Shown here: positions 1 through 64,000 of the stretch, piece after piece
Layout of the letters: the number at the start of each line of letters is the position of its first letter
How positions within the stretch are numbered: position 1 is the first letter of the stretch
DNA from: Bradyrhizobium jicamae
GTDB lineage: Bacteria; Pseudomonadota; Alphaproteobacteria; Rhizobiales; Xanthobacteraceae
Direction of reading: 5' to 3'
NCBI RefSeq assembly: GCF_018130215.1
Contig: NZ_JAFCKQ010000006.1
Coordinates: 62,001 to 126,000, forward strand
DNA length: 64,000 bases
The notes under the pieces: generated by a model
What the model was told of the DNA's origin: nothing
Databases searched by the model: none
What the model saw: only the letters and a program-made list of their open reading frames with translations
Translations under genes and position numbers: made by a program

Positions 1-141
1 TCGGGCGTTGTGAAAGCGACGAGGGTGACCGAGAAGTCACGATGGGTCACCATCGAGGTGGTCGTCAATAACCAACGAGGTGAGCAGGTCGCGACAGGCG
101 AGGCCATGGTCGAATTTCCCATGACGGCGAGTGCAAGCTAG
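1..141 (+). CDS. MaoC-like hydratase, C-terminal fragment (partial)
   Basis: The window opens inside a gene whose last 46 codons are visible and end at TAG 139-141. The visible residues (KATRVTEKSRWVTIEVVV, then NQRGEQVATGEAMVEF) have the alternating strand pattern of the last beta strands of a hot-dog fold, as in MaoC-type (R)-hydratases and hydroxyacyl dehydratases. Those enzymes hydrate enoyl-CoA or dehydrate hydroxyacyl thioesters. The catalytic part lies outside the window, so the call rests on the C-terminal strand pattern only. No terminator is obvious after the stop. Confidence 0.55.
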   Translation, partial: SGVVKATRVTEKSRWVTIEVVVNNQRGEQVATGEAMVEFPMTASAS

Positions 142-1053
142 AACTAACGGCCGCCGATTGCAGTCCTGGCGGGAATTGCTCGTTTGGCGGCTAAGGTCTT
201 GAGATCATCCCGCCTCAAATCAGCGGATCGGTTTCTACGCGAAGCGATCGTCGGTCCAGGCCCCATCCTTAATGTTCCGCAGATTCCGATTCCGGATCTC
301 GGCCCACCGAGAGAAGAATCGTTTCGTTGTGCGGGTTGCCGACGTAAGAAAACCGCCGACAGTGAAGATTCGTTGCTCAGCGCTCCGAAATTGGCGTGCG
401 ATTCTCCTGCCAATCGTCATCCGCGATGCGATGTTGGCCCGCTGCGCGCGCAATTTTTCGGATGTGGCAGCCCGGTCGCAGAGGCGTGGATTGGCCTTCG
501 ACGCGAGTCGAGCGGTATTCGCGGGTGGTATCGGCAAAAAATTCGCATCCCATTGAGATACAGACGTTTTTCGACTTGAGACCGCAACTGGGCGACAGAA
601 TTGGTGGTCTCGGCGAAGTCTATCGATTCCCGGGTTTTCCCGGGATGGGCGTGGTTTTGCACACCGTTCCGGCCGATGTTGCCCTATTTCGACCCGCTCA
701 ATGGCGACCCAAATATTATCAAGTTAAATCAATGGCTTGAGAGGTAACGACCACTCACATGCCCGTGATATTTGTGCAACATTTGCCCGAAAAGAGCCGT
801 AACTGGCTCCAAACCAAGCGGTCTTTTGTTGCGTGATCGGGGGCCTTCTGTCTCTTATGGAACTGCGACGGAGGGGGGCATCCCAAGGTCGTCCCGTTCT
901 AGGTGGTTCGCTTAAGTCCCTCGCGTTCATGCGGGTGTGTCCGAAGGCGCGAAGCGACTAAGCGGGTTTAAGGGACAAAGGGAACCAACCTGAGGGTGCT
1001 ACACCCGGCGGATCCGGAACCTTCCCTGAGATAGAGCAACTTGGAGGTTTAAC
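142..1053. other. Long intergenic region upstream of the porin
   Basis: About 900 bases without a convincing gene. Open frames exist on both strands, but none has a recognisable protein, a good ribosome site or normal codon use. A short hairpin (TCCCGGG, TTTT loop, CCCGGGA) lies at 628-645. The segment just before 1054 must hold the porin promoter and leader, with GGAGG at 1043-1047 as ribosome site; I cannot place the -35 and -10 boxes with confidence. Confidence 0.5.
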
Positions 1054-2622
1054 ATGAAGATGGTTAAGAGCCTTATCCTCGGCTCGGCGGCGGCTCTCGT
1101 CGCGGTCGGCGGAGCTCAGGCAGCCGATCTTCCCGTCAAGGCCAAAGCGGTCGAGTACGTGAAGGTTTGCTCCCTGTATGGTCCCGGATTCTACTACATC
1201 CCGGGCACCGATACCTGCATCAAGCTCAGCGGCTACCTGCGCGCTGAGGTCGTGGCGAACTCGAACTCGGACTACTCTGGTCCGTTCACTGGCGCCGGCG
1301 GCGCACAGAACCGTTTCACGAACGGCTACACCTGGCGTTCTCGTGAAGACTTCGACATCGATACCCGCACCGCGACCGAGTACGGCGTGGTTCGCACCTA
1401 CTTCGATGCGACCTTCAGCTGGACGACGGACAGCTACACCGGCAACGGCAACGGTTCGACCACTTACGCGATCGGTGCTCCGGGTAACGCGAGCGGCGGC
1501 AACGTCGCCGGCGGTTCGCTCGGTGTCTACCTTGCCTTCATCCAGTTCGCTGGGTTCACGATGGGTAAGGCGGTCTCGCAGTTCTCGGCTCCGTGGGTCA
1601 ACTATCCGGGCAACAACTTCGACGGTCTCGTCGGTGGTGGCGGCACGGTCACTGGTGTGAACCAGTTCAGCTACACCGCTCAGTTCGGCAATGGCGTGTC
1701 GCTGACCTTGTCCGCTCAGGACCAGACGCAGTACACCCAGGCTGGCGTGAACAATCTGGGCAACCTGAACCTGCTGGCCAATCCGGGCGCTCCCGCCTTT
1801 GGCTCTCTCGGCCCCTATGGCGCGAGCGACTATGCCGGCACGATTGCTCCGGACCTGATCGCCATGCTGCGCGTCGACCAGGCTTGGGGTCTGTTCCAGG
1901 CGTCGTTCGCGGCGCATGACAACCACGTGGCCTACTACGGCGGTACCGAACTCTCCGGTCATCCGGATGACAAGTGGGGCTGGGCCGGTGCGTTGGCCTT
2001 GTCGATCAAGAACATCCCGACCGGACCTGGCGACACCATCAACATCCAGGGTGTGTATACCAACGGCGCAACCCGTTATAACCTCCAGGATCTGACGCAA
2101 GCTGGTGCAACCCAGATGTTCGGCAGCACCGGTGTCGCTGGCGCCTACCAGAGCCTTGGCATTGGTGTGGCTCCGGACAGCGTGTTCGTGACCGGCGGCG
2201 ACCAGCAGCTGGTTTCGACTTGGGGTATGCGCGGTGCGTATGTCCACAACTGGAACCCCTACTGGAACACCAGCATCTACGGTGCTTACGCTGCGATTAC
2301 CTACAACAGCACCGCCAAGACCTTCATCTGCGGCCCTGCGGGCAACGGTGTGGGTGGTACGTTCGGCATCGCCTTCGGCACTGCTGGCCTGACCTCGTGC
2401 AATCCTGACTACAACATTGCTCAGATCGGTACCCAGACCCAGTGGACCCCGGTCAAGAACCTGACCTTCACGGCAGACTTGATCTATCAGCACCTGGATC
2501 AGAAGTATGCTGGCACGATCGCCTTCCCGGGCAGCGCCGGCATCGGCAAGCCCGCTCAGGTGTACGAGCTGAAGGACCAGAACGGCGTCTCGCTGCTCCT
2601 CCGCGCTCAGCGCAACTGGTAA
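1054..2622 (+). CDS. Alphaproteobacterial porin (Omp2b/Porin_2 family)
   Basis: A 522-aa outer-membrane beta-barrel porin for passive diffusion of small hydrophilic solutes. It has a signal peptide of about 23 residues ending GGAQA before ADLPVK, then the family hallmark CSLYGPGFYYIPGTDTCIK, in which two cysteines bracket a Gly/Tyr-rich turn, and SGYLRAEV. Long Gly/Asn/Thr-rich strands follow, and the chain ends in the aromatic residue LRAQRNW, the usual signal for outer-membrane assembly. Length fits the family (about 480-540). The start is fixed by GGAGG seven bases upstream. Codon choice is strongly biased (aac, ctc, ggc, ggt), as expected for an abundant protein, and a perfect terminator follows. 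Rhizobia usually carry several paralogues, so I give no symbol. Confidence 0.95.
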   Translation: MKMVKSLILGSAAALVAVGGAQAADLPVKAKAVEYVKVCSLYGPGFYYIPGTDTCIKLSGYLRAEVVANSNSDYSGPFTGAGGAQNRFTNGYTWRSREDFDIDTRTATEYGVVRTYFDATFSWTTDSYTGNGNGSTTYAIGAPGNASGGNVAGGSLGVYLAFIQFAGFTMGKAVSQFSAPWVNYPGNNFDGLVGGGGTVTGVNQFSYTAQFGNGVSLTLSAQDQTQYTQAGVNNLGNLNLLANPGAPAFGSLGPYGASDYAGTIAPDLIAMLRVDQAWGLFQASFAAHDNHVAYYGGTELSGHPDDKWGWAGALALSIKNIPTGPGDTINIQGVYTNGATRYNLQDLTQAGATQMFGSTGVAGAYQSLGIGVAPDSVFVTGGDQQLVSTWGMRGAYVHNWNPYWNTSIYGAYAAITYNSTAKTFICGPAGNGVGGTFGIAFGTAGLTSCNPDYNIAQIGTQTQWTPVKNLTFTADLIYQHLDQKYAGTIAFPGSAGIGKPAQVYELKDQNGVSLLLRAQRNW

Positions 2623-2651
2623 GTCCGGTTGATCTGATCACGATCTAACAG

Positions 2652-2686
2652 ACCCCCGGCGGGAAACCGCCGGGGGTTCTGCTTTT
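2652..2686 (+). terminator. Rho-independent terminator of the porin gene
   Basis: Perfect 11-bp stem ACCCCCGGCGG / CCGCCGGGGGT (2652-2662 and 2667-2677) closed by a GAAA tetraloop and followed by TCTGCTTTTT. It starts 30 bases after the porin stop. It is the strongest terminator seen in the window and also separates the porin from the convergent monooxygenase gene. Confidence 0.93.
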
Positions 2687-2693
2687 TGCGGAC

Positions 2694-3728
2694 TCACGAG
2701 GCCAGTAGGTCGCGAACGATCGGCACCACCTTGCGGCCATACAGCTCGATGCTCGTCATCAGCTTCTCATGCGGCAGGGGACCCGCCGAATATTTCAGCT
2801 GGAAGCGCGCCAGTCCGAGCGCCTTTACAGTCGCGGCGATCTTGCGGGCGACGGTTTCCGGCGAACCGACATAGAGCGAGCCGTGCTCGGCCTCCGCCAC
2901 GAATTCGTCGCGCCCGATCGGCGGCCAGCCGCGCTCCTTGCCGATCCGGTCGCGCATGACCTTGTAGTCGGGCCACAGCTCTTCCCGTGCCAGGGCATCG
3001 GTCTCCGCGACATAGCCCGGCGAGTGCACGCCGATCGGCTGCGACGCGCGGCCGAACTGCTGGTAGGCGCGCTGGTGCAGGTCGACATAGGGCGCAAAGC
3101 GCCTGGGGTCGCCGCCGATGATGGCGAGCATCAGCGGCAGGTCGTAATGCGCCGCGCGCACCACCGATTCGGGGCTGCCGCCGACGCCGATCCAGGCCTT
3201 CAGCCGGCCGTGCTCGACCGGTGGATAGACCGACTGGTTGTTGAGCGGTGGCCGCAGCTTGCCCTGCCAGGTCACCGGCTCCTGCTTCAGCAGCGCGGTA
3301 AACAGATCGAGCTTCTCCTCGAACAACTCGTTGTATTGCCGCAGGTCGAAGCCGAACAGCGGGAACGACTCGGTGAACGAGCCACGGCCGAGAATCACCT
3401 CGGCGCGGCCGTTCGAGACTGCGTCGACGGTGGCAAATCGCTGGAACACGCGGATCGGATCGTCCGAACTCAGCACGGTGACCGCCGAGCCGAGACGGAT
3501 CTTGCCGGTGCGCGCGGCGATCGCCGCCAGCACGGACTCGGGCGAGGAGATCGCGAAATCGGCCCGGTGGTGCTCGCCGAGCCCGATGAAGTCGATTCCG
3601 AGCTGGTCGGCTAGCACGGCCTCGTCGACGACGTTGCGGATCACCTGGGCATGCGGCAGCGGCACGCCCGAGGCGTCGCGGGTAACGTCGCCGAACGTAT
3701 CGAGCCCGAATTCGAGAGAAGTGGTCAT
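2694..3728 (-). CDS. LLM-class flavin-dependent monooxygenase
   Basis: A 344-aa cytoplasmic protein of the bacterial luciferase-like (TIM-barrel) family, which uses reduced FMN and oxygen to oxidise an unknown small molecule. Family features: GLGEHHRADFAISSPE near residue 50, the segment IRLGSAVTVLSSDDPIRVFQ near 80-100, GRAEVILGRGSFTESFPLFG near 105-125, and SPETVARKI near the C-terminus. Length is typical. Only a weak ribosome site precedes the ATG. It ends about 15 bases past the porin terminator and stands alone; the GST-like gene upstream on the same strand is 207 bases away. The substrate cannot be read from the sequence. Confidence 0.88.
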   Translation of the reverse strand: MTTSLEFGLDTFGDVTRDASGVPLPHAQVIRNVVDEAVLADQLGIDFIGLGEHHRADFAISSPESVLAAIAARTGKIRLGSAVTVLSSDDPIRVFQRFATVDAVSNGRAEVILGRGSFTESFPLFGFDLRQYNELFEEKLDLFTALLKQEPVTWQGKLRPPLNNQSVYPPVEHGRLKAWIGVGGSPESVVRAAHYDLPLMLAIIGGDPRRFAPYVDLHQRAYQQFGRASQPIGVHSPGYVAETDALAREELWPDYKVMRDRIGKERGWPPIGRDEFVAEAEHGSLYVGSPETVARKIAATVKALGLARFQLKYSAGPLPHEKLMTSIELYGRKVVPIVRDLLAS

Positions 3729-3935
3729 GGGTCAATCCAGTGGTCGGCGTGGCGGCGAACGCGCCACGCGCCTCCAGTCTGCGCAAACAGCTGTGACGGC
3801 CCTGCGGTAAACAGGCCCGCAAGCCCTTGCTGCGGAGGCTTTGGTTGGGATCACGGCCACGTAATGGCTGTTCGTGGCTGGGCAAGACCGCCCCGTGAAA
3901 CGCTGGGTTTCCTGGTCTGCCCGGCCCGCGAACCG

Positions 3936-4859
3936 TCAGTCCGGTACGACCAGAAAGCCTGCGCGCGGGAAGTGCACCACGACCTCGCCGGCGCGCGGAT
4001 CACTGCGACGGATGGCGATGTGCTGCGCCGACAGCGATACGATCTCGCCGCGAACAGGGACCTTGCCGTAGTCATCGGGCAGTACGCCGACTCGATCGCC
4101 AGGCTTGCGGCCATTCGGATCCGCCGGGTCGCCAAACACCGGCGATTGCGGCGTCGACCTCGCTGCGATCTCCAGAGCCTCGGTCGACGACATCTCGGTG
4201 CGCGTGCCATGCCCGACGGCGCGCATGCGCGCCTCCCAGGCGACGAGGCGCGGGAAATGCGCCAGGATCTCGTCGATGCTGGCGACGCTCTGCCGCGCGT
4301 ACCACACGTTCATGTAGGCGCTGACGTCAGCGAGGCTGAACTCGCCGAGCAGCCACGGTTTTCCGTCACCGAGTTGCGCCTCGATCCAGTCGGCATGGGC
4401 GCGAAACTGGTCACGCATCTGCGGCAATGCCGCCGTCATCGCAGCGATGTCGAACTTCGCACCGCGGAGCTTCTCGCGATCCTCGATGAACTCCCGCGGC
4501 ACCTTGTCGCCGATGAAACCGAACACGAGATTGACCGTGTTCTGAAAGAACGGACGGTCCGTCCACATGCCGAGCGCCGCCGGCATGCCGGCATGGCCGC
4601 CGGGAAACAGGCTCGGCGTCGGGTATCTCCGCTCGAGCTCGCGGATAATGATCTGGGTGTCGCAATAGATGTCGGCGCCGATCTGCATGGTCGGGGTCCG
4701 CCGATAGCCTCCGGTCATCGGCATCAGGTCCGGACGGGGCATGATGCGGGAGATCCGCACCGAGCTCCAGGCGAGCTTCTTGAACCCGAAGATGATGCGG
4801 ATCTTCTCCGAGAACGGTGACTGATCGAAGTGATGCAGGATCGGCGTCGGCTGCGACAC
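3936..4859 (-). CDS. Glutathione S-transferase family protein with extra C-terminal domain
   Basis: A 307-aa protein. Residues 1-80 form a thioredoxin-like GST N-domain (HHFDQSPFSEKIRIIFGFKK, with SPFSEK where the catalytic Ser/Cys of GSTs usually lies, then CDTQIIIRELERRYP). Residues about 90-225 form an all-helical C-domain containing WLLGEFSLADVSAYMNVWYA. About 75 more residues follow with a beta-rich pattern (GDRVGVLPDDYGKVPVRGEI, RRSDPRAGEVVVHFP); ordinary GSTs of about 210-230 aa lack this part. The start is GTG behind GGAGGAG. The substrate is unknown, and the added domain could bind a partner or ligand. Confidence 0.8.
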   Translation of the reverse strand: MSQPTPILHHFDQSPFSEKIRIIFGFKKLAWSSVRISRIMPRPDLMPMTGGYRRTPTMQIGADIYCDTQIIIRELERRYPTPSLFPGGHAGMPAALGMWTDRPFFQNTVNLVFGFIGDKVPREFIEDREKLRGAKFDIAAMTAALPQMRDQFRAHADWIEAQLGDGKPWLLGEFSLADVSAYMNVWYARQSVASIDEILAHFPRLVAWEARMRAVGHGTRTEMSSTEALEIAARSTPQSPVFGDPADPNGRKPGDRVGVLPDDYGKVPVRGEIVSLSAQHIAIRRSDPRAGEVVVHFPRAGFLVVPD

Positions 4860-4960
4860 GGGCTCCTCCCGGGCTTGGGGCGCGCTTCACAGCCTGACAA
4901 GATTCCGGGAGATCGCAACTCATTTCCGGCGCGGCCGTCGAAGTCGCTCGGCCCGGCGGC

Positions 4961-5719
4961 TCAGAACGACTCCGCCCACGGCCGCAGATCGAGTTCCAGC
5001 GTCCAGGCGCTGCGATGCTGGTGATGCAGCACCCAATAGGCATCCGCGATCGCTGCGATGTTGAGCAGGCCGTCCGGGCCGCGGTCGTCCTTCAATTGCG
5101 GTCGTATGTTGAGCAGCCGGTCGCCCTCGATGCCGCCGTCGACGACGACATGGCCCACGTGAATGCCCTGCGGCCCGAACTCGCGCGCCACGCTCTGCGC
5201 CAGCGCCCGGAGTGCTGCCTTGGCCGCCGCGAACGGCGCGTAATTGGCCTTGCCGCGCAGCGAGCCGGAGGCACCCGTGAACACCAACGTGCCGCCGCCG
5301 CGCTTGAGCAGCGCAGGAATTGCAGCCTGCGCCAGGTGGAAGCCGCCGAGCGCATGCTCGCGCCAATGCTCCTCGAAGCGCTGCTCGCTGACCTTGAGGA
5401 ACGGAGCCGGCCGGTTCGAGCCGGCATTGTGCACGGCCATCGCTAGCGGAGCGAGCCTCTCGGCCGCCTCGACGAAGCGCGCCGTATCAACCGCTGTCGA
5501 GGCATCGCCGACCACATGGGCGACCTTCGTTCCATCAGCGGCAAGCTCGGCGGCGGTGGCTGCAAGCTTCTCGGCATTGCGGCCCGCGATCGCGATGGGA
5601 TAACCGCCCGCGGCAAAGCGGCGCGCAATCGCAGCGCCAAGCCCGTTCGACGCGCCGACGCCGGCGATCAAGATGCTACCCTGCACGGCGTGCGACTCGA
5701 GAATGGATCGATCGTTCAT
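4961..5719 (-). CDS. SDR family oxidoreductase (Tyr replaced by Phe in the active-site motif)
   Basis: A 252-aa Rossmann-fold protein. The cofactor loop is GVGASNGLGAAIARRF and the NAG motif is VHNAGSNRPAP. The catalytic Ser lies in FTGASGSLRGK, but the usual YxxxK reads FAAAK (NYAPFAAAKAAL), so the Tyr is Phe. That variant recurs in a subgroup of bacterial SDRs. I chose ATG 5719 because GGAG lies seven bases upstream; the frame also stays open to a TTG 15 bases earlier. It sits 38 bases downstream of a TetR gene and is probably co-transcribed with it. The reaction is unknown. Confidence 0.85.
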   Translation of the reverse strand: MNDRSILESHAVQGSILIAGVGASNGLGAAIARRFAAGGYPIAIAGRNAEKLAATAAELAADGTKVAHVVGDASTAVDTARFVEAAERLAPLAMAVHNAGSNRPAPFLKVSEQRFEEHWREHALGGFHLAQAAIPALLKRGGGTLVFTGASGSLRGKANYAPFAAAKAALRALAQSVAREFGPQGIHVGHVVVDGGIEGDRLLNIRPQLKDDRGPDGLLNIAAIADAYWVLHHQHRSAWTLELDLRPWAESF

Positions 5720-5757
5720 GGTTCGCTCCGTCAAACTGACCCGCGCGGCGGGCTAAA

Positions 5758-6321
5758 TCACTCATCCGATGCCATCGCGACAACACCGTCGCGGACCGTG
5801 CGTAGCACCGCATCGGAGCGCTTCGGGTCGGTGACGACGCGCGAGATCGCAAGCGCGCCGATCATTGCGCTGACCGCAATGATCGCCCGGGCGTCGTCAC
5901 CGAGTACATGCGCAACCTTGGCGATGAATGCCTCGATGTGCGGCTCCATCACTGCGCGGCACTGTACGTCCGCGCGCCCGACGTCAGAGATCAGCGCCGA
6001 TATCGCGCAGCCCGTTTTTCGCGAATCGCGATGGGTGCGGCTGAGATAGCTCCGCGCGAGCGAATTCATGCTGACGGGCTTGTCGGGATCGCGTGAAGCG
6101 CGCGCCGCGGCTTCGCCGGCGGCCAGCGCCTGCTGCAGAGCTTCCGCAATCAGGTCGGAGCGGGAGGCGAAGTGCCCGTAGAATCCGCCATGGGTGAGGT
6201 TCACCCGCTGCATCAGGCCGCCGATGCTGACGGCATCCAGCCCCTTGTCGCGGATCTCGGTCGCCGCCTCGTTCAGGATGCGCTCGCGGTTCCTGGCCTT
6301 GTCGGCCTGGGAATGGCCCAT
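5758..6321 (-). CDS. TetR/AcrR family transcriptional regulator
   Basis: A 187-aa repressor. The N-terminal helix-turn-helix (residues 10-55) reads RERILNEAATEIRDKGLDAV then LMQRVNLTHGGFYGHFASRS, the canonical TetR recognition helix (GGFYGHF). The remaining helices form an all-alpha ligand and dimer domain containing SRKTGCAISAL, found in the TetR subgroup that often controls enoyl-CoA hydratase or efflux genes. It is divergent from the crotonase gene at 6431, and a palindrome in the shared promoter region is a candidate operator. It probably controls itself, the SDR behind it and the crotonase. The ligand is unknown. Confidence 0.9.
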   Translation of the reverse strand: MGHSQADKARNRERILNEAATEIRDKGLDAVSIGGLMQRVNLTHGGFYGHFASRSDLIAEALQQALAAGEAAARASRDPDKPVSMNSLARSYLSRTHRDSRKTGCAISALISDVGRADVQCRAVMEPHIEAFIAKVAHVLGDDARAIIAVSAMIGALAISRVVTDPKRSDAVLRTVRDGVVAMASDE

Positions 6322-6374
6322 GTCGTGAAATCCCCGCTGACGTTTGACTCTTGCTCAGGATTATGACCATCATC

Positions 6375-6384
6375 CATCTAGATG
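6375..6384. promoter_or_regulatory. Candidate TetR operator between divergent genes
   Basis: Perfect 10-bp palindrome CATCTAGATG in the 109-base gap between the TetR gene (start 6321) and the crotonase (start 6431). ATCATCC repeats flank it (6370-6375 region and 6391-6397), so the whole stretch is rich in related half sites. Position and symmetry suit a repressor acting on both promoters. This is inference from sequence only. Confidence 0.45.
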
Positions 6385-6430
6385 ACAAGTATCATCCAGA
6401 ATATGTCAGTCACAAAGATGGGAGAAGCAG

Positions 6431-7219
6431 ATGTCCGGCAGCGCCAGCGAGGGGCGGGTCCGTCACGAACGGCATGACCACATCCTGAAGATCGTCATCG
6501 ACAATCCCGCGAAGAAGAACGCCTTCAGCCCGGAGATGATGGCGCAACTATCGGACGCGCTGACGCTGCTCGAGAAGGATGGTGGCCTCTGGGTCGGTGT
6601 CGTCTGCGCCGAAGGCGACAACTTCACCGCAGGTCTCGACATGCCGAAGTTCTTCGGTCCGACAGCGACACGCAAGCCGCTGCCTGAGGGCAATATCGAT
6701 CCATTTGGACTTGCCAATCGCTGCAAAAAGCCTGTTGTCACCGCAGTGCAGGGCATCGTGTTCACCGTCGGCATCGAGATGATGCTGGCCGGCGATATCG
6801 TGGTCGCGGCTGACGATTGCCGCTTCTGCCAGATGGAAGCGAAGCGCGGCATCGCGCCGCTGGGCGGCGCGCATTTCCGCTACGTCAGTCGCGCCGGATG
6901 GGGCGATGCGATGTATCATCTGCTCTTGTGCGACGAGTTCTCGGCCGCCGAAGCGCACCGGATCGGTCTCGTGCAGGAGGTTGTGCCCGCAGGACGGCAG
7001 GTCGAGCGAGCGATGGCGCTGGCCGAGATCATCGCGCGCAACGCCCCGCTCGGCATCCAGGTGACGAAGGAGGCGGGTCGCAAGTTCATCGAAGCCGGCG
7101 AGCAGGCGGCGATTGCGATCATTCCGCAGATCCGCGAACGCGTGCTCAACACCGCGGACGCGGCGGAGGGCATCAAGTCGTTCGTGGAACGCCGAGCCGC
7201 CGTGTTCCAGGGGCGATAA
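6431..7219 (+). CDS. Enoyl-CoA hydratase/isomerase (crotonase) family protein
   Basis: A 262-aa acyl-CoA-binding enzyme. The first oxyanion-hole segment is GDNFTAGLDMPKFF (residues 63-76) and the second is VQGIVFTVGIEMMLAGDIV (residues 109-127). QMEAKRGIAPLGGAHFRY follows, with a Glu at the position of one catalytic acid of classical hydratases. Length is normal. ATG 6431 is preceded by GGGAGAAG. The gene stands alone and diverges from the TetR-SDR unit, which suggests an inducible acyl-CoA conversion. The N-terminal VIDNPAKKNAFSPEMMAQL is the usual crotonase strand and helix. Hydratase, isomerase and hydrolase activities cannot be told apart. Confidence 0.9.
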   Translation: MSGSASEGRVRHERHDHILKIVIDNPAKKNAFSPEMMAQLSDALTLLEKDGGLWVGVVCAEGDNFTAGLDMPKFFGPTATRKPLPEGNIDPFGLANRCKKPVVTAVQGIVFTVGIEMMLAGDIVVAADDCRFCQMEAKRGIAPLGGAHFRYVSRAGWGDAMYHLLLCDEFSAAEAHRIGLVQEVVPAGRQVERAMALAEIIARNAPLGIQVTKEAGRKFIEAGEQAAIAIIPQIRERVLNTADAAEGIKSFVERRAAVFQGR

Positions 7220-7391
7220 TCACCGTATTGAGCATAGCGGCAGGCGGTTGTGACATTGATGTCGCAGCCGCCTGAGATAAATCATGACAGAGTCAAGACG
7301 ACTCTTGTCGAGATTCGACGAATCAACGAGATTCGTTCCTGCCGAATTCAATTTCATCCTGCCTCAGCTCAAGCGTCCGACAAGGAATCGC

Positions 7392-8243
7392 ATGACAAAC
7401 GCACGAGTGATTGTCGTAGGGAACAACAAGGGCGGATCAGGCAAATCGACTGTTGCCATGCATGTCGCCATCGCGCTGATCAAAGCAGGTCAGCGCGTCG
7501 CCACCATCGATCTCGACAACAAGCAGAAGACCCTCACCCATTACGTCGACTATCGGCGCGACTGGGCGCGGGAATCATCGCTCAAGCTCGAGGTCCCGAC
7601 CCATATGTGCTTCGAGACGGTGGGAGGCAGGACCAGCGAGGTCGAGACACTGGGGCGCAATGCGCTCGCCGAGATCGTCGAATGGCTTAGCCGCTCGCAT
7701 GATTTCGTCGTCATCGATGGTCCTGGACACGACACCTATTTGGCTTCGTTCGCACATTCGCTTGCGAATACGCTGATCACGCCGCTGAACGACAGCTTCC
7801 TTGATTTCGACGTGCTGGGCACGATCGACGCCCGGTCCTTCAAGGTGACCGGCATCAGCCACTACGCGAAGATGGTGGAGGAGGCGCGGCGTCAACGCAG
7901 CGTCCTCGATCAGCCTGCCTTGGATTGGGTGGTGCTTCGCAACCGCCTGTCGACGCTCGGCTCGCGCAACAAGCGTCTGGTCGGCGAGGCCCTGAGCGAG
8001 CTGTCGACAACGCTGAATTTCCGGCTGGTCGACGGTCTTGCCGAGCGGGTGATTTTCCGGGAATTCTACCCGCGTGGATTGACGGCAATCGACGATGTCG
8101 ATCAGCTTGCGCTCGGCGCGCGCCCGACCATGTCGCACGTCACCGCCCGGCTCGAGATGGAGCGGTTGATGACCGCAATCATGCTGGGTCATCTGGTGGC
8201 GCAGCCGCCTGTGTCGTCCGAGGTCGGCCGCGACGCGGCATGA
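7392..8243 (+). CDS. MipZ/ParA-like division-plane ATPase
   Basis: A 283-aa deviant-Walker ATPase. The motif VGNNKGGSGKSTVAMHVAIA has the signature lysine (KGGxGKST) for ATP-dependent dimerisation; IDLDNKQKTLTHYVDYRR and VIDGPGHDTYLASFAH follow. NDSFLDFDVLGTID and DWVVLRNRLSTLGSRNKR match the diagnostic regions of Caulobacter MipZ, which forms a gradient from the poles and inhibits FtsZ away from midcell. I chose ATG 7392 (AAGGA five bases upstream). An ATG 108 bases earlier is in frame but would add a segment absent from the family. It is a single gene with no parB or chromosome-partition neighbour, so it may be a second copy rather than the housekeeping MipZ. Confidence 0.8.
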   Translation: MTNARVIVVGNNKGGSGKSTVAMHVAIALIKAGQRVATIDLDNKQKTLTHYVDYRRDWARESSLKLEVPTHMCFETVGGRTSEVETLGRNALAEIVEWLSRSHDFVVIDGPGHDTYLASFAHSLANTLITPLNDSFLDFDVLGTIDARSFKVTGISHYAKMVEEARRQRSVLDQPALDWVVLRNRLSTLGSRNKRLVGEALSELSTTLNFRLVDGLAERVIFREFYPRGLTAIDDVDQLALGARPTMSHVTARLEMERLMTAIMLGHLVAQPPVSSEVGRDAA

Positions 8244-8255
8244 GGGATCGGGTTG

Positions 8256-9791
8256 CTACCTGCACGTGGCGTTCCCGGCTTCGGCAACGGTGAGGAAGCT
8301 GATCGTTGCCGGCGCAATGGTGATCATCCCCGCCGCGAGCGCTTCGCCCGTGAGAGATGGCAGCCGACCGGCGACGTCCAGCGCGAGTGTCGTTCCGTTG
8401 AGCCGGACCGCGCTGCCGGTGAGCTTGTCACCCGACAACGTGTAGCGATGTGACGCGGCCGGCAGCGCCAGCCGCCGCGACGTCTCGCGGTCATTGTTGA
8501 TGACAAGCAGGGCAACACCGCCGGGGATGTCGCGTGCACAATGCGCGTAGATGTGGAGACCCGGCTCCGGCGTGATGGCGGCATCGAGCACCGTCGTGCC
8601 CATCAGTCGCCGCCACAACAACGCGCTCCAGTAGTTGGGGCGCGGCAAATGGGTCCGCTCGTCGAGCAGCCCGTAATCGCTCGCGGCCAGAGTGTTGTGC
8701 ATCACGACCTGAATGCCGGCTTTGGCCAGCCGTCCGAGCTGATCGAGGTAGCGGAAGGTGTCGGCGAAGCTGGCCGCCCAGCGGTTGCCGCCGCATGCGG
8801 TCTCTGCCGTCTCGGTCAGCCAGATAGGCTTGCCTGGGGCGAGCCGATCGCGCAGTGACTGATGGAAGGCGAGCGCCCGGTCGGTTCGCGCCAGCCATTC
8901 GTCCGACAATGCGGACTCCGGCGTGCGGTCGCCGGCGCAACGGGCGGAGAGCGCGCCATAATGATGATAGGAGATCGCGTCGACGTCGCGCGCCGTTGCC
9001 GCAAAAAGGGCTGCGGCATCCGTGCCCGTGCCGATCACGCCCGGGCCGAGGATCGTTATGTCGGGCGCGGCTTGCTTGATAAAGGCGCGGAAGGTTGCGA
9101 AGTCCCGGCCATAGGCTGCCGCGTCGTAGCCATCAGGGGCACCCCCGATCGACGGCAGATCGGGCTCGTTCATGAATTCGGCGGCTGCGATATGGCCGCC
9201 GGCGGACCGGGTGAAGGCCAGAAGGTGCCGGGCCTGATCCGGCGTCCAGCGCCCGTCGGCGTCGCGTGTGCCGGCGCTGATCGCAAATGATGTGACGATT
9301 GGTGCATCGACGGCGCGCGAGAAATCGATCACGCCGCGCCATTGCCGCCGCGTCAGGATTCCCTCGAAGCCCGAGGGCGGCGTCGATGGCGGGGTGTCGG
9401 AATCCGCGAAGAAGGTGCTGTTTGCCCAAGTCCCGCTGACGCGGAGATAGGCGGGAGACAGTGCCGCCGCGAGCATGCGCAGTCGCTTGTCGCCGAGATC
9501 GATCGCGGGTCGTTCCGCGAACCGCTCCGTCGTGGCGTCCACCTGCATGCCGGTTGCGGCATTCGGCTTCCAGAAGCGTCCTCCGGTCACCTCGACCATC
9601 TCGATGTTGTAGGACTGGAAGCGTGGGTCGATGTTCGCGACGCGGGGCATGTTCGCGATGTCCAATCTGAGATCGGCCGCCAGCGCGTTTGTGGCGACAA
9701 AGGCAGCCGCGACCGAGGCGATGACACGGTCAAGGCGTCGAGGCGATCGGATCGCGCCATGGCTGCGCAAGGATTCTCCCACGTGCTGCAT
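8256..9791 (-). CDS. Secreted glycoside hydrolase, GH79 (heparanase)-like
   Basis: About 511 aa with an N-terminal export signal (basic RSPRRLDR, hydrophobic VIASVAAAFVATNALA, then ADLRL). The mature part resembles clan GH-A GH79 enzymes: LRVSGTWANSTFF near residue 115, AAEFMNEPDLPSIGG (Asn-Glu general acid/base pair), AISYHHYG, and WLTETAETACGG with a Glu where the nucleophile is expected. The C-terminal 100 residues look like the small beta domain. The substrate could be a uronic-acid-containing glycan; this is inferred from the family. The frame is open far upstream through the SulP gene, but only the region from ATG 9791 has plausible protein sequence. No strong ribosome site is seen. The gene lies 107 bases downstream of SulP. 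Confidence 0.65.
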   Translation of the reverse strand: MQHVGESLRSHGAIRSPRRLDRVIASVAAAFVATNALAADLRLDIANMPRVANIDPRFQSYNIEMVEVTGGRFWKPNAATGMQVDATTERFAERPAIDLGDKRLRMLAAALSPAYLRVSGTWANSTFFADSDTPPSTPPSGFEGILTRRQWRGVIDFSRAVDAPIVTSFAISAGTRDADGRWTPDQARHLLAFTRSAGGHIAAAEFMNEPDLPSIGGAPDGYDAAAYGRDFATFRAFIKQAAPDITILGPGVIGTGTDAAALFAATARDVDAISYHHYGALSARCAGDRTPESALSDEWLARTDRALAFHQSLRDRLAPGKPIWLTETAETACGGNRWAASFADTFRYLDQLGRLAKAGIQVVMHNTLAASDYGLLDERTHLPRPNYWSALLWRRLMGTTVLDAAITPEPGLHIYAHCARDIPGGVALLVINNDRETSRRLALPAASHRYTLSGDKLTGSAVRLNGTTLALDVAGRLPSLTGEALAAGMITIAPATISFLTVAEAGNATCR

Positions 9792-9898
9792 TCCCGGTGG
9801 CGTCAGGATGCCGCCGCGGGTCCCCGGAATCAACGTGATCCCCAGCGTAATGCCGGCAGTGAAATGGCGACAATGGCTGGAGCGTCTGCGAGCGAGGT

Positions 9899-11173
9899 CT
9901 AGCCGTTCGCCCTCCAGCGGTCGAAGCCGGCGAGCAGCGCGGCGATCAGGCATCCCGAGATGATGCCGAGCGACAGGTCCTCGAACACTGTGAGGGCAAA
10001 GGTCGGGATCAGCACCACGGCGCCACGCCAATCCGTGGCGAGGTGCAGGAACGCCTCCTTCTCCGCCATGTACCAGCACACCACGACGAGGACGCCGGCG
10101 AGCGCCGGGAGCGGGATGTAGCTCGCGAGCGGCGCGGCGATCACCATGAACGACAGCAGGAACGCCGAATGCAGCATGCCCGAGAGCGGGCTGCGGGCGC
10201 CGGCGCGAATGTTGGTCGCGGTGCGTGCGATGGTGCCGGTGACGCTGATTCCCCCGAACAGGGCGGAGGCGATGTTGGCGATACCCTGCGCCACCAGTTC
10301 CATGTTGGAGCGGTGCTTGCGTCCGGTCATGCCGTCGGCGACCTTTGCCGAGAGCAGGCTTTCGACGCCGCCGAGCAGCGTGAAGGACAGCGCAGCCGGA
10401 AGGATCTGCAGCAACAGACCCGAAGGGATGTCGGGCAGATGCGGCACCGGCAGGCCGCGGGGAATGGCGCCGAAACGGCTGCCGATGGTCTCGACCGGCA
10501 AATGCAGCAGCAGCGCTGCGATCGCGGCCAGCACGATCGCGATCAGCATCGCCGGCCATGCAGGTCGCCACGCGCGCAGTGCGAAGATCAGCGCAGCCGA
10601 TCCTGCGCCGATGGCGAGCGCCGACCAGTTCAGGGTCGGAAGCGCATGAGCAAGTGCCAGGAGCTTCGGCACAAACGGTCCGGGCTCGGCGCCGGCCAGC
10701 GTCAGGCCACCGAGATCGCGCAACTGGCTTGCCAGGATGGTGACCGATATGCCGCAGGTGAAGCCGACGGTGACAGGGTGCGGAATGTAGCGGATCAGCG
10801 ATCCCAGCCCCGACGCGCCGATCAGCGTCAGCATCATGCCGGAAACCAGGACCGTTAGCAGAAGACCTTCGATCCCGAACTGAGCCACGGTTGCGGCGAC
10901 CAGCACGATGAACGCTCCGGCCGGACCGCCGATCTGAAACCGGCTGCCGCCCAGCGCGGACACCAGGAAACCACCGATGATGGCCGTGAACAGTCCGCGC
11001 TCCGGCGTCACGCCGGAGGCCACCGCGATTGCCATCGACAGCGGCAGAGCCACCACCGCCACCGTCAATCCGGCCATCACGTCATGCCGGAGCGCCGCGA
11101 GGCCGTAGCCTTCGGTCAGCGTGGTCACGAGCTTGGGGCGATAGAGATGGGCCGTCGAAGAACCGTCAGGCAT
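9899..11173 (-). CDS. SulP family anion transporter lacking a STAS domain
   Basis: A 424-aa integral membrane protein. The SulP core has about 12-14 helices: DVMAGLTVAVVALPLSMAIA (residues 31-50), the pseudo-repeat GGSRFQIGGPAGAFIVLVA, and GISVTGTIARTATNIRAGAR followed by SPLSGMLHSAFLL. It should take up sulfate, bicarbonate or another anion. Family members are usually 500-600 aa with a cytoplasmic STAS domain; this one stops about ten residues after the last helix (LAGFDRWRANG), so the STAS domain is absent rather than frameshifted away. It lies between the CHAD gene upstream (120 bases) and the GH79-like gene downstream, all leftward. No strong ribosome site precedes the ATG. Confidence 0.88.
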   Translation of the reverse strand: MPDGSSTAHLYRPKLVTTLTEGYGLAALRHDVMAGLTVAVVALPLSMAIAVASGVTPERGLFTAIIGGFLVSALGGSRFQIGGPAGAFIVLVAATVAQFGIEGLLLTVLVSGMMLTLIGASGLGSLIRYIPHPVTVGFTCGISVTILASQLRDLGGLTLAGAEPGPFVPKLLALAHALPTLNWSALAIGAGSAALIFALRAWRPAWPAMLIAIVLAAIAALLLHLPVETIGSRFGAIPRGLPVPHLPDIPSGLLLQILPAALSFTLLGGVESLLSAKVADGMTGRKHRSNMELVAQGIANIASALFGGISVTGTIARTATNIRAGARSPLSGMLHSAFLLSFMVIAAPLASYIPLPALAGVLVVVCWYMAEKEAFLHLATDWRGAVVLIPTFALTVFEDLSLGIISGCLIAALLAGFDRWRANG

Positions 11174-11293
11174 GTTTTTGACCGTGTGAAGGGGATTTCG
11201 GAATCAGGCAACCAGAGCCAACGAAGGCGAGAATCTTGCGAAGGATCGCCCATGCGGACGGGACGACGGGGCGAGGCGAGGGCGCGACGATGG

Positions 11294-12193
11294 TCATCCC
11301 GAGATCTTCCGGTAGACGGCGGCAGCGCGGCGCAGCAATTGGCTCTTGCGCTTGCGCTCGCGCGTCCTCCCATGTTTGGCCTTCCGCTTGATGGCTTCCT
11401 GCTGCTGATCACAAGCGCTTTCGACAAGCGCGCGGCGCACGTCGGCGTCGTTCAGTTCGCCGAGAATCTGCTGCCCCTTGCGCAGATGCTTCAGGACGTC
11501 GCGCCACGGCGCGTAATCCTCCTCCGGCAGTCCTCCCTCGGTGAACTCGATGGCATAGCGCAAGCGCTTGCTTGCCAGCCGCACGCGATGCCGTTTGGTC
11601 TTGCCCATGCCTTGCAGGCCGCGGCTCTTGTGCGCGAGCTTGTCGTGCCACTGCGCGAGCCTGCGGGCATGAAAGACCGAGACCGGGACTGCCCGGCGCT
11701 GCGCGGCGCGGCGATCCTGCTTCGCTGTCCATGGGCCGCTGCCGACCCAATCCCACATGGCTTCGAACCATTGCCGGTAGCGTTCGCTCTCCAGTGCCTC
11801 CTGGAGACGGTCGAGGGCGCCGGTCCGTGCGGCCCTGAACATCCGTTCCTCGGGCCGGCCCTTGCTGTTCTCGATCGCGACGTCGAGATCGCGTGTCGCG
11901 CCGAGAAGAGCGCTCAGCCACTTCAACTCGGATCGCAGCCGCATCCACTCGGTGTCGGCCACCATCTGTTCATAGAAGGCGATCGTGGCCTTCAGTCGCG
12001 TCAGAGCGATGCGGGTGTGGTGCAGCGCCGTGGCATCGCCGGCGAGAACAGCGTCGTGACTGGTTGCGACCTCCTCGAGGCATTCCGACAGGATCAGGCG
12101 GAACGCGGTCTCACAACGCATGGTTTGGCTCAGATGGCGTGGCCGTTTCGGGCGGGTAGCGCGCTCCTTGGCCGGACTTGCCGATAACGTCAT
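11294..12193 (-). CDS. CHAD domain-containing protein
   Basis: A 299-aa, highly basic, all-helical protein. It contains the conserved histidines and arginines of CHAD: ALHHTRIALTRLKATI near residue 60, SALLGATRDLDV near 95, and HRVRLASKRLRYAIEF near 205. The tail is very rich in Lys and Arg (KRKAKHGRTRERKRKS). CHAD domains bind polyphosphate and often target granules, which is established for the family. No fused CYTH (triphosphatase) domain is present. The start is ATG 12193 with GAGAGA upstream. A FixK/FNR-like box lies 72-85 bases upstream of the start, suggesting low-oxygen control. SulP follows on the same strand. Confidence 0.88.
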   Translation of the reverse strand: MTLSASPAKERATRPKRPRHLSQTMRCETAFRLILSECLEEVATSHDAVLAGDATALHHTRIALTRLKATIAFYEQMVADTEWMRLRSELKWLSALLGATRDLDVAIENSKGRPEERMFRAARTGALDRLQEALESERYRQWFEAMWDWVGSGPWTAKQDRRAAQRRAVPVSVFHARRLAQWHDKLAHKSRGLQGMGKTKRHRVRLASKRLRYAIEFTEGGLPEEDYAPWRDVLKHLRKGQQILGELNDADVRRALVESACDQQQEAIKRKAKHGRTRERKRKSQLLRRAAAVYRKISG

Positions 12194-12264
12194 TGACTCT
12201 CTCGCGACCGGACCCGACCCGCAACGCGACGGGCGCCACCCTAACCCAAAGCTTTCCGGGTTGC

Positions 12265-12278
12265 TTGATTTCGATCAA
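12265..12278. promoter_or_regulatory. FixK/FNR-type box (TTGAT-TTCG-ATCAA)
   Basis: TTGATTTCGATCAA is a perfect match to the anaerobox consensus TTGAT-N4-ATCAA. With the flanking C and G it becomes a 16-bp palindrome with 6-bp arms. Its centre is 78 bases upstream of the CHAD start (12193). If it acts at about -41.5, transcription would start near 12230. In Bradyrhizobium FixK2 activates microaerobic genes through such sites. It is much further from the MarR gene start (223 bases). Confidence 0.7.
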
Positions 12279-12327
12279 GCTCTTTCTGAGCAGGAGCCGG
12301 TCCAACGACGCTGCATAGCGGAAAAAT

Positions 12328-12343
12328 GTTGCACGCACGCAAC
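12328..12343. promoter_or_regulatory. Inverted repeat GTTGC-N6-GCAAC
   Basis: GTTGC (12328-12332) and GCAAC (12339-12343) flank ACGCAC in the gap between the CHAD and MarR genes. The symmetry fits a regulator-binding site, but no regulator can be named. Such short repeats also occur by chance in GC-rich DNA. Confidence 0.25.
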
Positions 12344-12437
12344 TGGGGCGCGTGATAGCGGCGTCCGATCCCCGACTGCGCGAGCGTTTATTGGCGTCCG
12401 GAGACGGATTTGCACGATTTCGTGCGAAGCGGGCTTG

Positions 12438-12478
12438 ATATTTCGCGCGCGAAATATACGATATACTTCGTATGCGAA
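12438..12478. promoter_or_regulatory. Paired MarR operator candidates (TTCG-N4-CGAA)
   Basis: Site A is a perfect 20-bp palindrome at 12438-12457, ATATTTCGCGCGCGAAATAT. Site B at 12467-12478 repeats the core TTCG-N4-CGAA, with imperfect AT-rich flanks. The two cores (12442-12453 and 12467-12478) are 25 bp apart centre to centre, about 2.4 helical turns, so dimers would sit on roughly the same face. Site B ends 16 bases before the MarR ATG at 12495, so a protein here would cover the promoter or leader of the MarR-crotonase operon. Confidence 0.75.
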
Positions 12479-12494
12479 ATATATCGTACCAACC

Positions 12495-12929
12495 ATGAAG
12501 GCAGAACATCGCCTGATCTTTCTTCTGACCGTGGCGTATCGGCGGCTGCAGCGCGCGATCGAGCAGGAGACGGCGGCGCATGATCTGACGTCGGCGCAGG
12601 CGGGCGTGCTGTTCTATCTCGGGCGCAATGACGAAGCGCTGATCGGCGACGTCTCGCAGGCGCTCGACATCGTGCCGTCGGCGATGACCGGGCTGGCGGA
12701 CCGCATGGAGCGTGCCGGCCTCATCAAGCGCAGGCGCGACGGCGCCGATGGCCGGAGCCAACGGCTTCATCTGACCGCGGCCGGCCACGAGCTTGGCAAG
12801 CGCGCCGCGACGCGGACGCGGGTGATCAACAGCAGGCTGATGGACGGGTTTTCGGAGGCCGAGATCGACGTGGTGTCGCGCTGGCTGACCAGCCTGCAGG
12901 ATAAGTTTCCGAAAGATAAAGACGGCTAG
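12495..12929 (+). CDS. MarR family transcriptional regulator
   Basis: A 144-aa winged-helix protein. HDLTSAQAGVLFYLGRND (residues 31-48) is the entry to the DNA-binding domain, the recognition helix region is DIVPSAMTGLADRMERAGLI, and the wing is KRRRDGADGRSQRLHLTAAG. The C-terminal helices make the dimer interface. ATG 12495 gives the family's normal length. The gene lies 20 bases upstream of a crotonase and almost certainly shares its mRNA. Comparable MarR-type repressors in related bacteria (for example CouR) respond to aryl-CoA thioesters, so an acyl-CoA or aromatic ligand is plausible but inferred. Confidence 0.92.
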   Translation: MKAEHRLIFLLTVAYRRLQRAIEQETAAHDLTSAQAGVLFYLGRNDEALIGDVSQALDIVPSAMTGLADRMERAGLIKRRRDGADGRSQRLHLTAAGHELGKRAATRTRVINSRLMDGFSEAEIDVVSRWLTSLQDKFPKDKDG

Positions 12930-12949
12930 CAAGCAAAGAGGAGTGAAAG

Positions 12950-13720
12950 ATGAGCGAATTGGTCGACGTGGCGCTGGAGGGCAGTGTCCTCACCGTGACG
13001 ATGGCGCGCCCGGACAAGAAGAATGCCATCACCAACGCGATGTATGGCGCGATGGCCGATGCGCTTGAGCGTGCCGAAGGCGATACCGCGATCCGCGCGG
13101 TGCTGATCCAGGGCGACGGCGACAGCTTCACGGCGGGCAACGACCTCGCCGATTTTGCTGCGGTCTCGCAGGGCGCACGCGGCGAACGTCACGTAACGCG
13201 CTTCCTCAAATCCCTTGCCGTTGCGAGCCGGCCGCTGGTGGCCGCCGTGCAGGGCAATGCGGTTGGCATCGGCACCACCATGCTGCTGCACTGCGACCTC
13301 GTTTATCTCGCATCCAACGCCCGGCTGATCACGCCGTTCGTCAACCTTGCGCTGGTGCCGGAGGCGGCCTCGACCTGGCTGATGCCGCAGCGCATCGGCC
13401 ATGCGCGGGCTTACGCGATGTTCGCGCTCGGCGAGCCGGTCGAAGCCGAGACCGCAGTCTCGATCGGCCTTGCCAATGCGGTGGTGCCGCCCGATGCGCT
13501 GCGCGCCAGGGCGCGGGCCGCAGCAGAGGCGCTGGCCAAACGTCCGCTCGGATCGCTCCAGCACACCAAGTTGCTGATGCGTGATACCGCGAGGATCAGT
13601 GCGCAGATGGCGCGCGAGGGCGAGATCTTCCAGGAGCGATTGATGAGCGCGGAAGCGCGCGAAGCGTTTGCGGCGTTTGCCGAACGCCGCCAGCCGGACT
13701 TTTCGAAGGTCGCCGGGTAG
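12950..13720 (+). CDS. Enoyl-CoA hydratase/isomerase family protein
   Basis: A 256-aa crotonase. It has GDGDSFTAGNDLADF (first oxyanion-hole strand) and VQGNAVGIGTTMLLHCDLVY (second), then ITPFVNLALVPEAASTWLMP. The Glu in VPEAAS is at the position of the single catalytic acid of isomerase-type members. AGGAG lies just before the start. It is the second gene of a MarR-led operon whose promoter has two matched palindromes, so expression is probably induced by its own acyl-CoA substrate or product. The pattern is closer to enoyl-CoA isomerases than to beta-oxidation hydratases, but this cannot be settled by eye. Confidence 0.9.
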   Translation: MSELVDVALEGSVLTVTMARPDKKNAITNAMYGAMADALERAEGDTAIRAVLIQGDGDSFTAGNDLADFAAVSQGARGERHVTRFLKSLAVASRPLVAAVQGNAVGIGTTMLLHCDLVYLASNARLITPFVNLALVPEAASTWLMPQRIGHARAYAMFALGEPVEAETAVSIGLANAVVPPDALRARARAAAEALAKRPLGSLQHTKLLMRDTARISAQMAREGEIFQERLMSAEAREAFAAFAERRQPDFSKVAG

Positions 13721-13815
13721 CGCCCGAAATTCGCGGCGACGCGCGTCAATGGGGTTGACGGCGCCGCCGCGATCCAACATCTCGTTCTGCGGCAGGATGC
13801 ACGGCGAGGCGGGAT

Positions 13816-14682
13816 ATGAGCGACAGTCACACGTTGCGCGGCGAGATCGCCGCGACCATTTCGGCGCGGGGCGCGGAACTGACCTCGCTCAAGGCTGCCA
13901 GCGGCGCCGAACTGCTCTGGCAGGCCGGTCCGCAATGGCCGCGCCACGCGCCGCTGCTGTTCCCGATTGTAGGAAAGCTGACAAACGACGCGCTGCGCCA
14001 CGGCGGCAACACCTATCCGATGACGCAACACGGATTCGCGCGCGACCGACGGTTCGAATGGCTGGAGCAGGGGCCGCGCTCATGCAAGCTCGTGTTGTCT
14101 GATGATGCGGAGACGAGAGCGCGTTACCCTTTCGCCTTCAGGCTGGAGGTGACCTACACCCTTGAAGGCGCTGATCTCGACGTTGCGTTCGACATCACCA
14201 ACACCGGCGACGGGACGCTGCCGGCCTCGCTCGGCGGGCATCCCGCCTTCAACTGGCCGCTCCTGCCGGAACTGCGGAAGGAGGACTATGCGCTGACCTT
14301 TGCAAAGGATGAACCCGCGCCGATCCGACGGCTCGCTGGCGGGTTGATGCGGTCACAAGTGGAACCCACGCCGGTCAAGGGCAACGCGCTCGCGCTGTCC
14401 GAGCACCTGTTCGATGACGACGCGATGATCCTCGACCAACTCGCGAGTGCGTCGGTCCGCTTCGCCGCCGATCGCGGCCCGGCGATCGAGGTATCGTGGC
14501 GCGGCTTTCGCGAACTCGGCATCTGGTCGAAGCCGGGCGGTGCGCCGTTCCTGTGCATCGAACCCTGGCGCGGCTTTGCCAGCCCTGTCGAGTTCGACGG
14601 CGAATTCGCCGACAAGCCCGGCCTGATGCACATCGCTCCCGGCGCGCGAAAGTCGCTGGGCTACCATATCCGCGTCAGTTGA
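13816..14682 (+). CDS. Aldose 1-epimerase family protein
   Basis: A 288-aa beta-sandwich protein of the galactose-mutarotase-like superfamily, which interconverts sugar anomers. Supporting motifs: ARGAELTSLKAASGAELLWQ near residue 17, LFPIVGKLTNDALRHGG near 49, MTQHGFARDRRFEW with the catalytic-type His, LGGHPAFNWPL with the second His, and the late acidic segment FLCIEPWRGFASPVEFDGEF containing the catalytic-type Glu. It is closest to the YphB/YeaD-like bacterial group, whose sugar specificity is mostly unknown. It lies 95 bases after the crotonase and may be a separate unit. Confidence 0.88.
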   Translation: MSDSHTLRGEIAATISARGAELTSLKAASGAELLWQAGPQWPRHAPLLFPIVGKLTNDALRHGGNTYPMTQHGFARDRRFEWLEQGPRSCKLVLSDDAETRARYPFAFRLEVTYTLEGADLDVAFDITNTGDGTLPASLGGHPAFNWPLLPELRKEDYALTFAKDEPAPIRRLAGGLMRSQVEPTPVKGNALALSEHLFDDDAMILDQLASASVRFAADRGPAIEVSWRGFRELGIWSKPGGAPFLCIEPWRGFASPVEFDGEFADKPGLMHIAPGARKSLGYHIRVS

Positions 14683-14721
14683 ACGCCGCGCCTGCCGAGA
14701 CAAGAATTGGCGAGACAAGAA

Positions 14722-14925
14722 CTAACGCGCGCTGCGCGTCGCGAGCACGCTCGTGATCCCGCCCACCGACGGCGGGTTCTCGTGCGCCCACGTCTCATGC
14801 GCGGCCAGATCGCGATAATGGTCGGCCATGCGCAGCAGCCGTTCTCGGATGCCCTGATTTTCCTCACCCTTGGCCTGGTCGGCCAGTTGCGCGGCGCGTT
14901 CGAGAAGCGTTTTCGGATCGATCAC
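14722..14925 (-). CDS. Conserved-looking 67-aa helical protein
   Basis: A small protein that starts at GTG 14925 with GGAG six bases upstream. The sequence is amphipathic and helical (TLLERAAQLADQAKGEEN, then IRERLLRMADHYRDLAAH) and ends in a Ser/Thr/Arg-rich tail. Small proteins of this pattern, with a long helix and the DHYRDLA motif, are common in Bradyrhizobium and relatives, and no function is known to me. It has no signal peptide or membrane segment. It is convergent with the epimerase gene 39 bases away. Confidence 0.7.
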   Translation of the reverse strand: MIDPKTLLERAAQLADQAKGEENQGIRERLLRMADHYRDLAAHETWAHENPPSVGGITSVLATRSAR

Positions 14926-15026
14926 GACAAGCTCCACATCCGGTTTCGCCCTGCAATCAACGGCGACAAGCAAGCACAGTTCCTGCCATGATTTGATGAC
15001 AGCAAACGGAATCGATCGCCGGAGGG

Positions 15027-15761
15027 TCAGTTGAACGCCATACCGCCGCTCATCGCGATCGTCTGCCCGGTCATGTAGGGATTGTTGACCAGCAGCATCA
15101 CGGCCTGCGCGACCTCCTCCGGCGTGCCGAAACGGCCCACCGGGATCCGGCTGACGAGGCCGGTCTGCCCCGCCATCATGTCGGTCTCGATCAGCGACGG
15201 CGCGACGGCGTTCACCGTGATGCCGTCCTTGACCAACCGGGCGGCATAGCCGCGTGTCAGTCCTTCGATGCCGGCCTTCGAGGCATTGTAATGCGGCCCG
15301 ATCGAGCCGCCGCCGCGCGCAGCGCCCGAGGAAATGTTGACAATGCGGCCCCATTTCCTGGTCCGCATCGTCGGCAGCACGGCTTGGGTGCACAGGAACA
15401 CTGATTTGAGATTGACCATGATGGTACGGTCGAAGTCTTCTTCCGTGAGATCGTCGACACCCTTTACGATGGCGATGCCGGCGTTGTTGACGAGGATATC
15501 GACCGGGCCCAGCGCGGAATTGGCGCGCTCGACCATATTGGCGACGGCGGCTGTTTCCGACACGTCGGCAGCGATCGCGACGGCGCGGCCGCCCGCGGCG
15601 GTAATGCCTTTGACCAGTGCTTCCGCGTCGCTGGCGCGCTCGCGGTAGTTGACCGCGACCGCTGCGCCGGCCTCCGCGAGCATCCTGACGATGGCGGCAC
15701 CGATGCCGCGTGAGCCTCCGGTCACAATCGCCACATGTCCGTGCAGGCTGTCGGTTGTCAT
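15027..15761 (-). CDS. SDR family oxidoreductase, FabG-like
   Basis: A 244-aa Rossmann enzyme with every classical SDR element: TGGSRGIGAAIVRML (cofactor), DILVNNAGIAIVKG, IVNISSGAARGGG (catalytic Ser), HYNASKAGIEGL (YxxxK), and a C-terminal TGQTIAMSGGMAFN. It resembles 3-oxoacyl-ACP/CoA reductases. I chose ATG 15761 because GAAGGG lies nine bases upstream; in-frame ATGs at 15767 and 15770 would leave almost no spacing. It is divergent from the DUF3830-puuE pair across 238 bases, and no regulator is adjacent. The substrate is unknown. Confidence 0.9.
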   Translation of the reverse strand: MTTDSLHGHVAIVTGGSRGIGAAIVRMLAEAGAAVAVNYRERASDAEALVKGITAAGGRAVAIAADVSETAAVANMVERANSALGPVDILVNNAGIAIVKGVDDLTEEDFDRTIMVNLKSVFLCTQAVLPTMRTRKWGRIVNISSGAARGGGSIGPHYNASKAGIEGLTRGYAARLVKDGITVNAVAPSLIETDMMAGQTGLVSRIPVGRFGTPEEVAQAVMLLVNNPYMTGQTIAMSGGMAFN

Positions 15762-15999
15762 TCGCATCATCCCTTCGTTTGCCACAAAGGCTCGCAAAAC
15801 CGGCTGCGCGGCGCAATCCGCGTCCGGCAGCGGTCTGCTCACATCTGCGTTGCGGCCCGCCGGACCCAAAAGGGACCCGACAAAAACCGGCGAAAATGGC
15901 CTGAATCGGCCTTGCGTCCGCGGCTCACCGGCGGCAATGGTGAGGGTGTCATCCAAAAGCCCCAGGCAATGGTCTCGGTGGCATCACGAGAAGAGATCG

Positions 16000-16413
16000 A
16001 TGAGCAAACTGATTGTCCGCGCCGGCGAGTTTACCTTTGACGCCCGCTTCGAGGAGCAACTCGCGCCGAAGACGGTTGCCGCCTTCCGCAAGGCGATGCC
16101 GTTCGAGAGCCAGGCGATCCATGTTCGCTGGAGTGGCGAGGGCGTCTGGATGCCGCTCGGCGATCTCGATTTCGGCGTCTCCTACGAGAACCACACCAGC
16201 TACCCGGCGCCGGGCCAGATCATTCTCTATCCCGGCGGCATCAGCGAGACCGAGATCCTGCTCGCCTATGGCGGCGTGCATTTCGCGAGCAAGATGGGGC
16301 AACTCGCCGGTAACCACTTCATCACGCTGACCTCGGGTCTGGAGAACCTGACTACTTTCGGCAAGACGGTGCTGTGGAAGGGTGCGCAGCAAATCCGTTT
16401 CGAGGAAATCTGA
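16000..16413 (+). CDS. DUF3830 family protein (cyclophilin-like fold)
   Basis: A 137-aa protein typical of DUF3830: FTFDARFEEQLAPKTVAAFR near residue 10, the central ENHTSYPAPGQIILYPGG, and ILLAYGGVHFASKMGQLAGN near the C-terminus. The pattern is like cyclophilin-type barrels. The start ATG is preceded by GAGAAGAG. It is followed after one base by the puuE-like gene, so the two are surely translated from one mRNA. This points to a role in ureide or purine breakdown, perhaps as a small accessory enzyme. No catalytic residue can be assigned. Confidence 0.85.
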   Translation: MSKLIVRAGEFTFDARFEEQLAPKTVAAFRKAMPFESQAIHVRWSGEGVWMPLGDLDFGVSYENHTSYPAPGQIILYPGGISETEILLAYGGVHFASKMGQLAGNHFITLTSGLENLTTFGKTVLWKGAQQIRFEEI

Positions 16414-16414
16414 T

Positions 16415-17353
16415 GTGAACGAGCCTCGTTATCCGCGCGACCTCCGCGGCTACGGCCGCAATCCACCCGACCCGAAATGGCCGGGACAGGCGCGCGTCGC
16501 CGTGCAGTTCGTCGTCAATTTCGAGGAAGGCGGCGAGAACAACATCCTGCATGGCGATCGCGCGTCGGAAGCGTTCCTGTCGGACGTGCTGGGCGCGCAG
16601 CCCTGGGTCGGCAAGCGCCACGCCAATATCGAATCGATGTTTGAATATGGCTCGCGCGCGGGCTTCTGGCGGCTGTGGCGGATGTTCACCGAGCGCAAGC
16701 TGCCGACCACCGTGTTCGGCGTCGCGATGGCGCTGAAGCGCAATCCCGATGTGGTTGCCGCGATGCAGGAGGCGGGCTGGGACATCGCCAGTCACAGCCT
16801 GCGTTGGGTCGAGCACAAGGACATGTCGGAGGCCGAGGAGCGCGAGGAGATCGCGCGCGCCATCGCCGTACACACCGAAGCCACCGGCGCGCGGCCGCTC
16901 GGCTGGTACACCGGCCGCTCCTCGATCAACACGCTGCGCCTGCTGATGGAGACGGGCGGCCTGCGCTACCTCTGCGACTCCTATGCCGACGATCTGCCGT
17001 ACTGGATCAAGGCCGGCGCGAGCGAGCCGCATCTCGTGATTCCCTACACGCTCGATGCCAACGACATGCGCTTCATCAACACGCAGGGTTTTCCGGGCGG
17101 CGACGAGTTCTTCACCTATCTGAAGGACAGCTTCGATGTGCTCTACGCCGAAGGCGCGACGTCACCCAGGATGATGTCGATCGGCCTGCACTGCCGGGTG
17201 GTCGGCCGCCCCGGTCGCGCCGCCGCCCTGATGCGTTTTCTCGACTACGTCCAGGCGCATGAGCGCGTCTGGGTGCCGACGCGCCTTGCGATCGCCGAGC
17301 ACTGGCACGCCAACCTGAAGCATCTCGCCGCAGACGCGTTCGAGATCGGCTAG
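16415..17353 (+). CDS. puuE: Allantoinase PuuE (polysaccharide-deacetylase fold)
   Basis: A 312-aa NodB-fold protein that should open allantoin to allantoate without the usual amidohydrolase-type active site. Family-defining stretches run throughout: YPRDLRGYGRNPPDPKWPG at the N-terminus, FVVNFEEGGENNILHGD, FEYGSRAGFWRLWRMF, LGWYTGRSSINTL, and DSYADDLPYW then PYTLDANDMRF. The start is GTG, one base after the stop of the DUF3830 gene. The overall match to PuuE-type allantoinases is strong. Its product could feed the allantoate-amidohydrolase-like gene at 24408. The uricase, HIU hydrolase and OHCU decarboxylase genes are not in the window. Confidence 0.9.
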   Translation: MNEPRYPRDLRGYGRNPPDPKWPGQARVAVQFVVNFEEGGENNILHGDRASEAFLSDVLGAQPWVGKRHANIESMFEYGSRAGFWRLWRMFTERKLPTTVFGVAMALKRNPDVVAAMQEAGWDIASHSLRWVEHKDMSEAEEREEIARAIAVHTEATGARPLGWYTGRSSINTLRLLMETGGLRYLCDSYADDLPYWIKAGASEPHLVIPYTLDANDMRFINTQGFPGGDEFFTYLKDSFDVLYAEGATSPRMMSIGLHCRVVGRPGRAAALMRFLDYVQAHERVWVPTRLAIAEHWHANLKHLAADAFEIG

Positions 17354-17382
17354 CCCCGCATCAAGGTTCCATTACATCCTGA

Positions 17383-17407
17383 AATGCAGCAGATGAATTG
17401 CTGCATT
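17383..17407. terminator. Hairpin after the puuE gene
   Basis: A perfect 9-bp inverted repeat, AATGCAGCA (17383-17391) and TGCTGCATT (17399-17407), around a 7-base loop, 30 bases after the puuE stop. There is no T-run after it, so it is either a weak terminator or an operator-like dyad before the mechanosensitive-channel gene. Confidence 0.4.
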
Positions 17408-17476
17408 GCATGGAGGACAGAAGCGACCGGAGACTCAAAGCGTTAGCGGCCTGCAGTGCTGGAGCAGGCGGGTCGC

Positions 17477-18625
17477 ATGCAGGAGTTCCTTGCCGAGCTG
17501 GAACACACCTTTCGCTGGGTGCCGGATTGGGTGGTCGGATTCGGCCTGATCACGGGCGCGGTCATTATCGCGCTCGTCACTCACTCGATCGCATCGCGGC
17601 TGATGCGCCGCATGTTCGGCCCCAACAACACGGTCGCGCCGCTGCTGCTTGACCGGACATCCGGCCCGACGCGACTGGCGCTGTGTTTGGCCGCCGTTGC
17701 GCTGGTGTTGCCGCTGGCGCCACTCAATGACGTGCTGCGCCAGGCCCTCAGCCACTTCTTCGGGGTCGCCGTAATCGCGCTGATCGGCTGGATATCGATC
17801 CGCGTGGTCGACATGGTGTCCGCCAGGTATCTGGAGAAGTTTCGTCTCGATGTCGCCGAGAATTTCCTGGCCCGCAAGCACGTCACTCAGGTTCGCGTCT
17901 TCAAACGGGTCACCGACACGCTGATCGTCATCATCGCAGTCTCGACCGCGCTGATGACCTTCGATTCGGTCAGGCAATATGGCGTCAGCCTGTTTGCTTC
18001 CGCAGGCGCCGCCGGCTTGATCGTCGGTCTTGCGGCAAGGCCCTTGCTCAGTAATCTGATCGCCGGCGTGCAGATCGCCCTCACCCAGCCGATCCGGATC
18101 GAGGACGCTGTGATCATCGAGAACGAATGGGGCTGGGTCGAGGATATCGCCTCGACCTACGTCGTGATCCGGCTGTGGGATTGGCGGCGGATGGTGGTGC
18201 CGCTGTCCTATTTCATCGAGCGTCCATTCCAGAACTGGACGCGCGACGCGCAATCCCTGATCGGCGCGATCGCGCTGCATGTCGACTACAGCGCTGACGT
18301 GCCGCGGATCCGCAAGCGGCTGGAACAGGCCGCGAGCGAATCCAGGCTCTGGGATCGCGCAGTCGTGAATCTGCAGGTGATCGACACCCATCCGCGCACG
18401 ATCGAGCTGCGCGCACTGGTCAGCGCACGGAACGCGCCGCAGTCCTGGGACCTGCGATGCGAAATCCGGGAGAAGCTGCTTGCGTTCATCCGCGACGAGA
18501 TGCCCGAAGCGCTGCCGCGCGATCGGGCCATCCTGGCCTCCAATGACGATCTCGGCAGAAGGTTCTTGCGCGGTGGGTCGACCGGCAACGGCAGCAAAAG
18601 CGAAACTGCGCCATCTCCCGGCTGA
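17477..18625 (+). CDS. MscS-family mechanosensitive ion channel
   Basis: About 382 aa with four predicted membrane helices: WVVGFGLITGAVIIALVTH, a LALCLAAVALVLPLAPL segment, FGVAVIALIGWISI and LIVIIAVSTALMTF. The MscS core follows (SLFASAGAAGLIVGLAARPL pore helix, then LSNLIAGVQIALTQPIRIED), with the beta domain (EWGWVEDIASTYVVIRLWDW and VPLSYFIERPFQNWTR) and a soluble C-terminal domain. It protects the cell from osmotic downshock. I chose ATG 17477; a GTG at 17456 is also possible, and neither has a clear ribosome site. It is convergent with the BMP-type ABC operon, 13 bases apart. Confidence 0.9.
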   Translation: MQEFLAELEHTFRWVPDWVVGFGLITGAVIIALVTHSIASRLMRRMFGPNNTVAPLLLDRTSGPTRLALCLAAVALVLPLAPLNDVLRQALSHFFGVAVIALIGWISIRVVDMVSARYLEKFRLDVAENFLARKHVTQVRVFKRVTDTLIVIIAVSTALMTFDSVRQYGVSLFASAGAAGLIVGLAARPLLSNLIAGVQIALTQPIRIEDAVIIENEWGWVEDIASTYVVIRLWDWRRMVVPLSYFIERPFQNWTRDAQSLIGAIALHVDYSADVPRIRKRLEQAASESRLWDRAVVNLQVIDTHPRTIELRALVSARNAPQSWDLRCEIREKLLAFIRDEMPEALPRDRAILASNDDLGRRFLRGGSTGNGSKSETAPSPG

Positions 18626-18638
18626 GTTTCCGCGTGGC

Positions 18639-20171
18639 CTAATGCCCCGCCATGTGCCGGCCGATCTCGGTGAGATCGGCCTCGCTGGCCCGTGCCTCAT
18701 GCACCAGCTCGCCGTGGAACATCACCACCAGCCGATCCGACAACTCCAGCAATTCGTCGAGATCCTCGCTGACCAAAAGCACCGCGGCGCCGCGGTTGCG
18801 CGCGGCCATGATCTCGGCATGGATCTGCGCCACTGCGGCGAAGTCGAGGCCGAAGCAGGGATTGGCGGCGATCAGCACTTCGACGTCGCCCGACAGTTCG
18901 CGCGCCAGCACGGCGCGCTGCACATTGCCGCCCGACAGTGCCGCGATCGGCGTCTCGGGCGAGCGGGTCTTGATCTTGTAGAGCCCGATCTTGCGTTGGG
19001 CATCCTTGTGGAAAGCGGCGCCGTTCAGCCACCAGCCGCCGCGCGCGAACGGGGCGCGGTCGAATTCGCGGAACGCAATGTTGTCGGCGACGCTCATGCC
19101 GCCGACACAGGCGTTCTTCAGCGGCTCCTCGGGCAACAGCGACATCCTGTGGCGCCGCATCTCCTCGCGGCTCGCCGAATAGACCTCGCCCTGGACGCGG
19201 ATCACGCCGCTTTCGGCCTCGCGCTGGCCGGCCAGCACCTCGACCAGCTGCCGCTGGCCGTTGCCGGAGACGCCGGCGATGCCGACGATCTCGCCACTCT
19301 TCACCGTTAGCGACACGCCGTGCACGGCGATCGCGCCGGCATCGTCGCGCGCGGTGAGCTCGTCAAGCTCGAGCCGCGGCGCGCCGACATCTCCTGTGCG
19401 CGGCGGCTGCACGGTCAGCTGCTCGGCGCCGATCATGGTGCGCGCCATCTCGTCCGGCGTCAGCTCGGAGACCTTGCCGGTTCCGGCGAGCTTGCCGCGG
19501 CGCAGGATCGTCACGTCGTCGGCAAACGCCATCACCTCGCGGAATTTGTGTGTGATCATCAGGATGGTCAGCTCGCCCGCGACCACCATGGCACGCAGCA
19601 TGCCGAGCACTTCGTCGGCCTCGCCGGGTGTCAGCACCGAGGTCGGCTCGTCCAGGATCAGGAAGCGGCGCTTCAGATAGAGCTGCTTGAGGATCTCGCA
19701 TTTCTGCCGCTCGCCGGCGGAGATGTCAGAGACCTTGGCGTTCAGCGGCACCTTGAACGGCATCCGCGCCAGGAATGCTTCGAGCTCTCTCTTCTCCTTG
19801 CCCCAGTCGACCACGGCCGGGACGTCGTCGCGGGCCAGCACCAGATTTTCCGCAACCGTCATCGCGGGCACCAGCGTGAAATGCTGGTAGACCATGCCGA
19901 GGCCGCGCGCATGGGCGTCCTTCGGGTTGGCGATGCTCTGCTGACGGTCAGCGATGATGATGTCGCCCTGGGTGGCGTGGTAATAGCCCATGATGCATTT
20001 CACGAGCGTGCTTTTTCCTGCGCCGTTCTCGCCGAGCAGCGCATGAAACGAGCCGGGCCGCACCTTCAGCTCGACATTGTCAAGCGCAAGGAAGTCGCCG
20101 AACCGCATGGTCATCGCGATGGCATCGACGCCGAAAGTGCCCGTAGGGGCGGGCGGCTCGCCGATGATCAC
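18639..20171 (-). CDS. BMP-type ABC transporter, double ATPase subunit
   Basis: A 510-aa protein with two ABC domains, as in sugar/nucleoside importers of the YufO/NupO type. Domain 1 has Walker [10 protein letters not shown], signature [12 protein letters not shown] and Walker [14 protein letters not shown]. Domain 2 is degenerate in the usual way ([13 protein letters not shown] instead of Walker A) and keeps [15 protein letters not shown]. The start is GTG 20171, overlapping the TGA of the hydrolase gene upstream (GTGA) with GGAG seven bases before. It is the last gene of the BMP operon and should energise uptake of a nucleoside, base or ureide. Confidence 0.93.
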
Positions 20172-20851
20172 GACAGCGCTCCGATCAAATCGACCGATGT
20201 CGCCACTGCGCCGAACACACCGCCCTGCATCTTGATCATCTTCAGCGCATGGTCGTGATTGCTCCGGTCGGTCGCGCCGCAGCAATCCTCGATCAGCACG
20301 CATTCGAAGCCGCGGTCGTTGGCCTCGCGCATCGTAGTGTGGACGCAGACGTCGGTGGTGATGCCGGTCAGGACGATGTTGTCGATGCCGCGCAGCCGCA
20401 GCATCAATTCGAGGTCGGTGGCGCAGAACGAGCCCTTGCCGGGTTTGTCGATGATGGGCTCACCGGGCAGCGGCGCCAGATCGGGGATGATCTCCCACCC
20501 GGGTTCGCCGCGCACCAGGATGCGGCCGCACGGGCCGGGATCGCCGATGCCGGCGCCGATCTGGCGCGAGCGCCAGCGCTTGTTGGCAGGCAGGTCGGCG
20601 AGATCGGGCCGGTGGCCTTCGCGGGTGTGGATGATGTGGAAACCCTGCGCGCGCATCACCGCGAGCAGCTTTCTGATCGGCTCGATCGGTGCCCGCGTCA
20701 GCGACAGGTCGTAGCCCATCTTGTCGACATAGCCGCCGACGCCGCAGAAATCGGTCTGCATGTCGATGATGATGAGCGCGGTATTCTCCGGACGGAGATC
20801 CCCGTTGTAGGGCCAGGCGTAGGGTTCGGACTTGATGGTGCGCTCGGGCAT
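20168..20851 (-). CDS. biuH: Isochorismatase-like amidohydrolase, biuret/triuret hydrolase type
   Basis: A 227-aa cysteine hydrolase with the complete triad: Asp in [18 protein letters not shown], Lys in [10 protein letters not shown] and Cys in [13 protein letters not shown]. The long conserved block around [20 protein letters not shown], then [15 protein letters not shown], and the C-terminal [20 protein letters not shown] agree closely with my recollection of Rhizobium leguminosarum biuret hydrolase, which cleaves biuret to allophanate and ammonia. The sister enzyme triuret hydrolase has nearly the same motifs, so either substrate is possible. It lies inside a BMP-type ABC operon, with a GTGA overlap to the ATPase and a 16-base gap from the permease. 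A second member of the subfamily is at 30348. Confidence 0.75.
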
Positions 20852-20867
20852 CGGACGACCTCGGGAG

Positions 20868-21794
20868 TTATCTTGTAATCGACAGTTCGGCCGGCGCGCC
20901 GGTCAGGGTGCGCTTCGGCGAGCAGGTGATGATCATGATCGCCAGCGTCAGGATGTACGGTGCGGCGTTGAACAAATGATAGCCGGAGGTGATGCCGACC
21001 GATTGCAGCGCCGGCCCGAGCGCCGCGGCGCCTCCGAAGGCGAGCGAAGCCCAAAGGCACAGCATCGGATCCCAGCGCGCGAAGATCACCAGCGCGACCG
21101 CGGTGATGCCTTGTCCCGAGGAAAGCCCTTCGTTCCAGCTCCCGGGGTAGAACAGCGACAGGAACGAGCCGCCGATGCCGGCGAGGAAGCCGCCGACCAT
21201 GGTGGCACGGAGCCGGATCAGCAGCACGGAGTGGCCCATTGCGCGAGCCGCATCTGCGCTTTCGCCGGCGGTCCGGATCAACAGGCCCCAGCGCGTGGTC
21301 TTGAATGCCCAGTAGAGCAATGGTGCGATTGCAACGCCGATCAGGAACAGCACGTTGATGCGCAGCGCCGCGCGCAGCTGCGGGATGTCGCTCCACCAGC
21401 CGAAATCGATTGCCGGCAATCTTGCGGCCGTCGGCTCGATCAGCGGCTTGCCGAGGAAGAAAGCAAGGCCGGTGCCGAGCAGCATCAGCGCGATGCCGAC
21501 CGCGATGTCGTTGACCCGCGGCAGCGAGCAGATGCCGGCATGCAGCGCGCCGAACACGGCGCCAGTGATACCGGCGGCGAGCACGCCGAGCCATGGCGAG
21601 CCGGAGAGATAGGAGATGCCGTAGGCGCTCATCGCACCCATCACCAACGTGCCCTCGAGGCCGAGATTGATGCGGCCAGAACGTTCGGTGATGCATTCGC
21701 CGAGGCTGACGAACAGGAATGGCGTGGAGACGCGGATGGCGCCACCGAGCACGGCGAGCGGGACGGTCCAGAGTCCGATCGATGTGTCTGCCAT
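20868..21794 (-). CDS. BMP-type ABC transporter permease (second permease)
   Basis: A 308-aa inner-membrane protein with about eight to ten helices. Family marks of the BPD_transp_2 group used by nucleoside and sugar importers: [20 protein letters not shown] (residues 25-44), [32 protein letters not shown] (the cytoplasmic loop that contacts the ATPase) and [15 protein letters not shown]. It pairs with the permease at 21796, whose stop is one base before this start. The pore imports whatever the BMP-type binding protein captures. Confidence 0.93.
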
Positions 21795-21795
21795 G

Positions 21796-22905
21796 TCAGG
21801 ACTTTCCCTTCAGGAAGCCGATCCGCCCATAAAGCGCGTCGCTCGCCAGCACGAAGACGAAGATGATGCCTTGCAGCACCAGCACGGAGGCGTCGGGCAG
21901 ACCGAGCCGCCGCTGCAACAGGCCGCCCGAGGCGCTGATGCCGCCGAGCAGGATCGCCACCGGAATGATCGCGAGCGGGTTCTGTCGTGCCAGGAAGGCG
22001 ACGAGGATGCCGGTGAAGCCGTAGCCGGCGGCGAGGTTGGCATTGGTGCGGCCCTGCACGGCCGCGACCTCGATCATGCCGGCGAGCCCGGCACAGCCGC
22101 CGGCGAGGAAGCAGATCGTCATGATCAGCCGGCCGACACCCAGCCCCACGATCTTTGCGGCGCGGACGTTGCCTCCGGCGACCCGCGCGGCGAAGCCGAA
22201 GGTGGTGTGATAGATCAGGACATAGGCCGCGACCGCGGCGACGAGACCGAACGCCAGACCCCAATGCACATCGGTGCCGGGAATGGTGCCGATCATGTTG
22301 GCGGCGCCGATCTCGCGGGTCGATGGCTTGTTGAGGCTCGCCGGATCGCGCATCGGCCCCTCGACCAGATGGTTGAGGATCGCGAGCGCGATATAGACCA
22401 GCAGCAGGCTCGAGATGGTCTCGTTGACGCCGCGATACTGCCGCAAGCCGCCGGACAGCGCGATCCAGAGGCCGCCGCCGATCACGCCCGCGATCACCAT
22501 CGCGATCTGCACGATGATGGGAGCGGCGCCCTGCAGCGCCAGCGCGGCCGATGTCGCCGACAGCGCGCCGATCAGAAGCGCACCTTCGCCGCCGATGATC
22601 ACCATGCCGAGCTGCGCCGGCAACGCCGTACACAGCGCGGTGAGGATCAATGGCGCGGCGCGGGTCAGCGTGTTCTGCCAGGAGAACCAGGTGCCGAATG
22701 CGCCGTAATACATGTAGAAATAGAGGTCGAGCGGGTTCTTGCCGTAGACCGCGACAAAGGCGCCGAACACCGCGAGCGCGCCGACCAGCGCCGCGCCAGG
22801 GATCAGGATGTATTCGATGCTGGCGCCGTAGCGCTGGAGGAATCCGGCATCGGCGGTCGCAGCAACGCCGACCGCCTCCATCGGTTCCGCCGTGTCCGTC
22901 GTCAC
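21796..22905 (-). CDS. BMP-type ABC transporter permease (first permease)
   Basis: A 369-aa inner-membrane permease. An N-terminal cytoplasmic tail precedes the first helix (IEYILIPGAALVGALAVFGA), followed by IIGGEGALLIGALSATSAAL and the ATPase-contact loop with VAGGNVRAAKIVGLGVGR, then YGFTGILVAFLARQNP. This matches NupP/YufP-type subunits. The start is GTG 22905, overlapping the TGA of the binding-protein gene (GTGA) with GGAG seven bases upstream. The ten bases GATCGGAGCG before this start are identical to those before the ATPase start at 20171. Confidence 0.93.
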   Translation of the reverse strand: MTTDTAEPMEAVGVAATADAGFLQRYGASIEYILIPGAALVGALAVFGAFVAVYGKNPLDLYFYMYYGAFGTWFSWQNTLTRAAPLILTALCTALPAQLGMVIIGGEGALLIGALSATSAALALQGAAPIIVQIAMVIAGVIGGGLWIALSGGLRQYRGVNETISSLLLVYIALAILNHLVEGPMRDPASLNKPSTREIGAANMIGTIPGTDVHWGLAFGLVAAVAAYVLIYHTTFGFAARVAGGNVRAAKIVGLGVGRLIMTICFLAGGCAGLAGMIEVAAVQGRTNANLAAGYGFTGILVAFLARQNPLAIIPVAILLGGISASGGLLQRRLGLPDASVLVLQGIIFVFVLASDALYGRIGFLKGKS

Positions 22906-24011
22906 GCGGTCGCTCCGATCACGCCGTCGACGAGGTAGTCCATCTTCTCGAGCTCGGGATCCTGCTGGCCACGGTCGGTGCCGGCGGCGATCACGGTCTT
23001 GCCCTTGTTGTCGACGATCGGTCCCTTGAAGATGGTGTAGTCGCCGGCCATGAACTTGGCCTTGACCTCGTCGGCATGCTTGCGCGCCTCTGCCGAGACC
23101 ATCTCCCCATAGGGCGAGACCTTGACGATCTCTTCCTTCAGGCCGCCGCGATAGAAGTTCGGGATCGATTCACCCGACGTGATCATCTTGACGAACTTCG
23201 GATAGAGCGCCTCCCAGTTCCATTCGGCACCAGTGAGATAGGCCTTGGGCGCCAGTGGTGACTGGTTGACGTGATAGCCGCACACCATCGCGCCGCGTCG
23301 TGCGGCGTTCTCGACCATGGTCTTTGGACCGTCGACGTGGCAGGTGAGCACGTCCACACCCTGGTCGATCAGGCTGTTGGTGGCTTCGGCTTCCTTGACC
23401 GGCATTGACCAGTCGCCGGTGAAGATCACCTGCGTGGTCGCCTTCGGATTGGCGAGCTTGGCGCCGAGCGTGAAGGCGTTGATGTTGCGGAGCACCTGCG
23501 GGATCGGCTTGGCGGCGACGAAGCCGAGCTTGCCGCTCTTGGTCGAATAGCCCGCGACGATGCCGGAGATGTACTGCGCCTCGTCGATATAGCCGAAATA
23601 GCTGCCGGCGTTCTTCGGATCCTTGTCGGTCCACAGCCCGCCGCAATGCTCGAAGTGCAGCTTCGGAAATTTGGTCGCCATCTTGAGGACGTGCGGGTTG
23701 TAGTAGCCGAACGAGGTCGGAAACAGCAGCGTCGCGCCGTCGAGGTTGATCATGGATTCCATGGTCTTTTCGACCGCATCGGTCTCCGGCACCTTCTCTT
23801 CCTCGACCACCTTGATGCCGGGCAGCTTCTTCAACGCGGCCGCGCCCTGCGCATGGGCCTGGTTGTAGCCGTAGTCGTCGCGCGACCCGACATAGATGAA
23901 GCCGACCGTGGTCTCCGCCGCGGCTGCACCCCGCACGCCGAGCGTGCTGCCGAGCGCCAGCGCCGCGCTGCCCTGCAACAAATGCCGTCGTGAAATCCTG
24001 CCAAAATCCAT
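22902..24011 (-). CDS. BMP family substrate-binding protein (Tat-type signal)
   Basis: A 369-aa periplasmic binding protein of the basic membrane protein (Med/PnrA-like) family. Export signal: FGRISRRHLLQGSAALALGS has a twin-arginine motif (SRRHLLQ) and an Ala-rich h-region ending AAAA. The mature protein has the family fold (VGFIYVGSRDDYGYNQAHAQ, GSYFGYIDEAQYISGIVAG, KLGFVAAKPIPQVLRNINAF, and DVLTCHVDGPKTMVENA). PnrA-like proteins bind purine nucleosides, and other members bind riboflavin or nicotinate. Next to a biuret-hydrolase-like enzyme the ligand may be a ureide or urea derivative (inference). GGAGGG before the start. First gene of the operon. Confidence 0.93.
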   Translation of the reverse strand: MDFGRISRRHLLQGSAALALGSTLGVRGAAAAETTVGFIYVGSRDDYGYNQAHAQGAAALKKLPGIKVVEEEKVPETDAVEKTMESMINLDGATLLFPTSFGYYNPHVLKMATKFPKLHFEHCGGLWTDKDPKNAGSYFGYIDEAQYISGIVAGYSTKSGKLGFVAAKPIPQVLRNINAFTLGAKLANPKATTQVIFTGDWSMPVKEAEATNSLIDQGVDVLTCHVDGPKTMVENAARRGAMVCGYHVNQSPLAPKAYLTGAEWNWEALYPKFVKMITSGESIPNFYRGGLKEEIVKVSPYGEMVSAEARKHADEVKAKFMAGDYTIFKGPIVDNKGKTVIAAGTDRGQQDPELEKMDYLVDGVIGATA

Positions 24012-24407
24012 AGCCTGCTCCCTCCGGCGGTCCGCCCGCCCATCGTTTTCGCAAGCCGCCAAGACGGCGGAGCTTGGAACGGATGTCGCAAGCTTCGTGC
24101 CAGAGCATCTTTGGCGATCACTTCAAATTAAGTGTATGAAAATACTTGATAATCATATCTGTTCTGGCGATGCCGAATGTTTGGTCAGAACCGATATGCA
24201 TATAATTTAGGCTATCAATCGTCATTGTATGCAATGCAGTTAAGCAGGCTCTCACCCGCGGGGAGCGGCGCGGGTCGGGCAGCGCGGAGCAGGACGCGCG
24301 ATTTGGCGGCTGATGAATCGGATAGCGCCTGCTACGAGTGGGACGGCGCCGCGGCCCGCCCGATCCGGATGCCCGGCGCGGCCCTGATATGGAAGAGCGT
24401 GAGCGAG
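24012..24407. promoter_or_regulatory. Divergent control region, BMP operon and allantoate amidohydrolase
   Basis: A 396-base gap, markedly AT-rich between about 24120 and 24245, between the BMP-operon start (24011) and the amidohydrolase (24408). It contains AAGTGTAT-GAAA-ATACTT around 24130, a perfect palindrome ATATGCATAT at 24194-24203, and ATTGTATGCAAT at 24224-24235. The last lies within CATTG-N4-CAATG (24223-24236). These fit a promoter region with regulator sites serving both directions. The open frame of the amidohydrolase runs back to 24177, but that part reads as non-coding. Confidence 0.55.
24224..24235. promoter_or_regulatory. Operator-like site ATTGTATGCAAT
   Basis: ATTG-N4-CAAT dyad in the region shared by the BMP operon and the amidohydrolase. 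A very similar dyad, ATTGTACACAAT, lies at 30283-30294 upstream of the second biuret-hydrolase-like gene. Sites of the form ATTGTATACAAT are typical of FCD-type GntR regulators of nitrogen compound use (family knowledge). No GntR gene is in the window. Confidence 0.5.
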
Positions 24408-25673
24408 ATGGAAACCGCAGGTCAAACCAGGAAGTCGTCGCTCGGCGATCAGATCGTGGCGCGGATCAACCAGCTCGCCATGATCTCCGAGACGCCCGAG
24501 CACCTGGCACGGATTTTCCTCACGCCTGAGCATCAAAAGGCCGCCGATCTTATCCTGGCGTGGATGCGTGAAGCCGGCATGAGCGCGCATCTCGACGCGA
24601 TTGGCAACGTCTGCGGCCGCTACGAGGGCGAAAGGGCCGGCGCGCCATGCCTGATGCTCGGCTCGCATTACGACACCGTCCGCGATGCCGGCAAATGGGA
24701 CGGTCCGCTCGGTGTGATCACCGCGATCGTCTGCGTCGCGGACCTCAACCGCCGCGGCAGGCGGCTGCCGTTCGCGATCGAGATCGTGGGCTTCGCGGAC
24801 GAGGAGGGCGTGCGCTTCGCCTCGACCCTGCTCGGCAGCCGCGCGGTCGCCGGCACCTTCGACGAGAGCGTGCTGGCCACGCGCGACCGCGGCGGCACCT
24901 CGATGCACGAGGCCATGGTCGGGTTCGGGCTCGATCCCGATCACATCGGCAGGGCGGCGCGCGCACGCCGCGAGCTGCTCGGCTATGTCGAGCTGCACAT
25001 CGAGCAGGGACCGGTGCTGGAGGAAAGGGGATTGCCGGTCGGCGTGGTATCGGCGATTGCCGGGGCGACGCGGCTCGCCGCCAGTCTCACTGGCATGGCC
25101 GGCCATGCCGGCACTGTCCCGATGGTGCTGCGGCGCGATGCGCTCACGGGCGCCGCAGAATGCATCGTCGCCATCGAGGAGTTCTGCAGGACCGACGAGG
25201 TCGGTCTCGTCGGCACCGTCGGCTACATCACGGCGATGCCCGGCGCCACCAATGTGATCCCCGGGAAGGTCTCCTTCACGATGGACATCCGCTCGCAGAG
25301 CGACACGCATCGCAAGCGCGCGGTCGCCGATATCGTGCGGCGGGTCGAGGCGATCGCCAGGCGCCGCGAGCTGACGCTGCAGATCGACGTCACCCATGAG
25401 AACCGCAGCGTGCCCTGCGCGCCGTGGCTGACATCGCAGATCGCTGACGCCGTGGCGGCCGAGGGCTTCCAGGTCTTCGAGCTGCCGAGCGGAGCGGGGC
25501 ATGACGGCATGGCGATGGTCGACATCGCCGATATCGGGATGATTTTCGTGCGTTGCCGTGGCGGCATCAGCCACAATCCGGCCGAGCATGTCGAGTTGGC
25601 CGACGCAGATACTGGCGCGCGAGTACTGCTACGCGTGATCGAGAATTTTAGGCCGCAGCAACCGGGCTCGTAA
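24408..25673 (+). CDS. Allantoate amidohydrolase / N-carbamoyl-amino-acid hydrolase (M20 family)
   Basis: About 421 aa. It has the dimetal M20 centre in order: LGSHYDTVRDAGKWDGPLG (His and bridging Asp), GFADEEGVRF (general base and metal Glu), ELHIEQGPVLEERG (His), SGAGHDGMAM and GGISHNPAEH (C-terminal His). The lid or dimer domain is around residues 210-325. AllC, HyuC and ureidoglycolate-type hydrolases share these motifs. PuuE upstream in the region favours allantoate, but carbamoyl-amino acids cannot be excluded. I chose ATG 24408; a GTG at 24399 is in frame. It diverges from the BMP operon. Confidence 0.85.
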   Translation: METAGQTRKSSLGDQIVARINQLAMISETPEHLARIFLTPEHQKAADLILAWMREAGMSAHLDAIGNVCGRYEGERAGAPCLMLGSHYDTVRDAGKWDGPLGVITAIVCVADLNRRGRRLPFAIEIVGFADEEGVRFASTLLGSRAVAGTFDESVLATRDRGGTSMHEAMVGFGLDPDHIGRAARARRELLGYVELHIEQGPVLEERGLPVGVVSAIAGATRLAASLTGMAGHAGTVPMVLRRDALTGAAECIVAIEEFCRTDEVGLVGTVGYITAMPGATNVIPGKVSFTMDIRSQSDTHRKRAVADIVRRVEAIARRRELTLQIDVTHENRSVPCAPWLTSQIADAVAAEGFQVFELPSGAGHDGMAMVDIADIGMIFVRCRGGISHNPAEHVELADADTGARVLLRVIENFRPQQPGS

Positions 25674-25886
25674 GGCGCTCGCTGCCCGCGACGGGCATCC
25701 TTACGCAGAGTGTTCGCCGATGTAACGCGCATGTGTCATTGTGCGCCGTCTCCCCATACAACGTTGTCATTTCGTTTTCCCCGGAGCGATGCGCGCACTG
25801 TCGCAGGCGTCATCATCCTTTAATGAAAGTGACAAATAACCTGACTGGTCCCTGCCGAATGGTATCGCGGATGCGGAGTTGATCTG

Positions 25887-26294
25887 ATGGCCTGTCGCTT
25901 CCTGCCCCTCCTCATGCTTGCGTTGCTGCTGTTCGGCGGCCGAGCGTCGGCGCAGGTGCGGGTTGAAGGCAAGTCCGGGATCGTTCATCTCGAGGTCAAC
26001 GATGCCTCGCTCGAGGAGGTGCTCGCCGCGCTGCGCGACAGGTATAATCTGAGCTACCGCTCCAACGACACGCTGGCGGTGCGCAGGACTGGCGTATTCA
26101 ACGGCCCGTTGCTGCGCGTCGCCGCGCGCGTCCTAGAGGGGTACGACTACGTAATGACCATCACCCCTCAGGGGATCGATGTTCTGATCATGCGCCAGGC
26201 TGGAACTGGAGCGCCGGCCGTGGCCGCTCGTCCACCGCTTACGACCGCTGAGGCCAACAACGTCAAGCCCGAGAAGCCCGACCGTATCCGCTAG
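25887..26294 (+). CDS. Small secreted protein, STN-like
   Basis: A 135-aa protein with a clear signal peptide (CRFLPLLMLALLLFGGRASA, then QVRVEG). Residues about 30-95 (VHLEVNDASLEEVLAALRDR, YRSNDTLAVRRTGVFNGPLL) have the pattern of a secretin/TonB short N-terminal (STN) domain, a small beta-alpha periplasmic module. A low-complexity Ala/Pro tail follows (PAVAARPPLTTAEANN). Standing alone, it may be a periplasmic adaptor. It lies 158 bases upstream of a sensor kinase on the same strand. I recognise no named homologue. Confidence 0.65.
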   Translation: MACRFLPLLMLALLLFGGRASAQVRVEGKSGIVHLEVNDASLEEVLAALRDRYNLSYRSNDTLAVRRTGVFNGPLLRVAARVLEGYDYVMTITPQGIDVLIMRQAGTGAPAVAARPPLTTAEANNVKPEKPDRIR

Positions 26295-26452
26295 CGCGCG
26301 ACCTTGAGTTATCAATGCGCCGTCGGGAGCGCGCCGTTCCACGCACAGCCGGTTTGTGCCGAATTTGAATGGATTTGGCATCGAAGACCGACCTATTTGG
26401 ACTATTGCAACCAACGGTAAGGGGCCTAATCTTGCCTGGGTAGGGGGAAAGC

Positions 26453-27691
26453 ATGAGGTCGTCCGCCCTTCATGACGTTCAGTTCCCGAAGCAACCGGCG
26501 CTGCAGTTGATCTATGACACGGCGCCGATCGGCCTTGCCTACCTTTCGCCCGACTGTCGCTATCTGCAGATCAACCAGCGCCTCACCGAAATCTGCGGCA
26601 TTTCGGTGGAAGGCCATCTCGGGCGTAGTGTGCGTGATTGCGTGCCCGCGCTGGCTTCGGCCGTCGAGGATATCGTGCGTTCGATCATGGAGACCGGGCA
26701 ACCCGTGACCGGCGTCGAGGTGTACGGCCAGCGCCCGGGTCACAATGACGAGCGCTGCTGGATAACCCATTGGCATCCACAGCGCGGGCCGAACGGAAGC
26801 ATCGTCGGGGTCAATGTCGCGGCCGAAGAGATCACCGACCGCAAGCGCAGCGAACGCGAGATCCGCGCCGCCCGGGATGCGGCCGAGAAGGCATTGCACC
26901 ATCTGCAGGAGACCCAGGCGTCCCTGATCGAGGCCGAAAAGCTGGCTGCGCTGGGTCGGCTCGTGGCTGGCGTCGCTCACGAGATCAACAGCCCGATCGG
27001 CACCAGCCTCACCGTCGCGTCGGTCCTGGAGCAAAAATGCGCCGACTTCGCTGCCGAGGCTGCGCGCGGCAAGTTGAAGCGATCGAGCCTGGCTGATTTC
27101 ATCGAAGTGGTCGAAAGTGCGTCGTCACTGCTCGTCGGAAACCTCAAGCGCGCAGGCGAACTGGTGCAGTCGTTCAAGCAGGTGGCGGTCGATCGCAGCT
27201 ACCTCGACCGGCGTCACTTCGATCTCGGCGCATATACCGAGCAGGTTCTCTCCAACCTGCGTCCGGCCTTGCCAAAGAACAACCTGACGCTCAATGTGGA
27301 TGGCGCACCCGATCTCGCGATGAACAGCTTTCCCGGTCCTTACGGCCAGGTGCTGACCAATCTCTTTCTCAACTCGGTCGGACACGCATTTCCGGATGGC
27401 AAGGGCGGCGCGATCGCGATGCGGCTGCGCGGGGCGGGTGCTGAGCATGTAGAAATCCTGTTCGCCGACGATGGTTGCGGCATGAGTCACGACGTCCGAC
27501 GGCAAGCCCTCGATCCGTTCTTCACCACCCGCCGCGACAATGGCCATATCGGGCTCGGCCTGCATATCGTCCATAACATCGTCACCAACCGGCTGGGCGG
27601 AGACCTCCGTCTCGAGAGTGCCCCGGGCATGGGGACCAGCGTCCTGATCACACTGCCACGCGCGGCGCCGCAGCGCGCGACCGACCATTGA
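26453..27691 (+). CDS. PAS-domain sensor histidine kinase, soluble
   Basis: A 412-aa kinase without membrane helices. Residues about 15-130 form a PAS domain (LQLIYDTAPIGLAYLSPDCR, with ITHWHPQRGPNGSIVGVN at its end). A coiled coil follows (IRAARDAAEKALHHLQETQA), then the dimerisation helix with the phospho-acceptor His (GRLVAGVAHEINSPIGTSL, His near 176). The ATPase part has the N box NLFLNSVGHAF, G1 FADDGCGMS, F box DPFFTTRRDNG and G2 GLGLHIVHNIV. This resembles the HPK4/NtrB-like group. No response-regulator gene is adjacent, so it is an orphan kinase. The PAS ligand is unknown. The start is ATG 26453 behind AGGGGGAAA. Confidence 0.92.
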   Translation: MRSSALHDVQFPKQPALQLIYDTAPIGLAYLSPDCRYLQINQRLTEICGISVEGHLGRSVRDCVPALASAVEDIVRSIMETGQPVTGVEVYGQRPGHNDERCWITHWHPQRGPNGSIVGVNVAAEEITDRKRSEREIRAARDAAEKALHHLQETQASLIEAEKLAALGRLVAGVAHEINSPIGTSLTVASVLEQKCADFAAEAARGKLKRSSLADFIEVVESASSLLVGNLKRAGELVQSFKQVAVDRSYLDRRHFDLGAYTEQVLSNLRPALPKNNLTLNVDGAPDLAMNSFPGPYGQVLTNLFLNSVGHAFPDGKGGAIAMRLRGAGAEHVEILFADDGCGMSHDVRRQALDPFFTTRRDNGHIGLGLHIVHNIVTNRLGGDLRLESAPGMGTSVLITLPRAAPQRATDH

Positions 27692-27839
27692 CGGCGACTG
27701 GTGCCCCGGGAAGAAAACACTCCTCTATGTGCGTGCCGAGAAAAGTTATTCCAAGCGGATGCCTCAAAAGGCATTCCGCGACCCTTGCGTCCGCGCCGGA
27801 TGTCCTGACATCTTGGGGGTATTCCCAACGGTAGCCATC

Positions 27840-28061
27840 ATGAGCCAATCCGCATTCGATCCCTTCGGTGAGCCGGTCCCAGCGATTGATCCTTCGATCG
27901 CAGGCGGGCGTGCGTCGACATGGCTGAAGAACGCGGGCACCAGCGTGTTCTGGGTGCTGGTGGTCGGCATCGTTCTGGCGCGCGCCGTCTACTTCGAGCC
28001 GGGCGTGTTCAGCTTCGAGCGCGCTGTCGCCTGGGCGCAGGGTCTGTTCGCCGCACTTTAG
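27840..28061 (+). CDS. Small single-pass membrane protein (73 aa)
   Basis: MSQSAFDPFGEP, a Pro/Ala-rich N-terminus, then one membrane helix (SVFWVLVVGIVLARAVYFEP) and a short C-terminal helix. The ribosome site is weak. The last 53 bases overlap the 3' end of the convergent LysR gene. Unrecognised. The hydrophobic helix and codon pattern make it more likely real than not. Confidence 0.5.
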   Translation: MSQSAFDPFGEPVPAIDPSIAGGRASTWLKNAGTSVFWVLVVGIVLARAVYFEPGVFSFERAVAWAQGLFAAL

Positions 28062-28980
28062 CCACCGGCTTGCGCGGGTTCGCTTGCGCGTCCTGCTTTT
28101 CCCTGATGATCCCCTCGAAAGCGACCGCGGCCGGCACGTCCAGCCGGCCGGACGATTTCAGTTGCCAGAGCATTCGCTCGATCCGGGTGCCCTTGATCGG
28201 AATCACCCTCAACTTCCCGAGCCTGACCTGATCATCGCTCGTCGCCGTCGACACGATGGCAACTCCGACGCCGGCCGCGACCGCCTGCTTGATCGCCTCG
28301 GTGCTGCCGATCTCGAGCGTCCGTTTGGGCTCGACGCCGTGGGCGGCCAGCGCCTGGGCCACCACCTCGCGCGTCCCCGAGCCGGGCTCGCGGACGATCA
28401 GGATCTCGTCCTCCAGCAGGTGGAAATCGATCGGACCTGACGCTGCAGCGAGGCGGTGATCGGGAGCGGCGATCAGGCCCATGACGTCGGTGCGCCAGGC
28501 CTGGCTGACCAGGTTCTCGTCCTCCACCGGTCCCTCGACCAGCGCGATCTCGATTTCATGCGCCAGCATCAGGGCAGCGATCTCGCTGGTGTTGGCGCTG
28601 ACGACGTGCAGGTCGATGCCGGGAAAGGCGCGGTGGAAGATGCCGAGATACGCCGGAATCATATAGGTTGCGATCGTCGTGCTGGCGCCGATGCGCAGCG
28701 ATCCGCTGTCGAGGTTGCGCAGCGCCTGCAATTCGTCCTCCGCCGCGCGCTCGGCCGCGAACAGCGTCTCGGCGTGACGCGCCAGCGCCGCGCCTTCCCG
28801 GGTCGGCCGCACCCCCTTTGGCGTCCGGTCGAGCAGGCGGCAGCCGACCTGGAGTTCGAAATCCCGCACACCCTTGGAGATCGCCGGCTGGCTGATATGC
28901 AGCAACTCGGCAGCGCGGGAGAAGCTTCCGGTCTTCGCCACGGCCGCGAACAGGCGCAGCAGATGCAGGTTGAGGGACAT
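28009..28980 (-). CDS. LysR family regulator, divergent from yeiH
   Basis: A 323-aa LTTR. Winged helix at residues 1-60 (LHLLRLFAAVAKTGSFSRAA, then ELLHISQPAISKGVRDFELQ); effector domain from about 90 (SLRIGASTTIATYMIPAYLG, then EIALVEGPVEDENLV and EPGSGTREVVAQAL). The C-terminus has a basic extension (RKPVAKVRRTDPAPRRQRAR) longer than usual. It is divergent from a YeiH-type exporter with 86 bases between them, the arrangement known for YeiE/YeiH pairs, so it probably controls that exporter. In the gap ATTGG (28992-28996) and CCAAT (29018-29022) form a wide dyad. Confidence 0.9.
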   Translation of the reverse strand: MSLNLHLLRLFAAVAKTGSFSRAAELLHISQPAISKGVRDFELQVGCRLLDRTPKGVRPTREGAALARHAETLFAAERAAEDELQALRNLDSGSLRIGASTTIATYMIPAYLGIFHRAFPGIDLHVVSANTSEIAALMLAHEIEIALVEGPVEDENLVSQAWRTDVMGLIAAPDHRLAAASGPIDFHLLEDEILIVREPGSGTREVVAQALAAHGVEPKRTLEIGSTEAIKQAVAAGVGVAIVSTATSDDQVRLGKLRVIPIKGTRIERMLWQLKSSGRLDVPAAVAFEGIIREKQDAQANPRKPVAKVRRTDPAPRRQRARS

Positions 28981-29066
28981 AACTTCTCTCTATTGGGGCA
29001 GTCCGAAAATATATTAGCCAATCGCCCAGGCTTCGCGCATAAAATCTTCTTCGAAGGGAAGATGTC

Positions 29067-30137
29067 ATGCGGGTTGAGTCAAAAGGATCCGAGGTTCAGG
29101 AGCCCGCGCCGGGCGCGGTGATGCGCGCGCTCCAGCTCATTCCCGGCATCCTGCTTTGCGGGGCGGTCACGGTCGTCTCACTCGGCGTCCAGGCCGCCGA
29201 GGAACGCGCTTTTGACCACCCCTATATCGAGGCGCTCGTCGTCGCCATCCTGCTCGGGATGGCCGTGCGCACCGCCTGGCAGCCGTCGGAGCGTTGGCGC
29301 TCCGGCATCGCTTTCAGCGCCAAGCAGCTGCTCGAGGTCGCCGTGATGCTGCTCGGTGCCTCCATCAGCTTTGCTGCGATCGTGGCCTCCGGCTACCTCC
29401 TGATCGGCGCGATCGCGGTCACCGTCTTGATCATGCTCGCTGTGAGCTTCGGCCTCAGCAGGATGCTCGGGCTCAAGCCAAAGCTGTCGATCCTGATCGC
29501 CTGCGGCAATTCGATTTGCGGCAATTCGGCAATTGCCGCCGTGGCGCCGGTGATCGAGGCCGATGGCGACGACATCGCGTCGTCCATTTCTTTCACCGCC
29601 ATTCTCGGCGTCTTGATGGTGCTCGGCCTGCCGCTCTTGATTCCGCTGCTGCAACTCTCGGCGACGCAATACGGCATCCTCGCGGGACTCACGGTCTATG
29701 CGGTACCGCAGGTGCTGGCGGCGACCGTGCCGGCCGGTATCGTCTCTACGCAGATCGGCACGCTGGTGAAGCTGGTGCGGGTCCTGATGCTGGGCCCGAT
29801 CGTGCTCGGTCTGTCGCTGCTCGTCGCGCGCCGCCGCAAGCTTGGAGCCGGCGGGGCGAAGACCGTTTCGATCAGCCCGTTCAAGCTGGTGCCCTGGTTC
29901 ATCATCGGCTTCCTGGCGCTGGCGGCGCTGCGCTCGCTCCAGCTCGTGCCTGATGTGGCGATCGCGCCCGTGACCAGGATCGCGGCTGTTCTCACCGTGG
30001 TCTCGATGGCGGCGCTCGGGCTCGGCGTCGACGTCCGCGTGCTGTCGACCGTCGGGGGCCGGGTGACGGCGGCCGTCACGCTGTCGCTCATGTTGCTGCT
30101 CGGGTTAAGCATCGGGCTGGTGCATTTCTTCAGGTGA
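29067..30137 (+). CDS. yeiH: YeiH family putative sulfate exporter (UPF0324)
   Basis: A 356-aa inner-membrane protein with about 10-11 helices. Family marks: HPYIEALVVAILLGMAVRTA near residue 50, KQLLEVAVMLLGASISF, SILIACGNSICGNSAIAAVA (the conserved CGNSICGNSAI loop) and AALGLGVDVRVLSTVGGRV. The family (Cons_hypoth698) has been linked to export of sulfate or other anions, especially under CysB/YeiE-type LysR control. The start ATG follows GAAGGGAAG. Its substrate here is not proven by sequence. Confidence 0.88.
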   Translation: MRVESKGSEVQEPAPGAVMRALQLIPGILLCGAVTVVSLGVQAAEERAFDHPYIEALVVAILLGMAVRTAWQPSERWRSGIAFSAKQLLEVAVMLLGASISFAAIVASGYLLIGAIAVTVLIMLAVSFGLSRMLGLKPKLSILIACGNSICGNSAIAAVAPVIEADGDDIASSISFTAILGVLMVLGLPLLIPLLQLSATQYGILAGLTVYAVPQVLAATVPAGIVSTQIGTLVKLVRVLMLGPIVLGLSLLVARRRKLGAGGAKTVSISPFKLVPWFIIGFLALAALRSLQLVPDVAIAPVTRIAAVLTVVSMAALGLGVDVRVLSTVGGRVTAAVTLSLMLLLGLSIGLVHFFR

Positions 30138-30282
30138 GCCTGCTTGCTCACCGGTTGCCGGCGCTCAGCAAATGAGCAACTGCACGTCACGGCAGCGACG
30201 CCGAGCGGGCGCATCGTACGCTCGCAAAAATCCAACGACTTGATATGGCGTCGGATTTCGTCCCGCTCGCGCCCCGAATGGT

Positions 30283-30294
30283 ATTGTACACAAT
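30283..30294. promoter_or_regulatory. Operator-like site ATTGTACACAAT
   Basis: Inverted repeat ATTGT-AC-ACAAT, 54 bases upstream of the second isochorismatase-like gene. It resembles the site at 24224-24235 (shared ATTG-N4-CAAT), which stands before the other hydrolase operon and the amidohydrolase. A common GntR-type regulator could bind both (inference). Confidence 0.5.
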
Positions 30295-30347
30295 GGCATG
30301 CGCCTTGCTTGAGTTCCGTTGAGGTTCTCTCGTTCGAGGCGCGCGTC

Positions 30348-31040
30348 ATGACGAACTCAATCGGCACAATCGCCGCCGAGCCCGAGCCGGTCTCGCTCGA
30401 ATGGGGCAGCACGGCGCTCGTCATCATCGACATGCAGCGCGATTTCATGGAGCCGGGCGGTTTCGGCGAGACGCTCGGCAACGACGTCAGCCAGCTTGCC
30501 CGCGCGGTGAAACCCATCGCCGCCGTGCTCGCGGCTGCGCGCGCCGGCGGGATGCTCGTGATTCACACCCGCGAAGGGCATCTGCCGGATCTCTCCGATG
30601 CGCCGCCGGCGAAGGTCGCGCGCGGTGCGCCATCGTTGCGTATCGGCGATCCCGGCCCGATGGGCCGCATCCTGATCCGCGGCGAGGCCGGCCACGACAT
30701 CATTCCGGAGCTTTATCCGCTCGACAACGAGATCGTGATCGACAAGCCCGGCAAGGGCGCTTTCTACGCGACCGAGCTCGGCAGGATTCTGCAGAACTAT
30801 GGCATCGAGAACCTCCTGGTGTGCGGCGTCACCACCGAAGTATGTGTCAACACCACGGTGCGCGAAGGCAATGACCGCGGCTACCGCTGCGTCGTGATCG
30901 GCGACGGCTGCGCGTCCTATTTCCCGGAATTTCACGAGATGGGCCTGAAGATGATCAAGGCCCAGGGCGGAATCTTCGGCTGGGTCACCAACTCGGCCGC
31001 GGTGCTGGAAGCAATGGAGACGTCGAAGAAATTGACCTAG
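30348..31040 (+). CDS. Isochorismatase-like cysteine hydrolase, second BiuH/TrtA-type paralogue
   Basis: A 230-aa enzyme of the same subfamily as the gene at 20168. Triad: Asp in [15 protein letters not shown], Lys in [16 protein letters not shown] and Cys in [15 protein letters not shown]. It shares the distinctive [20 protein letters not shown] block and the C-terminal [17 protein letters not shown], but differs in the acceptor loops: [12 protein letters not shown] replaces the LPANKRW stretch and [14 protein letters not shown] replaces EDCCGATD. Its substrate is therefore probably related but not identical. It is followed after 15 bases by a permease, with an operator-like dyad upstream. 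ATG 30348 has GAGG before it. Confidence 0.8.
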
Positions 31041-31055
31041 AGGGGATTATTTATC

Positions 31056-32714
31056 GTGAGCACGAGCATGAGCGGTACGGCCGGCAAGTCCGAATTCAAG
31101 CCGGTCTTCTGGACACCCGGTGACTGGAACGCGTTCTTCGGCTTCGGCACCAACATCCTCGTCAACATGCTGGTGCTGACCGGTCTGTTGCGCTTCGTGC
31201 TGAAGATGCCCGACAGCCTGGTGTTCGGCCGCATCCTGCCGGCGCTCGGCCTCATGATGTGCCTTTCCACCTTCTATTACGCCTTCCTTGCCTATCGGCT
31301 GGCGCAGAAGACCGGCCGCAGCGACGTCTGTGCATTGCCGTCTGGCGTCAGCGTCCCGCACATGTTCATCGTCACCTTCGTGATCATGCTGCCGATCACG
31401 ATCAAGACCGGCGATCCCATGAAGGGCTGGTCCGCCGGCCTGGTCTGGGTGTTCTTCCAGAGCTTCATCCTGATGATCGGCGGCTTCATCGCGCCGTTCA
31501 TCCGCAGGATCACGCCGCGCGCGGCGCTGCTCGGCACGCTCGCCGGCGTATCGGTGACGTTCATCTCGATGCGGCCAGCACTCGAAATGTACATGACACC
31601 CCAGATCGGGCTGGTCTGCTTCGCCATCATCCTGGTGAGCTGGTTCGGCGGCGTGAAATATCCGAAAAGCATTCCAGCGGGCCTCGTCGCCATCGCGGTC
31701 GGCATGATCATCGCGTGGGGCTCGAACCTGTTTGGGCTCGGGCTCGGTGGCCTCAGCCTCAAGGGTGTCGGTGACGCCTTTGCCAATTTCGGGTTCTCGG
31801 TGCCGGTCCCCGCGGTCGGGCAGGTGTTCTCCGGCTTCGAATTCCTCGGCGTCATCCTGGTCACGGCGATCCCGTTCGGCATCTACGATCTCGTCGAAGC
31901 CATGGACAACGTCGAGAGCGCGGAAGCCGCCGGCGACGAATATCCGACCACGCGGGTCCTGACCGCGGACGGCATTGTCAGCTTGATCGGCTGCCTGATG
32001 GGCAATCCGTTCATCAACGCGGTCTATATCGGCCATCCCGGCTGGAAGGCGATGGGCGGCCGGATCGGGTATTCGGCTGCAACCGGCATCATGGTGGTGG
32101 CGCTGTCCTGGTTCGGCATCATTTCGGTGCTGCTTGCGCTGGTCCCTGTCGTCGCGATCTCGCCGATCCTGCTCTATATCGGCATGCTGATCGGCGCGCA
32201 GGTGTTCCAGACCACGCCGGTCAAGCACGCGCCGGCGATCGTGCTTGCGTTGACGCCGCATCTGGCGGCCTGGGCCAAGCTGCAGATCGACACTATGCTG
32301 GGCTCCACGTTAACCGCGGCGCAGGCCGTCGGCGGACTCCCTGCCGACAAGATTGGAGAGGTCAAGACCGCGGCCATCGCGGCATTGCCGCAACAGGGCG
32401 TGATCTACCACGGCCTCGAGGTGATGGGCGGCGGCTCGATCCTGGCCGGCTTGATCCTGGGCGCGATCGGCGTGTTCGTGATCGAGCGCGATTTCCTGAA
32501 GGCCTCGGCGTTCGCGCTTGCCGGTGCCGCCATGACCTATTTCGGCTTCATGCACGGCGAGGCGGTCGGTATCGGCGGTGGGCTCGGCGTGACGCCGGGA
32601 GTTGCGCTCGCCTATCTCGTGATGGCGGCCGGTTTCTATGCGCTCGGGCGCACGGCCGTCAGCGAGGCGTTTAGCGCGCATCCGGAGATGCCGGCTGCAG
32701 CACCTGCGGAGTGA
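31056..32714 (+). CDS. Membrane permease, xanthine/uracil (NCS2/AzgA)-like
   Basis: A 552-aa protein with about 13-14 membrane helices. WTPGDWNAFFGFGTNILVNM opens the domain. Helix-breaking segments typical of the 7+7 inverted-repeat fold follow (ALPSGVSVPHMFIVTFVIML, ILVTAIPFGIYDLVEAMDNV with the acidic EAMDNVESAE motif, then MGNPFINAVYIGHPGWKAMG). The EAMDNVESAE element resembles the substrate-site helix of AzgA-type purine permeases. It is translated with the hydrolase 15 bases upstream and should import that enzyme's substrate (inference). The start is GTG 31056; the ATG at 31068 is an alternative. Confidence 0.7.
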   Translation: MSTSMSGTAGKSEFKPVFWTPGDWNAFFGFGTNILVNMLVLTGLLRFVLKMPDSLVFGRILPALGLMMCLSTFYYAFLAYRLAQKTGRSDVCALPSGVSVPHMFIVTFVIMLPITIKTGDPMKGWSAGLVWVFFQSFILMIGGFIAPFIRRITPRAALLGTLAGVSVTFISMRPALEMYMTPQIGLVCFAIILVSWFGGVKYPKSIPAGLVAIAVGMIIAWGSNLFGLGLGGLSLKGVGDAFANFGFSVPVPAVGQVFSGFEFLGVILVTAIPFGIYDLVEAMDNVESAEAAGDEYPTTRVLTADGIVSLIGCLMGNPFINAVYIGHPGWKAMGGRIGYSAATGIMVVALSWFGIISVLLALVPVVAISPILLYIGMLIGAQVFQTTPVKHAPAIVLALTPHLAAWAKLQIDTMLGSTLTAAQAVGGLPADKIGEVKTAAIAALPQQGVIYHGLEVMGGGSILAGLILGAIGVFVIERDFLKASAFALAGAAMTYFGFMHGEAVGIGGGLGVTPGVALAYLVMAAGFYALGRTAVSEAFSAHPEMPAAAPAE

Positions 32715-32746
32715 TCGGGCTTCATAGCGAAGGCACCGTGGCGGGC

Positions 32747-34012
32747 CTAAGCCACGATGTCACGCTCGTTCTCGAAAGCATCGTACGATCGGTCCATCAT
32801 GATACGGCGGATGCGCTGGATGGCGTCCTCGACGTCCTGATAGGATGTGTAAAGAGCGATCGGCGCCAGCCGAATGATGTTCGGCTCGCGATAGTCGGGA
32901 ACAATACCGGCAACCTTCATCGCCTTGACGATCCGCGCCGCGTCATTGTGCTGGACGCTGACGTGGCCGCCCCGGCGGTGATGTTCCCTTGGCGTGACCA
33001 CCGTGAAATCGAATGGCGCCAGCACGAGGTCAATCTGTCGCATCAGATAATCGGTCAGTCGAAGCGACTTGGCCCGGATCTGCTCGATGCCGACGGCTTC
33101 CATGATCTCCAGCGATCCGAACAACGGCGCGCTGCTGAAGAGGTGCGGAGTGCCAATCTGGTACGCGCCCGCGTCCCCCGCAGGGGTGAGATGATCATCC
33201 ATCGCGAACTGTTTGCCCTTGTCCGAGCCGAACCAGCCCGCCAGTCCCGGCATGCCCCCGAAATGGCGCTCATGCACGAAGAGGCCGCCGACGGCTCCGG
33301 GGCCGCCGTTCATGTATTTGTAGTTGCACCACACGGCAAAATCGACGCCCCAATCGTGCAGACGATGCGGCATGCAGCCGACAGAGTGAGCCAGATCGAG
33401 ACCAACGAGGATGCCGCGCCGATGCGCTTCATCGGTCAGTCTGGCAACATCGAGCAATTGACCGCTGCGGTACAGCACGGTGGGCAGCCACAGCACGGCG
33501 ACCTGATCGCTCATATTGGCGATGATATCGTCTTCGTCGATCAGGTGACCATCACGTGACGCCGTGCATAGCAGATGCCCTGCGACATCGAGATCGTGGA
33601 GGCGCAACTGACTCTGCAACGCGTAAAGGTCGGTCGGAAAGTTGAGAGTGTCGGCGAGGATGATGCTGCGCGCCGGTGTCGGTCGATAGAAACTCGACAA
33701 CAGCTGATGAATATTGACTGATATCGATCCTGTCGCAACGACCTCGGCTGGCCTGGCGCCGACGAAAGGTGCCAGCCGCGCGCCCAGCGCCTCGGCATTG
33801 TAGAGCCATGGCCGTTGCCCATGGGACCAGCCATCTATGGCGTAGGTCTTCCATTCATCGAATGCTTCAAGAAGAACCCTCTCCGCAGTCTTTGATGCGA
33901 GGCCGAGGGAGTTGCCGTCGAGGTAGATCGCATCCTGGGGCAGATGGAATTGTTCGCGTACGTACGCAACAGGATCGCTTTGATCCAACTCCCATGCACG
34001 ACCGTCATCCAT
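32747..34012 (-). CDS. kynU: Kynureninase
   Basis: A 421-aa PLP enzyme that cleaves kynurenine to anthranilate and alanine. Motifs: IYLDGNSLGLASKTAERVLL near residue 28, the conserved WSHGQRPWL, TGSISVNIHQLLSSFYRP, DLAHSVGCMPHRLHDW (Asp contacting the PLP ring nitrogen) and VWCNYKYMNGGPGAVGGLF with the Schiff-base Lys. The C-terminal YREPNIIRLAPIALYTSYQD is typical. Length matches the family (about 415). It follows kynA with a 31-base gap on the same strand. AGGGGA lies before ATG 34012. Confidence 0.97.
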   Translation of the reverse strand: MDDGRAWELDQSDPVAYVREQFHLPQDAIYLDGNSLGLASKTAERVLLEAFDEWKTYAIDGWSHGQRPWLYNAEALGARLAPFVGARPAEVVATGSISVNIHQLLSSFYRPTPARSIILADTLNFPTDLYALQSQLRLHDLDVAGHLLCTASRDGHLIDEDDIIANMSDQVAVLWLPTVLYRSGQLLDVARLTDEAHRRGILVGLDLAHSVGCMPHRLHDWGVDFAVWCNYKYMNGGPGAVGGLFVHERHFGGMPGLAGWFGSDKGKQFAMDDHLTPAGDAGAYQIGTPHLFSSAPLFGSLEIMEAVGIEQIRAKSLRLTDYLMRQIDLVLAPFDFTVVTPREHHRRGGHVSVQHNDAARIVKAMKVAGIVPDYREPNIIRLAPIALYTSYQDVEDAIQRIRRIMMDRSYDAFENERDIVA

Positions 34013-34043
34013 CCGATGTCCCCTGTGAGGCGGCTCTATCGTC

Positions 34044-34880
34044 CTACATGTCCGTACGCACGCTCCACAGCTCGGGAAACAGGACGACCTCCAACATCTT
34101 GCGCAAATAGGCTACGCCGTTGGTACCGCCGGTTCCGGGCTTGAAGCCAATGACCCTTTCGACCGTGGTGACGTGATTGAAGCGCCAGCGGCGGAAATAA
34201 TCCTCGAAATCGACGAGCTTTTCGCCAAGCTCATAAAGCTCCCAATGCTCGCCGGGGCTGGAATAAATGACTTTCCATGCGGCGCGCACTTCGTCGTTTG
34301 CGGCGCGCGGCAGGCGCCAGTCCACACGTTCTGCGTCGGGTCCGATATTGAGGCCGCGCCGCGCCAACAACTGCAGGGCTTCGTCGTACAGGCTTGGCGC
34401 CGCCAGAATTCCTTCCAGCGCCGCTATGTAGTCGGGGCGGTGTGAATGAGGGGCCAGCAAAGCCAGATTTCGGTTGCCGACGATGAATTCTATCATGCGA
34501 TATTGCACCGATTGAAAGCCCGACGACTGCCCGAGGTTACCGCGAAACTGGGTGTATTCCGAAGGCGTCATCGTGCGCAGAACGTCCCACGCATTATTCA
34601 GCTGCTCGAAGATGCGAGCCACACGCGAGAGCATTTTGGCTGCCGGCTGCAACTGGTCTCGACGAATGCTTTGCATCGCCGAGCGCAATTCGTGGATGGC
34701 AAGCTTCATCCACAGCTCCGAAGTCTGATGCTGGATAATGAAGAGCAACTCGTCATGCGATTCGGACAAGGGTCTCTGCGAAGCCAGGACCGCGTCGAGC
34801 TGCAGATAGTCGCTGTAGGACATGAGGTCCCTGAAATGCGTTTGAGCGCCGTCGGGAATTGAGTCGCGGGACTGTTCCAT
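34044..34880 (-). CDS. kynA: Tryptophan 2,3-dioxygenase
   Basis: A 278-aa heme enzyme that converts L-tryptophan to N-formylkynurenine. Motifs: [20 protein letters not shown] (distal-site region with HQTSELW), [20 protein letters not shown] (substrate-binding Tyr and Arg), [20 protein letters not shown] (proximal heme His) and [15 protein letters not shown]. Length is that of bacterial TDO. First gene of a kynAU operon, divergent from the formamidase across 262 bases. No kynB-type metal-dependent formamidase is present. Confidence 0.97.
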
Positions 34881-35074
34881 CGCATTTCAATCCGGTTTCG
34901 GTTGGCCCCATCGGTCCGTTCGAAGGATCGTATGCGGCCGGCGCCACGGCCGTTCGACGCTAACCGTGCTTCGCAGGTCTGCGTTGCGGTAGCCGGCTGG
35001 GAGGCAGATATCAGGCTCGTCCGCACCGCCAACCCAGGCTGCGACAAATAACGCCGGACGTCAATTGCTTTAAT

Positions 35075-35088
35075 TATAAAATATTATA
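35075..35088. promoter_or_regulatory. AT-rich dyad in the kyn divergent promoter
   Basis: TATAA-AATA-TTATA (35075-35088) in the 262-base gap between kynA and the formamidase gene, 55 bases upstream of the latter. It stands out against the GC-rich surroundings. An AsnC/Lrp-type regulator controls kyn genes in several bacteria (family knowledge), and this dyad could be its site or a -10 region. No regulator gene is adjacent. Confidence 0.4.
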
Positions 35089-35142
35089 CCATTCGCTGCG
35101 CGATCTCCGCCGGAGACGTTCGAGAGCCAGAGGGAAGACGGG

Positions 35143-35994
35143 ATGCCGCTGCATAGGATCGAAGACTGGGATGACGCCTATCGCAACGGCGCTCACATTC
35201 CCGGTGGCGCAGATTATCCGGAAAGATGGCTGCGTTCTGCGTCGGCCTTTCGCGAAAGCGCCGTCGCCGAAGGGAGGGCGTCACTGGATATCGCCTATGG
35301 CCGGCACGAGCGGCAACGTCTGGATCTGTTCCTCCCGAAGGGGACGCCAAAGGGTCTGGTCGTTTTTGTTCATGGCGGATTCTGGATGGCGTTCGACAAG
35401 AATTCGTGGTCGCATCTCGCCCGCGGCGCCGTCGAACTGGGTTACGCCGTTGCCCTGCCGAGTTATCGATTGGCACCGGAAGCGCGCATCGGTGAAATTG
35501 TATCTGATATTGCAGCAGCAATCGATCACGTGGCCGGCGAGGTGGGCGGACCCATTACCTTGACTGGTCATTCGGCGGGCGGACATCTCGTCACGCGACA
35601 AATGTGCGCGACGTCCACGTTGCAGGATAGCGTCGCTCAACGTGTTGGGCACGTGGTCTCGATATCGGGGCTGCACGACCTCAGACCATTGATGCGAACC
35701 GAGATGAATCGCGTGCTGCGAATCGATGATGCGGAGGCCGCGCGTGAAAGCCCCGCATTGCTGGAGCCCCGTCACGGGTTTGCTCTCAGCTGCTATGTAG
35801 GCGGGGCGGAGCGAAATGAATTCCTGCGCCAGAACAGTCTGCTGCAGAACATCTGGACGGGGTCTGGCATCGCCACCCAGGCCATCGTCGCGCCCGACCG
35901 GCATCACTTCAACGTTCTCGACGGGATGACTGATCCCGAGCACATGCTCACGCGGCTGCTTGTCGACACAAACCCTCGTGCCGCCCATCATTAA
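35143..35994 (+). CDS. Kynurenine formamidase-like alpha/beta hydrolase
   Basis: A 283-aa alpha/beta hydrolase. VVFVHGGFWMAFDKNSW contains HGGxW, the signature of eukaryote-type arylformamidases and related esterases. The nucleophile elbow is LTGHSAGGHLVTRQM (Ser in GHSAGG), and a late His lies in APDRHHFNVLDG. Next to kynA and kynU it should hydrolyse N-formylkynurenine to kynurenine and formate, replacing the usual bacterial KynB. The role is inferred from motif plus context; an unrelated esterase is the alternative. It ends 8 bases from the convergent sugar permease gene. Confidence 0.82.
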   Translation: MPLHRIEDWDDAYRNGAHIPGGADYPERWLRSASAFRESAVAEGRASLDIAYGRHERQRLDLFLPKGTPKGLVVFVHGGFWMAFDKNSWSHLARGAVELGYAVALPSYRLAPEARIGEIVSDIAAAIDHVAGEVGGPITLTGHSAGGHLVTRQMCATSTLQDSVAQRVGHVVSISGLHDLRPLMRTEMNRVLRIDDAEAARESPALLEPRHGFALSCYVGGAERNEFLRQNSLLQNIWTGSGIATQAIVAPDRHHFNVLDGMTDPEHMLTRLLVDTNPRAAHH

Positions 35995-36002
35995 GCGTCG
36001 CG

Positions 36003-36827
36003 CTACCCGCCCTTGACCGCGCCTGCAGTCAGCCCCGCGACGATCTGCCGCTGCGCCATCACGGTGAGCAGCAGCACCGGCGCCGTCACGATGAGGGCGG
36101 CGGCGGCCAGCGGGCCCCAGCTCAGCTGGTCGAACGAGATCATGTTGTAGACGGCGACCGGCAGCGTGCGGGTCTCGCGCCCGGCCAGCACGATGCCGAA
36201 GACAAAGTTGTTCCAGGAGAAGATCACCGCGAGGATGAAGGCGACCGCAAGCCCCGGCTTGGCGATCGGTAGCGCGACATGGCGGAACACCTGCCAGCGC
36301 GTGGCGCCGTCGATCAGCGCGGCCTCCTCCAGCTCCAGCGGCGTGGTTTCGAAGTAGCCGATCATGATCCAGATCACGATCGGCACCGTCACCACGAGAT
36401 GGATGATGACCTGCGGCACCAGGGTGCCGAGCAGGCCGAGCCACTGGAACAGCAGGAACAGCGGGATCAGGTAGGATAGTCCCGGCGTGATGCGCGCGAT
36501 CAGGATCACCACCGCCGATTTGTGCGCGGCCATCCGAGCGATGCCGTAGCCGGCCGGCACGCCCACCAGCATCGCAAGGCCGGTCGCTGAACCGGTGACG
36601 ATCACGCTGTTGACGAAGTAGGTCAGGAAGCGGTTGGAGGCGAGTACATCGGCGTAGTTCTTCCAGGCGAAGTTCTCCGGAATGAACACCGGCGGATAGG
36701 CGGCGTTGTCGACTTCGAACTTCAGCGACAGCGACGCCATCCACAGGAAGAACAGGATCGCCGGCGAGACGATTGTCAATACCGACAGCCACAACCCGAC
36801 CCGGCCCAGGAGCTGACGCAGGTTCAT
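36003..36827 (-). CDS. Sugar-type ABC transporter permease (MalG-like)
   Basis: A 274-aa inner-membrane protein with six helices. The first is LSVLTIVSPAILFFLWMASL, and the EAA loop that contacts the ATPase is EAALIDGATRWQVFRHVALP. Length and order fit CUT1-family MalG/UgpE proteins. ATG 36827 overlaps the stop of the partner permease (ATGA), with GGAG upstream. No ATPase gene follows, so the transporter must use an ATPase encoded elsewhere, as is common for CUT1 systems with shared MsmK-type subunits. The sugar is unknown. Confidence 0.93.
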   Translation of the reverse strand: MNLRQLLGRVGLWLSVLTIVSPAILFFLWMASLSLKFEVDNAAYPPVFIPENFAWKNYADVLASNRFLTYFVNSVIVTGSATGLAMLVGVPAGYGIARMAAHKSAVVILIARITPGLSYLIPLFLLFQWLGLLGTLVPQVIIHLVVTVPIVIWIMIGYFETTPLELEEAALIDGATRWQVFRHVALPIAKPGLAVAFILAVIFSWNNFVFGIVLAGRETRTLPVAVYNMISFDQLSWGPLAAAALIVTAPVLLLTVMAQRQIVAGLTAGAVKGG

Positions 36828-37762
36828 GCGCCGGCTCCGAGCTCTGTCGTCCACAGCATGCGCTTGCGCAAATACAGCAATAGCGCGGCGAGGGCGATGA
36901 TCAGGAGGAAGAACACCACCGCGATCGCCGAGCCGTAGCCGAGGTCGTAATAGACGAAGGCGACGCTGTAGAGATAGACGTTGATTGTCTCCGACGCCGA
37001 GCCCGGGCCGCCTTGCGTGATGGCGAAAATGATATCGAAGCTCTTCACCGCATCGATCATGCGGATCATGCCAGCGATGAACAGGAACGGCATGATCAGG
37101 GGCAGCGTGATGAAGCGGAACACCTGCCAGAAATTCGCGCCGTCGATCTGCGCGCTCTCGTAAGGCTCGGTCGGGATCGCCGCGAGCCCGCCGAGCACGA
37201 TCAGCATGACCAGCGGCGTCCACTGCCAGGTCTCGACCAGCACCAACGAGGGGATCACTGTGGTCGGATTGAAAACCCAGAGTTGCGGCGGCAGGCCGAC
37301 CAGGGACAGCAGATAGTTGAGCACGCCGAGCTGCGGATGGAACATCATGGTCCACACCAGCGCGATCGCGACAGGCGTCGCCATCATCGGCATGATGAAG
37401 ATGCCGCGCAGGAAGCCGCGCGCGGCGAATTTCTGGTGGAACACGATCGCAGCCAGCGTGCCGAAGACCAGCGGCAGCAGCACCGAGAGCGCGGTGTAGA
37501 GCAGTGTGTGCTCGACCGCCTCGACGAAGCGCGGATCGGCCGGCAACCGCAGGTAGTTGGCGAGCCCGACGAAGGTGATCGGTGAGCCCACCTTCCATTC
37601 GTTCAGGCTCATCCAGATCGTGAACACCCACGGGAAGATGATCACGGCGAGCACCACGACGAGCGCCGGGATCACGAATGGCCAGTAGGACGGCGGACGC
37701 CATTCACGCTCCGGCGCAGCATCCCGTGCTGACGCCGCAGAAGCCTGTGTCACGACGCTCAC
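36824..37762 (-). CDS. Sugar-type ABC transporter permease (MalF-like)
   Basis: A 312-aa permease. WPFVIPALVVVLAVIIFPWV is the first helix, a periplasmic loop follows with WMSLNEWKVGSPITFVG, then the EAA loop ESAQIDGANFWQVFRFITLP and FDIIFAITQGGPGSASETIN, a motif very typical of CUT1 MalF/UgpA subunits. The start is GTG 37762, overlapping the TGA of the binding-protein gene (GTGA). It works with the MalG-like protein downstream. Confidence 0.94.
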   Translation of the reverse strand: MSVVTQASAASARDAAPEREWRPPSYWPFVIPALVVVLAVIIFPWVFTIWMSLNEWKVGSPITFVGLANYLRLPADPRFVEAVEHTLLYTALSVLLPLVFGTLAAIVFHQKFAARGFLRGIFIMPMMATPVAIALVWTMMFHPQLGVLNYLLSLVGLPPQLWVFNPTTVIPSLVLVETWQWTPLVMLIVLGGLAAIPTEPYESAQIDGANFWQVFRFITLPLIMPFLFIAGMIRMIDAVKSFDIIFAITQGGPGSASETINVYLYSVAFVYYDLGYGSAIAVVFFLLIIALAALLLYLRKRMLWTTELGAGA

Positions 37763-39084
37763 GCTTTTTCGCTACGCTCCAGGATCGGGCGGAATTGCTC
37801 GTGCGCCTTCTTGAGCTCGGTTGCGGGATCTGCGCCCGACAGCGTCGACGTGATGGCAGCACCGACAATGTCGCGGAACTCGGCGACGGGGATGACGACG
37901 GGCAGGCCGAGCTTGGAGATCTTGGCGGAATCGATCACCGATTGCAGCCATTCCTTTGGCATCTTCACGCCCTGTTGGACCTCGGGATCGTTGAGGATCG
38001 AGTTGCGGAATGGAACGCCACCGCCGGCCTGCAACAACCGCGCACCCTGTTTCTTCGAGACCACCCACTGGCAGAGCAGATAGGCAGCTTCCTTGTTCTT
38101 GCTCGCCGCGGCAATCCCGATGCCGTCGCCATAGGTCGCTGAATATTGTCCCTTCGGCCCCGCCGGCACCACGGTGTAGCCGACCTTGCCGACTACGCGC
38201 GAAGCGGCCGGGTCCTCCAGCGGCGGCGCCCAGCCGACGCCGTCGATCCACATCGCCGAGCGTCCCTGCGTGAAGGAGGCCATCGACTCCATCCAGTTGA
38301 AGCCGGCGACGCCGGGCGGTGCGACCTTGGTCAGCAGCGCCTGATAGAGCTTGGTTGCTGCGATCGCCTCGGGCCCGTCGGTCAGGATGTTGCCCTTGTC
38401 GTCGAGGAATTCACCGCCGTAGTCGAGATAGAAGTTGGTCCACAACGTCATGTTGGCGTTGCGAAGGCCGCGCCCGACAAAACCGTAGATGCCGGCCTTG
38501 GTGTCGGTGAGCTTTTCCGCAGCTGTGACCATCTCGTCGAGGGTCTTCGGCACCGCGACGCCTTTCTTCTGGAACAGCTCCTTGTTGTAATAGAGGATGA
38601 AGTAGTCGACCGACCACGGCAGCGACAGCATCTGCCCCTTGTCGTTCTTGGCGTACTCCAGCCCGGCGGCCGAGAAGTCGCTCTCGACGAGATCGGGAGC
38701 GGTCAGCGTCGGATCCTTCATGTAGCCGGAGATGTCGGCGAGCCAGCCGGCCTTCTCGAACTGACGCTTCTGCACGTGGTAGCTCAAGTGAATGACGTCG
38801 AAGCTCGGCTTGCCCGACGCAAGCTCGATCACGGCTTTCTGGCGCTGCTGCTGCTCGGGGATCTGCTCGGACTCGACCTGGATGCCTGTGAGTTCGGTGA
38901 ATTCCTTGATGTACTTCTGCAGATTGTCGCCGCGCGGCCCCTTGGCGAGGATCACCTCGAGCGTGGTGCCGGCATATTTCTTCCAGTTGACCTCGGCGTA
39001 GGCCGGAAATCCGGTCAACCCGACTGCGCCGGCGGCGGCCGTGCCGGCCAGCATCTGCCGGCGCGAGATCAGGTGATGCGACAT
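37759..39084 (-). CDS. Extracellular solute-binding protein, family 1 (Tat-type signal)
   Basis: A 441-aa periplasmic binding protein of a CUT1-type importer. LISRRQMLAGTAAAGAVGLT carries a twin-arginine motif (SRRQML) and is followed by YAEVNWKKYAG. The mature protein has the fold markers KYIKEFTELTGIQVESEQIP, SFDVIHLSYHVQKRQFEKAG, and SAMWIDGVGWAPPLED. First gene of a three-gene operon; AGGGAGAG precedes ATG 39084. Candidate ligands are sugars, polyols or sugar acids; the sequence does not tell which. Confidence 0.94.
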   Translation of the reverse strand: MSHHLISRRQMLAGTAAAGAVGLTGFPAYAEVNWKKYAGTTLEVILAKGPRGDNLQKYIKEFTELTGIQVESEQIPEQQQRQKAVIELASGKPSFDVIHLSYHVQKRQFEKAGWLADISGYMKDPTLTAPDLVESDFSAAGLEYAKNDKGQMLSLPWSVDYFILYYNKELFQKKGVAVPKTLDEMVTAAEKLTDTKAGIYGFVGRGLRNANMTLWTNFYLDYGGEFLDDKGNILTDGPEAIAATKLYQALLTKVAPPGVAGFNWMESMASFTQGRSAMWIDGVGWAPPLEDPAASRVVGKVGYTVVPAGPKGQYSATYGDGIGIAAASKNKEAAYLLCQWVVSKKQGARLLQAGGGVPFRNSILNDPEVQQGVKMPKEWLQSVIDSAKISKLGLPVVIPVAEFRDIVGAAITSTLSGADPATELKKAHEQFRPILERSEKA

Positions 39085-39130
39085 GTCTCTCTCCCTTGGA
39101 CGGTTCTTGTTTGGGAGAGATACTAGGGCA

Positions 39131-39164
39131 TGATCGGGAAAAGTGGAAACCGGTTTTCCGATCA
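39131..39164. repeat. Rhizobial palindromic intergenic element (short type)
   Basis: Inverted arms TGATCGGGAAAA (39131-39142) and TTTTCCGATCA (39154-39164), one bulged base, around GTGGAAACCGG. From memory this is a common Bradyrhizobium/Methylobacterium family (core AAAAGTGGAAACCGGTTTTC). It lies in the 206-base gap upstream of the solute-binding protein gene. Confidence 0.75.
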
Positions 39165-39290
39165 GATGAGAGAGGAGCGAGAACATTGATCCGATCTGCC
39201 ATCGCATCAACGTTCAAGCGTGTGAAGTGGTCCTGCCTAGCCCCAAGCTGCGCGGCGCGCATGATTGCCGCGCCGCGCAAATCGCGGCGT

Positions 39291-40145
39291 CTATGCCTTG
39301 ACGAAGGCGAGCAGGGTGCCATTGGCGGCGGCCGGCGGCACGCAGATGCTGCCGCCGCTGGATACTCCGGTCCCGCCGAGCGACTTTGCAGTGGCCGCAA
39401 GATCGGCCGCGATCACGAGGCCGGCGCCGCCGCGATCGGGCAGGCCGTCCAGCGGCACGCCGCCATAGCGCTTGCCGAGCTGCTCCCTGGTGAGGAACAC
39501 GAAGTCTGCACGATCACCGCCCGAGGGCACGGCGACGGCGCCGTCGGTCTCGTTCCTCGGGGGGATATCGATCATCTTCGATAAGTGCGCTGCATCGGTT
39601 GCCGGGTCCGGGGAGACGATCAGCACCTGCCTGAGGCGTTTCGCCCCGTTGGCATGGGTCATCAATTCAGGGATCCACACCGTCTCGCGCGTCTTGTGCT
39701 GGCAGGCGAAGATGCGCACCCCGCCGGGCGCTTCCGCAGTCGGCCACTGGAAGGTGCGGAATTTTGCCGCAGAGATCGAGCCGTTCGGCAGCGTCACGGG
39801 CCGCTCGAAATCGGTCGGCCCGACCGGTGTATAGCCGCGCGCGCGAATCTCCTCCGCGCCTTCAGCCGAATCCACGGCGGTGAAGGCGATGCGCTCGATG
39901 CCTTCGCCGCTCCTGTCGAGGAAGGCGCGTGCCGGAGCATTGTGTTCCGTCGGCGTCAGCACGCCGAGCAATTCCATGTAATCGGGGTCGAACATGATGG
40001 TGTAATTGCCCGATCCCATGTGCGCGCTATGGGTGCCACGCGGCGACACGGTGAAGCCGAGCCGCTTGTAGTTTTCGGCGGCCTTGTCGAGGTCCTTGAC
40101 CATGACCACGGCGTGATCGATTCCGACGACGTTCTTGAGTGCCAC
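39291..40145 (-). CDS. VOC-superfamily (glyoxalase-like) protein
   Basis: A 284-aa protein. The N-terminal VVGIDHAVVMVKDLDKAAEN is a classic VOC metal-site strand with His, followed by RLGFTVSPRGTHSAHMGSGN and YMELLGVLTP with the second ligand region. A diverged second half (RQVLIVSPDPATDAAHLSKM) suggests the two-module glyoxalase-like form. The GTG start at 40145 has GGAAG seven bases upstream. Function unknown: a dioxygenase, lyase or isomerase acting on a small molecule is possible. It is divergent from the FAD oxidoreductase with its start only 70 bases away. Confidence 0.78.
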   Translation of the reverse strand: MALKNVVGIDHAVVMVKDLDKAAENYKRLGFTVSPRGTHSAHMGSGNYTIMFDPDYMELLGVLTPTEHNAPARAFLDRSGEGIERIAFTAVDSAEGAEEIRARGYTPVGPTDFERPVTLPNGSISAAKFRTFQWPTAEAPGGVRIFACQHKTRETVWIPELMTHANGAKRLRQVLIVSPDPATDAAHLSKMIDIPPRNETDGAVAVPSGGDRADFVFLTREQLGKRYGGVPLDGLPDRGGAGLVIAADLAATAKSLGGTGVSSGGSICVPPAAANGTLLAFVKA

Positions 40146-40215
40146 TTCTTGTCTTCCCGGCTGGAATAAGGGAGTAAAGCTAACCAGAACGATCGGGCGC
40201 CCGCAAGAAAGGATC

Positions 40216-41521
40216 ATGATGAGCAGCAATGCCGTGCGCTGGCCCATTTCGCTGTGGGCCGCGGTGACACCGTCCGGCCCTGATTGCCCCGAACTGACCG
40301 GAGCGCAGCAGGCCGACGTCGTCATCATCGGCGGCGGCTTCACCGGGCTGTCGACGGCGCTGCATTTGCGTGAGGCCAATGTTGATGTCGCGATCGTCGA
40401 GGCCGCCGAGCCGGGCTGGGGCGCGTCTGGCCGCAACAACGGGCAGGTAATTCCGACGCTGTCGCGGCCGGATCCCGATGATATCATCGCCAAACATGGC
40501 GCGGCCGGCGAGCGCTTCGTCGCGATGTTGCGCGATAGCGCCTCCACGCTGTTCGATATCGTTGGGCGCTACGACATCGCGGCCGAACACGAGCAGTCTG
40601 GCTGGATACAGCCGGTGCATTCGCCCGGCCGCATCAAGATCGCGGAACGGCGGGTGCAGCAATGGTCGAAATTCGGCGCGCCGGTCGAGCTGTTGTCGCG
40701 CGATGAGGTCCGCGACATGCTCGGCTCGGACGCGTGGTTCGGCGGGTTCTGGAACAGGACCGGCGGCCATATCAATCCGCTGGCGCTTGCGCGCGGCCTG
40801 GCGCGTACCGTGCTCGGCCTCGGTGTACGAATCTATGCCCGCTCGCCTGCGACCAGCTTCGAGCGTCGCGGCGGCAAATGGGTGGTGAAGACGGAGAGGG
40901 GCGAGATCTCGGGCCGCGCGCTCGTAGTTGCGACCAATGCCTATAGCGGCGAGTTTTTCGACGTCGTTGGTGCCCGACATCGCCCATGAGGTGATGCCGG
41001 TACTGTCCTGGCAGATGGCAACCCAGCCGCTGTCGGACAACGTCCGCAAGACCATCATCCCCGGAAGGCTGGCGATGTCGGACACCCATGGTGAGCTGTA
41101 TTTCGCGCGCTATGATGCTCGCAATCGCCTTGTCACCGGCGGTGCCGTGATCGGTCCTGGCGACAAGGCGGCGCGGCTGAAGGCGCGGGTGACGGAGCGA
41201 TTGCAGCGGTTGTGGCCGCAGATCGGCGACATTTCCTTCGACTGCGTCTGGAACGGCTATGTCGGCATGACCTCGGATTTCCTGCCGCGCATCCACCGGC
41301 TCGGGCCGAACGCCTTCGGCTGGACCGGCTGCAACGGCCGTGCGGTTGCGCTGACGATGCCGCTCGGCCGCGAGCTCGCCAAGGCGGTGCAGGGCGTGCC
41401 AGAGAGCGAGCTCGCGCTGCCCTTCACCGAGCCGGTCACGATCCCGGCGCACGGCCTGATGCGCAAGCTCGCGCCGCTGATGCTCCTGGTCTATCGCCGC
41501 CGCGATGCGCGGGAGATGTAA
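40216..41521 (+). pseudogene. FAD-dependent oxidoreductase, PuuB-like, with a one-base frameshift
   Basis: Two frames together make one DAO-type flavoprotein of about 434 aa. Frame 1 (from 40216) has VVIIGGGFTGLSTALHLREA, SGRNNGQVIP and the substrate domain, and stops after ATNAYSGEFFDVVGARHRP. Frame 2 carries on with LVPDIAHEVMPVLSWQMATQ, NGYVGMTSDFLPRIHRLGPN and GCNGRAVALTMPLGRELA to 41521. The break is in a run of five T at 40954-40958; with one T fewer the protein reads GEFSTSLVPDIAHE. It resembles gamma-glutamylputrescine oxidase. It could be a true pseudogene, a phase-variable tract or a sequencing error. Confidence 0.85.
41459..41521 (+). repeat. Oxidoreductase 3' end, first copy of a diverged duplication
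   Basis: The last 63 bases of the FAD oxidoreductase recur, with about eight substitutions and one inserted base, at 42977-43038. The shared core includes GCGCAAGCTCG and CTATCGCCGCCGCGA. The copies flank the phosphofructokinase segment as direct repeats. Confidence 0.8.
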
Positions 41522-41716
41522 TGCAAGAAGGGGCCGGCAGCGTCGGGCGGGGTCCGTCCAGAGGACGTTGTGCTCCGAAGATGCTGGGCATTATCCTAAC
41601 GAGATATCACCGGGCGCCGATGTCCGCCATCTTGAGGAGCCCGCCGCCGGCGGATAACCTAGGGAAACCCCGACCTGACGCAGGCGTTATTGCGAGATAC
41701 CAATCGGGAGGTGGGC

Positions 41717-42904
41717 ATGGCGAGGAAGCGCATAGGTATTCTCACGGGAGGCGGTGACGTCCCCGGCCTCAATGCTGTGATCAAGAGTGTGACTTATCGC
41801 GGCAGCGAGGACGACATTGAGGTTGTCGGTCTCCGCCGTGGTTGGGAGGCTCTCACGCACCTGAACCTCGACGACCCGGCCTGCAAGTCCCACTACATCA
41901 TCCCGCTGAACCGCGAAAACACGCGCATCATCGACCGGCGCGGCGGCACCGTGCTGCACTCGAGCCGCACCAATCCCTCCAAAATGAAGAAGCTGCCCAA
42001 TCATCTCGTGGGGCAGGACTTTCCAGTTTCCCAGAGCACCAGGGACGGCATCGCAACCAAGACTTGGGACCTCACGGGCCAGGTACTGGCAAACCTCGCG
42101 GGGCTCGGCATCGAGCACCTGATCGCTATCGGCGGCGACGATACGCTGAGCTATGCCGACAAGCTCAATGGACTCGGCGTCAAGATCATTGCCATCCCGA
42201 AGACGATGGACAACGATGTCCGCAACACCGAGTACTGCATCGGTTTCTCGACCGCGATCACCCGCGCCAGTGATGCCATCCAGCGGCAGCGCACCACTGT
42301 CGGCTCGCACGAGCGAATTGGCATTTTCCGCATCTTTGGCCGCGATGCCGGATTTACCGCGCTTTACACCGCCTACGCGACCTCGATCCGATGCGCCATA
42401 CCGGAGTACAAGGTCAACCTCGACAAGTTGATCCAGCTTCTCGTTGAGGACAAGCACGGCAACCCAAGCAACTACGCGCTGATCGTGCTCAGCGAGGGCG
42501 CCGAGTGGGAGGGTTACAAGGTGCAGGAATACGGCGACCCTGACGCCTACGGGCACCGCAGGAAGGCGAGTGTGGCCGAAGCATTCGCCGACGAGATCAA
42601 GCGGCGCGCCGGCGAGGAGACCATCGTCTCTGACCTCACCTACGACCTGCGATCGGGCGATCCAGACTTCATCGACAAGCTTGTCGCACTGACGTTCGGC
42701 AACCTGGCCTACGATGCCATCCTGGAAGGCAAGACCGGGCTGATGTCGGCGCTGGTCGAGGGCCGCTACGACCTCGTGCCCATCCCGGACGCCAAGCTCG
42801 GACCGCGCAAATTGGACGTTGCCACCGCGTACAACGCTGAGCGCTATCGTCCCCTTTACTCCAACAAGCGGGGGCTGCCGATTTTTCTCAACCGCGCTTC
42901 ATAA
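41717..42904 (+). CDS. pfp: 6-phosphofructokinase with pyrophosphate-type signature residues
   Basis: A 395-aa PFKA-fold enzyme. ILTGGGDVPGLNAVI is the nucleotide-loop entry; IAIGGDDTLSYADKL and IIAIPKTMDNDVRNTEYCIG hold the two diagnostic positions. ATP enzymes have Gly at both (GGDGS and PGTIDND), whereas PPi enzymes have Asp and Lys, as here (GGDD and PKT). This predicts pyrophosphate as phosphoryl donor. Other motifs: GRDAGFTALYTA, SEGAEWEGYK. The start is ATG 41717 with GGGAGG five bases upstream; an ATG at 41690 lacks such a site. It is flanked by a duplicated gene end, suggesting acquisition. PPi use is inferred from the two residues. Confidence 0.88.
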   Translation: MARKRIGILTGGGDVPGLNAVIKSVTYRGSEDDIEVVGLRRGWEALTHLNLDDPACKSHYIIPLNRENTRIIDRRGGTVLHSSRTNPSKMKKLPNHLVGQDFPVSQSTRDGIATKTWDLTGQVLANLAGLGIEHLIAIGGDDTLSYADKLNGLGVKIIAIPKTMDNDVRNTEYCIGFSTAITRASDAIQRQRTTVGSHERIGIFRIFGRDAGFTALYTAYATSIRCAIPEYKVNLDKLIQLLVEDKHGNPSNYALIVLSEGAEWEGYKVQEYGDPDAYGHRRKASVAEAFADEIKRRAGEETIVSDLTYDLRSGDPDFIDKLVALTFGNLAYDAILEGKTGLMSALVEGRYDLVPIPDAKLGPRKLDVATAYNAERYRPLYSNKRGLPIFLNRAS

Positions 42905-42976
42905 GTGAAGGGGCAACGCCACTGCCGACGAAGCCGCCAGCGCGGCAGGAGGATTGTTTCAAACCCAACGTCGCAT

Positions 42977-43038
42977 CTGCGCAAGCTCGTGCCGCCGATG
43001 CTCCCGGTTCTATCGCCGCCGCGACACGCGGGAAATGG
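42977..43038 (+). repeat. Oxidoreductase 3' end, second (degenerate) copy
   Basis: Imperfect copy of 41459-41521 with one extra base that destroys the reading frame. It ends directly against the stop codon of the convergent ATPase gene (43040). The position suggests that the oxidoreductase and the ATPase gene were once direct neighbours. Confidence 0.8.
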
Positions 43039-43039
43039 C

Positions 43040-44665
43040 CTAGACCAGCGCCGAATCGCGCTTGCGGGTGAAGTCGCCGCCGGGGATCGCTGACAGCAGC
43101 GCCTGCGTATAGGGGTGTTGCGGATTGCCGAACACCTCGGCCGTCGTTCCCTGCTCGACCACTGCGCCATCCTTCATCACGGCGACGAGATCGCAGATCT
43201 GGGCTGCGACGCGCAGATCGTGGGTGATGAAGACGATGGAAAGGCCGAGCTGCTGGCGCAACTCGGCGAGCAACCTCAGGACCTGCGCCTGTACCGAGAC
43301 GTCCAGCGCCGAGACCGGTTCGTCGGCGACCAGCACATCCGGCTTCAGCGCGAGCGCGCGCGCGAGCCCGATGCGCTGGCGCTGGCCGCCGGAAAACTCA
43401 TGCGGAAAGCGGTCGCCCGCGGACGGGTCGAGTCCGACCAGCTCGAACAGCCGTTTGGCTTCCGCGATTGCGACCGCGCGGTCCACGCCATGCACGATCG
43501 GTCCCTGCGCGACCAGCTCCGCCGCCTTGCGGCGCGGATTGAGCGAGGCGAAGGGATCCTGGAACACCATCTGGATGTGCCGGGTCTCGCGGCGGACCTG
43601 GTCCGGGGTGAGCTTGGCCCAGTCCTTGCCGTCGAGCAGGATCGACCCGGCGTCGGGATCGATCAGCCGCACGATGCAGCGGGCCAGCGTCGATTTGCCC
43701 GAGCCGGATTCGCCGACGATGCCGAGCGTCGCGCCGCGCGGCAGATGCAGCGAGACGCCCTTCACGGCTTCAGTGACCCGCGCGCCGCGGCCGAGAAAGC
43801 CGCCGGTGCGGTAGGTCTTGGAGACACGGTCGATGCTCAGCACGTCCTTGCCGGAGAGGCTGCGCGGCGGCGGTGCCTTGAGCGGCGGAACCGATGATAT
43901 CAGCTGCCTCGTGTAGGCATGCTGCGGATCGTTCAGCACCCTGTCGGCCGCGCCCTGCTCGACGATCACGCCGTGCTGCATCACCACCACGCGATCGGCG
44001 ATCTCGGCGACCACGCCGAAATCATGGGTGATGAACAGCACCGCAGTCTTCCTGCGCTGCTGCAGATCGCGGATCAGCCTCAGGATCTGCGCCTGCGTCG
44101 TGACGTCGAGCGCGGTGGTCGGCTCATCGGCGATCAAGAGCTTCGGGTCGAGCGCGAGCGCCATCGCGATCATGGCGCGCTGGCGCTGGCCGCCGGAGAG
44201 CTCGTGCGGATAGGCTTTTGCCGCGGCCGTGGAATCGGGAATTCGGACATCGTCGAGCAGCGCGATCACCCGCGCGTTGATCTCGACCTTCGATAATCTG
44301 GTGTGGATCGAGAACATCTCGCCGATCTGGTCGCCGATGGTGCGCAGCGGATTGAGCGCCGTCATCGGCTCCTGGAAGATCATCGCGATGCCGGCGCCGC
44401 GCACCTCGCGCATCGCGGCCGGGCTCGCCGTGCAGAGGTCGTGGCCGTCGAACATCATCCGGCCATCTTCGATCTCGACCTCGTTCGGCAGCAGCCGCAT
44501 GATGGCGTTGGCCATCATCGACTTGCCGGAGCCGGATTCGCCGACCACGCAGAGGATCTCGTTGGACGCGATCGACAGCGAAACGTCGGACAGTGCATGC
44601 GACCGGTCCGCGCCTCGGGGCAGGCGCACAGTCAGGCCGTCGAGCGAGAGAACAGGATCGCTCAT
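43040..44665 (-). CDS. Oligopeptide-type ABC transporter, fused DppD-DppF ATPase
   Basis: A 541-aa protein with two complete ABC domains in one chain. Domain 1: VVGESGSGKSMMANAIMRLL, HELSGGQRQRAMIAMALAL, LLIADEPTTALDVTTQAQIL. Domain 2: GESGSGKSTLARCIVRLI, HEFSGGQRQRIGLARALALK, LVADEPVSALDVSVQAQVL. It also has the family's C-terminal PQHPYTQALLSAIP. In most systems these are separate DppD and DppF subunits; fusion occurs in several rhizobia. ATG 44665 overlaps the TGA of the permease gene. It powers the peptide/nickel/opine-type importer encoded upstream. Confidence 0.95.
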   Translation of the reverse strand: MSDPVLSLDGLTVRLPRGADRSHALSDVSLSIASNEILCVVGESGSGKSMMANAIMRLLPNEVEIEDGRMMFDGHDLCTASPAAMREVRGAGIAMIFQEPMTALNPLRTIGDQIGEMFSIHTRLSKVEINARVIALLDDVRIPDSTAAAKAYPHELSGGQRQRAMIAMALALDPKLLIADEPTTALDVTTQAQILRLIRDLQQRRKTAVLFITHDFGVVAEIADRVVVMQHGVIVEQGAADRVLNDPQHAYTRQLISSVPPLKAPPPRSLSGKDVLSIDRVSKTYRTGGFLGRGARVTEAVKGVSLHLPRGATLGIVGESGSGKSTLARCIVRLIDPDAGSILLDGKDWAKLTPDQVRRETRHIQMVFQDPFASLNPRRKAAELVAQGPIVHGVDRAVAIAEAKRLFELVGLDPSAGDRFPHEFSGGQRQRIGLARALALKPDVLVADEPVSALDVSVQAQVLRLLAELRQQLGLSIVFITHDLRVAAQICDLVAVMKDGAVVEQGTTAEVFGNPQHPYTQALLSAIPGGDFTRKRDSALV

Positions 44666-45492
44666 CGGCTCTTCAGCCTTGGATTGAGCGCATCATTGAG
44701 GCCCTGGCCGACCAGCGACACCGCGAGCACGGTGACGAGGATCGCAATGCCCGGGATGGCCGAGACGTACCATTGCACCCGGAGCACATCGCGGCCGAGA
44801 CCGATCAGGTTGCCCCAGGAGGCGACATTGGGATCGGACAGCCTCAGGAAGGCGAGCGCGCTTTCCAGCAGGATCGCGACCGCCATCACCACGCTGGCGT
44901 AGACGATGACGGGCGGCAGCGCGTTGGGCAGGATTTCACCCAGGATCAGCCGGATGTCCCGCATCCCGAGCGTCTTGCCTGCCTGCACGAATTCGCGGTT
45001 GCGCAGCGACAGGAATTCGGCGCGGGTCAGCCGCGCCGGCGCCGGCCATGACACGACGCCGACGGCGATCGTCACCGTTGATAGCGTCGAGCCGAACACG
45101 GCGACCAGGACCAGCAGCAGCACGAAATTCGGCAGGGTCTGGAACGCCTCCGTGATCCGCATCAGCACATTGTCGATCCATCCGCCGTAATAGCCCGCGA
45201 AGGCGCCGACCAGGATGCCGATCAGGATCGCGATCAAGGTCGCGACGCCGCCGATCAGGAGCGAGATACGCGCGCCGTAGAAGATCTGCGCGGCGATATC
45301 CCGCCCCGAATTGTCGGTCCCGAGCAGGAAGCGCGGATTGGTGAACGGCCAGACCAGCGGCCGCCCTGCCAGCGCCAGCGGATCGCGCGGATAGAGCAAG
45401 CTTGCGCTGATCGCCATCGCGATCACGAGCAGAAGCAGGATCAGGCCGATCACGGCAGCGGGGCTGCGGAAGTAGCGTTTCACGGCGTCCAT
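44662..45492 (-). CDS. Oligopeptide-type ABC permease (DppC-like)
   Basis: A 276-aa inner-membrane protein. VKRYFRSPAAVIGLILLLLV is the first helix, FLLGTDNSGRDIAAQIFYGA the hallmark of DppC/OppC periplasmic segments, and QAGKTLGMRDIRLILGEILP the EAA-type loop. ATG 45492 overlaps the stop of the DppB-like gene (TGATG) with GGAGGG upstream; a GTG at 45495 is a possible alternative. The second partner is the DppB-like permease. Confidence 0.94.
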   Translation of the reverse strand: MDAVKRYFRSPAAVIGLILLLLVIAMAISASLLYPRDPLALAGRPLVWPFTNPRFLLGTDNSGRDIAAQIFYGARISLLIGGVATLIAILIGILVGAFAGYYGGWIDNVLMRITEAFQTLPNFVLLLVLVAVFGSTLSTVTIAVGVVSWPAPARLTRAEFLSLRNREFVQAGKTLGMRDIRLILGEILPNALPPVIVYASVVMAVAILLESALAFLRLSDPNVASWGNLIGLGRDVLRVQWYVSAIPGIAILVTVLAVSLVGQGLNDALNPRLKSR

Positions 45493-46472
45493 CACGAGCC
45501 CTCCGCCGCGATGCGCGGGTCGAGCCGCGCATAGAGCAGGTCGACGACGAAGTTCACGACAATGACGAGCAGTGCCGAGACAAACACGATGCCGAGCAGA
45601 GTGTTGAGGTCGCGCTGCACGACCGATTCATAAGCGAGGCGGCCGAGTCCGGGCAGCGAGAACACGCTCTCGACCACGACCGAGCCGCCGAGCATGGTGC
45701 CGGCCTGCAAGCCGATCAGCGTCACCATTGGCAGCAACGCGTTGCGCAGCACGTGACGGGTGATGACGTGGGTCTCGTCCAGCCCCTTGGCGCGGGCGGT
45801 CCGGATAAATTCGAGGTTCAGCACCTCCAGCATCGAGGCGCGCATGATGCGCAGGTACACCGCAAGGAAGATCAGCCCGAGCGTCAGCGTCGGCAGCACC
45901 AGATGGGCTGCGATGTCGAGCGCCCGCCAGATGCCGGTCTGCACCGTTCCGATATCCTCGAAGCCGCCCGGCGGCAGCCATTGCAGGTACACCGAGAACA
46001 CCACGATCGCCATCAGGCCGAACCAGAACGAGGGCGTGGCGTAGAAGATCAGGCCGAAGGTCGAAATCACCGTATCCGGCCAGCGGTTGACGCCGCGTGC
46101 GGCGATCACGCCGAACACCAGGCCAAAAAAGAACGCGAACGACAGCGACGCCGTCATCAACAGGATGGTCGGCGGCAGCCGCTCCAGGATCACGGTTGCG
46201 ACCGGCTTGCCGTAGATCGAGGAGAAGCCGAGATCGAGCCGCATCAGGTGCCACAGATAATTGGCAAGCTGCGCCGGAACCGAGAGGTCGAGGCCGTAGA
46301 ATTTGCGCAGCTCGTGTGCGGTCGCGGCATCGCCGCCGCCCATCTGCGCCATCAGCGCGTCGACAGTGTCGCCCGGCGCGAGCTGCAGCAGCAGGAACAC
46401 GCCGATCAGGATCAGGAACAGGGTCGGGATCGAGGCGGCAAGCCGCCGCCCCGCAAGGCTCAGGATACGCAT
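45492..46472 (-). CDS. Oligopeptide-type ABC permease (DppB-like)
   Basis: A 326-aa permease. RLAASIPTLFLILIGVFLLL then QLAPGDTVDALMAQMGGGDA is the DppB/OppB N-terminus; RTARAKGLDETHVITRHVLR with NALLPMVTLIGLQAGTMLGG is the conserved cytoplasmic loop and helix. It pairs with the DppC-like protein, which overlaps its end. It begins 127 bases downstream of the binding-protein gene; the gap holds repeat sequences (46484-46563) and is large for this otherwise tightly packed operon. Confidence 0.95.
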   Translation of the reverse strand: MRILSLAGRRLAASIPTLFLILIGVFLLLQLAPGDTVDALMAQMGGGDAATAHELRKFYGLDLSVPAQLANYLWHLMRLDLGFSSIYGKPVATVILERLPPTILLMTASLSFAFFFGLVFGVIAARGVNRWPDTVISTFGLIFYATPSFWFGLMAIVVFSVYLQWLPPGGFEDIGTVQTGIWRALDIAAHLVLPTLTLGLIFLAVYLRIMRASMLEVLNLEFIRTARAKGLDETHVITRHVLRNALLPMVTLIGLQAGTMLGGSVVVESVFSLPGLGRLAYESVVQRDLNTLLGIVFVSALLVIVVNFVVDLLYARLDPRIAAEGS

Positions 46473-46483
46473 CGGCTATCTAT

Positions 46484-46511
46484 AGCGTTTTCGAGCGAAG
46501 TGGACACTGGT
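46484..46511. repeat. Fragment of the long rhizobial palindromic element
   Basis: AGCGTTTTCGAGCGAAGTGG plus ACACTGGT matches the left end of the complete element at 59368-59400 except for two bases. Only the left part is present, so this is a truncated copy. Confidence 0.75.
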
Positions 46512-46537
46512 GTGCGGCGGCGGTGGCCTCTCGGTCA

Positions 46538-46563
46538 CCTCGCCCCGCAAGAGCGGGGTGAGG
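46538..46563. repeat. GC-rich hairpin repeat (CCTCGCCCCGC type)
   Basis: CCTCGCCCCGC (46538-46548), AAGA loop, GCGGGGTGAGG (46553-46563), one mismatch. Related stems appear at 56832-56859 and 57920-57991. It lies within the oligopeptide operon gap and may attenuate or stabilise the mRNA after the binding-protein gene. Confidence 0.65.
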
Positions 46564-46599
46564 GAGAAGTGGGCAGCGCTGCCCTGGATGCACGAAAGC

Positions 46600-48213
46600 T
46601 CACGCACTCAGCCAAAGATCGTGCCAGCTCGTCGAGCCCCAGCGCGGAGTGTTGGAGTGGTTGCGCGCTTTTGCCGTGATCACGGTGACGAAGATCTGCT
46701 CGATCGGCATCCAGACCGGCAGCTCGGTGTTCACCTCTTTGACGAACTCGGCATAGAGCGCCTTGCGCTTGACCGGATCGACTTCAGTGGCGGCATCGTC
46801 GATGGTCTTGTCGACAGCCTTGTCCTCCCAGCCCCACTGGTTGGTCCAGGGCGCGCCCTTGGGCTGGCCGGAGCGGTACCAGACTGTGGTCGAGACCGCG
46901 GGATCGTTGCGATACTGATGCCAGCCGGTGGCGAGATCGAAGGCATGATCGTCATAGACTTGTTTGAGGAAGCCGCCGCCATCATTACGCACGATATCGA
47001 TCTGGATGCCGACCTCCGACAGCGACTGCTGGATGAAGGTCGACCACAGCGAGATGTCCTCGCCCCAGGGCGCCGGCAGCAGCTTCAGCGCGAACCGATT
47101 GCCGCCTGACGCCTTGAAGCCGGCTTCGTCCAGCAGCGCGATCGCCTTGGCCTTGTCGTAGGGATATTGCGGCGTGTCGGGGCCCGGATAGAAGTCAGTC
47201 GAGGTCGAGGGGATCGGCCCGGTGCCGAGCTTGGCGAAGTCGCCGAGGAAGTTGTCGATGAAGAACGGCACGTTGATCGCATGCGCGATGGCGCGGCGGA
47301 CCCGGATGTCGGCGAGTTCCTTGCGGCGGAAGTTGAATTCGATGGTGTTGGTGCGGGCGTTGCCCTCATTGCCCTTGATCGAGACGATGAAGCGCTTGTC
47401 CTTGCCCAATCGCGCCATGTCGGAGATCGTCAACCCCGAGAACGGGCTGTAGTGCAACTCGCCGGCCTCCATCTGCGCGGCGGCGGCGGCGCGGTCGGTG
47501 ATCACCTTCCAGACGATGCGGTCGAGATAGGGCGCGTTCGCCCGCCAATAATCCGGATTGCGGTCGGCGATGATGTATTGCCCGCGCTCGTATTTGACGA
47601 ATTTGAACGGTCCGGTGCCGACCGGCGCCAGATTGACCGGGTTCTGCCTGATGTCGCCGCTCTCATAGAGATGCCTGGCCGAGACATAGCCGAGATCGGG
47701 CAGGGCACGAAGCAGCAGGTTCAGGGGCATCGGCCGCTCGTAGCGGAAGATCGCGGTCTGCGGATCGGGGGTGTCGACGGCGTTCAGGAACAGCTGCAAG
47801 GTCGATCCGTAGTTCAGGATCTTCTTCCACATGTTCATCGCGGTGAAGGCGACGTCGTCTGACGTGAACGGCTTGCCGTCGTGCCAGGTGATACCCTTGC
47901 GCAGCTTGAAGGTGACGGTCTTGCCATCAGGCGTCGCCTCCCAGCTCTCGGCGAGCACGCCGACCGGCTGGCCGTTGGCGTCGAGGTCGACCAGGTTCTC
48001 CTGGATCTTGCCGCCGATGATGTAGACCCCGGTCGAGGCCTGGATGCTCGGGTTGAGCTGGCGCTGCTCGGCGCCGTAATGGACGTTGAACACGCCGCCC
48101 TTGCGCGGGGTCTCCTGCGCGAAGGCCCGCATCGGATTGATGACGTTGGCCGCGATTGCGGCCGAGGTCAGAAGGGCCGTACGGCGGTTGATCTCGAGGC
48201 GGGACAAGTCCAT
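46600..48213 (-). CDS. ABC transporter substrate-binding protein, family 5 (peptide/opine type)
   Basis: A 537-aa periplasmic binding protein. NRRTALLTSAAIAANVINPM is a Tat-like export signal ending before QETPRKG. KGITWHDGKPFTSDDVAFTA is the family-5 hallmark, and LNPSIQASTGVYIIGGKIQE near residue 53 and VRRAIAHAINVPFFIDNFLG in the hinge region also fit. First gene of a four-gene leftward operon (binding protein, DppB, DppC, fused ATPase). GGAG precedes ATG 48213. The ligand is unknown; the neighbouring oxidoreductase suggests an amine or amino-acid compound (weak inference). Confidence 0.94.
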   Translation of the reverse strand: MDLSRLEINRRTALLTSAAIAANVINPMRAFAQETPRKGGVFNVHYGAEQRQLNPSIQASTGVYIIGGKIQENLVDLDANGQPVGVLAESWEATPDGKTVTFKLRKGITWHDGKPFTSDDVAFTAMNMWKKILNYGSTLQLFLNAVDTPDPQTAIFRYERPMPLNLLLRALPDLGYVSARHLYESGDIRQNPVNLAPVGTGPFKFVKYERGQYIIADRNPDYWRANAPYLDRIVWKVITDRAAAAAQMEAGELHYSPFSGLTISDMARLGKDKRFIVSIKGNEGNARTNTIEFNFRRKELADIRVRRAIAHAINVPFFIDNFLGDFAKLGTGPIPSTSTDFYPGPDTPQYPYDKAKAIALLDEAGFKASGGNRFALKLLPAPWGEDISLWSTFIQQSLSEVGIQIDIVRNDGGGFLKQVYDDHAFDLATGWHQYRNDPAVSTTVWYRSGQPKGAPWTNQWGWEDKAVDKTIDDAATEVDPVKRKALYAEFVKEVNTELPVWMPIEQIFVTVITAKARNHSNTPRWGSTSWHDLWLSA

Positions 48214-48648
48214 TACGCGGGTCTCCAGGGCTCACATCAGGGGCATGCATTTGCCGGCCCGCGGGCAGGTCCCGGCGGGTCTCCCGGATGTTACGATGGA
48301 ATGGCAACGCAGGCCATTTTGTAATGGATCGGGCTTTTGGAGGTTCATTTCCGAATCCAGAACTCGCATGTCGCAGGCATCATCAACGCGAAGCCGGACG
48401 GTCCGTTGGCATGGATCGACGGCTGAGAGAGGGCGAAGTGATTCTCCGCGAGGCGGGCTTGCAACCGCCTGAGCGAGCGCAAACCCTGTTATTTTAGGGG
48501 TCGGAAGCGCCTTGACTTGGAAAAACCCCGGAAAAATCGCTGATTCGGAGGCTGTCCACAGCGATATTGCTGTGGGGAGTGCAGAAAACCCTGTTTTTTT
48601 CGGTGTTTTCCGCCATATCGTGCCCACTCCAGAATCAATGGAGCAACC
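48214..48648. other. Intergenic region between binding-protein gene and HU gene
   Basis: 435 bases with no credible gene. It must hold the divergent promoters of the oligopeptide operon and of the HU gene. The right third is AT-rich with A and T runs (48520-48605) as expected for a strong HU promoter, and contains a hairpin CCACAGC-GATATT-GCTGTGG at 48556-48575. Confidence 0.5.
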
Positions 48649-48948
48649 ATGGCTACCCAATTGTCGAAGTCGCAAGTGATCGAGAAGATCGCGACCACCA
48701 CCGAACTTTCCAAGCGCGACGTCAAGAACGTGTTGGACACGCTCGTCGATGTCGGCCACAAGGAGCTGAAGAAGGCCGGGGTGTTCCTCGTCCCCGGCTT
48801 CGCCAAGTTCGTCGTGGTCAAGAAGCCTGCGACCAAGGCGCGCAAGGGCACCAACCCCTTCACGGGCGAAGAGATGATGTTCAAGGCCAAGCCGGCCCGG
48901 AAGATCGTCCGCGCACGGCCGGTCAAGGCCGCCAAGGACGCGGTTTAA
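48649..48948 (+). CDS. HU family DNA-binding protein
   Basis: A 99-aa nucleoid protein. The N-terminal helices (SKSQVIEKIATTTELSKRDV) form the dimer, then VFLVPGFAKFVVVKKPATKA and RKGTNPFTGEEMMFKAKPAR make the DNA-gripping beta arms with the conserved Arg-Asn-Pro replaced by GTNPFTG. The C-terminus is basic (VRARPVKAAKDAV) and longer than E. coli HU. The start is ATG with GGAG five bases upstream, and a strong terminator follows. It is monocistronic and probably highly expressed. Confidence 0.95.
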   Translation: MATQLSKSQVIEKIATTTELSKRDVKNVLDTLVDVGHKELKKAGVFLVPGFAKFVVVKKPATKARKGTNPFTGEEMMFKAKPARKIVRARPVKAAKDAV

Positions 48949-48954
48949 GGATAG

Positions 48955-48986
48955 AAAGGCCTCCGGTGACGGAGGCCTTTTGCTTT
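48955..48986 (+). terminator. Rho-independent terminator of the HU gene
   Basis: Perfect 10-bp stem AAAGGCCTCC (48955-48964) and GGAGGCCTTT (48971-48980), six-base loop, then TGCTTT. It starts 7 bases after the stop and probably also serves the convergent SDR gene. Confidence 0.9.
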
Positions 48987-49021
48987 GGAGCCGATGTTTC
49001 CTGCTCCAGGTTGCCAGCGCT

Positions 49022-49801
49022 CTAAACCACCGGCGATCGGCCGCCATCGACATTGATGGCGGTGCCGGTGATGTAGGAGCCCTGCTCGGAGGCGAGGAAG
49101 CAGGCGAGGTTGGCGAACTCCTCCGCTGTCCCGATGCGTCCGAGCGGCGTGCCCTTGGCGAGGCCCTTGGCGAATTCCGCGAAATCCATGCTCGGTGATT
49201 GGGCGGCGTGACGCTTGACCCATTGATCGCTCATGATCAGGCCAACCAAGAGCGCATTCACCAGGATGTTGTGCTCGCCGCCTTCGTTGGCCATGACCTT
49301 GGTCAGCGCCATGCCGGCGGCGCGCGACACCGAGGTCGGCGCCGAGTGGCCGGCCGGCGCTTTCGCGAAGGTGTTGAGCACGTTGATGATGCGTCCCCAC
49401 TTGCGCTGCTTCATGCCGCCCCAGACCAGCCGGCTGAAGCGGATCGCCGCGAACAGCTTCAGATCGAAATCCTCCTGCCAGGCTTCGTCGCTGATATCCT
49501 CAAATGCCAGCGTGCGCGCCGTTCCGGCATTATTGACGAGAACGTCGATCTTGCCGAAATCGGCGATGATCCGCTCATGGGCCCTGGTGATGTCGGCCGC
49601 CCTGGAGACGTCGCAGACGTAATCGCGGACCACGAGCCCGTCTTTCGCCAGCGCCTCGCGTGCCGCGGCGAGGTCAGCCGCGCCGCGGGCAAGAATCGCC
49701 ACCCTGGCGCCGGACTCGGCAAACCGGCGCGCCACCGCGATCCCGATGCCCTTGCTGCCGCCCGTCACCACAGCGACGCGGTCCTTCATTGTGAGGTTCA
49801 T
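49022..49801 (-). CDS. SDR family protein with non-canonical active site
   Basis: A 259-aa Rossmann protein with a normal cofactor site (VTGGSKGIGIAVARRFAESG) and NNAGTARTL, but the catalytic residues are changed. The strand that normally ends in the active-site Ser reads IINVLNTFAKAP, and YxxxK reads TSVSR (HSAPTSVSRAAGMALT), with Thr for Tyr and Arg for Lys. The C-terminal SYITGTAINVDGGRSPVV is normal. Either it works by another mechanism or it binds nucleotide without redox chemistry. It is followed on the same strand by nothing but the HU terminator, and preceded 39 bases upstream by a microprotein gene. Confidence 0.88.
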   Translation of the reverse strand: MNLTMKDRVAVVTGGSKGIGIAVARRFAESGARVAILARGAADLAAAREALAKDGLVVRDYVCDVSRAADITRAHERIIADFGKIDVLVNNAGTARTLAFEDISDEAWQEDFDLKLFAAIRFSRLVWGGMKQRKWGRIINVLNTFAKAPAGHSAPTSVSRAAGMALTKVMANEGGEHNILVNALLVGLIMSDQWVKRHAAQSPSMDFAEFAKGLAKGTPLGRIGTAEEFANLACFLASEQGSYITGTAINVDGGRSPVV

Positions 49802-49840
49802 TGCTGTTCTCCCTGGAATGGTCCCTGCGGGAGAAAGCTA

Positions 49841-49921
49841 TCAAACCGCCAGAACGACCAACAAGGTCATGCAGAGCAGGTGTGCTGCGACGATCAGTAA
49901 GAGGTGGAGCGGGCCGGACAT
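49841..49921 (-). CDS. 26-aa hydrophobic microprotein (candidate)
   Basis: ATG 49921 to TGA 49841-49843, behind TAGGAGATCCG (AGGAG with five-base spacing), an excellent ribosome site. The peptide is MSGPLHLLLIVAAHLLCM followed by TLLVVLAV: a single membrane helix with two His and one Cys near the middle and no charged residue. It lies between the sulfonate-binding-protein gene (50090) and the SDR (49801) on the same strand and may be the first or middle gene of their mRNA. Not recognised. Confidence 0.55.
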   Translation of the reverse strand: MSGPLHLLLIVAAHLLCMTLLVVLAV

Positions 49922-50089
49922 CGGATCTCCTATGCGTGCGTGCGGCCGGCAGGGCTCTTTGGCTCTCCCTGAAGGGGGCGGGGGTGGGGGTCATGCTGCA
50001 ACGGCAGTGTCCGCGGAGACAGGATCCCCACCCGGCTTGCGCGGTCCGCGCAACCTTTCTTTTTGCAAGGGGAGGCGAAGACCGAGCGG

Positions 50090-51076
50090 TCAGTTCAAAC
50101 TCGCGCTCGCCGTAAAACTGCGATCGACCGCCTTGCTCACGTCGAGCGTCTTCGACAGGATGCCGTAACGCGTGGCCCGGTCGGACGCTGCCTGCACCTC
50201 CTTCACCACGGCCTCGTCGATCGCAATCGGGCTGGTCTTCTGTGCGGTATAGGCGGCGAGCAGCACGTCTTCGGGCAGCCTTGTCAGCTCGGCCGTGCTT
50301 CTGGCGTAGTCGGCGAGATGGTCGAGCGACCACAGCCGCGCCTTGTTCAACCGCTGCACCAGATCCTGCACGGCGGCGCGCTTGCTCGCGATCGCGTTGT
50401 CGGAGGCGACGATGAAGGTGACGGTCGGCGTCAGGCCCTCGCCGTTGGCGACGACACGCGCGTTGTCCTTGAGCGTTGCGTAGGAGACGTAGGGCTCCCA
50501 CACCGCCCAGGCATCGATCGATCCGGCAAGCAGCGCGATCTTGGCATCGACCGGGCCGAGCGGCGCGAAGGTCGCGTCCTCGATCCCGTTGCCGGCCTTC
50601 TCCAGCGTGGCATCGATCAGGAACTGGCCCCAGCCGCCGCGGGTGCCGGAAAGCCGCTTGCCCCTGAGATCGGCCGCGGTCTTGATCGGCGAATCCGCAC
50701 GCACCAGGATCGCCTGCGTTTTTGCGTCGGCGCGGGTGCCGCCGATCGCCTTGATCGGCGCGCCGGCGGCATAGACCGAGAGGAAGGCGAGATCGCCAGT
50801 ATAGCCGACGTCGAGCGCGCCGGCGTTCAGCGCTTCGAGGATCGGGGCGGCTGCCGGGAATTCCGACCATTCGATCTTGTAGGGCAAGTCTTTCGCGAGA
50901 CCTGAAATCTCCAGCAGCGAGCGGTTGCCGCCCTTCTGGTCGCCGACTTTCAGCACGACCGCATCAGCGGCGAGGGCGGCGGCCGACATCGATAGCGTGA
51001 TCGCCGCCGCGATCAACGCAGCCGCGGTGCGGCGGGTGAGGGAACGGGGAGTGCCCGAGCGGGTCAGTTTGCGCAT
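50090..51076 (-). CDS. Aliphatic sulfonate-type ABC substrate-binding protein (SsuA-like)
   Basis: A 328-aa periplasmic protein of the NMT1/SsuA family. The Arg-rich n-region and AAALIAAAITLSMSAAALA make a signal peptide. The mature start is VVLKVGDQKGGNRSLLEISG, then IEWSEFPAAAPILEALNAGA (ligand-cleft region) and DVGYTGDLAFLSVYAAGAPI, with AADLRGKRLSGTRGGWGQFL and AWAVWEPYVSYA later. These match sulfonate binders closely. It is divergent from a second binding protein and a complete importer at 51549, so the two binding proteins may share one permease and ATPase. Confidence 0.92.
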   Translation of the reverse strand: MRKLTRSGTPRSLTRRTAAALIAAAITLSMSAAALAADAVVLKVGDQKGGNRSLLEISGLAKDLPYKIEWSEFPAAAPILEALNAGALDVGYTGDLAFLSVYAAGAPIKAIGGTRADAKTQAILVRADSPIKTAADLRGKRLSGTRGGWGQFLIDATLEKAGNGIEDATFAPLGPVDAKIALLAGSIDAWAVWEPYVSYATLKDNARVVANGEGLTPTVTFIVASDNAIASKRAAVQDLVQRLNKARLWSLDHLADYARSTAELTRLPEDVLLAAYTAQKTSPIAIDEAVVKEVQAASDRATRYGILSKTLDVSKAVDRSFTASASLN

Positions 51077-51548
51077 GCCGATTTTCTTTCTCTTTCATTC
51101 GCCGATCGTCGGAAGCACGTCGGTGTTTGACCAAGTCTATGGGCAAGACGTCGGCGGTCAACGAAACGGAAAACTGAATTCACGGGCCGTACTGCAAGGA
51201 TGATCTCGTCAAGCGGTGCGTTCGTAGAAAACGTCGTGCAGACCATGTCGAAACGCTCAAAGTTGATGCAATCGACAACTCGGCGTCAGGCCTCCAGACG
51301 GAAACAGCGGCAAAAATCCTTTCGTCGTTGCATGATGCGATCGTGGAGAGATCAGCTGTCCCGCCGACAACATTCGAAATTCCATTTCATTGACGACGAC
51401 GCACTCGCACCGCATCATTTGCGCGTTGCTTTGAGGGCAATAGCGCCGGAGAAATCCGCTTTTCCCAGACCAAGGGCTTCGAACGTTCGATGCGCAAGCG
51501 ATGACGGTTGCGTGAGCGGCGGAGCCTTGCAGAAATGCAGGAGTGATA
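51077..51548. promoter_or_regulatory. Divergent control region of the sulfur cluster
   Basis: 472 bases between two divergent binding-protein genes. No credible gene on either strand. It should contain promoters for both directions; I see no clear palindrome and no CysB/Cbl-like site that I could defend. AGGAG at 51538-51542 serves the start at 51549. Confidence 0.45.
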
Positions 51549-52643
51549 ATGTCGACGGACGACAAGAAGACGGCGATGAATCGCCGCACCTTGCTGCGCG
51601 CAGGCGCCGCCGCGGCGTTCGTGGCGCCCATCGGAGCGTTTGGCGCGCAGGCCTTCGCACCGCCCATGATTGCGCCCGCAATCGACCTCTCGGAATTCCC
51701 GATCTGCAAGACGGCATCCGATGCGCCGCCGCTGACGGGCGCTCCGCGCAAGCTGAAACTGTCGTGGAATGCAGGCGCGGTCTGCCTCGCGCCGCTGCCG
51801 GTCGCAATCGACTACGGCTTCTTCCACAGGCAGAACCTCGACGTCGAGTTGGTCAACTACTCCGGTTCGACTGACCAATTGCTGGAGGCGATCGCCACCG
51901 GCAAGAGCGACGCCGGGCTCGGAATGGCGCTGCGCTGGCTGAAGCCGCTGGAGCAGGGCTTTGACGTCAAGATCGCGGCCGGCACCCATGGCGGCTGCAT
52001 GCGGGTGCTGACCCGCGAATGGTCCGGCGTCGACAAGCTCGCCGACCTCAAGGGCAAGATCGTTGCGGTCGGCGACCTCGCCGGACCCGACAAGAACTTC
52101 TTCTCGATCCAGCTTTCCAAGCTGGGCATCGATCCAGTCAGGGATGTCGACTGGCGCGCCTATCCGGGCAATCTGCTCAACGTCGCAGTCGAGAAGGGCG
52201 AGGTGCAGGCCTTCCTGTCGTCGGATCCGCTGGCCTATCTCTGGCTCAAGGATGTCAAGTACAAGGAGGTCGCCTCCAACCTCGATGGCGAATATCGCGA
52301 CAAGAGCTGCTGCATCGTGGGCCTGCGCGGCAGCCTGGTGCGGGAGGAGCCGCAGGTCGCGCGCGCCATCACGCAGGCGCTGCTCGATGCGGCGATGTTC
52401 ACCTCGCAGAACCCGGAAAAGGCCGCGAAATCGTTCCAGCCCTACGCGCCGAAGGCGGCAAGCCTCGCCGACCTCGAGGCGATGGCGCGCTACCACACTC
52501 ATCACCATCACCCCACCGGCGAGGTGCTCAAGCGCGAGCTGAAGGCCTATGCCGACGACCTCAAGACGGTCGCGGTGTTCAAGCAGAGTACCGATACAAC
52601 GAAATTCGCGGAGCGGATCTATGTCGACGTATTCAGTGTCTGA
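51549..52643 (+). CDS. ABC substrate-binding protein, sulfonate/nitrate type (Tat signal)
   Basis: A 364-aa protein. MNRRTLLRAGAAAAFVAPIG is a twin-arginine signal (NRRTLLR). The mature domain opens with LKLSWNAGAVCLAPLPVAID and GFFHRQNLDVELVNYSGSTD, the NrtA/SsuA/TauA-type pattern; EAIATGKSDAGLGMALRWLK and DLKGKIVAVGDLAGPDKNFF follow. Near residue 317 lies RYHTHHHHPTGEV, a run of five histidines around one Thr that could bind a metal. AGGAG stands six bases before ATG 51549. First gene of a six-gene rightward unit; the permease gene overlaps its end. Confidence 0.9.
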   Translation: MSTDDKKTAMNRRTLLRAGAAAAFVAPIGAFGAQAFAPPMIAPAIDLSEFPICKTASDAPPLTGAPRKLKLSWNAGAVCLAPLPVAIDYGFFHRQNLDVELVNYSGSTDQLLEAIATGKSDAGLGMALRWLKPLEQGFDVKIAAGTHGGCMRVLTREWSGVDKLADLKGKIVAVGDLAGPDKNFFSIQLSKLGIDPVRDVDWRAYPGNLLNVAVEKGEVQAFLSSDPLAYLWLKDVKYKEVASNLDGEYRDKSCCIVGLRGSLVREEPQVARAITQALLDAAMFTSQNPEKAAKSFQPYAPKAASLADLEAMARYHTHHHHPTGEVLKRELKAYADDLKTVAVFKQSTDTTKFAERIYVDVFSV

Positions 52644-53634
52644 CTCGACGGCGGCCGCGCCACGCGCCGCGGTGGCGTTCGCAAATCCCTCGGGCAGCTA
52701 TGGCGTCGGCCTCGCGGCAAGCCTCGCCTGGCTTGCCTTCGGGCTGTCATGCCTCGCTTGGCCCGATGTCGGTGATTGGTCGCGGACGGACTCGCTCGGT
52801 ATCGGAGCCATCGTCATCGCCGCCTGCGTGCTGTTCGGCACCTTCGGCGCCGACTATCTCGGCGGCGCGGGCGAAGGTCTGCGCAAGCGTGCGCCCTGGC
52901 TCGTCGCGCTCGGAGCGCTCTTCACGTTGTGGGAAGTCGCGACCGCAAAGTTCGCCTGGCTGCCGCTGCCGTTCTTCCCGCCGCCGCAGGCGATCCTCGA
53001 GGTCTACACCGACGATTTGCCGAAGCTGCTCGACAGCGTGTTCGCATCGATCAAGCTACAGCTCGGCGGCTACCTGATCGGGGCCGCCGTCGGCTTCCTG
53101 ACCGGCGTTTCGATCGGCTGGTCGCAGAAGGTAGGTTACTGGGTGCACCCGGTGCTGCGCTTCATCGGACCGCTGCCGGCGACCGCCTGGCTGCCGATCG
53201 CCTTCTTCACCTTCCCGTCGAGCTGGAGCGCATCGACTTTCCTGATCGCGCTCGCCACCGGCTTTCCGGTGACGGTTCTGACCTGGTCGGGCGTTGCAAG
53301 CGTGAGCAGCGCCTATTACGACGTCGCGCGCACGCTGGGGGCAAAACCCTCGTTCCTGGTTCTGAAGGTCGCGATTCCGGCGGCGTTGCCGCATGTGTTC
53401 GTCGGCCTGTTCATGGGGCTCGGCTCATCCTTTGCCGTGCTCGTCGTTGCAGAGATGATCGGCGTCAAGGCGGGGCTCGGCTGGTATCTGCAATGGGCGC
53501 AGGGCTGGGCGGCCTATGCCAACATGTATGCCGCGCTGATCGTGATGTCGCTGCTCTGCTCGGGCGCGATTACGCTGCTGTTCCGCACCCGCGACCGTCT
53601 CCTGGTCTGGCAGAAGGGCGTCGTCAAATGGTAA
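52621..53634 (+). CDS. ABC transporter permease, sulfonate/nitrate type (SsuC-like)
   Basis: A 337-aa inner-membrane protein. Two extra N-terminal helices (VGLAASLAWLAFGLSCLAWP, LGIGAIVIAACVLFGTFGAD) precede the core, where LPFFPPPQAILEVY and the EAA-type loop VARTLGAKPSFLVLKVAIPA identify the SsuC/TauC group. FVGLFMGLGSSFAVLVVAEM is a later helix. ATG 52621 overlaps the binding-protein gene by 23 bases. The N-terminal extension makes it longer than typical SsuC (about 260 aa). Confidence 0.92.
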   Translation: MSTYSVSDSTAAAPRAAVAFANPSGSYGVGLAASLAWLAFGLSCLAWPDVGDWSRTDSLGIGAIVIAACVLFGTFGADYLGGAGEGLRKRAPWLVALGALFTLWEVATAKFAWLPLPFFPPPQAILEVYTDDLPKLLDSVFASIKLQLGGYLIGAAVGFLTGVSIGWSQKVGYWVHPVLRFIGPLPATAWLPIAFFTFPSSWSASTFLIALATGFPVTVLTWSGVASVSSAYYDVARTLGAKPSFLVLKVAIPAALPHVFVGLFMGLGSSFAVLVVAEMIGVKAGLGWYLQWAQGWAAYANMYAALIVMSLLCSGAITLLFRTRDRLLVWQKGVVKW

Positions 53635-54425
53635 CGCAGGCAACGACCGAGGCGATCGTCTATCCTGCCGTCGGCGCCGAGCTCGATATCGAGGGCGTCA
53701 GCCATGCCTTCGACATCGACGGCGCCACGCTTCCGGTGCTCGACAATGTGAATCTCGCGATCGCGCCGGGCGAGTTCGTCGCGCTGCTCGGTCCATCCGG
53801 CTGCGGCAAGTCGACCTTGCTGCGGCTTGTCGCCGGGCTGGAGAAGCCGCGCGGCGGTACGTTGCGCGAGGATGAGATCCGCATCACGGGTCCGCATCCG
53901 TCGCGCGTCGTCGTGTTCCAGGATCCGACGCTGTTTCCGTGGCGCACGGTATGGGACAATGTTGCGCTCGGGCTGGAGGCTCAGGGCATTCTCAAGACGC
54001 AGCGGCATCGGGTCGATGCGGTGATCGATCTGGTCGGGCTGACGTCGTTCCGCAACGCCTATCCGCATCAACTCTCCGGCGGCATGGCGCAACGCGTGGC
54101 GCTGGCGCGAGCGCTGGTGAACGATCCGAAGATCCTGGTGCTCGACGAGCCGCTCGGCAAACTCGACTCGCTGACCCGGATCGCGATGCAGTCGGAGCTG
54201 ACAGCCCTATGGCAGCGCAAGGGCTTCAGCACGCTGCTCGTCACCCACGACGTCGAGGAGGCGCTGGTGCTCGCCAATCGCGTCATTGTGCTCTCCGACC
54301 GCCCGGCCAGGATCAAGGCCGACATTGCTGTCGCACGGCCCTATCCGCGGCACCGTGGCGATCCCTATCTTGCGGAGCTCCGCAAGCAGATCCTCGGCCT
54401 GCTCGGACTGGAGGCGACATGGTGA
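53628..54425 (+). CDS. ABC transporter ATPase, sulfonate/nitrate type (SsuB-like)
   Basis: A 265-aa ATPase with all motifs: Walker A LLGPSGCGKSTLLRLVAGLE, Q loop VVVFQDPTLFPWRTVWDNVA, signature HQLSGGMAQRVALARALVND, Walker B ILVLDEPLGKLDSLTRI and switch His LLVTHDVEEALVLANRV. FPWRTVWDNV is typical of the SsuB/TauB/NrtD group. ATG 53628 overlaps the permease stop. With the permease and one or both binding proteins it makes a complete importer. Confidence 0.94.
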   Translation: MVTQATTEAIVYPAVGAELDIEGVSHAFDIDGATLPVLDNVNLAIAPGEFVALLGPSGCGKSTLLRLVAGLEKPRGGTLREDEIRITGPHPSRVVVFQDPTLFPWRTVWDNVALGLEAQGILKTQRHRVDAVIDLVGLTSFRNAYPHQLSGGMAQRVALARALVNDPKILVLDEPLGKLDSLTRIAMQSELTALWQRKGFSTLLVTHDVEEALVLANRVIVLSDRPARIKADIAVARPYPRHRGDPYLAELRKQILGLLGLEATW

Positions 54426-55591
54426 CGACGGCAATCAAGGAGCGGCCGCAGGTGAGCGAGCCTGCTTATATCGCGCGCGCCTTGCAGCTCGCCGATGTGT
54501 TTGTCGCGCGTGCGCCCGCGCACGACCGCGACGCCAGCTTCCCGTTCGAGAATTTCGCCGACCTGTCGCGCGAAGGCCTGCTGGCGCTGACCGTGCCGGC
54601 GGCGCTCGGCGGGTTGGGGACGGGGGCGCGCGATGCCGCGCGGGTGCTCGGCATCATCGGCAAGGCCGACCCGTCGACCGCGCTGGTGCTGTCGATGCAT
54701 TACATCCAGCATCTGGTGATGGCGCGAAGTGCGCGCTGGCCCGGGCGTCTGGCGCGCAAGCTCGCAAGGGAGACGGTCGAGGGCGTGGCGCTGGTCAACG
54801 CGCTCCGCGTCGAGCCCGAGCTCGGCTCGCCCGCGCGCGGCGGCCTGCCTGCCACGATCGCGCGGCGAACCGAAACCGGCTGGCGGCTCACCGGCCGCAA
54901 GATCTATTCGACCGGCGCGCCGATCCTGAAATGGTACGCGGTCTGGGCCAGGACGGATGAGGCCGAGACCCGCGTCGGGTTGTTTCTGGTCCCGGCCGGG
55001 CTGCCGGGCACTGCGATCATCGAGACCTGGGATCATCTCGGCCTGCGTGCCAGCGGCAGCCATACCGTGGTGTTTGAGGACGTGGTGTTTCCGCTGGACT
55101 ACGAGATCGATGTTCGCAAGCCGGACGACTGGAAGGTTCCGGATTTCACCCAGGGAACCGTGCATGCGATCTTTGTCGCCGCGATCTATGACGGCATCGC
55201 CCGCGCGGCGCGCGACTGGCTGGTTACATTCCTGAAGCAGCGGGTACCAGCCAACCTCGGCGCGCCGCTGGCGACATTGCCGCGTGTCCAGGAGGTGGTC
55301 GGCCACATTGAGGCGCGGCTCGCCGTCAATGCCCGGCTGATCGACAGCTTCGCGTCCGATTTCGACGACGGCTTCCAGCTGACCGCGATCGAGTCTAACA
55401 TCATCAAGCTGACGGTGACAAACAATGCCGTCAAAGCGGTGGAGGATGCCTTGTCGCTGGCCAGCAATCACGGTCTGTCGCGAACCAATCCGCTGGAACG
55501 GCACTATCGCGATGTGCTGTGCGGCCGGGTTCACACCCCCCAGGACGATGCCACCCGTATCTCCGCCGGACGTCTCGCGCTGGGCGTCTGA
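54419..55591 (+). CDS. Acyl-CoA dehydrogenase-like flavoprotein (SfnB/DszC-like)
   Basis: A 390-aa protein of the acyl-CoA dehydrogenase fold. FADLSREGLLALTVPAALGG near residue 45, the mid-domain GWRLTGRKIYSTGAPILKWY and LGLRASGSHTVVFEDVVFPL, and the C-terminal helical bundle. In sulfur clusters such proteins act as flavin-dependent monooxygenases or desulfurisation accessories (SfnB, DszC type) rather than as fatty-acid enzymes. ATG 54419 overlaps the ATPase stop (ATGGTGA), so translation is coupled. The substrate is unknown but presumably a sulfonate, sulfone or organosulfur compound. Confidence 0.88.
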   Translation: MVTTAIKERPQVSEPAYIARALQLADVFVARAPAHDRDASFPFENFADLSREGLLALTVPAALGGLGTGARDAARVLGIIGKADPSTALVLSMHYIQHLVMARSARWPGRLARKLARETVEGVALVNALRVEPELGSPARGGLPATIARRTETGWRLTGRKIYSTGAPILKWYAVWARTDEAETRVGLFLVPAGLPGTAIIETWDHLGLRASGSHTVVFEDVVFPLDYEIDVRKPDDWKVPDFTQGTVHAIFVAAIYDGIARAARDWLVTFLKQRVPANLGAPLATLPRVQEVVGHIEARLAVNARLIDSFASDFDDGFQLTAIESNIIKLTVTNNAVKAVEDALSLASNHGLSRTNPLERHYRDVLCGRVHTPQDDATRISAGRLALGV

Positions 55592-55624
55592 AAACAACAG
55601 CCAACGAAAATCGGAGTTCTCATC

Positions 55625-56719
55625 ATGCCGGTCGAGTTCATCGGCTTCATCACCAACAACAATGCCTCCGAGACCATCGTCAGGTCAGGCCCGGTGCTCG
55701 ATCCGCCTTACATCGAGACGGTTGCCAAGGCGCATGAGCTTGCTGGCTTTGACCGCGCGCTGCTGGCGTTCCACTCCACCACGCCCGATGCGCTGCAGGT
55801 CGCCCAGCATGTGCTGACCATCACCAAGACGCTGAAGGTGATGATCGCGCAGCGCCCGGGTTTCACCGCGCCGACGCTTCTGGCGCGCCAGCTTGCGACG
55901 CTCGACCAGTTCTATGGCGGGCGCGTCTCGCTCCACGTCATCACCGGCGGCAATGCCATCGAGCTGCGCCAGGACGGCAACACGCTCGACGACAAGGATG
56001 AGCGCTACGCCCGCACCAACGAATTCCTCGATGTGGTGAAGCTGGAATGGACCAGCGAGAAGCCGTTCAACTACAGCGGCAAGTACTACAATGTCGAGAA
56101 CGGCTTCTCCCAGGTGAAGCCGCTGCAGAAGGGTGGGATCTACACATTCGTCGGCGGCGGCTCGGATGCCGCGATCGAGGTCGCGGGCAAGCACGCCGAC
56201 ACCTTCGCGCTGTGGGGCGAATCCTATGCGCAGGTGCGCGATGTCACCACGCGCGTGCGTGCGGCCGCCGCCAGATGCGGCCGGCCGACGCCGCGTTTCA
56301 GCCTCTCGGTTCGTCCGATCCTCGCCGAAACCGAGGAGAAGGCGTGGAAGAAGGCCGATGCGATCCTGGAGCGCGCCACCGCGCTGCAGGACCAGACCGG
56401 TTACCGCCGGCCCAATCACGCGACCGACGGTGCCAAGCGGCTGCTGGCCCTTGCCGACCAGGGCGCACGCATCGACAAGCGGCTGTGGACCGAGGTCGCC
56501 AAGCTCACCGGCGCAAACAGCAACACCACCGCGCTGGTCGGGACGCCCGAGCAGGTCGCCGAGGTGTTCGGCGACTATTACGATCTCGGTGTCAGCCACT
56601 TCCTGATCCGCGGCTTCGATCCGCTGGTCGACGCCATCGACTATGGCCGCGCGCTGATTCCGCTGACGCGCAACCTGATCGCTGCACGCGACGAGCAGCG
56701 GGGCATTGCCGCGGAGTGA
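55625..56719 (+). CDS. FMNH2-dependent alkanesulfonate monooxygenase-like (SsuD family)
   Basis: A 364-aa luciferase-like TIM-barrel protein. VEFIGFITNNNASETIVRSG at the start, LKVMIAQRPGFTAPTLLARQ and GGRVSLHVITGGNAIELRQD in the middle, then ALVGTPEQVAEVFGDYYDLG at the end match the SsuD group, which releases sulfite from alkanesulfonates with reduced flavin. A flavin reductase (SsuE) is not in the window. It lies 33 bases after the dehydrogenase-like gene with GGAG upstream and ends the sulfur unit. Confidence 0.92.
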   Translation: MPVEFIGFITNNNASETIVRSGPVLDPPYIETVAKAHELAGFDRALLAFHSTTPDALQVAQHVLTITKTLKVMIAQRPGFTAPTLLARQLATLDQFYGGRVSLHVITGGNAIELRQDGNTLDDKDERYARTNEFLDVVKLEWTSEKPFNYSGKYYNVENGFSQVKPLQKGGIYTFVGGGSDAAIEVAGKHADTFALWGESYAQVRDVTTRVRAAAARCGRPTPRFSLSVRPILAETEEKAWKKADAILERATALQDQTGYRRPNHATDGAKRLLALADQGARIDKRLWTEVAKLTGANSNTTALVGTPEQVAEVFGDYYDLGVSHFLIRGFDPLVDAIDYGRALIPLTRNLIAARDEQRGIAAE

Positions 56720-57068
56720 TCCGTCTCGTCGTCGCACCGGCGCTGGCGCTAGCCGGTATCGATATCGCAGCCGTGCAGACGGTCCTGCGCGTCGGGCTGT
56801 AAGCTGAGTAGGTCACCGCATAGGCGTTCGCTCCCTCTCCCGCTTGCGGGGGGGGGGGAAGCAGGCTCGCGGTTGGATTGTTCGAGGCAGCCGCTAACGA
56901 AACCGTGATCCCGAAGATATTCGTTCGTTGCGCGATCCCCACCCGGCAAGGATTTTCCCCAACTAGTGCCTGCGGGAACCACAACGTTGCTATTTTCGCC
57001 AAGCCCTTGCCGGCTCTTCCCGCGCCGCCAAGATCAAAACAACGAACAATCGAGTCCGGGAGATCACC
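56720..57068. other. Intergenic region with GC-rich repeat and G11 tract
   Basis: 349 bases between the sulfur cluster and the CmcJ-like gene. No gene seen. It contains a rhizobial hairpin repeat (CCCTCTCCCGCTTGCGGG, 56832-56850), directly followed by more G to make a run of eleven (56848-56858). The last 100 bases hold the leader of the next gene, with GGGAG before its GTG start. Confidence 0.6.
56832..56859. repeat. GC-rich hairpin repeat with long G tract
   Basis: Same family as 46538-46563 and 57920-57991: a C-rich arm, TTGC-type loop, then G-rich arm. The right arm has expanded to eleven consecutive G, which is prone to slippage and to miscalled length. Confidence 0.65.
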
Positions 57069-57914
57069 GTGGGCCTTCAACAAACTCGTATCGAGTCGCT
57101 GCCGTTCGTTACCGCTGAACTCAACTATCTCGCGCCGACGCCGGGCAAGCCCCGGACCTATGCCTTCGATCCGCCGCCCGGCGAACCGAAATCAACCGCG
57201 CTGCCTGAGCCGCACAACGTTCCGATCTTCGACGGCCGCCTGATCGCGGACCACTTCTCGCTCGATCGCGAGGGCTTTGCGCTGGTCAGGCATCCGACCG
57301 TGATGAAGGACTTCTACGACGACAAGGAACTGCGCAGCGTGTACTACCCGGCCGTCGAAGCCTTCCTGAAAGCAACGCTGAAGGCCGACCGTGTCGTCAT
57401 CTTCGATCACACCGTGCGCAAGCGCGTCGACGGTGCCGCCGATGTCAGAGGTGCCGGGCCGCGTCAGCCTGCCACTCGTGTCCATGTCGACCAGACCGAC
57501 GTCTCCGGCCGCAACCGCGTGTTCGAGCATCTGCCCGACGAGGCCGAGGAGCTTGTGAAGGGCCGCGTCCAAGTGATCAATCTGTGGCGCCCGATCCGCG
57601 GTCCGCTGCGCGATTCACCGCTTGCGATGGCCGACGGAACCACAGTGGCATCAGAGGACCTGATTGCCTCCGACCTGATCTATCCGAACCGCAGCGGCGA
57701 GACCTATTCGGTGAAGTACAACCCGAACCACCGCTGGTTCTATATTCCGGAGATGACGCCGGACGAGGCGATCCTGCTGAAATGCTACGACTCAGCGACC
57801 GACGGCCGCACCCGCTTCGGGCCGCACACCGCCTTCGTCGATCCGACCACGCCCGCGGATGCTGCCCCGCGGGAAAGCATTGAGCTCCGCACGTTGGTGT
57901 TTCACAAACAGTAA
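57069..57914 (+). CDS. CmcJ/NvfI family oxidoreductase-like protein
   Basis: A 281-aa protein. RKRVDGAADVRGAGPRQPAT then RVHVDQTDVSG carries the typical His-Asp segment, and VINLWRPIRGPLRDSPLAMA, GETYSVKYNPNHRWFYIPEM and RTRFGPHTAFVDPTTPADAA mark the CmcJ/NvfI group, whose members include the cephamycin 7-alpha-hydroxylation protein CmcJ and the NvfI-type oxygenases. Some members use non-heme iron and 2-oxoglutarate; in this protein HVDQTD could supply ligands. The start is GTG 57069 with GGGAG six bases upstream. The gene is alone, and its role is unknown. Confidence 0.85.
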   Translation: MGLQQTRIESLPFVTAELNYLAPTPGKPRTYAFDPPPGEPKSTALPEPHNVPIFDGRLIADHFSLDREGFALVRHPTVMKDFYDDKELRSVYYPAVEAFLKATLKADRVVIFDHTVRKRVDGAADVRGAGPRQPATRVHVDQTDVSGRNRVFEHLPDEAEELVKGRVQVINLWRPIRGPLRDSPLAMADGTTVASEDLIASDLIYPNRSGETYSVKYNPNHRWFYIPEMTPDEAILLKCYDSATDGRTRFGPHTAFVDPTTPADAAPRESIELRTLVFHKQ

Positions 57915-57919
57915 AGTGG

Positions 57920-57991
57920 TCTCGCCCCGCTTGCGGGGGGAACTCGGATCACATCGCAAGATGCGATCCGGGTGAGGGGGGTAGGTCTCAC
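57920..57991. repeat. Compound rhizobial intergenic repeat
   Basis: A nested element: CTCGCCCCGCTTGCGGGG, then GGATCACATC-GCAA-GATGCGATCC (one mismatch) at about 57947-57970, then GGGTGAGGGGGG. The same blocks occur next to many Bradyrhizobium genes (from memory). It lies 5 bases after the CmcJ-like stop and may also act as a transcription barrier. Confidence 0.75.
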
Positions 57992-58126
57992 CATGCCCGT
58001 AACTCGCGGAAGCTGCCCCTCGCCCGCCCCTTTCCCCTTGAAGAACGGGCAGTGGGCGTAACTGGTTGGCACTAACTCCCCAATAATGTTACGCCGTCCG
58101 AAAAGCGCTCGGGAAAGAGGCGATTC

Positions 58127-59371
58127 GTGGACGGCGTGGTGGCGACTGAAGAGGCAGGCATCGGTTTCCGCGCACTGGTTCTTGCGCTTCTGGCAATGGC
58201 CTGCGGCCATATGCTGTCGACCCTGCTGCGGACCATCCCGGCGATCAGCCTCGATCTGATGGCGCATGATTTCGGCACCTCGCCTCAGGCGCTCGCGAGC
58301 CTCACCTCGATCTACCACTTCTCCTTTGCCGCCTCACAGGTGCCGGTCGGCGCCGCGATGGACCGCTTCGGCGTGCGTCCGGTGTCGCTGAGCCTGCTCG
58401 CCGGAACCGTGATCGGAACGCTGGTCTCGGCGCTCGCGATCGGGCCTGCGACCTTCGTGCTCGGACAATTTCTGCTCGGAGTCGCCACCTCGGGCATGCT
58501 GATGTGCCCGATGACGCTCGCGGCCAAGCAGATGTCGGCGGCGAAGTTCGGCCTGTGGTCCGGCATGATCCTCTCGATCGGCAATATCGGCATGCTGCTG
58601 TCGTCGAGCCCGCTGGCCTTCGTGGTCGATCAGTTCGGCTGGCGTGCCGGCTTCTGGTTATCGGCCGGCTTCGGCATCGCGGTGCTGATCGCGGTGTTCT
58701 TGCTGGTGCCGCGGCAGCCGGCGGCACATGCCGACGATTCCTCGCCGCTGCACCAGATGGTCGAGGTGCTGCGGCTCGGCCTGTCGCGCGGGCTGCGCGG
58801 CCTGATCGCGCTGTCGCTGGTCTCGCTCGGCGCCTCGCTGGCGCTGCGTGGCCTCTGGGGCGGGCCATGGCTGATGGACGTGAAGGCGCTGAGCCGCATC
58901 GAGGCCGGCAATGTGCTCGGCCTGTTCACGCTGGCGATGATCGTGGGGCCGATCTGCATCGGCGCGTTCGACCGCAGGTTCGGGCATCGCCGCACCGTGG
59001 TCGCGGCCGCGCATGCGCTTGCCGCGCTCCTGCTTGCGCTGATGGCGGCGGGCGCGCCGCATTTTCCGGTCTCGAAACTCGTCGGTGTCGCGGTGATGCC
59101 GTCGCAATATGATCTGGTGCTGCTGATCCTGATCGGCTTCGTCACCTCGGCACAGCCGCTGCTCTTCGGCATGACCCGGCAGCTCGTCGACGCCCAGAAC
59201 ACCGGCAAGGCGCTGTCGGCGGTCAACCTTGCCTTCTTCCTCGGCGCAGCCCTTATGCAGTCGACCACCGCCGGCGTCGCGGCACTGTTCGGCTTGCCCG
59301 CAGTGTTGTTGTTCATGGCCGGCGCGCTGGTGATCGGGACGGCGCTGTTCCTAATCTATACGCGCGCCTAG
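58127..59371 (+). CDS. MFS transporter
   Basis: A 414-aa protein with 12 membrane helices. Family marks: LALLAMACGHMLSTLLRTIP in helix 1, the loop 2-3 motif AAMDRFGVRPVSLSLLAGTV, and GPICIGAFDRRFGHRRTVVA at loop 8-9. It is a proton- or substrate-driven carrier; the cargo is unknown. The start is GTG 58127 with AGAGG six bases upstream. Its stop TAG (59369-59371) lies inside the left arm of the palindromic element that separates it from the convergent anti-sigma gene. Confidence 0.92.
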   Translation: MDGVVATEEAGIGFRALVLALLAMACGHMLSTLLRTIPAISLDLMAHDFGTSPQALASLTSIYHFSFAASQVPVGAAMDRFGVRPVSLSLLAGTVIGTLVSALAIGPATFVLGQFLLGVATSGMLMCPMTLAAKQMSAAKFGLWSGMILSIGNIGMLLSSSPLAFVVDQFGWRAGFWLSAGFGIAVLIAVFLLVPRQPAAHADDSSPLHQMVEVLRLGLSRGLRGLIALSLVSLGASLALRGLWGGPWLMDVKALSRIEAGNVLGLFTLAMIVGPICIGAFDRRFGHRRTVVAAAHALAALLLALMAAGAPHFPVSKLVGVAVMPSQYDLVLLILIGFVTSAQPLLFGMTRQLVDAQNTGKALSAVNLAFFLGAALMQSTTAGVAALFGLPAVLLFMAGALVIGTALFLIYTRA

Positions 59372-59474
59372 AGCGTTTTCGAGCGAAGTGGATACCGGTT
59401 CGCGTGAAGAAAACGCGTCAAAACAAGAATCTAGGGCTTCGGTTCTGATTCAATCAGAACCGAAAATGCTCTAG
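59368..59474. repeat. Complete rhizobial palindromic element, supplies both stop codons
   Basis: A 107-base element bounded by CTAGAGCGTTTTCG (59368-59381) and CGAAAATGCTCTAG (59461-59474), 13 of 14 bases inverted-complementary. Inside are GCGTTTTC/GAAAACGC (59373-59380 and 59409-59416) and a perfect 13-bp stem TTCGGTTCTGATT-C-AATCAGAACCGAA (59438-59464). It fills the gap between convergent genes, and the terminal CTAG gives the TAG stop of each. The inner stem could end transcription in both directions. Confidence 0.85.
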
Positions 59475-60238
59475 ATCGACCGCGCCTGCTTGCGGACCTC
59501 GTTGGCGAGCGGTCTCAGGGATTCCGCTGCGCCATGCCCGACGAGGCTGTAGCCCATGCCGCCGTCGGCCCAGGAGAAGCCGCCGACGTCGCCGCCCGCA
59601 AGCGGCGCCATCGGTGCGTTCTGGTCCGATGTCATCGGGCGCGTCAGCACAACGAGTCGCTCGCCATGGTCGTCGTCATACATGAACATGGCCGCCGGAC
59701 CGTGCGCCGTCGGCACCACCCGTCCGCCCATGAGACGGTATCCTGACTTTGACAGGTCCGGAAGCTTGACCGGCTGACGCAACTGGCTGGAGACCCACTG
59801 CACGAGTTCGGTGCTGTCGCGCAACTCGACCGGCCGGATGTGATCGGAGGCGTACACCCGGTAGGATTCGCTTGCTTCCTGGGCAAGCGCGGTAAGCCCG
59901 CTCGTCGAGACCTGTGTCGCGCCACGGATCACCCATCCGCTGAGGCCGCCGATCGAGAGCAGCAGCATCGCCGCGATCGCCCAGCGAAATGCTGGCGGGC
60001 GAGGGCGGCGCTGGCTCTCAATGATCCTGGCAAGATTGAGCTGCGGTGGCAGCGGCTCCTCGGCGATTGGCAACAGCGCCGACCGCAACAGGTCGCGCTG
60101 GTCGGAAAACGCAGCGATACGTTTGGCCACGTCGGAATGTTTTTCCAGATAGGCGACGACCTCGGCTTCGCGTTCGGGCTCGAGCGCCCGGTCGACATAG
60201 GCGTGCAGATCGTCTTCAGTGATGGGGCGATTGCTCAT
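59471..60238 (-). CDS. Membrane-anchored anti-sigma factor
   Basis: A 255-aa protein. The N-terminal anti-sigma domain (TEDDLHAYVDRALEPEREAE, VVAYLEKHSDVAKRIAAFSD) has no Cys, so it is a zinc-free type. One membrane helix (WAIAAMLLLSIGGLSGWVIR) lies near residue 90. The periplasmic part has GPAAMFMYDDDHGERLVVLT and GGFSWADGGMGYSLVGH. It should hold the sigma factor at the membrane until a periplasmic signal releases it. ATG 60238 overlaps the sigma stop (ATGA). The signal is unknown; redox or copper stress is suggested by the operon. Confidence 0.9.
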   Translation of the reverse strand: MSNRPITEDDLHAYVDRALEPEREAEVVAYLEKHSDVAKRIAAFSDQRDLLRSALLPIAEEPLPPQLNLARIIESQRRPRPPAFRWAIAAMLLLSIGGLSGWVIRGATQVSTSGLTALAQEASESYRVYASDHIRPVELRDSTELVQWVSSQLRQPVKLPDLSKSGYRLMGGRVVPTAHGPAAMFMYDDDHGERLVVLTRPMTSDQNAPMAPLAGGDVGGFSWADGGMGYSLVGHGAAESLRPLANEVRKQARSI

Positions 60239-60765
60239 GAATTCTTCCGCAACTGCACTACGTTTCCTGACGGTTTGGCCGAGGAGCTTTCGAGCTCCTG
60301 CTGCAGTCTCTCGCGCGCCCGGGACAGACGCGACATGACTGTGCCGATCGGGATGTTGAGCACTCGGGCGGCCTCTGCATAACTCAGGTCCTCGACGGCA
60401 ATCAGCAGCAGCACGGCGCGTTGCTCATCCGGGAGCCTGGCGAGCTTCCCGATCACCTCCTGACACATCAGTTTCTGTTCCTGCGCCGCGTTCTGCCCGA
60501 TCTCGTGGTCGGGCACCTCGTCGATCGTGACGTGCTGGCCGCGCGTGGCGGTACGGCGAAACTGGCTGACGGCGAGGTTGTGCAGGATCGCGAACAGCCA
60601 TGGTCGTGGATTGCCGTCGTCGTGACGCTGCTCCCAGTGACGGACCGCGCGCTCCAGGCAGTCCTGCACCAGATCGTCGGCGGCCGCGTAGTTGCGGACC
60701 AGCGAGCGCGCATAACGGCGCAGCGCTGGAATCACCGGTTCGATCTGGTGCAGCATGTCGTTCAT
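60235..60765 (-). CDS. ECF-type RNA polymerase sigma factor
   Basis: A 176-aa sigma-70 family factor. Region 2: VIPALRRYARSLVRNYAAAD, DDLVQDCLERAVRHWEQRHD, and PRPWLFAILHNLAVSQFRRT. Region 4: IGKLARLPDEQRAVLLLIAV, EDLSYAEAARVLNIPIGTVM, SRLSRARERLQQEL (recognition helix). No C-terminal extension. ATG 60765 overlaps the stop of the beta-propeller gene (ATGA) and its own stop overlaps the anti-sigma start, so all are coupled. It probably drives its own operon from the site at 62766-62790. Confidence 0.95.
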   Translation of the reverse strand: MNDMLHQIEPVIPALRRYARSLVRNYAAADDLVQDCLERAVRHWEQRHDDGNPRPWLFAILHNLAVSQFRRTATRGQHVTIDEVPDHEIGQNAAQEQKLMCQEVIGKLARLPDEQRAVLLLIAVEDLSYAEAARVLNIPIGTVMSRLSRARERLQQELESSSAKPSGNVVQLRKNS

Positions 60766-62219
60766 GGCGTCTGCACCTGCATGACCGCGCCAAGCTTCGA
60801 CGGTTCGCCGGCAGTGACGACGAGATAGCGCCGCTCGGCCTTGCCTGAGCCTTGCACGATTTGCCGGATCGGGCCAGTCGCTTCGACGATGGCCGAACCG
60901 GCGGGGTTGGTCATGAAGGCTGCAAGCGGCTCGACCGCACCGTGGCCGTCGGCGTGGTCCGCCAGCGCAAGCACATATCGCTGCTTCGGCTCGAGACCGG
61001 TCACGGACGCCTGCAGGACCTGGATCAGCCCTTGATCGAACAGCGATACGCTGGTCGGCGGCTTCTCGCCCTTCGCCGGGTTTTTCGGTGCCAGCGCGAG
61101 ATGGGCGACCTGACCGGCGACGCCGAGGCTTTGCAGGTTCGCCCGGTCGTCCGGGTTGGGAGCGGCACCCGGCACGTAGGCAATCGCTTGCGGTGCCTGG
61201 CCGATCGGGATGTTGGCGATCACCTTGTTGGTCGCGGTATCGATCGCGGCGAGCGCGTCGGCATTTTCCAGCCCGACATAGATCCGCGTGCCGTCGCCGG
61301 ACGGCCAGACGCCATGCGGAAGGTTGCCGACCGGAATGGTGGCGACCTCCGAGAAGTCGTCGGTCCGGTACACCTTGACCTCGCTGGTACCGCCGATGGT
61401 GATGTAAGCGAAGGTCCCCTTGGCCGTGACGGCGAAATTGACGTGGTTGGTGATCGGGCCGGTGTCGATGGTCTTGATCAGGGTGAACGGCGGCTTGGCG
61501 TTGAACACCTGCGTCCTGCCGACATCCTTCAGCGTGAACCACACCTGCTCGCCATCGGGCGTCGCCGCGATGTTCGGGCAGAAGGGGCTTTCCTGCTTCA
61601 CCTTCGCAACGATCCGATGGTCGGCGACGTCGACCACGTCGGTCTCCGGATTGAACGACGAGCAGATGTAGCCGTATTTTCCGTCGGGAGAGAAGATCTG
61701 CATGCCGGGCCCGGCAGGCACCTCGATACGCATCGTTTCCTTGAAGCTTTGCGCATCGATGACGGAGATATAGTTCTCGCCGCGAACGGTGACCCAGAGC
61801 TCCTTGCCATCGGGTGTGAAGAACGCCTCATGCGGCGAGCGGCCGACATAGGTGGTGTGCTTCACCGCGTTGGTCGCAGTATCGATGAAGGTCACTGAAT
61901 TCGAACCGATCGAGACGATGGCGATCGTGCGGTGGTCGGGCGAATAGCCCATGCCGTGGACCAGCACCTGCCCCTTGTAGAGCGGGCTGAAATTGCCGGG
62001 TTGCGGATCGCCCAGCCGGATCACGCCGAGCAGCTTGTTGTCGACGGGATCGGTGACGGAGACCGTGTTGGAGAACTGCTCGGCGGCATAGACACGATCG
62101 TGATGGCTGATCGGAATATCAGGCGCGGACGCTGCACCGGGCGCCTGGCCGGCGAACGCGGAGCTCGACATCACAACCACTGATGTGGCCAGCAGAGTCT
62201 TCAGGAATTGGCGGTTCAT
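60762..62219 (-). CDS. Secreted YncE-like beta-propeller (YVTN repeat) protein
   Basis: A 485-aa protein with a signal peptide (LKTLLATSVVVMSSSAFAGQ) and at least seven YVTN/NHL-type blades, such as RVYAAEQFSNTVSVTDPVDN, IAIVSIGSNSVTFIDTATNA, ELWVTVRGENYISVIDAQSF and RIYVGLENADALAAIDTATN. A C-terminal region from about 385 does not show blade repeats. Such proteins are periplasmic binding or scaffold modules. It lies between DUF305 and the sigma factor, 12 bases after the former. A role as sensor or effector of the ECF system is inferred. Confidence 0.9.
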   Translation of the reverse strand: MNRQFLKTLLATSVVVMSSSAFAGQAPGAASAPDIPISHHDRVYAAEQFSNTVSVTDPVDNKLLGVIRLGDPQPGNFSPLYKGQVLVHGMGYSPDHRTIAIVSIGSNSVTFIDTATNAVKHTTYVGRSPHEAFFTPDGKELWVTVRGENYISVIDAQSFKETMRIEVPAGPGMQIFSPDGKYGYICSSFNPETDVVDVADHRIVAKVKQESPFCPNIAATPDGEQVWFTLKDVGRTQVFNAKPPFTLIKTIDTGPITNHVNFAVTAKGTFAYITIGGTSEVKVYRTDDFSEVATIPVGNLPHGVWPSGDGTRIYVGLENADALAAIDTATNKVIANIPIGQAPQAIAYVPGAAPNPDDRANLQSLGVAGQVAHLALAPKNPAKGEKPPTSVSLFDQGLIQVLQASVTGLEPKQRYVLALADHADGHGAVEPLAAFMTNPAGSAIVEATGPIRQIVQGSGKAERRYLVVTAGEPSKLGAVMQVQTP

Positions 62220-62231
62220 TGCTTCGGATTC

Positions 62232-62699
62232 CTACTTCTTCATTTCATGGGACATGTTCATGTGGTCGCGAGCGGTCGTAGCTGCGGGAGCGGGCTGCGT
62301 CGGGGCGGGAGCAGATGCCGTGACCGGCTCGCCGATCGCGAGTTTCATGGCGTCGATCTCCTGCTGCTGGTCGACGATGATCTCCTGCGCGATGCGACGC
62401 AGCTGCTCGTTCTTGCCGTAGCGAAGCTCGATCACGGCCATGTCGATCGCGCCCTGGTGATGCGGCGTCATCATCGCGACGAAGTCACGATCGACATCGC
62501 CGCTCGGCCTTGCCGCCATGTCGTTCATCATCTTGGTCATCGCGGCGTCGTTTTCGGCGAGGAAGGCGCTCTCTTCGGCCGTCTGCGCCGGCTGATGCGC
62601 TTCTTGCGCAAGCACGGTCGAGGAGGCCGCAAAGGCGAGCAGCACGCGCATGCCGAGCAGGGCGGCACCGAGACCGGGTCTGAAGGATCGCAGTATCAT
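62232..62699 (-). CDS. DUF305 family periplasmic protein
   Basis: A 155-aa protein. A signal peptide (GMRVLLAFAASSTVLA, then QEAHQPAQ) precedes the four-helix DUF305 domain with the HHQGA motif: MMTPHHQGAIDMAVIELRYG near residue 78, and LRRIAQEIIVDQQQEIDAMK. The His/Met-rich tail (RDHMNMSHEMKK) could bind copper or another soft metal. DUF305 proteins are linked to copper or metal handling in several genera (family knowledge). First gene of the ECF operon. I chose ATG 62699 with AGGG upstream; a GTG at 62708 is in frame. Confidence 0.9.
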   Translation of the reverse strand: MILRSFRPGLGAALLGMRVLLAFAASSTVLAQEAHQPAQTAEESAFLAENDAAMTKMMNDMAARPSGDVDRDFVAMMTPHHQGAIDMAVIELRYGKNEQLRRIAQEIIVDQQQEIDAMKLAIGEPVTASAPAPTQPAPAATTARDHMNMSHEMKK

Positions 62700-62765
62700 G
62701 ACATTCACCCTGTGTGGTGTCGGGGAGCCCGAACGGTCCGGCATGGGCCGGCTTGCATGGGGTGG

Positions 62766-62790
62766 GACGCGGTGGCGTGGGTTCTATTCC
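62766..62790 (-). promoter_or_regulatory. Predicted ECF promoter of the DUF305-sigma operon
   Basis: On the minus strand GGAAT (62790-62786), 16 bases, then CGTC (62769-62766), which fits the usual ECF pattern GGAAC-N16-CGTT/CGTC. It lies 66 bases before the DUF305 start. No housekeeping-type promoter as good is visible, and autoregulation is expected for ECF operons. Prediction only. Confidence 0.6.
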
Positions 62791-62964
62791 GTCGAGGAGT
62801 GAAAATTATCAGTGATCACGACTTGCTGATCGATGAAATTGCGGGCTCAGGCCTGGGCCTGCGTTTTGCGATCGGCAAACCTCTGGCTATAAGGAGTAAT
62901 TCCGGTTCCGATCGGCCGGGTCCCTCTGTCCCCTTTGCGCGGTCCAGGCGCCAACAAGGCAAAA

Positions 62965-64000
62965 ATGTCCGTCAAGATCGATCCGATCACCCGCTCCGTC
63001 GTCCAGCACCGCCTGTCATCGATCGTGAGGGAAATGGGCGAAGCCATGCTTCGCACCTCCTATTCGCAGATCCTCAATTCCAGCCGCGATTTCTCGCTCG
63101 GCATCTGCGACACAAGCGGGCGGCTGATCGCGCAGGCCGACCACATCCCGGTGCATGTCGGCGCGCTGCCCTGGGCGACGCTGGCGGTCGAGCAGCGCTT
63201 CAAGGATGTCGCGCCCGGCGACGTCATCCTGCTCAACGATCCCTATCAGGGCGGCAGCCATCTGCCCGATCTTACCGCCTTCGTGCCTGTTTTCGACGGG
63301 GACAAACGGCTGCTCTGGACCATCGTGCGCGCACATCAGAGCGACATCGGCGGCGCCACCCACGGCGCCTACAATCCCGCCGCCACGGAGATCTATCAGG
63401 AAGGCATCCGTATCCCGCCGATCAAGCTCTATGAAGCCGGCAAGCCGCGCGAGGATCTGCTCGACCTCCTGGCGCTGAACATCCGAAATCCCAGGGAATT
63501 TCGCGGCGACCTTGCAGCGATGCTCGGCGCCGCCCATCTCGGCGAGCGCCGCGTGGCAAAGCTGTTCAGCGAGTTCGGGACCGAGACCGTCGAGGCCGCG
63601 ATCGAGGCCATTCTCGATGCCACCGAGCAGCAGACCCGTGTGGTGGTTTCGACCTGGAAGGACGGCGTGTTCCACGGCGAGGCCCTGCTCGATGACGACG
63701 GCCACGGCCGCACCGATATCAGGATATCGGCCAAGGTGACGAAGACGGGCAGCGACATCGAGGTCGATCTCACCGGCTCCGATCCGCAATCGACCAGTTT
63801 TGTGAACTCATCGCATGCCAACATGCAGGCCGCCGTCGCGATGGCCTTTGCGTATCTGATCGATGCGGACATCCCGAAGAACACCGGCGCGCTGCGGCCG
63901 CTGAAGGTCGTGGCGAAGCAGGGCACCATCGTCTGGGCCGATCCGGGGCGCCCGGTGACCCTCTGCACCAGCCACCCTTCCAACGAGATCGTCGAGGCGA
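62965..64000 (+). CDS. Hydantoinase B / 5-oxoprolinase beta-type subunit (partial)
   Basis: The first 345 residues of a HyuB/HydB-type protein that runs off the window. SVKIDPITRSVVQHRLSSIV is the usual start, and then come MGEAMLRTSYSQILNSSRDF, DVILLNDPYQGGSHLPDL, and RAHQSDIGGATHGAYNPAAT with His and Asp residues used for metal binding. It should work with a HyuA partner as an ATP-dependent ring-opening or carboxylase-type enzyme (hydantoinase, 5-oxoprolinase or acetophenone carboxylase class). ATG 62965; the ribosome site is weak. The partner gene is not visible upstream, so it may lie beyond the window. Confidence 0.92.
   Translation, partial: MSVKIDPITRSVVQHRLSSIVREMGEAMLRTSYSQILNSSRDFSLGICDTSGRLIAQADHIPVHVGALPWATLAVEQRFKDVAPGDVILLNDPYQGGSHLPDLTAFVPVFDGDKRLLWTIVRAHQSDIGGATHGAYNPAATEIYQEGIRIPPIKLYEAGKPREDLLDLLALNIRNPREFRGDLAAMLGAAHLGERRVAKLFSEFGTETVEAAIEAILDATEQQTRVVVSTWKDGVFHGEALLDDDGHGRTDIRISAKVTKTGSDIEVDLTGSDPQSTSFVNSSHANMQAAVAMAFAYLIDADIPKNTGALRPLKVVAKQGTIVWADPGRPVTLCTSHPSNEIVEA

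Follow-up and report, generated by a model that had tools for sequence, protein, structure and literature searches.

This locus raises the question of which phosphoryl donor its phosphofructokinase (PFK) uses, and what such an enzyme is good for in Bradyrhizobium. Most rhizobia have been described as lacking PFK activity, and the same source, in the part available, already notes bll2850 as a PFK gene of B. japonicum, for which an Embden-Meyerhof pathway was suggested, and a PFK gene in M. loti as well (PMC1557990). The gene studied here lies in a window of 64,000 nucleotides, which is the whole stretch of Bradyrhizobium jicamae DNA that was analysed. The best explanation, which we hold to be probable on the strength of the sequence, is that it encodes a reversible and probably non-allosteric PPi-dependent 6-phosphofructokinase (F6P + PPi <-> FBP + Pi). 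The gene and the sites within it are the following.

41707-41714, + strand: GGAGGTGG, which likely serves the ATG at 41717 as ribosome-binding site (from the sequence).
41717-42904, + strand: gene of the PfkA superfamily, predicted PPi:fructose-6-phosphate 1-phosphotransferase, 395 aa (PF00365, AlphaFold2 model, VIA, alignment).
42131-42154, + strand: donor motif GGDDTLSY, residues 139-146, with Asp142 at Gly104 of E. coli and Tyr146 at Gly108 (alignment; PPi consensus of PMC11609450, excerpt).
42197-42217, + strand: PKTMDND, residues 161-167, with Lys162 at Gly124 and the catalytic base Asp165 at Asp127 (alignment).
42314-42343, + strand: acceptor site, Arg200 (Arg162) kept, Phe207 (Met169) changed, Arg209 (Arg171) kept (alignment).
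42623-42652, + strand: acceptor site, Ile303 (Arg243) and Tyr309 (His249) changed, Arg312 (Arg252) kept (alignment).

The reading frame is intact from the ATG at 41717 to a stop codon ending at 42904, and its 395 aa belong to the phosphofructokinase superfamily, with 208.8 bits to Pfam PF00365 (cut-off 30.9) and the fold present at full length. The 8.55 Mb draft genome has no other PF00365 gene, in a count confined to this family and apart from PfkB-type kinases. Each of the 12 NCBIfam models listed has a curated cut-off above the score of the protein. The top match is TIGR02483 (PFK_mixed), with 252.3 bits where 430.55 would be needed, the runner-up is the subfamily PRK03202, named 'ATP-dependent', with 233.6 bits (cut-off 253), and NF005121, the model for PFP of the S. 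meliloti type, gives 48.9 bits (cut-off 395). Ten further members of the subfamily were scanned, none of which reached TIGR02483 and three of which reached PRK03202. The three in question (L041, L078 and L081) carry the PPi signature and yet pass a model called 'ATP-dependent 6-phosphofructokinase', a likely source of wrong names; for this subfamily the name would mislead, because the donor motif is of the PPi type.

Positions are given after E. coli PfkA from NC_000913, the literature number being the gene number minus 1. The preliminary description had taken the Asp of GGDD (residues 139-142) and the Lys of PKT (residues 161-163) as the residues that separate donors. In the alignment with PfkA neither of them falls outside the donor-specificity positions, D142 lying on Gly104 and K162 on Gly124. 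By itself the Lys has no diagnostic value, because Lys124 is also carried by the ATP-PFK of T. brucei (PMC12203962, excerpt) and the PFK of Acaryochloris combines it with Gly104. At positions 104, 108 and 124 the comparison rows read G/G/G in E. coli PfkA, G/G/A in B. methanolicus PfkA, G/I/K in Acaryochloris (the ADP pattern) and D/T/K in S. meliloti PFP. A paper from 2024 assigns GGDGSxxG to ATP, GGDGSxxI to ADP and GG(D/E)D(S/T)xxx to PPi, and mentions that an Asp to Gly change switched the donor of an Entamoeba enzyme from PPi to ATP (PMC11609450, excerpt). The GGDDTLSY of the window departs from the ATP motif, and an ADP-PFK (the ADP-PFK-A of cyanobacteria and some alphaproteobacteria) is rejected by the same comparison. 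According to the available part of PMC12203962, the Asp of GGDD stands where ATP has its alpha-phosphate, the Lys touches a sulfate that mimics PPi, and the exclusion of adenine is tied to a residue bulkier than Gly at 108.

These residues were followed through the subfamily in an alignment of 92 rows, that is the window and 91 loci, without the two copies from its own genome but with near-copies included; Bradyrhizobium accounts for 20 rows, and one row (L018) is partial. Asp is found at 104 in 92/92 rows, and position 108 always holds a residue larger than Gly, Tyr in 70 (as Y146 in the window) and Phe in 22. Lys124 and Asp127 are likewise present in 92/92, which is fixed by construction in 79 of the 80 pattern-search loci because these contain IPKTMDND, one of the search patterns. 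All nine loci that were found independently of the patterns, in a search of 297 genomes of the order (three in Bradyrhizobium and six in other genera, at 43-47%), keep Asp104, Tyr108 and Lys124, and also Asp127. The earlier prediction of a PPi-type PFK is borne out as far as residues can tell, with the bulky Tyr146 at Gly108 as an additional point and with the PPi-PFK of Ca. Prometheoarchaeum syntrophicum as the best PDB match by sequence; PPi is the likely phosphoryl donor.

The overall structure is less informative in this respect. An AlphaFold2 model built with 49 aligned sequences has a mean pLDDT of 91.5, and the first structure by VIA Z is 9cir, the Ca. Prometheoarchaeum syntrophicum enzyme (Z 35.8, rmsd 2.9, 336 aligned residues). 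ATP-PFKs do equally well (3pfk Z 35.4, 1mto 35.3), and by the E-value of Foldseek they fill rows 1-4, with 9cir fifth, so the fold identifies the superfamily without discriminating between donors.

The F6P site of E. coli PfkA, which we take to be R162, M169, E222, R243, H249 and R252, is in part rebuilt in the subfamily. Arg162, Arg171, Glu222 and Arg252 are conserved in 92/92 rows, Met169 is replaced by Phe and His249 by Tyr in 92/92, and Arg243 by Ile, Met, Val or Leu in 90/92, with Ala and Thr once each. The acceptor positions lie outside every peptide pattern of the 80-locus search, and the altered residues are the same in 9/9 of the loci found without patterns. In E. coli PfkA, Arg243 and His249 presumably bind the 6-phosphate of F6P, and their loss was at one point taken as proof of another acceptor. 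This was withdrawn and kept as a rival, since S. meliloti PFP, annotated as a PPi:F6P phosphotransferase though only about 24% identical, aligns with Met243 and Tyr249, and a non-F6P acceptor does not follow from such a pair. The PPi-PFK of Nitrosospira (3hno) has Tyr at 249 by eye, and in the alignment its relative in Monoglobus shows Thr249 together with Arg243, two readings that differ and make column 249 uncertain outside the subfamily. Of the positions that we looked at as belonging to the effector site, the window protein departs from the E. coli residue at 25, 59, 211 and 213, shares Arg with E. coli at 54 and 154, and has Lys at 21; a loss of allostery is only a guess, because some of these positions differ and others match.

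In the mechanism that we propose, Asp142 would fill the space of the ATP alpha-phosphate and let PPi bind in register, while Lys162 would hold PPi and Tyr146 keep adenine out. Asp165 would activate the 1-hydroxyl of the sugar, and Arg200 and Arg312 would bind the sugar phosphate, Tyr309 standing where a His is usual. The genome itself contains a class I FBPase, two class II FBP aldolases, a transaldolase and a membrane pyrophosphatase, and because of these a PPi-PFK would complete the upper Embden-Meyerhof route. The window strain has the PFK only, and its own FBPase and class II aldolases could supply the remaining steps. Such an enzyme may work in the glycolytic direction when PPi is plentiful, and in the gluconeogenic direction with release of PPi when it is not. 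A role as the main-line PFK fits, because here, and also in 14/25 genomes (25 that were picked from the 80 pattern-search loci, genome completeness not given), PF00365 is represented by the subfamily gene alone.

An enzyme that depends on PPi but acts mainly on sedoheptulose 7-phosphate, or on some other sugar phosphate that would fit the altered pocket, is a rather unlikely alternative, even if it has some appeal: the exchanges at 169, 243 and 249 run through practically the whole subfamily and all of the pattern-free loci, and some PPi-PFKs are known to act on sedoheptulose 7-phosphate (PMC12203962, excerpt). Against this stand the Met243 and Tyr249 of the annotated S. meliloti PFP, the Tyr read by eye in 3hno, and the many genomes in which the subfamily gene is alone for PF00365. 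The transaldolase of the window strain also means that a bypass through sedoheptulose phosphate is not required, and we rejected phosphorylation of sedoheptulose 7-phosphate as a substitute for transaldolase as unneeded.

It is very improbable that the database name 'ATP-dependent 6-phosphofructokinase' is right and that ATP, or ADP, or ATP together with PPi is used despite the signature, for Asp104 and Tyr108 contradict the motifs of both the ATP enzymes (GGDGSxxG) and the ADP enzymes (GGDGSxxI). What can be said for such a donor is that PRK03202 is the second-nearest NCBIfam model (233.6 vs 253 bits) and is passed by three of ten members, and that ATP-PFKs lead the Foldseek list. The enzyme of Acetivibrio thermocellus reportedly uses both donors. 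ADP-PFKs are described in a few alphaproteobacteria (PMC11609450, excerpt). We consider it least probable of all that the PFK is a passenger without a role in the window strain. This would agree with the absence of its usual neighbour, as there is no FBPase_3 match in the draft genome, with the decayed repeat at the junction and with the adjoining oxidoreductase gene, which is split over two frames (see below). The reading frame is however intact, the catalytic residues are kept, and purifying selection is seen in pairwise dN/dS values of 0.07-0.14 (6 comparisons); to the nearest relative dN is 0.015 and dS 0.19, an average that does not describe the tip branch alone. A PPi-dependent 6-phosphofructokinase acting on F6P remains our preferred reading.

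Besides Bradyrhizobium, the subfamily includes sequences from Acidobacteriota, Chloroflexota, Geobacteraceae and other groups. A sample of 195 Bradyrhizobium genomes gave matches in 76, of which 72 (the window strain included) are full-length at 85-100% identity and four are weak and partial only. When 297 genomes of the order were searched (threshold E 1e-40), close copies came from Bradyrhizobium only, namely the window genome and three more, and eight other genomes have relatives at 36-50%. A tree of 99 rows unites Bradyrhizobium and a bin titled 'Proteobacteria' (L008) in one clade (100/100), which joins ten Acidobacteriota rows in a clade of 31 rows (100/100), far from the other copies of the order. 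Half of these ten rows are titled Bryobacterales or Bryobacteraceae. Which Acidobacteriota row is nearest varies, L025 in the 99-row tree (88/94) and L009 in a 38-row tree (54/12), and contig misplacement is possible for single rows because many of the outside rows are metagenome bins. From the grouping with Acidobacteriota, together with the shallow and patchy cluster in Bradyrhizobium, we infer that the PFK was transferred from Acidobacteriota to Bradyrhizobium. The trees do not place the Bradyrhizobium sequences inside Acidobacteriota firmly enough to prove this direction, the ten rows as one clade being compatible with the data (p-AU 0.115).

Outside Bradyrhizobium, 71 neighbourhoods with 607 clustered ORFs contained no recurrent neighbour that explains the function; the genes that do recur, both named by eye, look like a Nudix gene (9 loci) and a methyltransferase gene (7 loci). 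At six loci outside Bradyrhizobium a long PFK-like gene is found near the subfamily PFK, within 300 bp in four of them and with a length of 756 aa in L073 (3659-5926). The genome G508 has three PF00365 matches side by side.

The insertion itself can be delimited by comparison with relatives at the junction between the gene of a FAD-dependent oxidoreductase (DAO) and a dpp-type ABC gene.

41460-41518, + strand: first of the two direct-repeat copies, formed by the 3' end of the DAO gene upstream (site comparison).
41519-42977, + strand: inserted segment with the PFK, missing from the DAO-ABC junction of relatives that have no PFK there (empty-site comparison).
42978-43037, + strand: decayed second repeat copy of the DAO 3' end, from which the sequence runs on into the dpp-type ABC gene just as it does at the empty site (site comparison).

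The downstream repeat copy is the decayed original DAO-ABC junction. Thirty loci around the DAO 3' end were compared, and the PFK is there in 13, absent from that place in 16, while one (G017) has neither arrangement. At the 16 PFK-free loci the dpp-type ABC gene ends about 10-360 bp from DAO, the gap in G191 being about 10 bp, and three of them (G019, G054 and G087) belong to genomes that carry the PFK elsewhere. The sister genome G153, with a PFK that is 97% identical, has the order DAO, PFK, aldolase/phosphatase, ABC gene. In the six genomes that have the PFK only (G000, G044, G139, G148, G165 and G173) it stands just after DAO in 6/6 by coordinates. That the segment was acquired, as had been proposed from the window alone, finds support in the tree, the patchy distribution and the empty-site comparison. 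The DAO gene of the window (40135-41521, + strand) is split between two frames, at 40135-40989 and at 40928-41521, and each portion matches one part of PF01266, whereas in the relative L002 it is a single ORF of 486 aa; either a frameshift or an assembly error explains the split.

In most Bradyrhizobium genomes that have it, the PFK is accompanied by a gene for an archaeal-type FBP aldolase/phosphatase (PF01950, FBPase_3). This gene is present in 66/195 genomes, all of them PFK-positive (66/72), and in 0/123 of the rest, a co-occurrence with a Fisher P of 1.6e-45, which ignores relatedness. It is on the same strand as the PFK in 66/66 and 57-280 bp away by match ends, upstream in 55 and downstream in 11. 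The 135 contigs of the draft genome of the window strain contain no PF01950 match. A comparison of 26 loci sorts the sequence upstream of the module into 9 groups that have no detectable similarity to each other, one of which (L006) is a PFK without aldolase/phosphatase in its flanks, and the gene order differs, so the pair has been retained at different sites. In the relative L002 the protein has 383 aa and 472.8 bits to PF01950, and with 442.3 bits it stays under the cut-off of the equivalog NF041126 (520); the protein contains a YxxKDD stretch, which we take to be catalytic. One locus (G177:C1:2561125-2562230) has the aldolase/phosphatase match in two pieces beside an intact PFK.

A joint transfer of the two genes from one donor is unsupported, as only 1/25 non-Bradyrhizobium subfamily genomes has the aldolase/phosphatase, on a different contig. 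It was absent from the flanks of every non-Bradyrhizobium pattern-search locus, within up to 6 kb that are often cut by contig ends, and a genome of the order with both genes (G301) has them about 0.8 Mb apart. Two genomes of another genus (L121, 1498-2673, and L122) have an aldolase/phosphatase that is 77% identical and lack this PFK, which suggests a separate spread. We also rejected the idea that the neighbour gene replaces a missing FBPase, as class I FBPase is found in 178/195 genomes and in 71/72 of the PFK-positive ones (G152 being the one without). Where the two enzymes occur together they could form a PPi-linked F6P/FBP node, and this would let an organism with Entner-Doudoroff and pentose-phosphate pathways run the upper Embden-Meyerhof route both ways. 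Neither a report of the pairing of PFK with aldolase/phosphatase nor one of the acceptor pocket of the subfamily was found among the matches listed in a literature search whose coverage leaves out most subscription journals.

The gene bll2850 is presumably an ortholog of the window PFK gene, and a genome titled B. japonicum (L007) carries both the PFK and the aldolase/phosphatase genes. A proteome study from 2018, in the part available, gives the annotated phosphofructokinases of B. diazoefficiens (printed Bll2580 and Blr4659) as EC 2.7.1.11, the ATP enzyme, and as undetected on mannitol, which argues against a large role of PFK on that substrate (PMC5996035). Another type of PFK may exist beside the subfamily PFK, because Blr4659 is named PfkB in a study from 2024, where it was upregulated in a phaR mutant (PMC10888616, excerpt). 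PPi-PFKs as such are already known in alphaproteobacteria, from Methylobacterium nodulans and Methylosinus trichosporium, and kcat values of known PPi-PFKs run from 16 to 330 per second (PMC12203962, excerpt). If the enzyme uses PPi, the label EC 2.7.1.11 and assays with ATP, which past assays of rhizobial PFK presumably were, target the wrong reaction, and the pairing with FBP aldolase/phosphatase in 66 sampled genomes offers a concrete clue to the way in which the F6P/FBP node works. We tentatively hypothesize, with somewhat more doubt than belief, that a broad PFK subfamily with no fitting NCBIfam model uses PPi with a rebuilt sugar-phosphate pocket, and that in Bradyrhizobium it has been joined to the archaeal-type FBP aldolase/phosphatase in a two-gene module that has moved between sites and gives slow-growing rhizobia an ATP-independent and reversible Embden-Meyerhof node, invisible to ATP-coupled PFK assays. 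If true, the module could explain the conflicting reports on the operation of the Embden-Meyerhof pathway in these bacteria.

Among known systems, the PFP of Sinorhizobium meliloti (NF005121), which we take to be of the SMc01852 type, shares Asp104, Lys124, a hydrophobic residue at 243 and Tyr249 with the window protein. The two are nevertheless not the same enzyme, an identity that we rejected on account of the about 24% identical residues and of NF005121, which S. meliloti PFP passes at 749.5 bits and to which the window protein, at 48.9 bits, falls far short of the cut-off of 395. The mixed-substrate PFKs of group III (TIGR02483, e.g. actinobacterial PFKs) are the best NCBIfam match and their Nonomuraea member shares Asp104 and Lys124, but the window protein is under the cut-off and Nonomuraea keeps Met169, Arg243 and His249. 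PPi-PFK1 of Trichomonas vaginalis (9dqm and relatives) is also a short PPi-PFK with the same fold (Z 32-34); it is 28-29% identical and differs by extra helices and an AMP site (PMC12203962, excerpt). The protein of the neighbour gene matches the FBP aldolase/phosphatase structures 3r1m, 1umg and 3t2b, with residues 2-372 matching ST0318 (3r1m). For the PPi-PFK of Ca. Prometheoarchaeum syntrophicum (9cir and relatives), an organism that no paper among the matches listed in the literature search names, the likeness extends to the fold over 336 residues, to GGDDT and PKTxDND, and to 32% identity in the structural alignment, and the difference lies in the acceptor pocket, where the archaeal enzyme, by eye from the alignment, keeps Arg243, His249 and the MGR motif.
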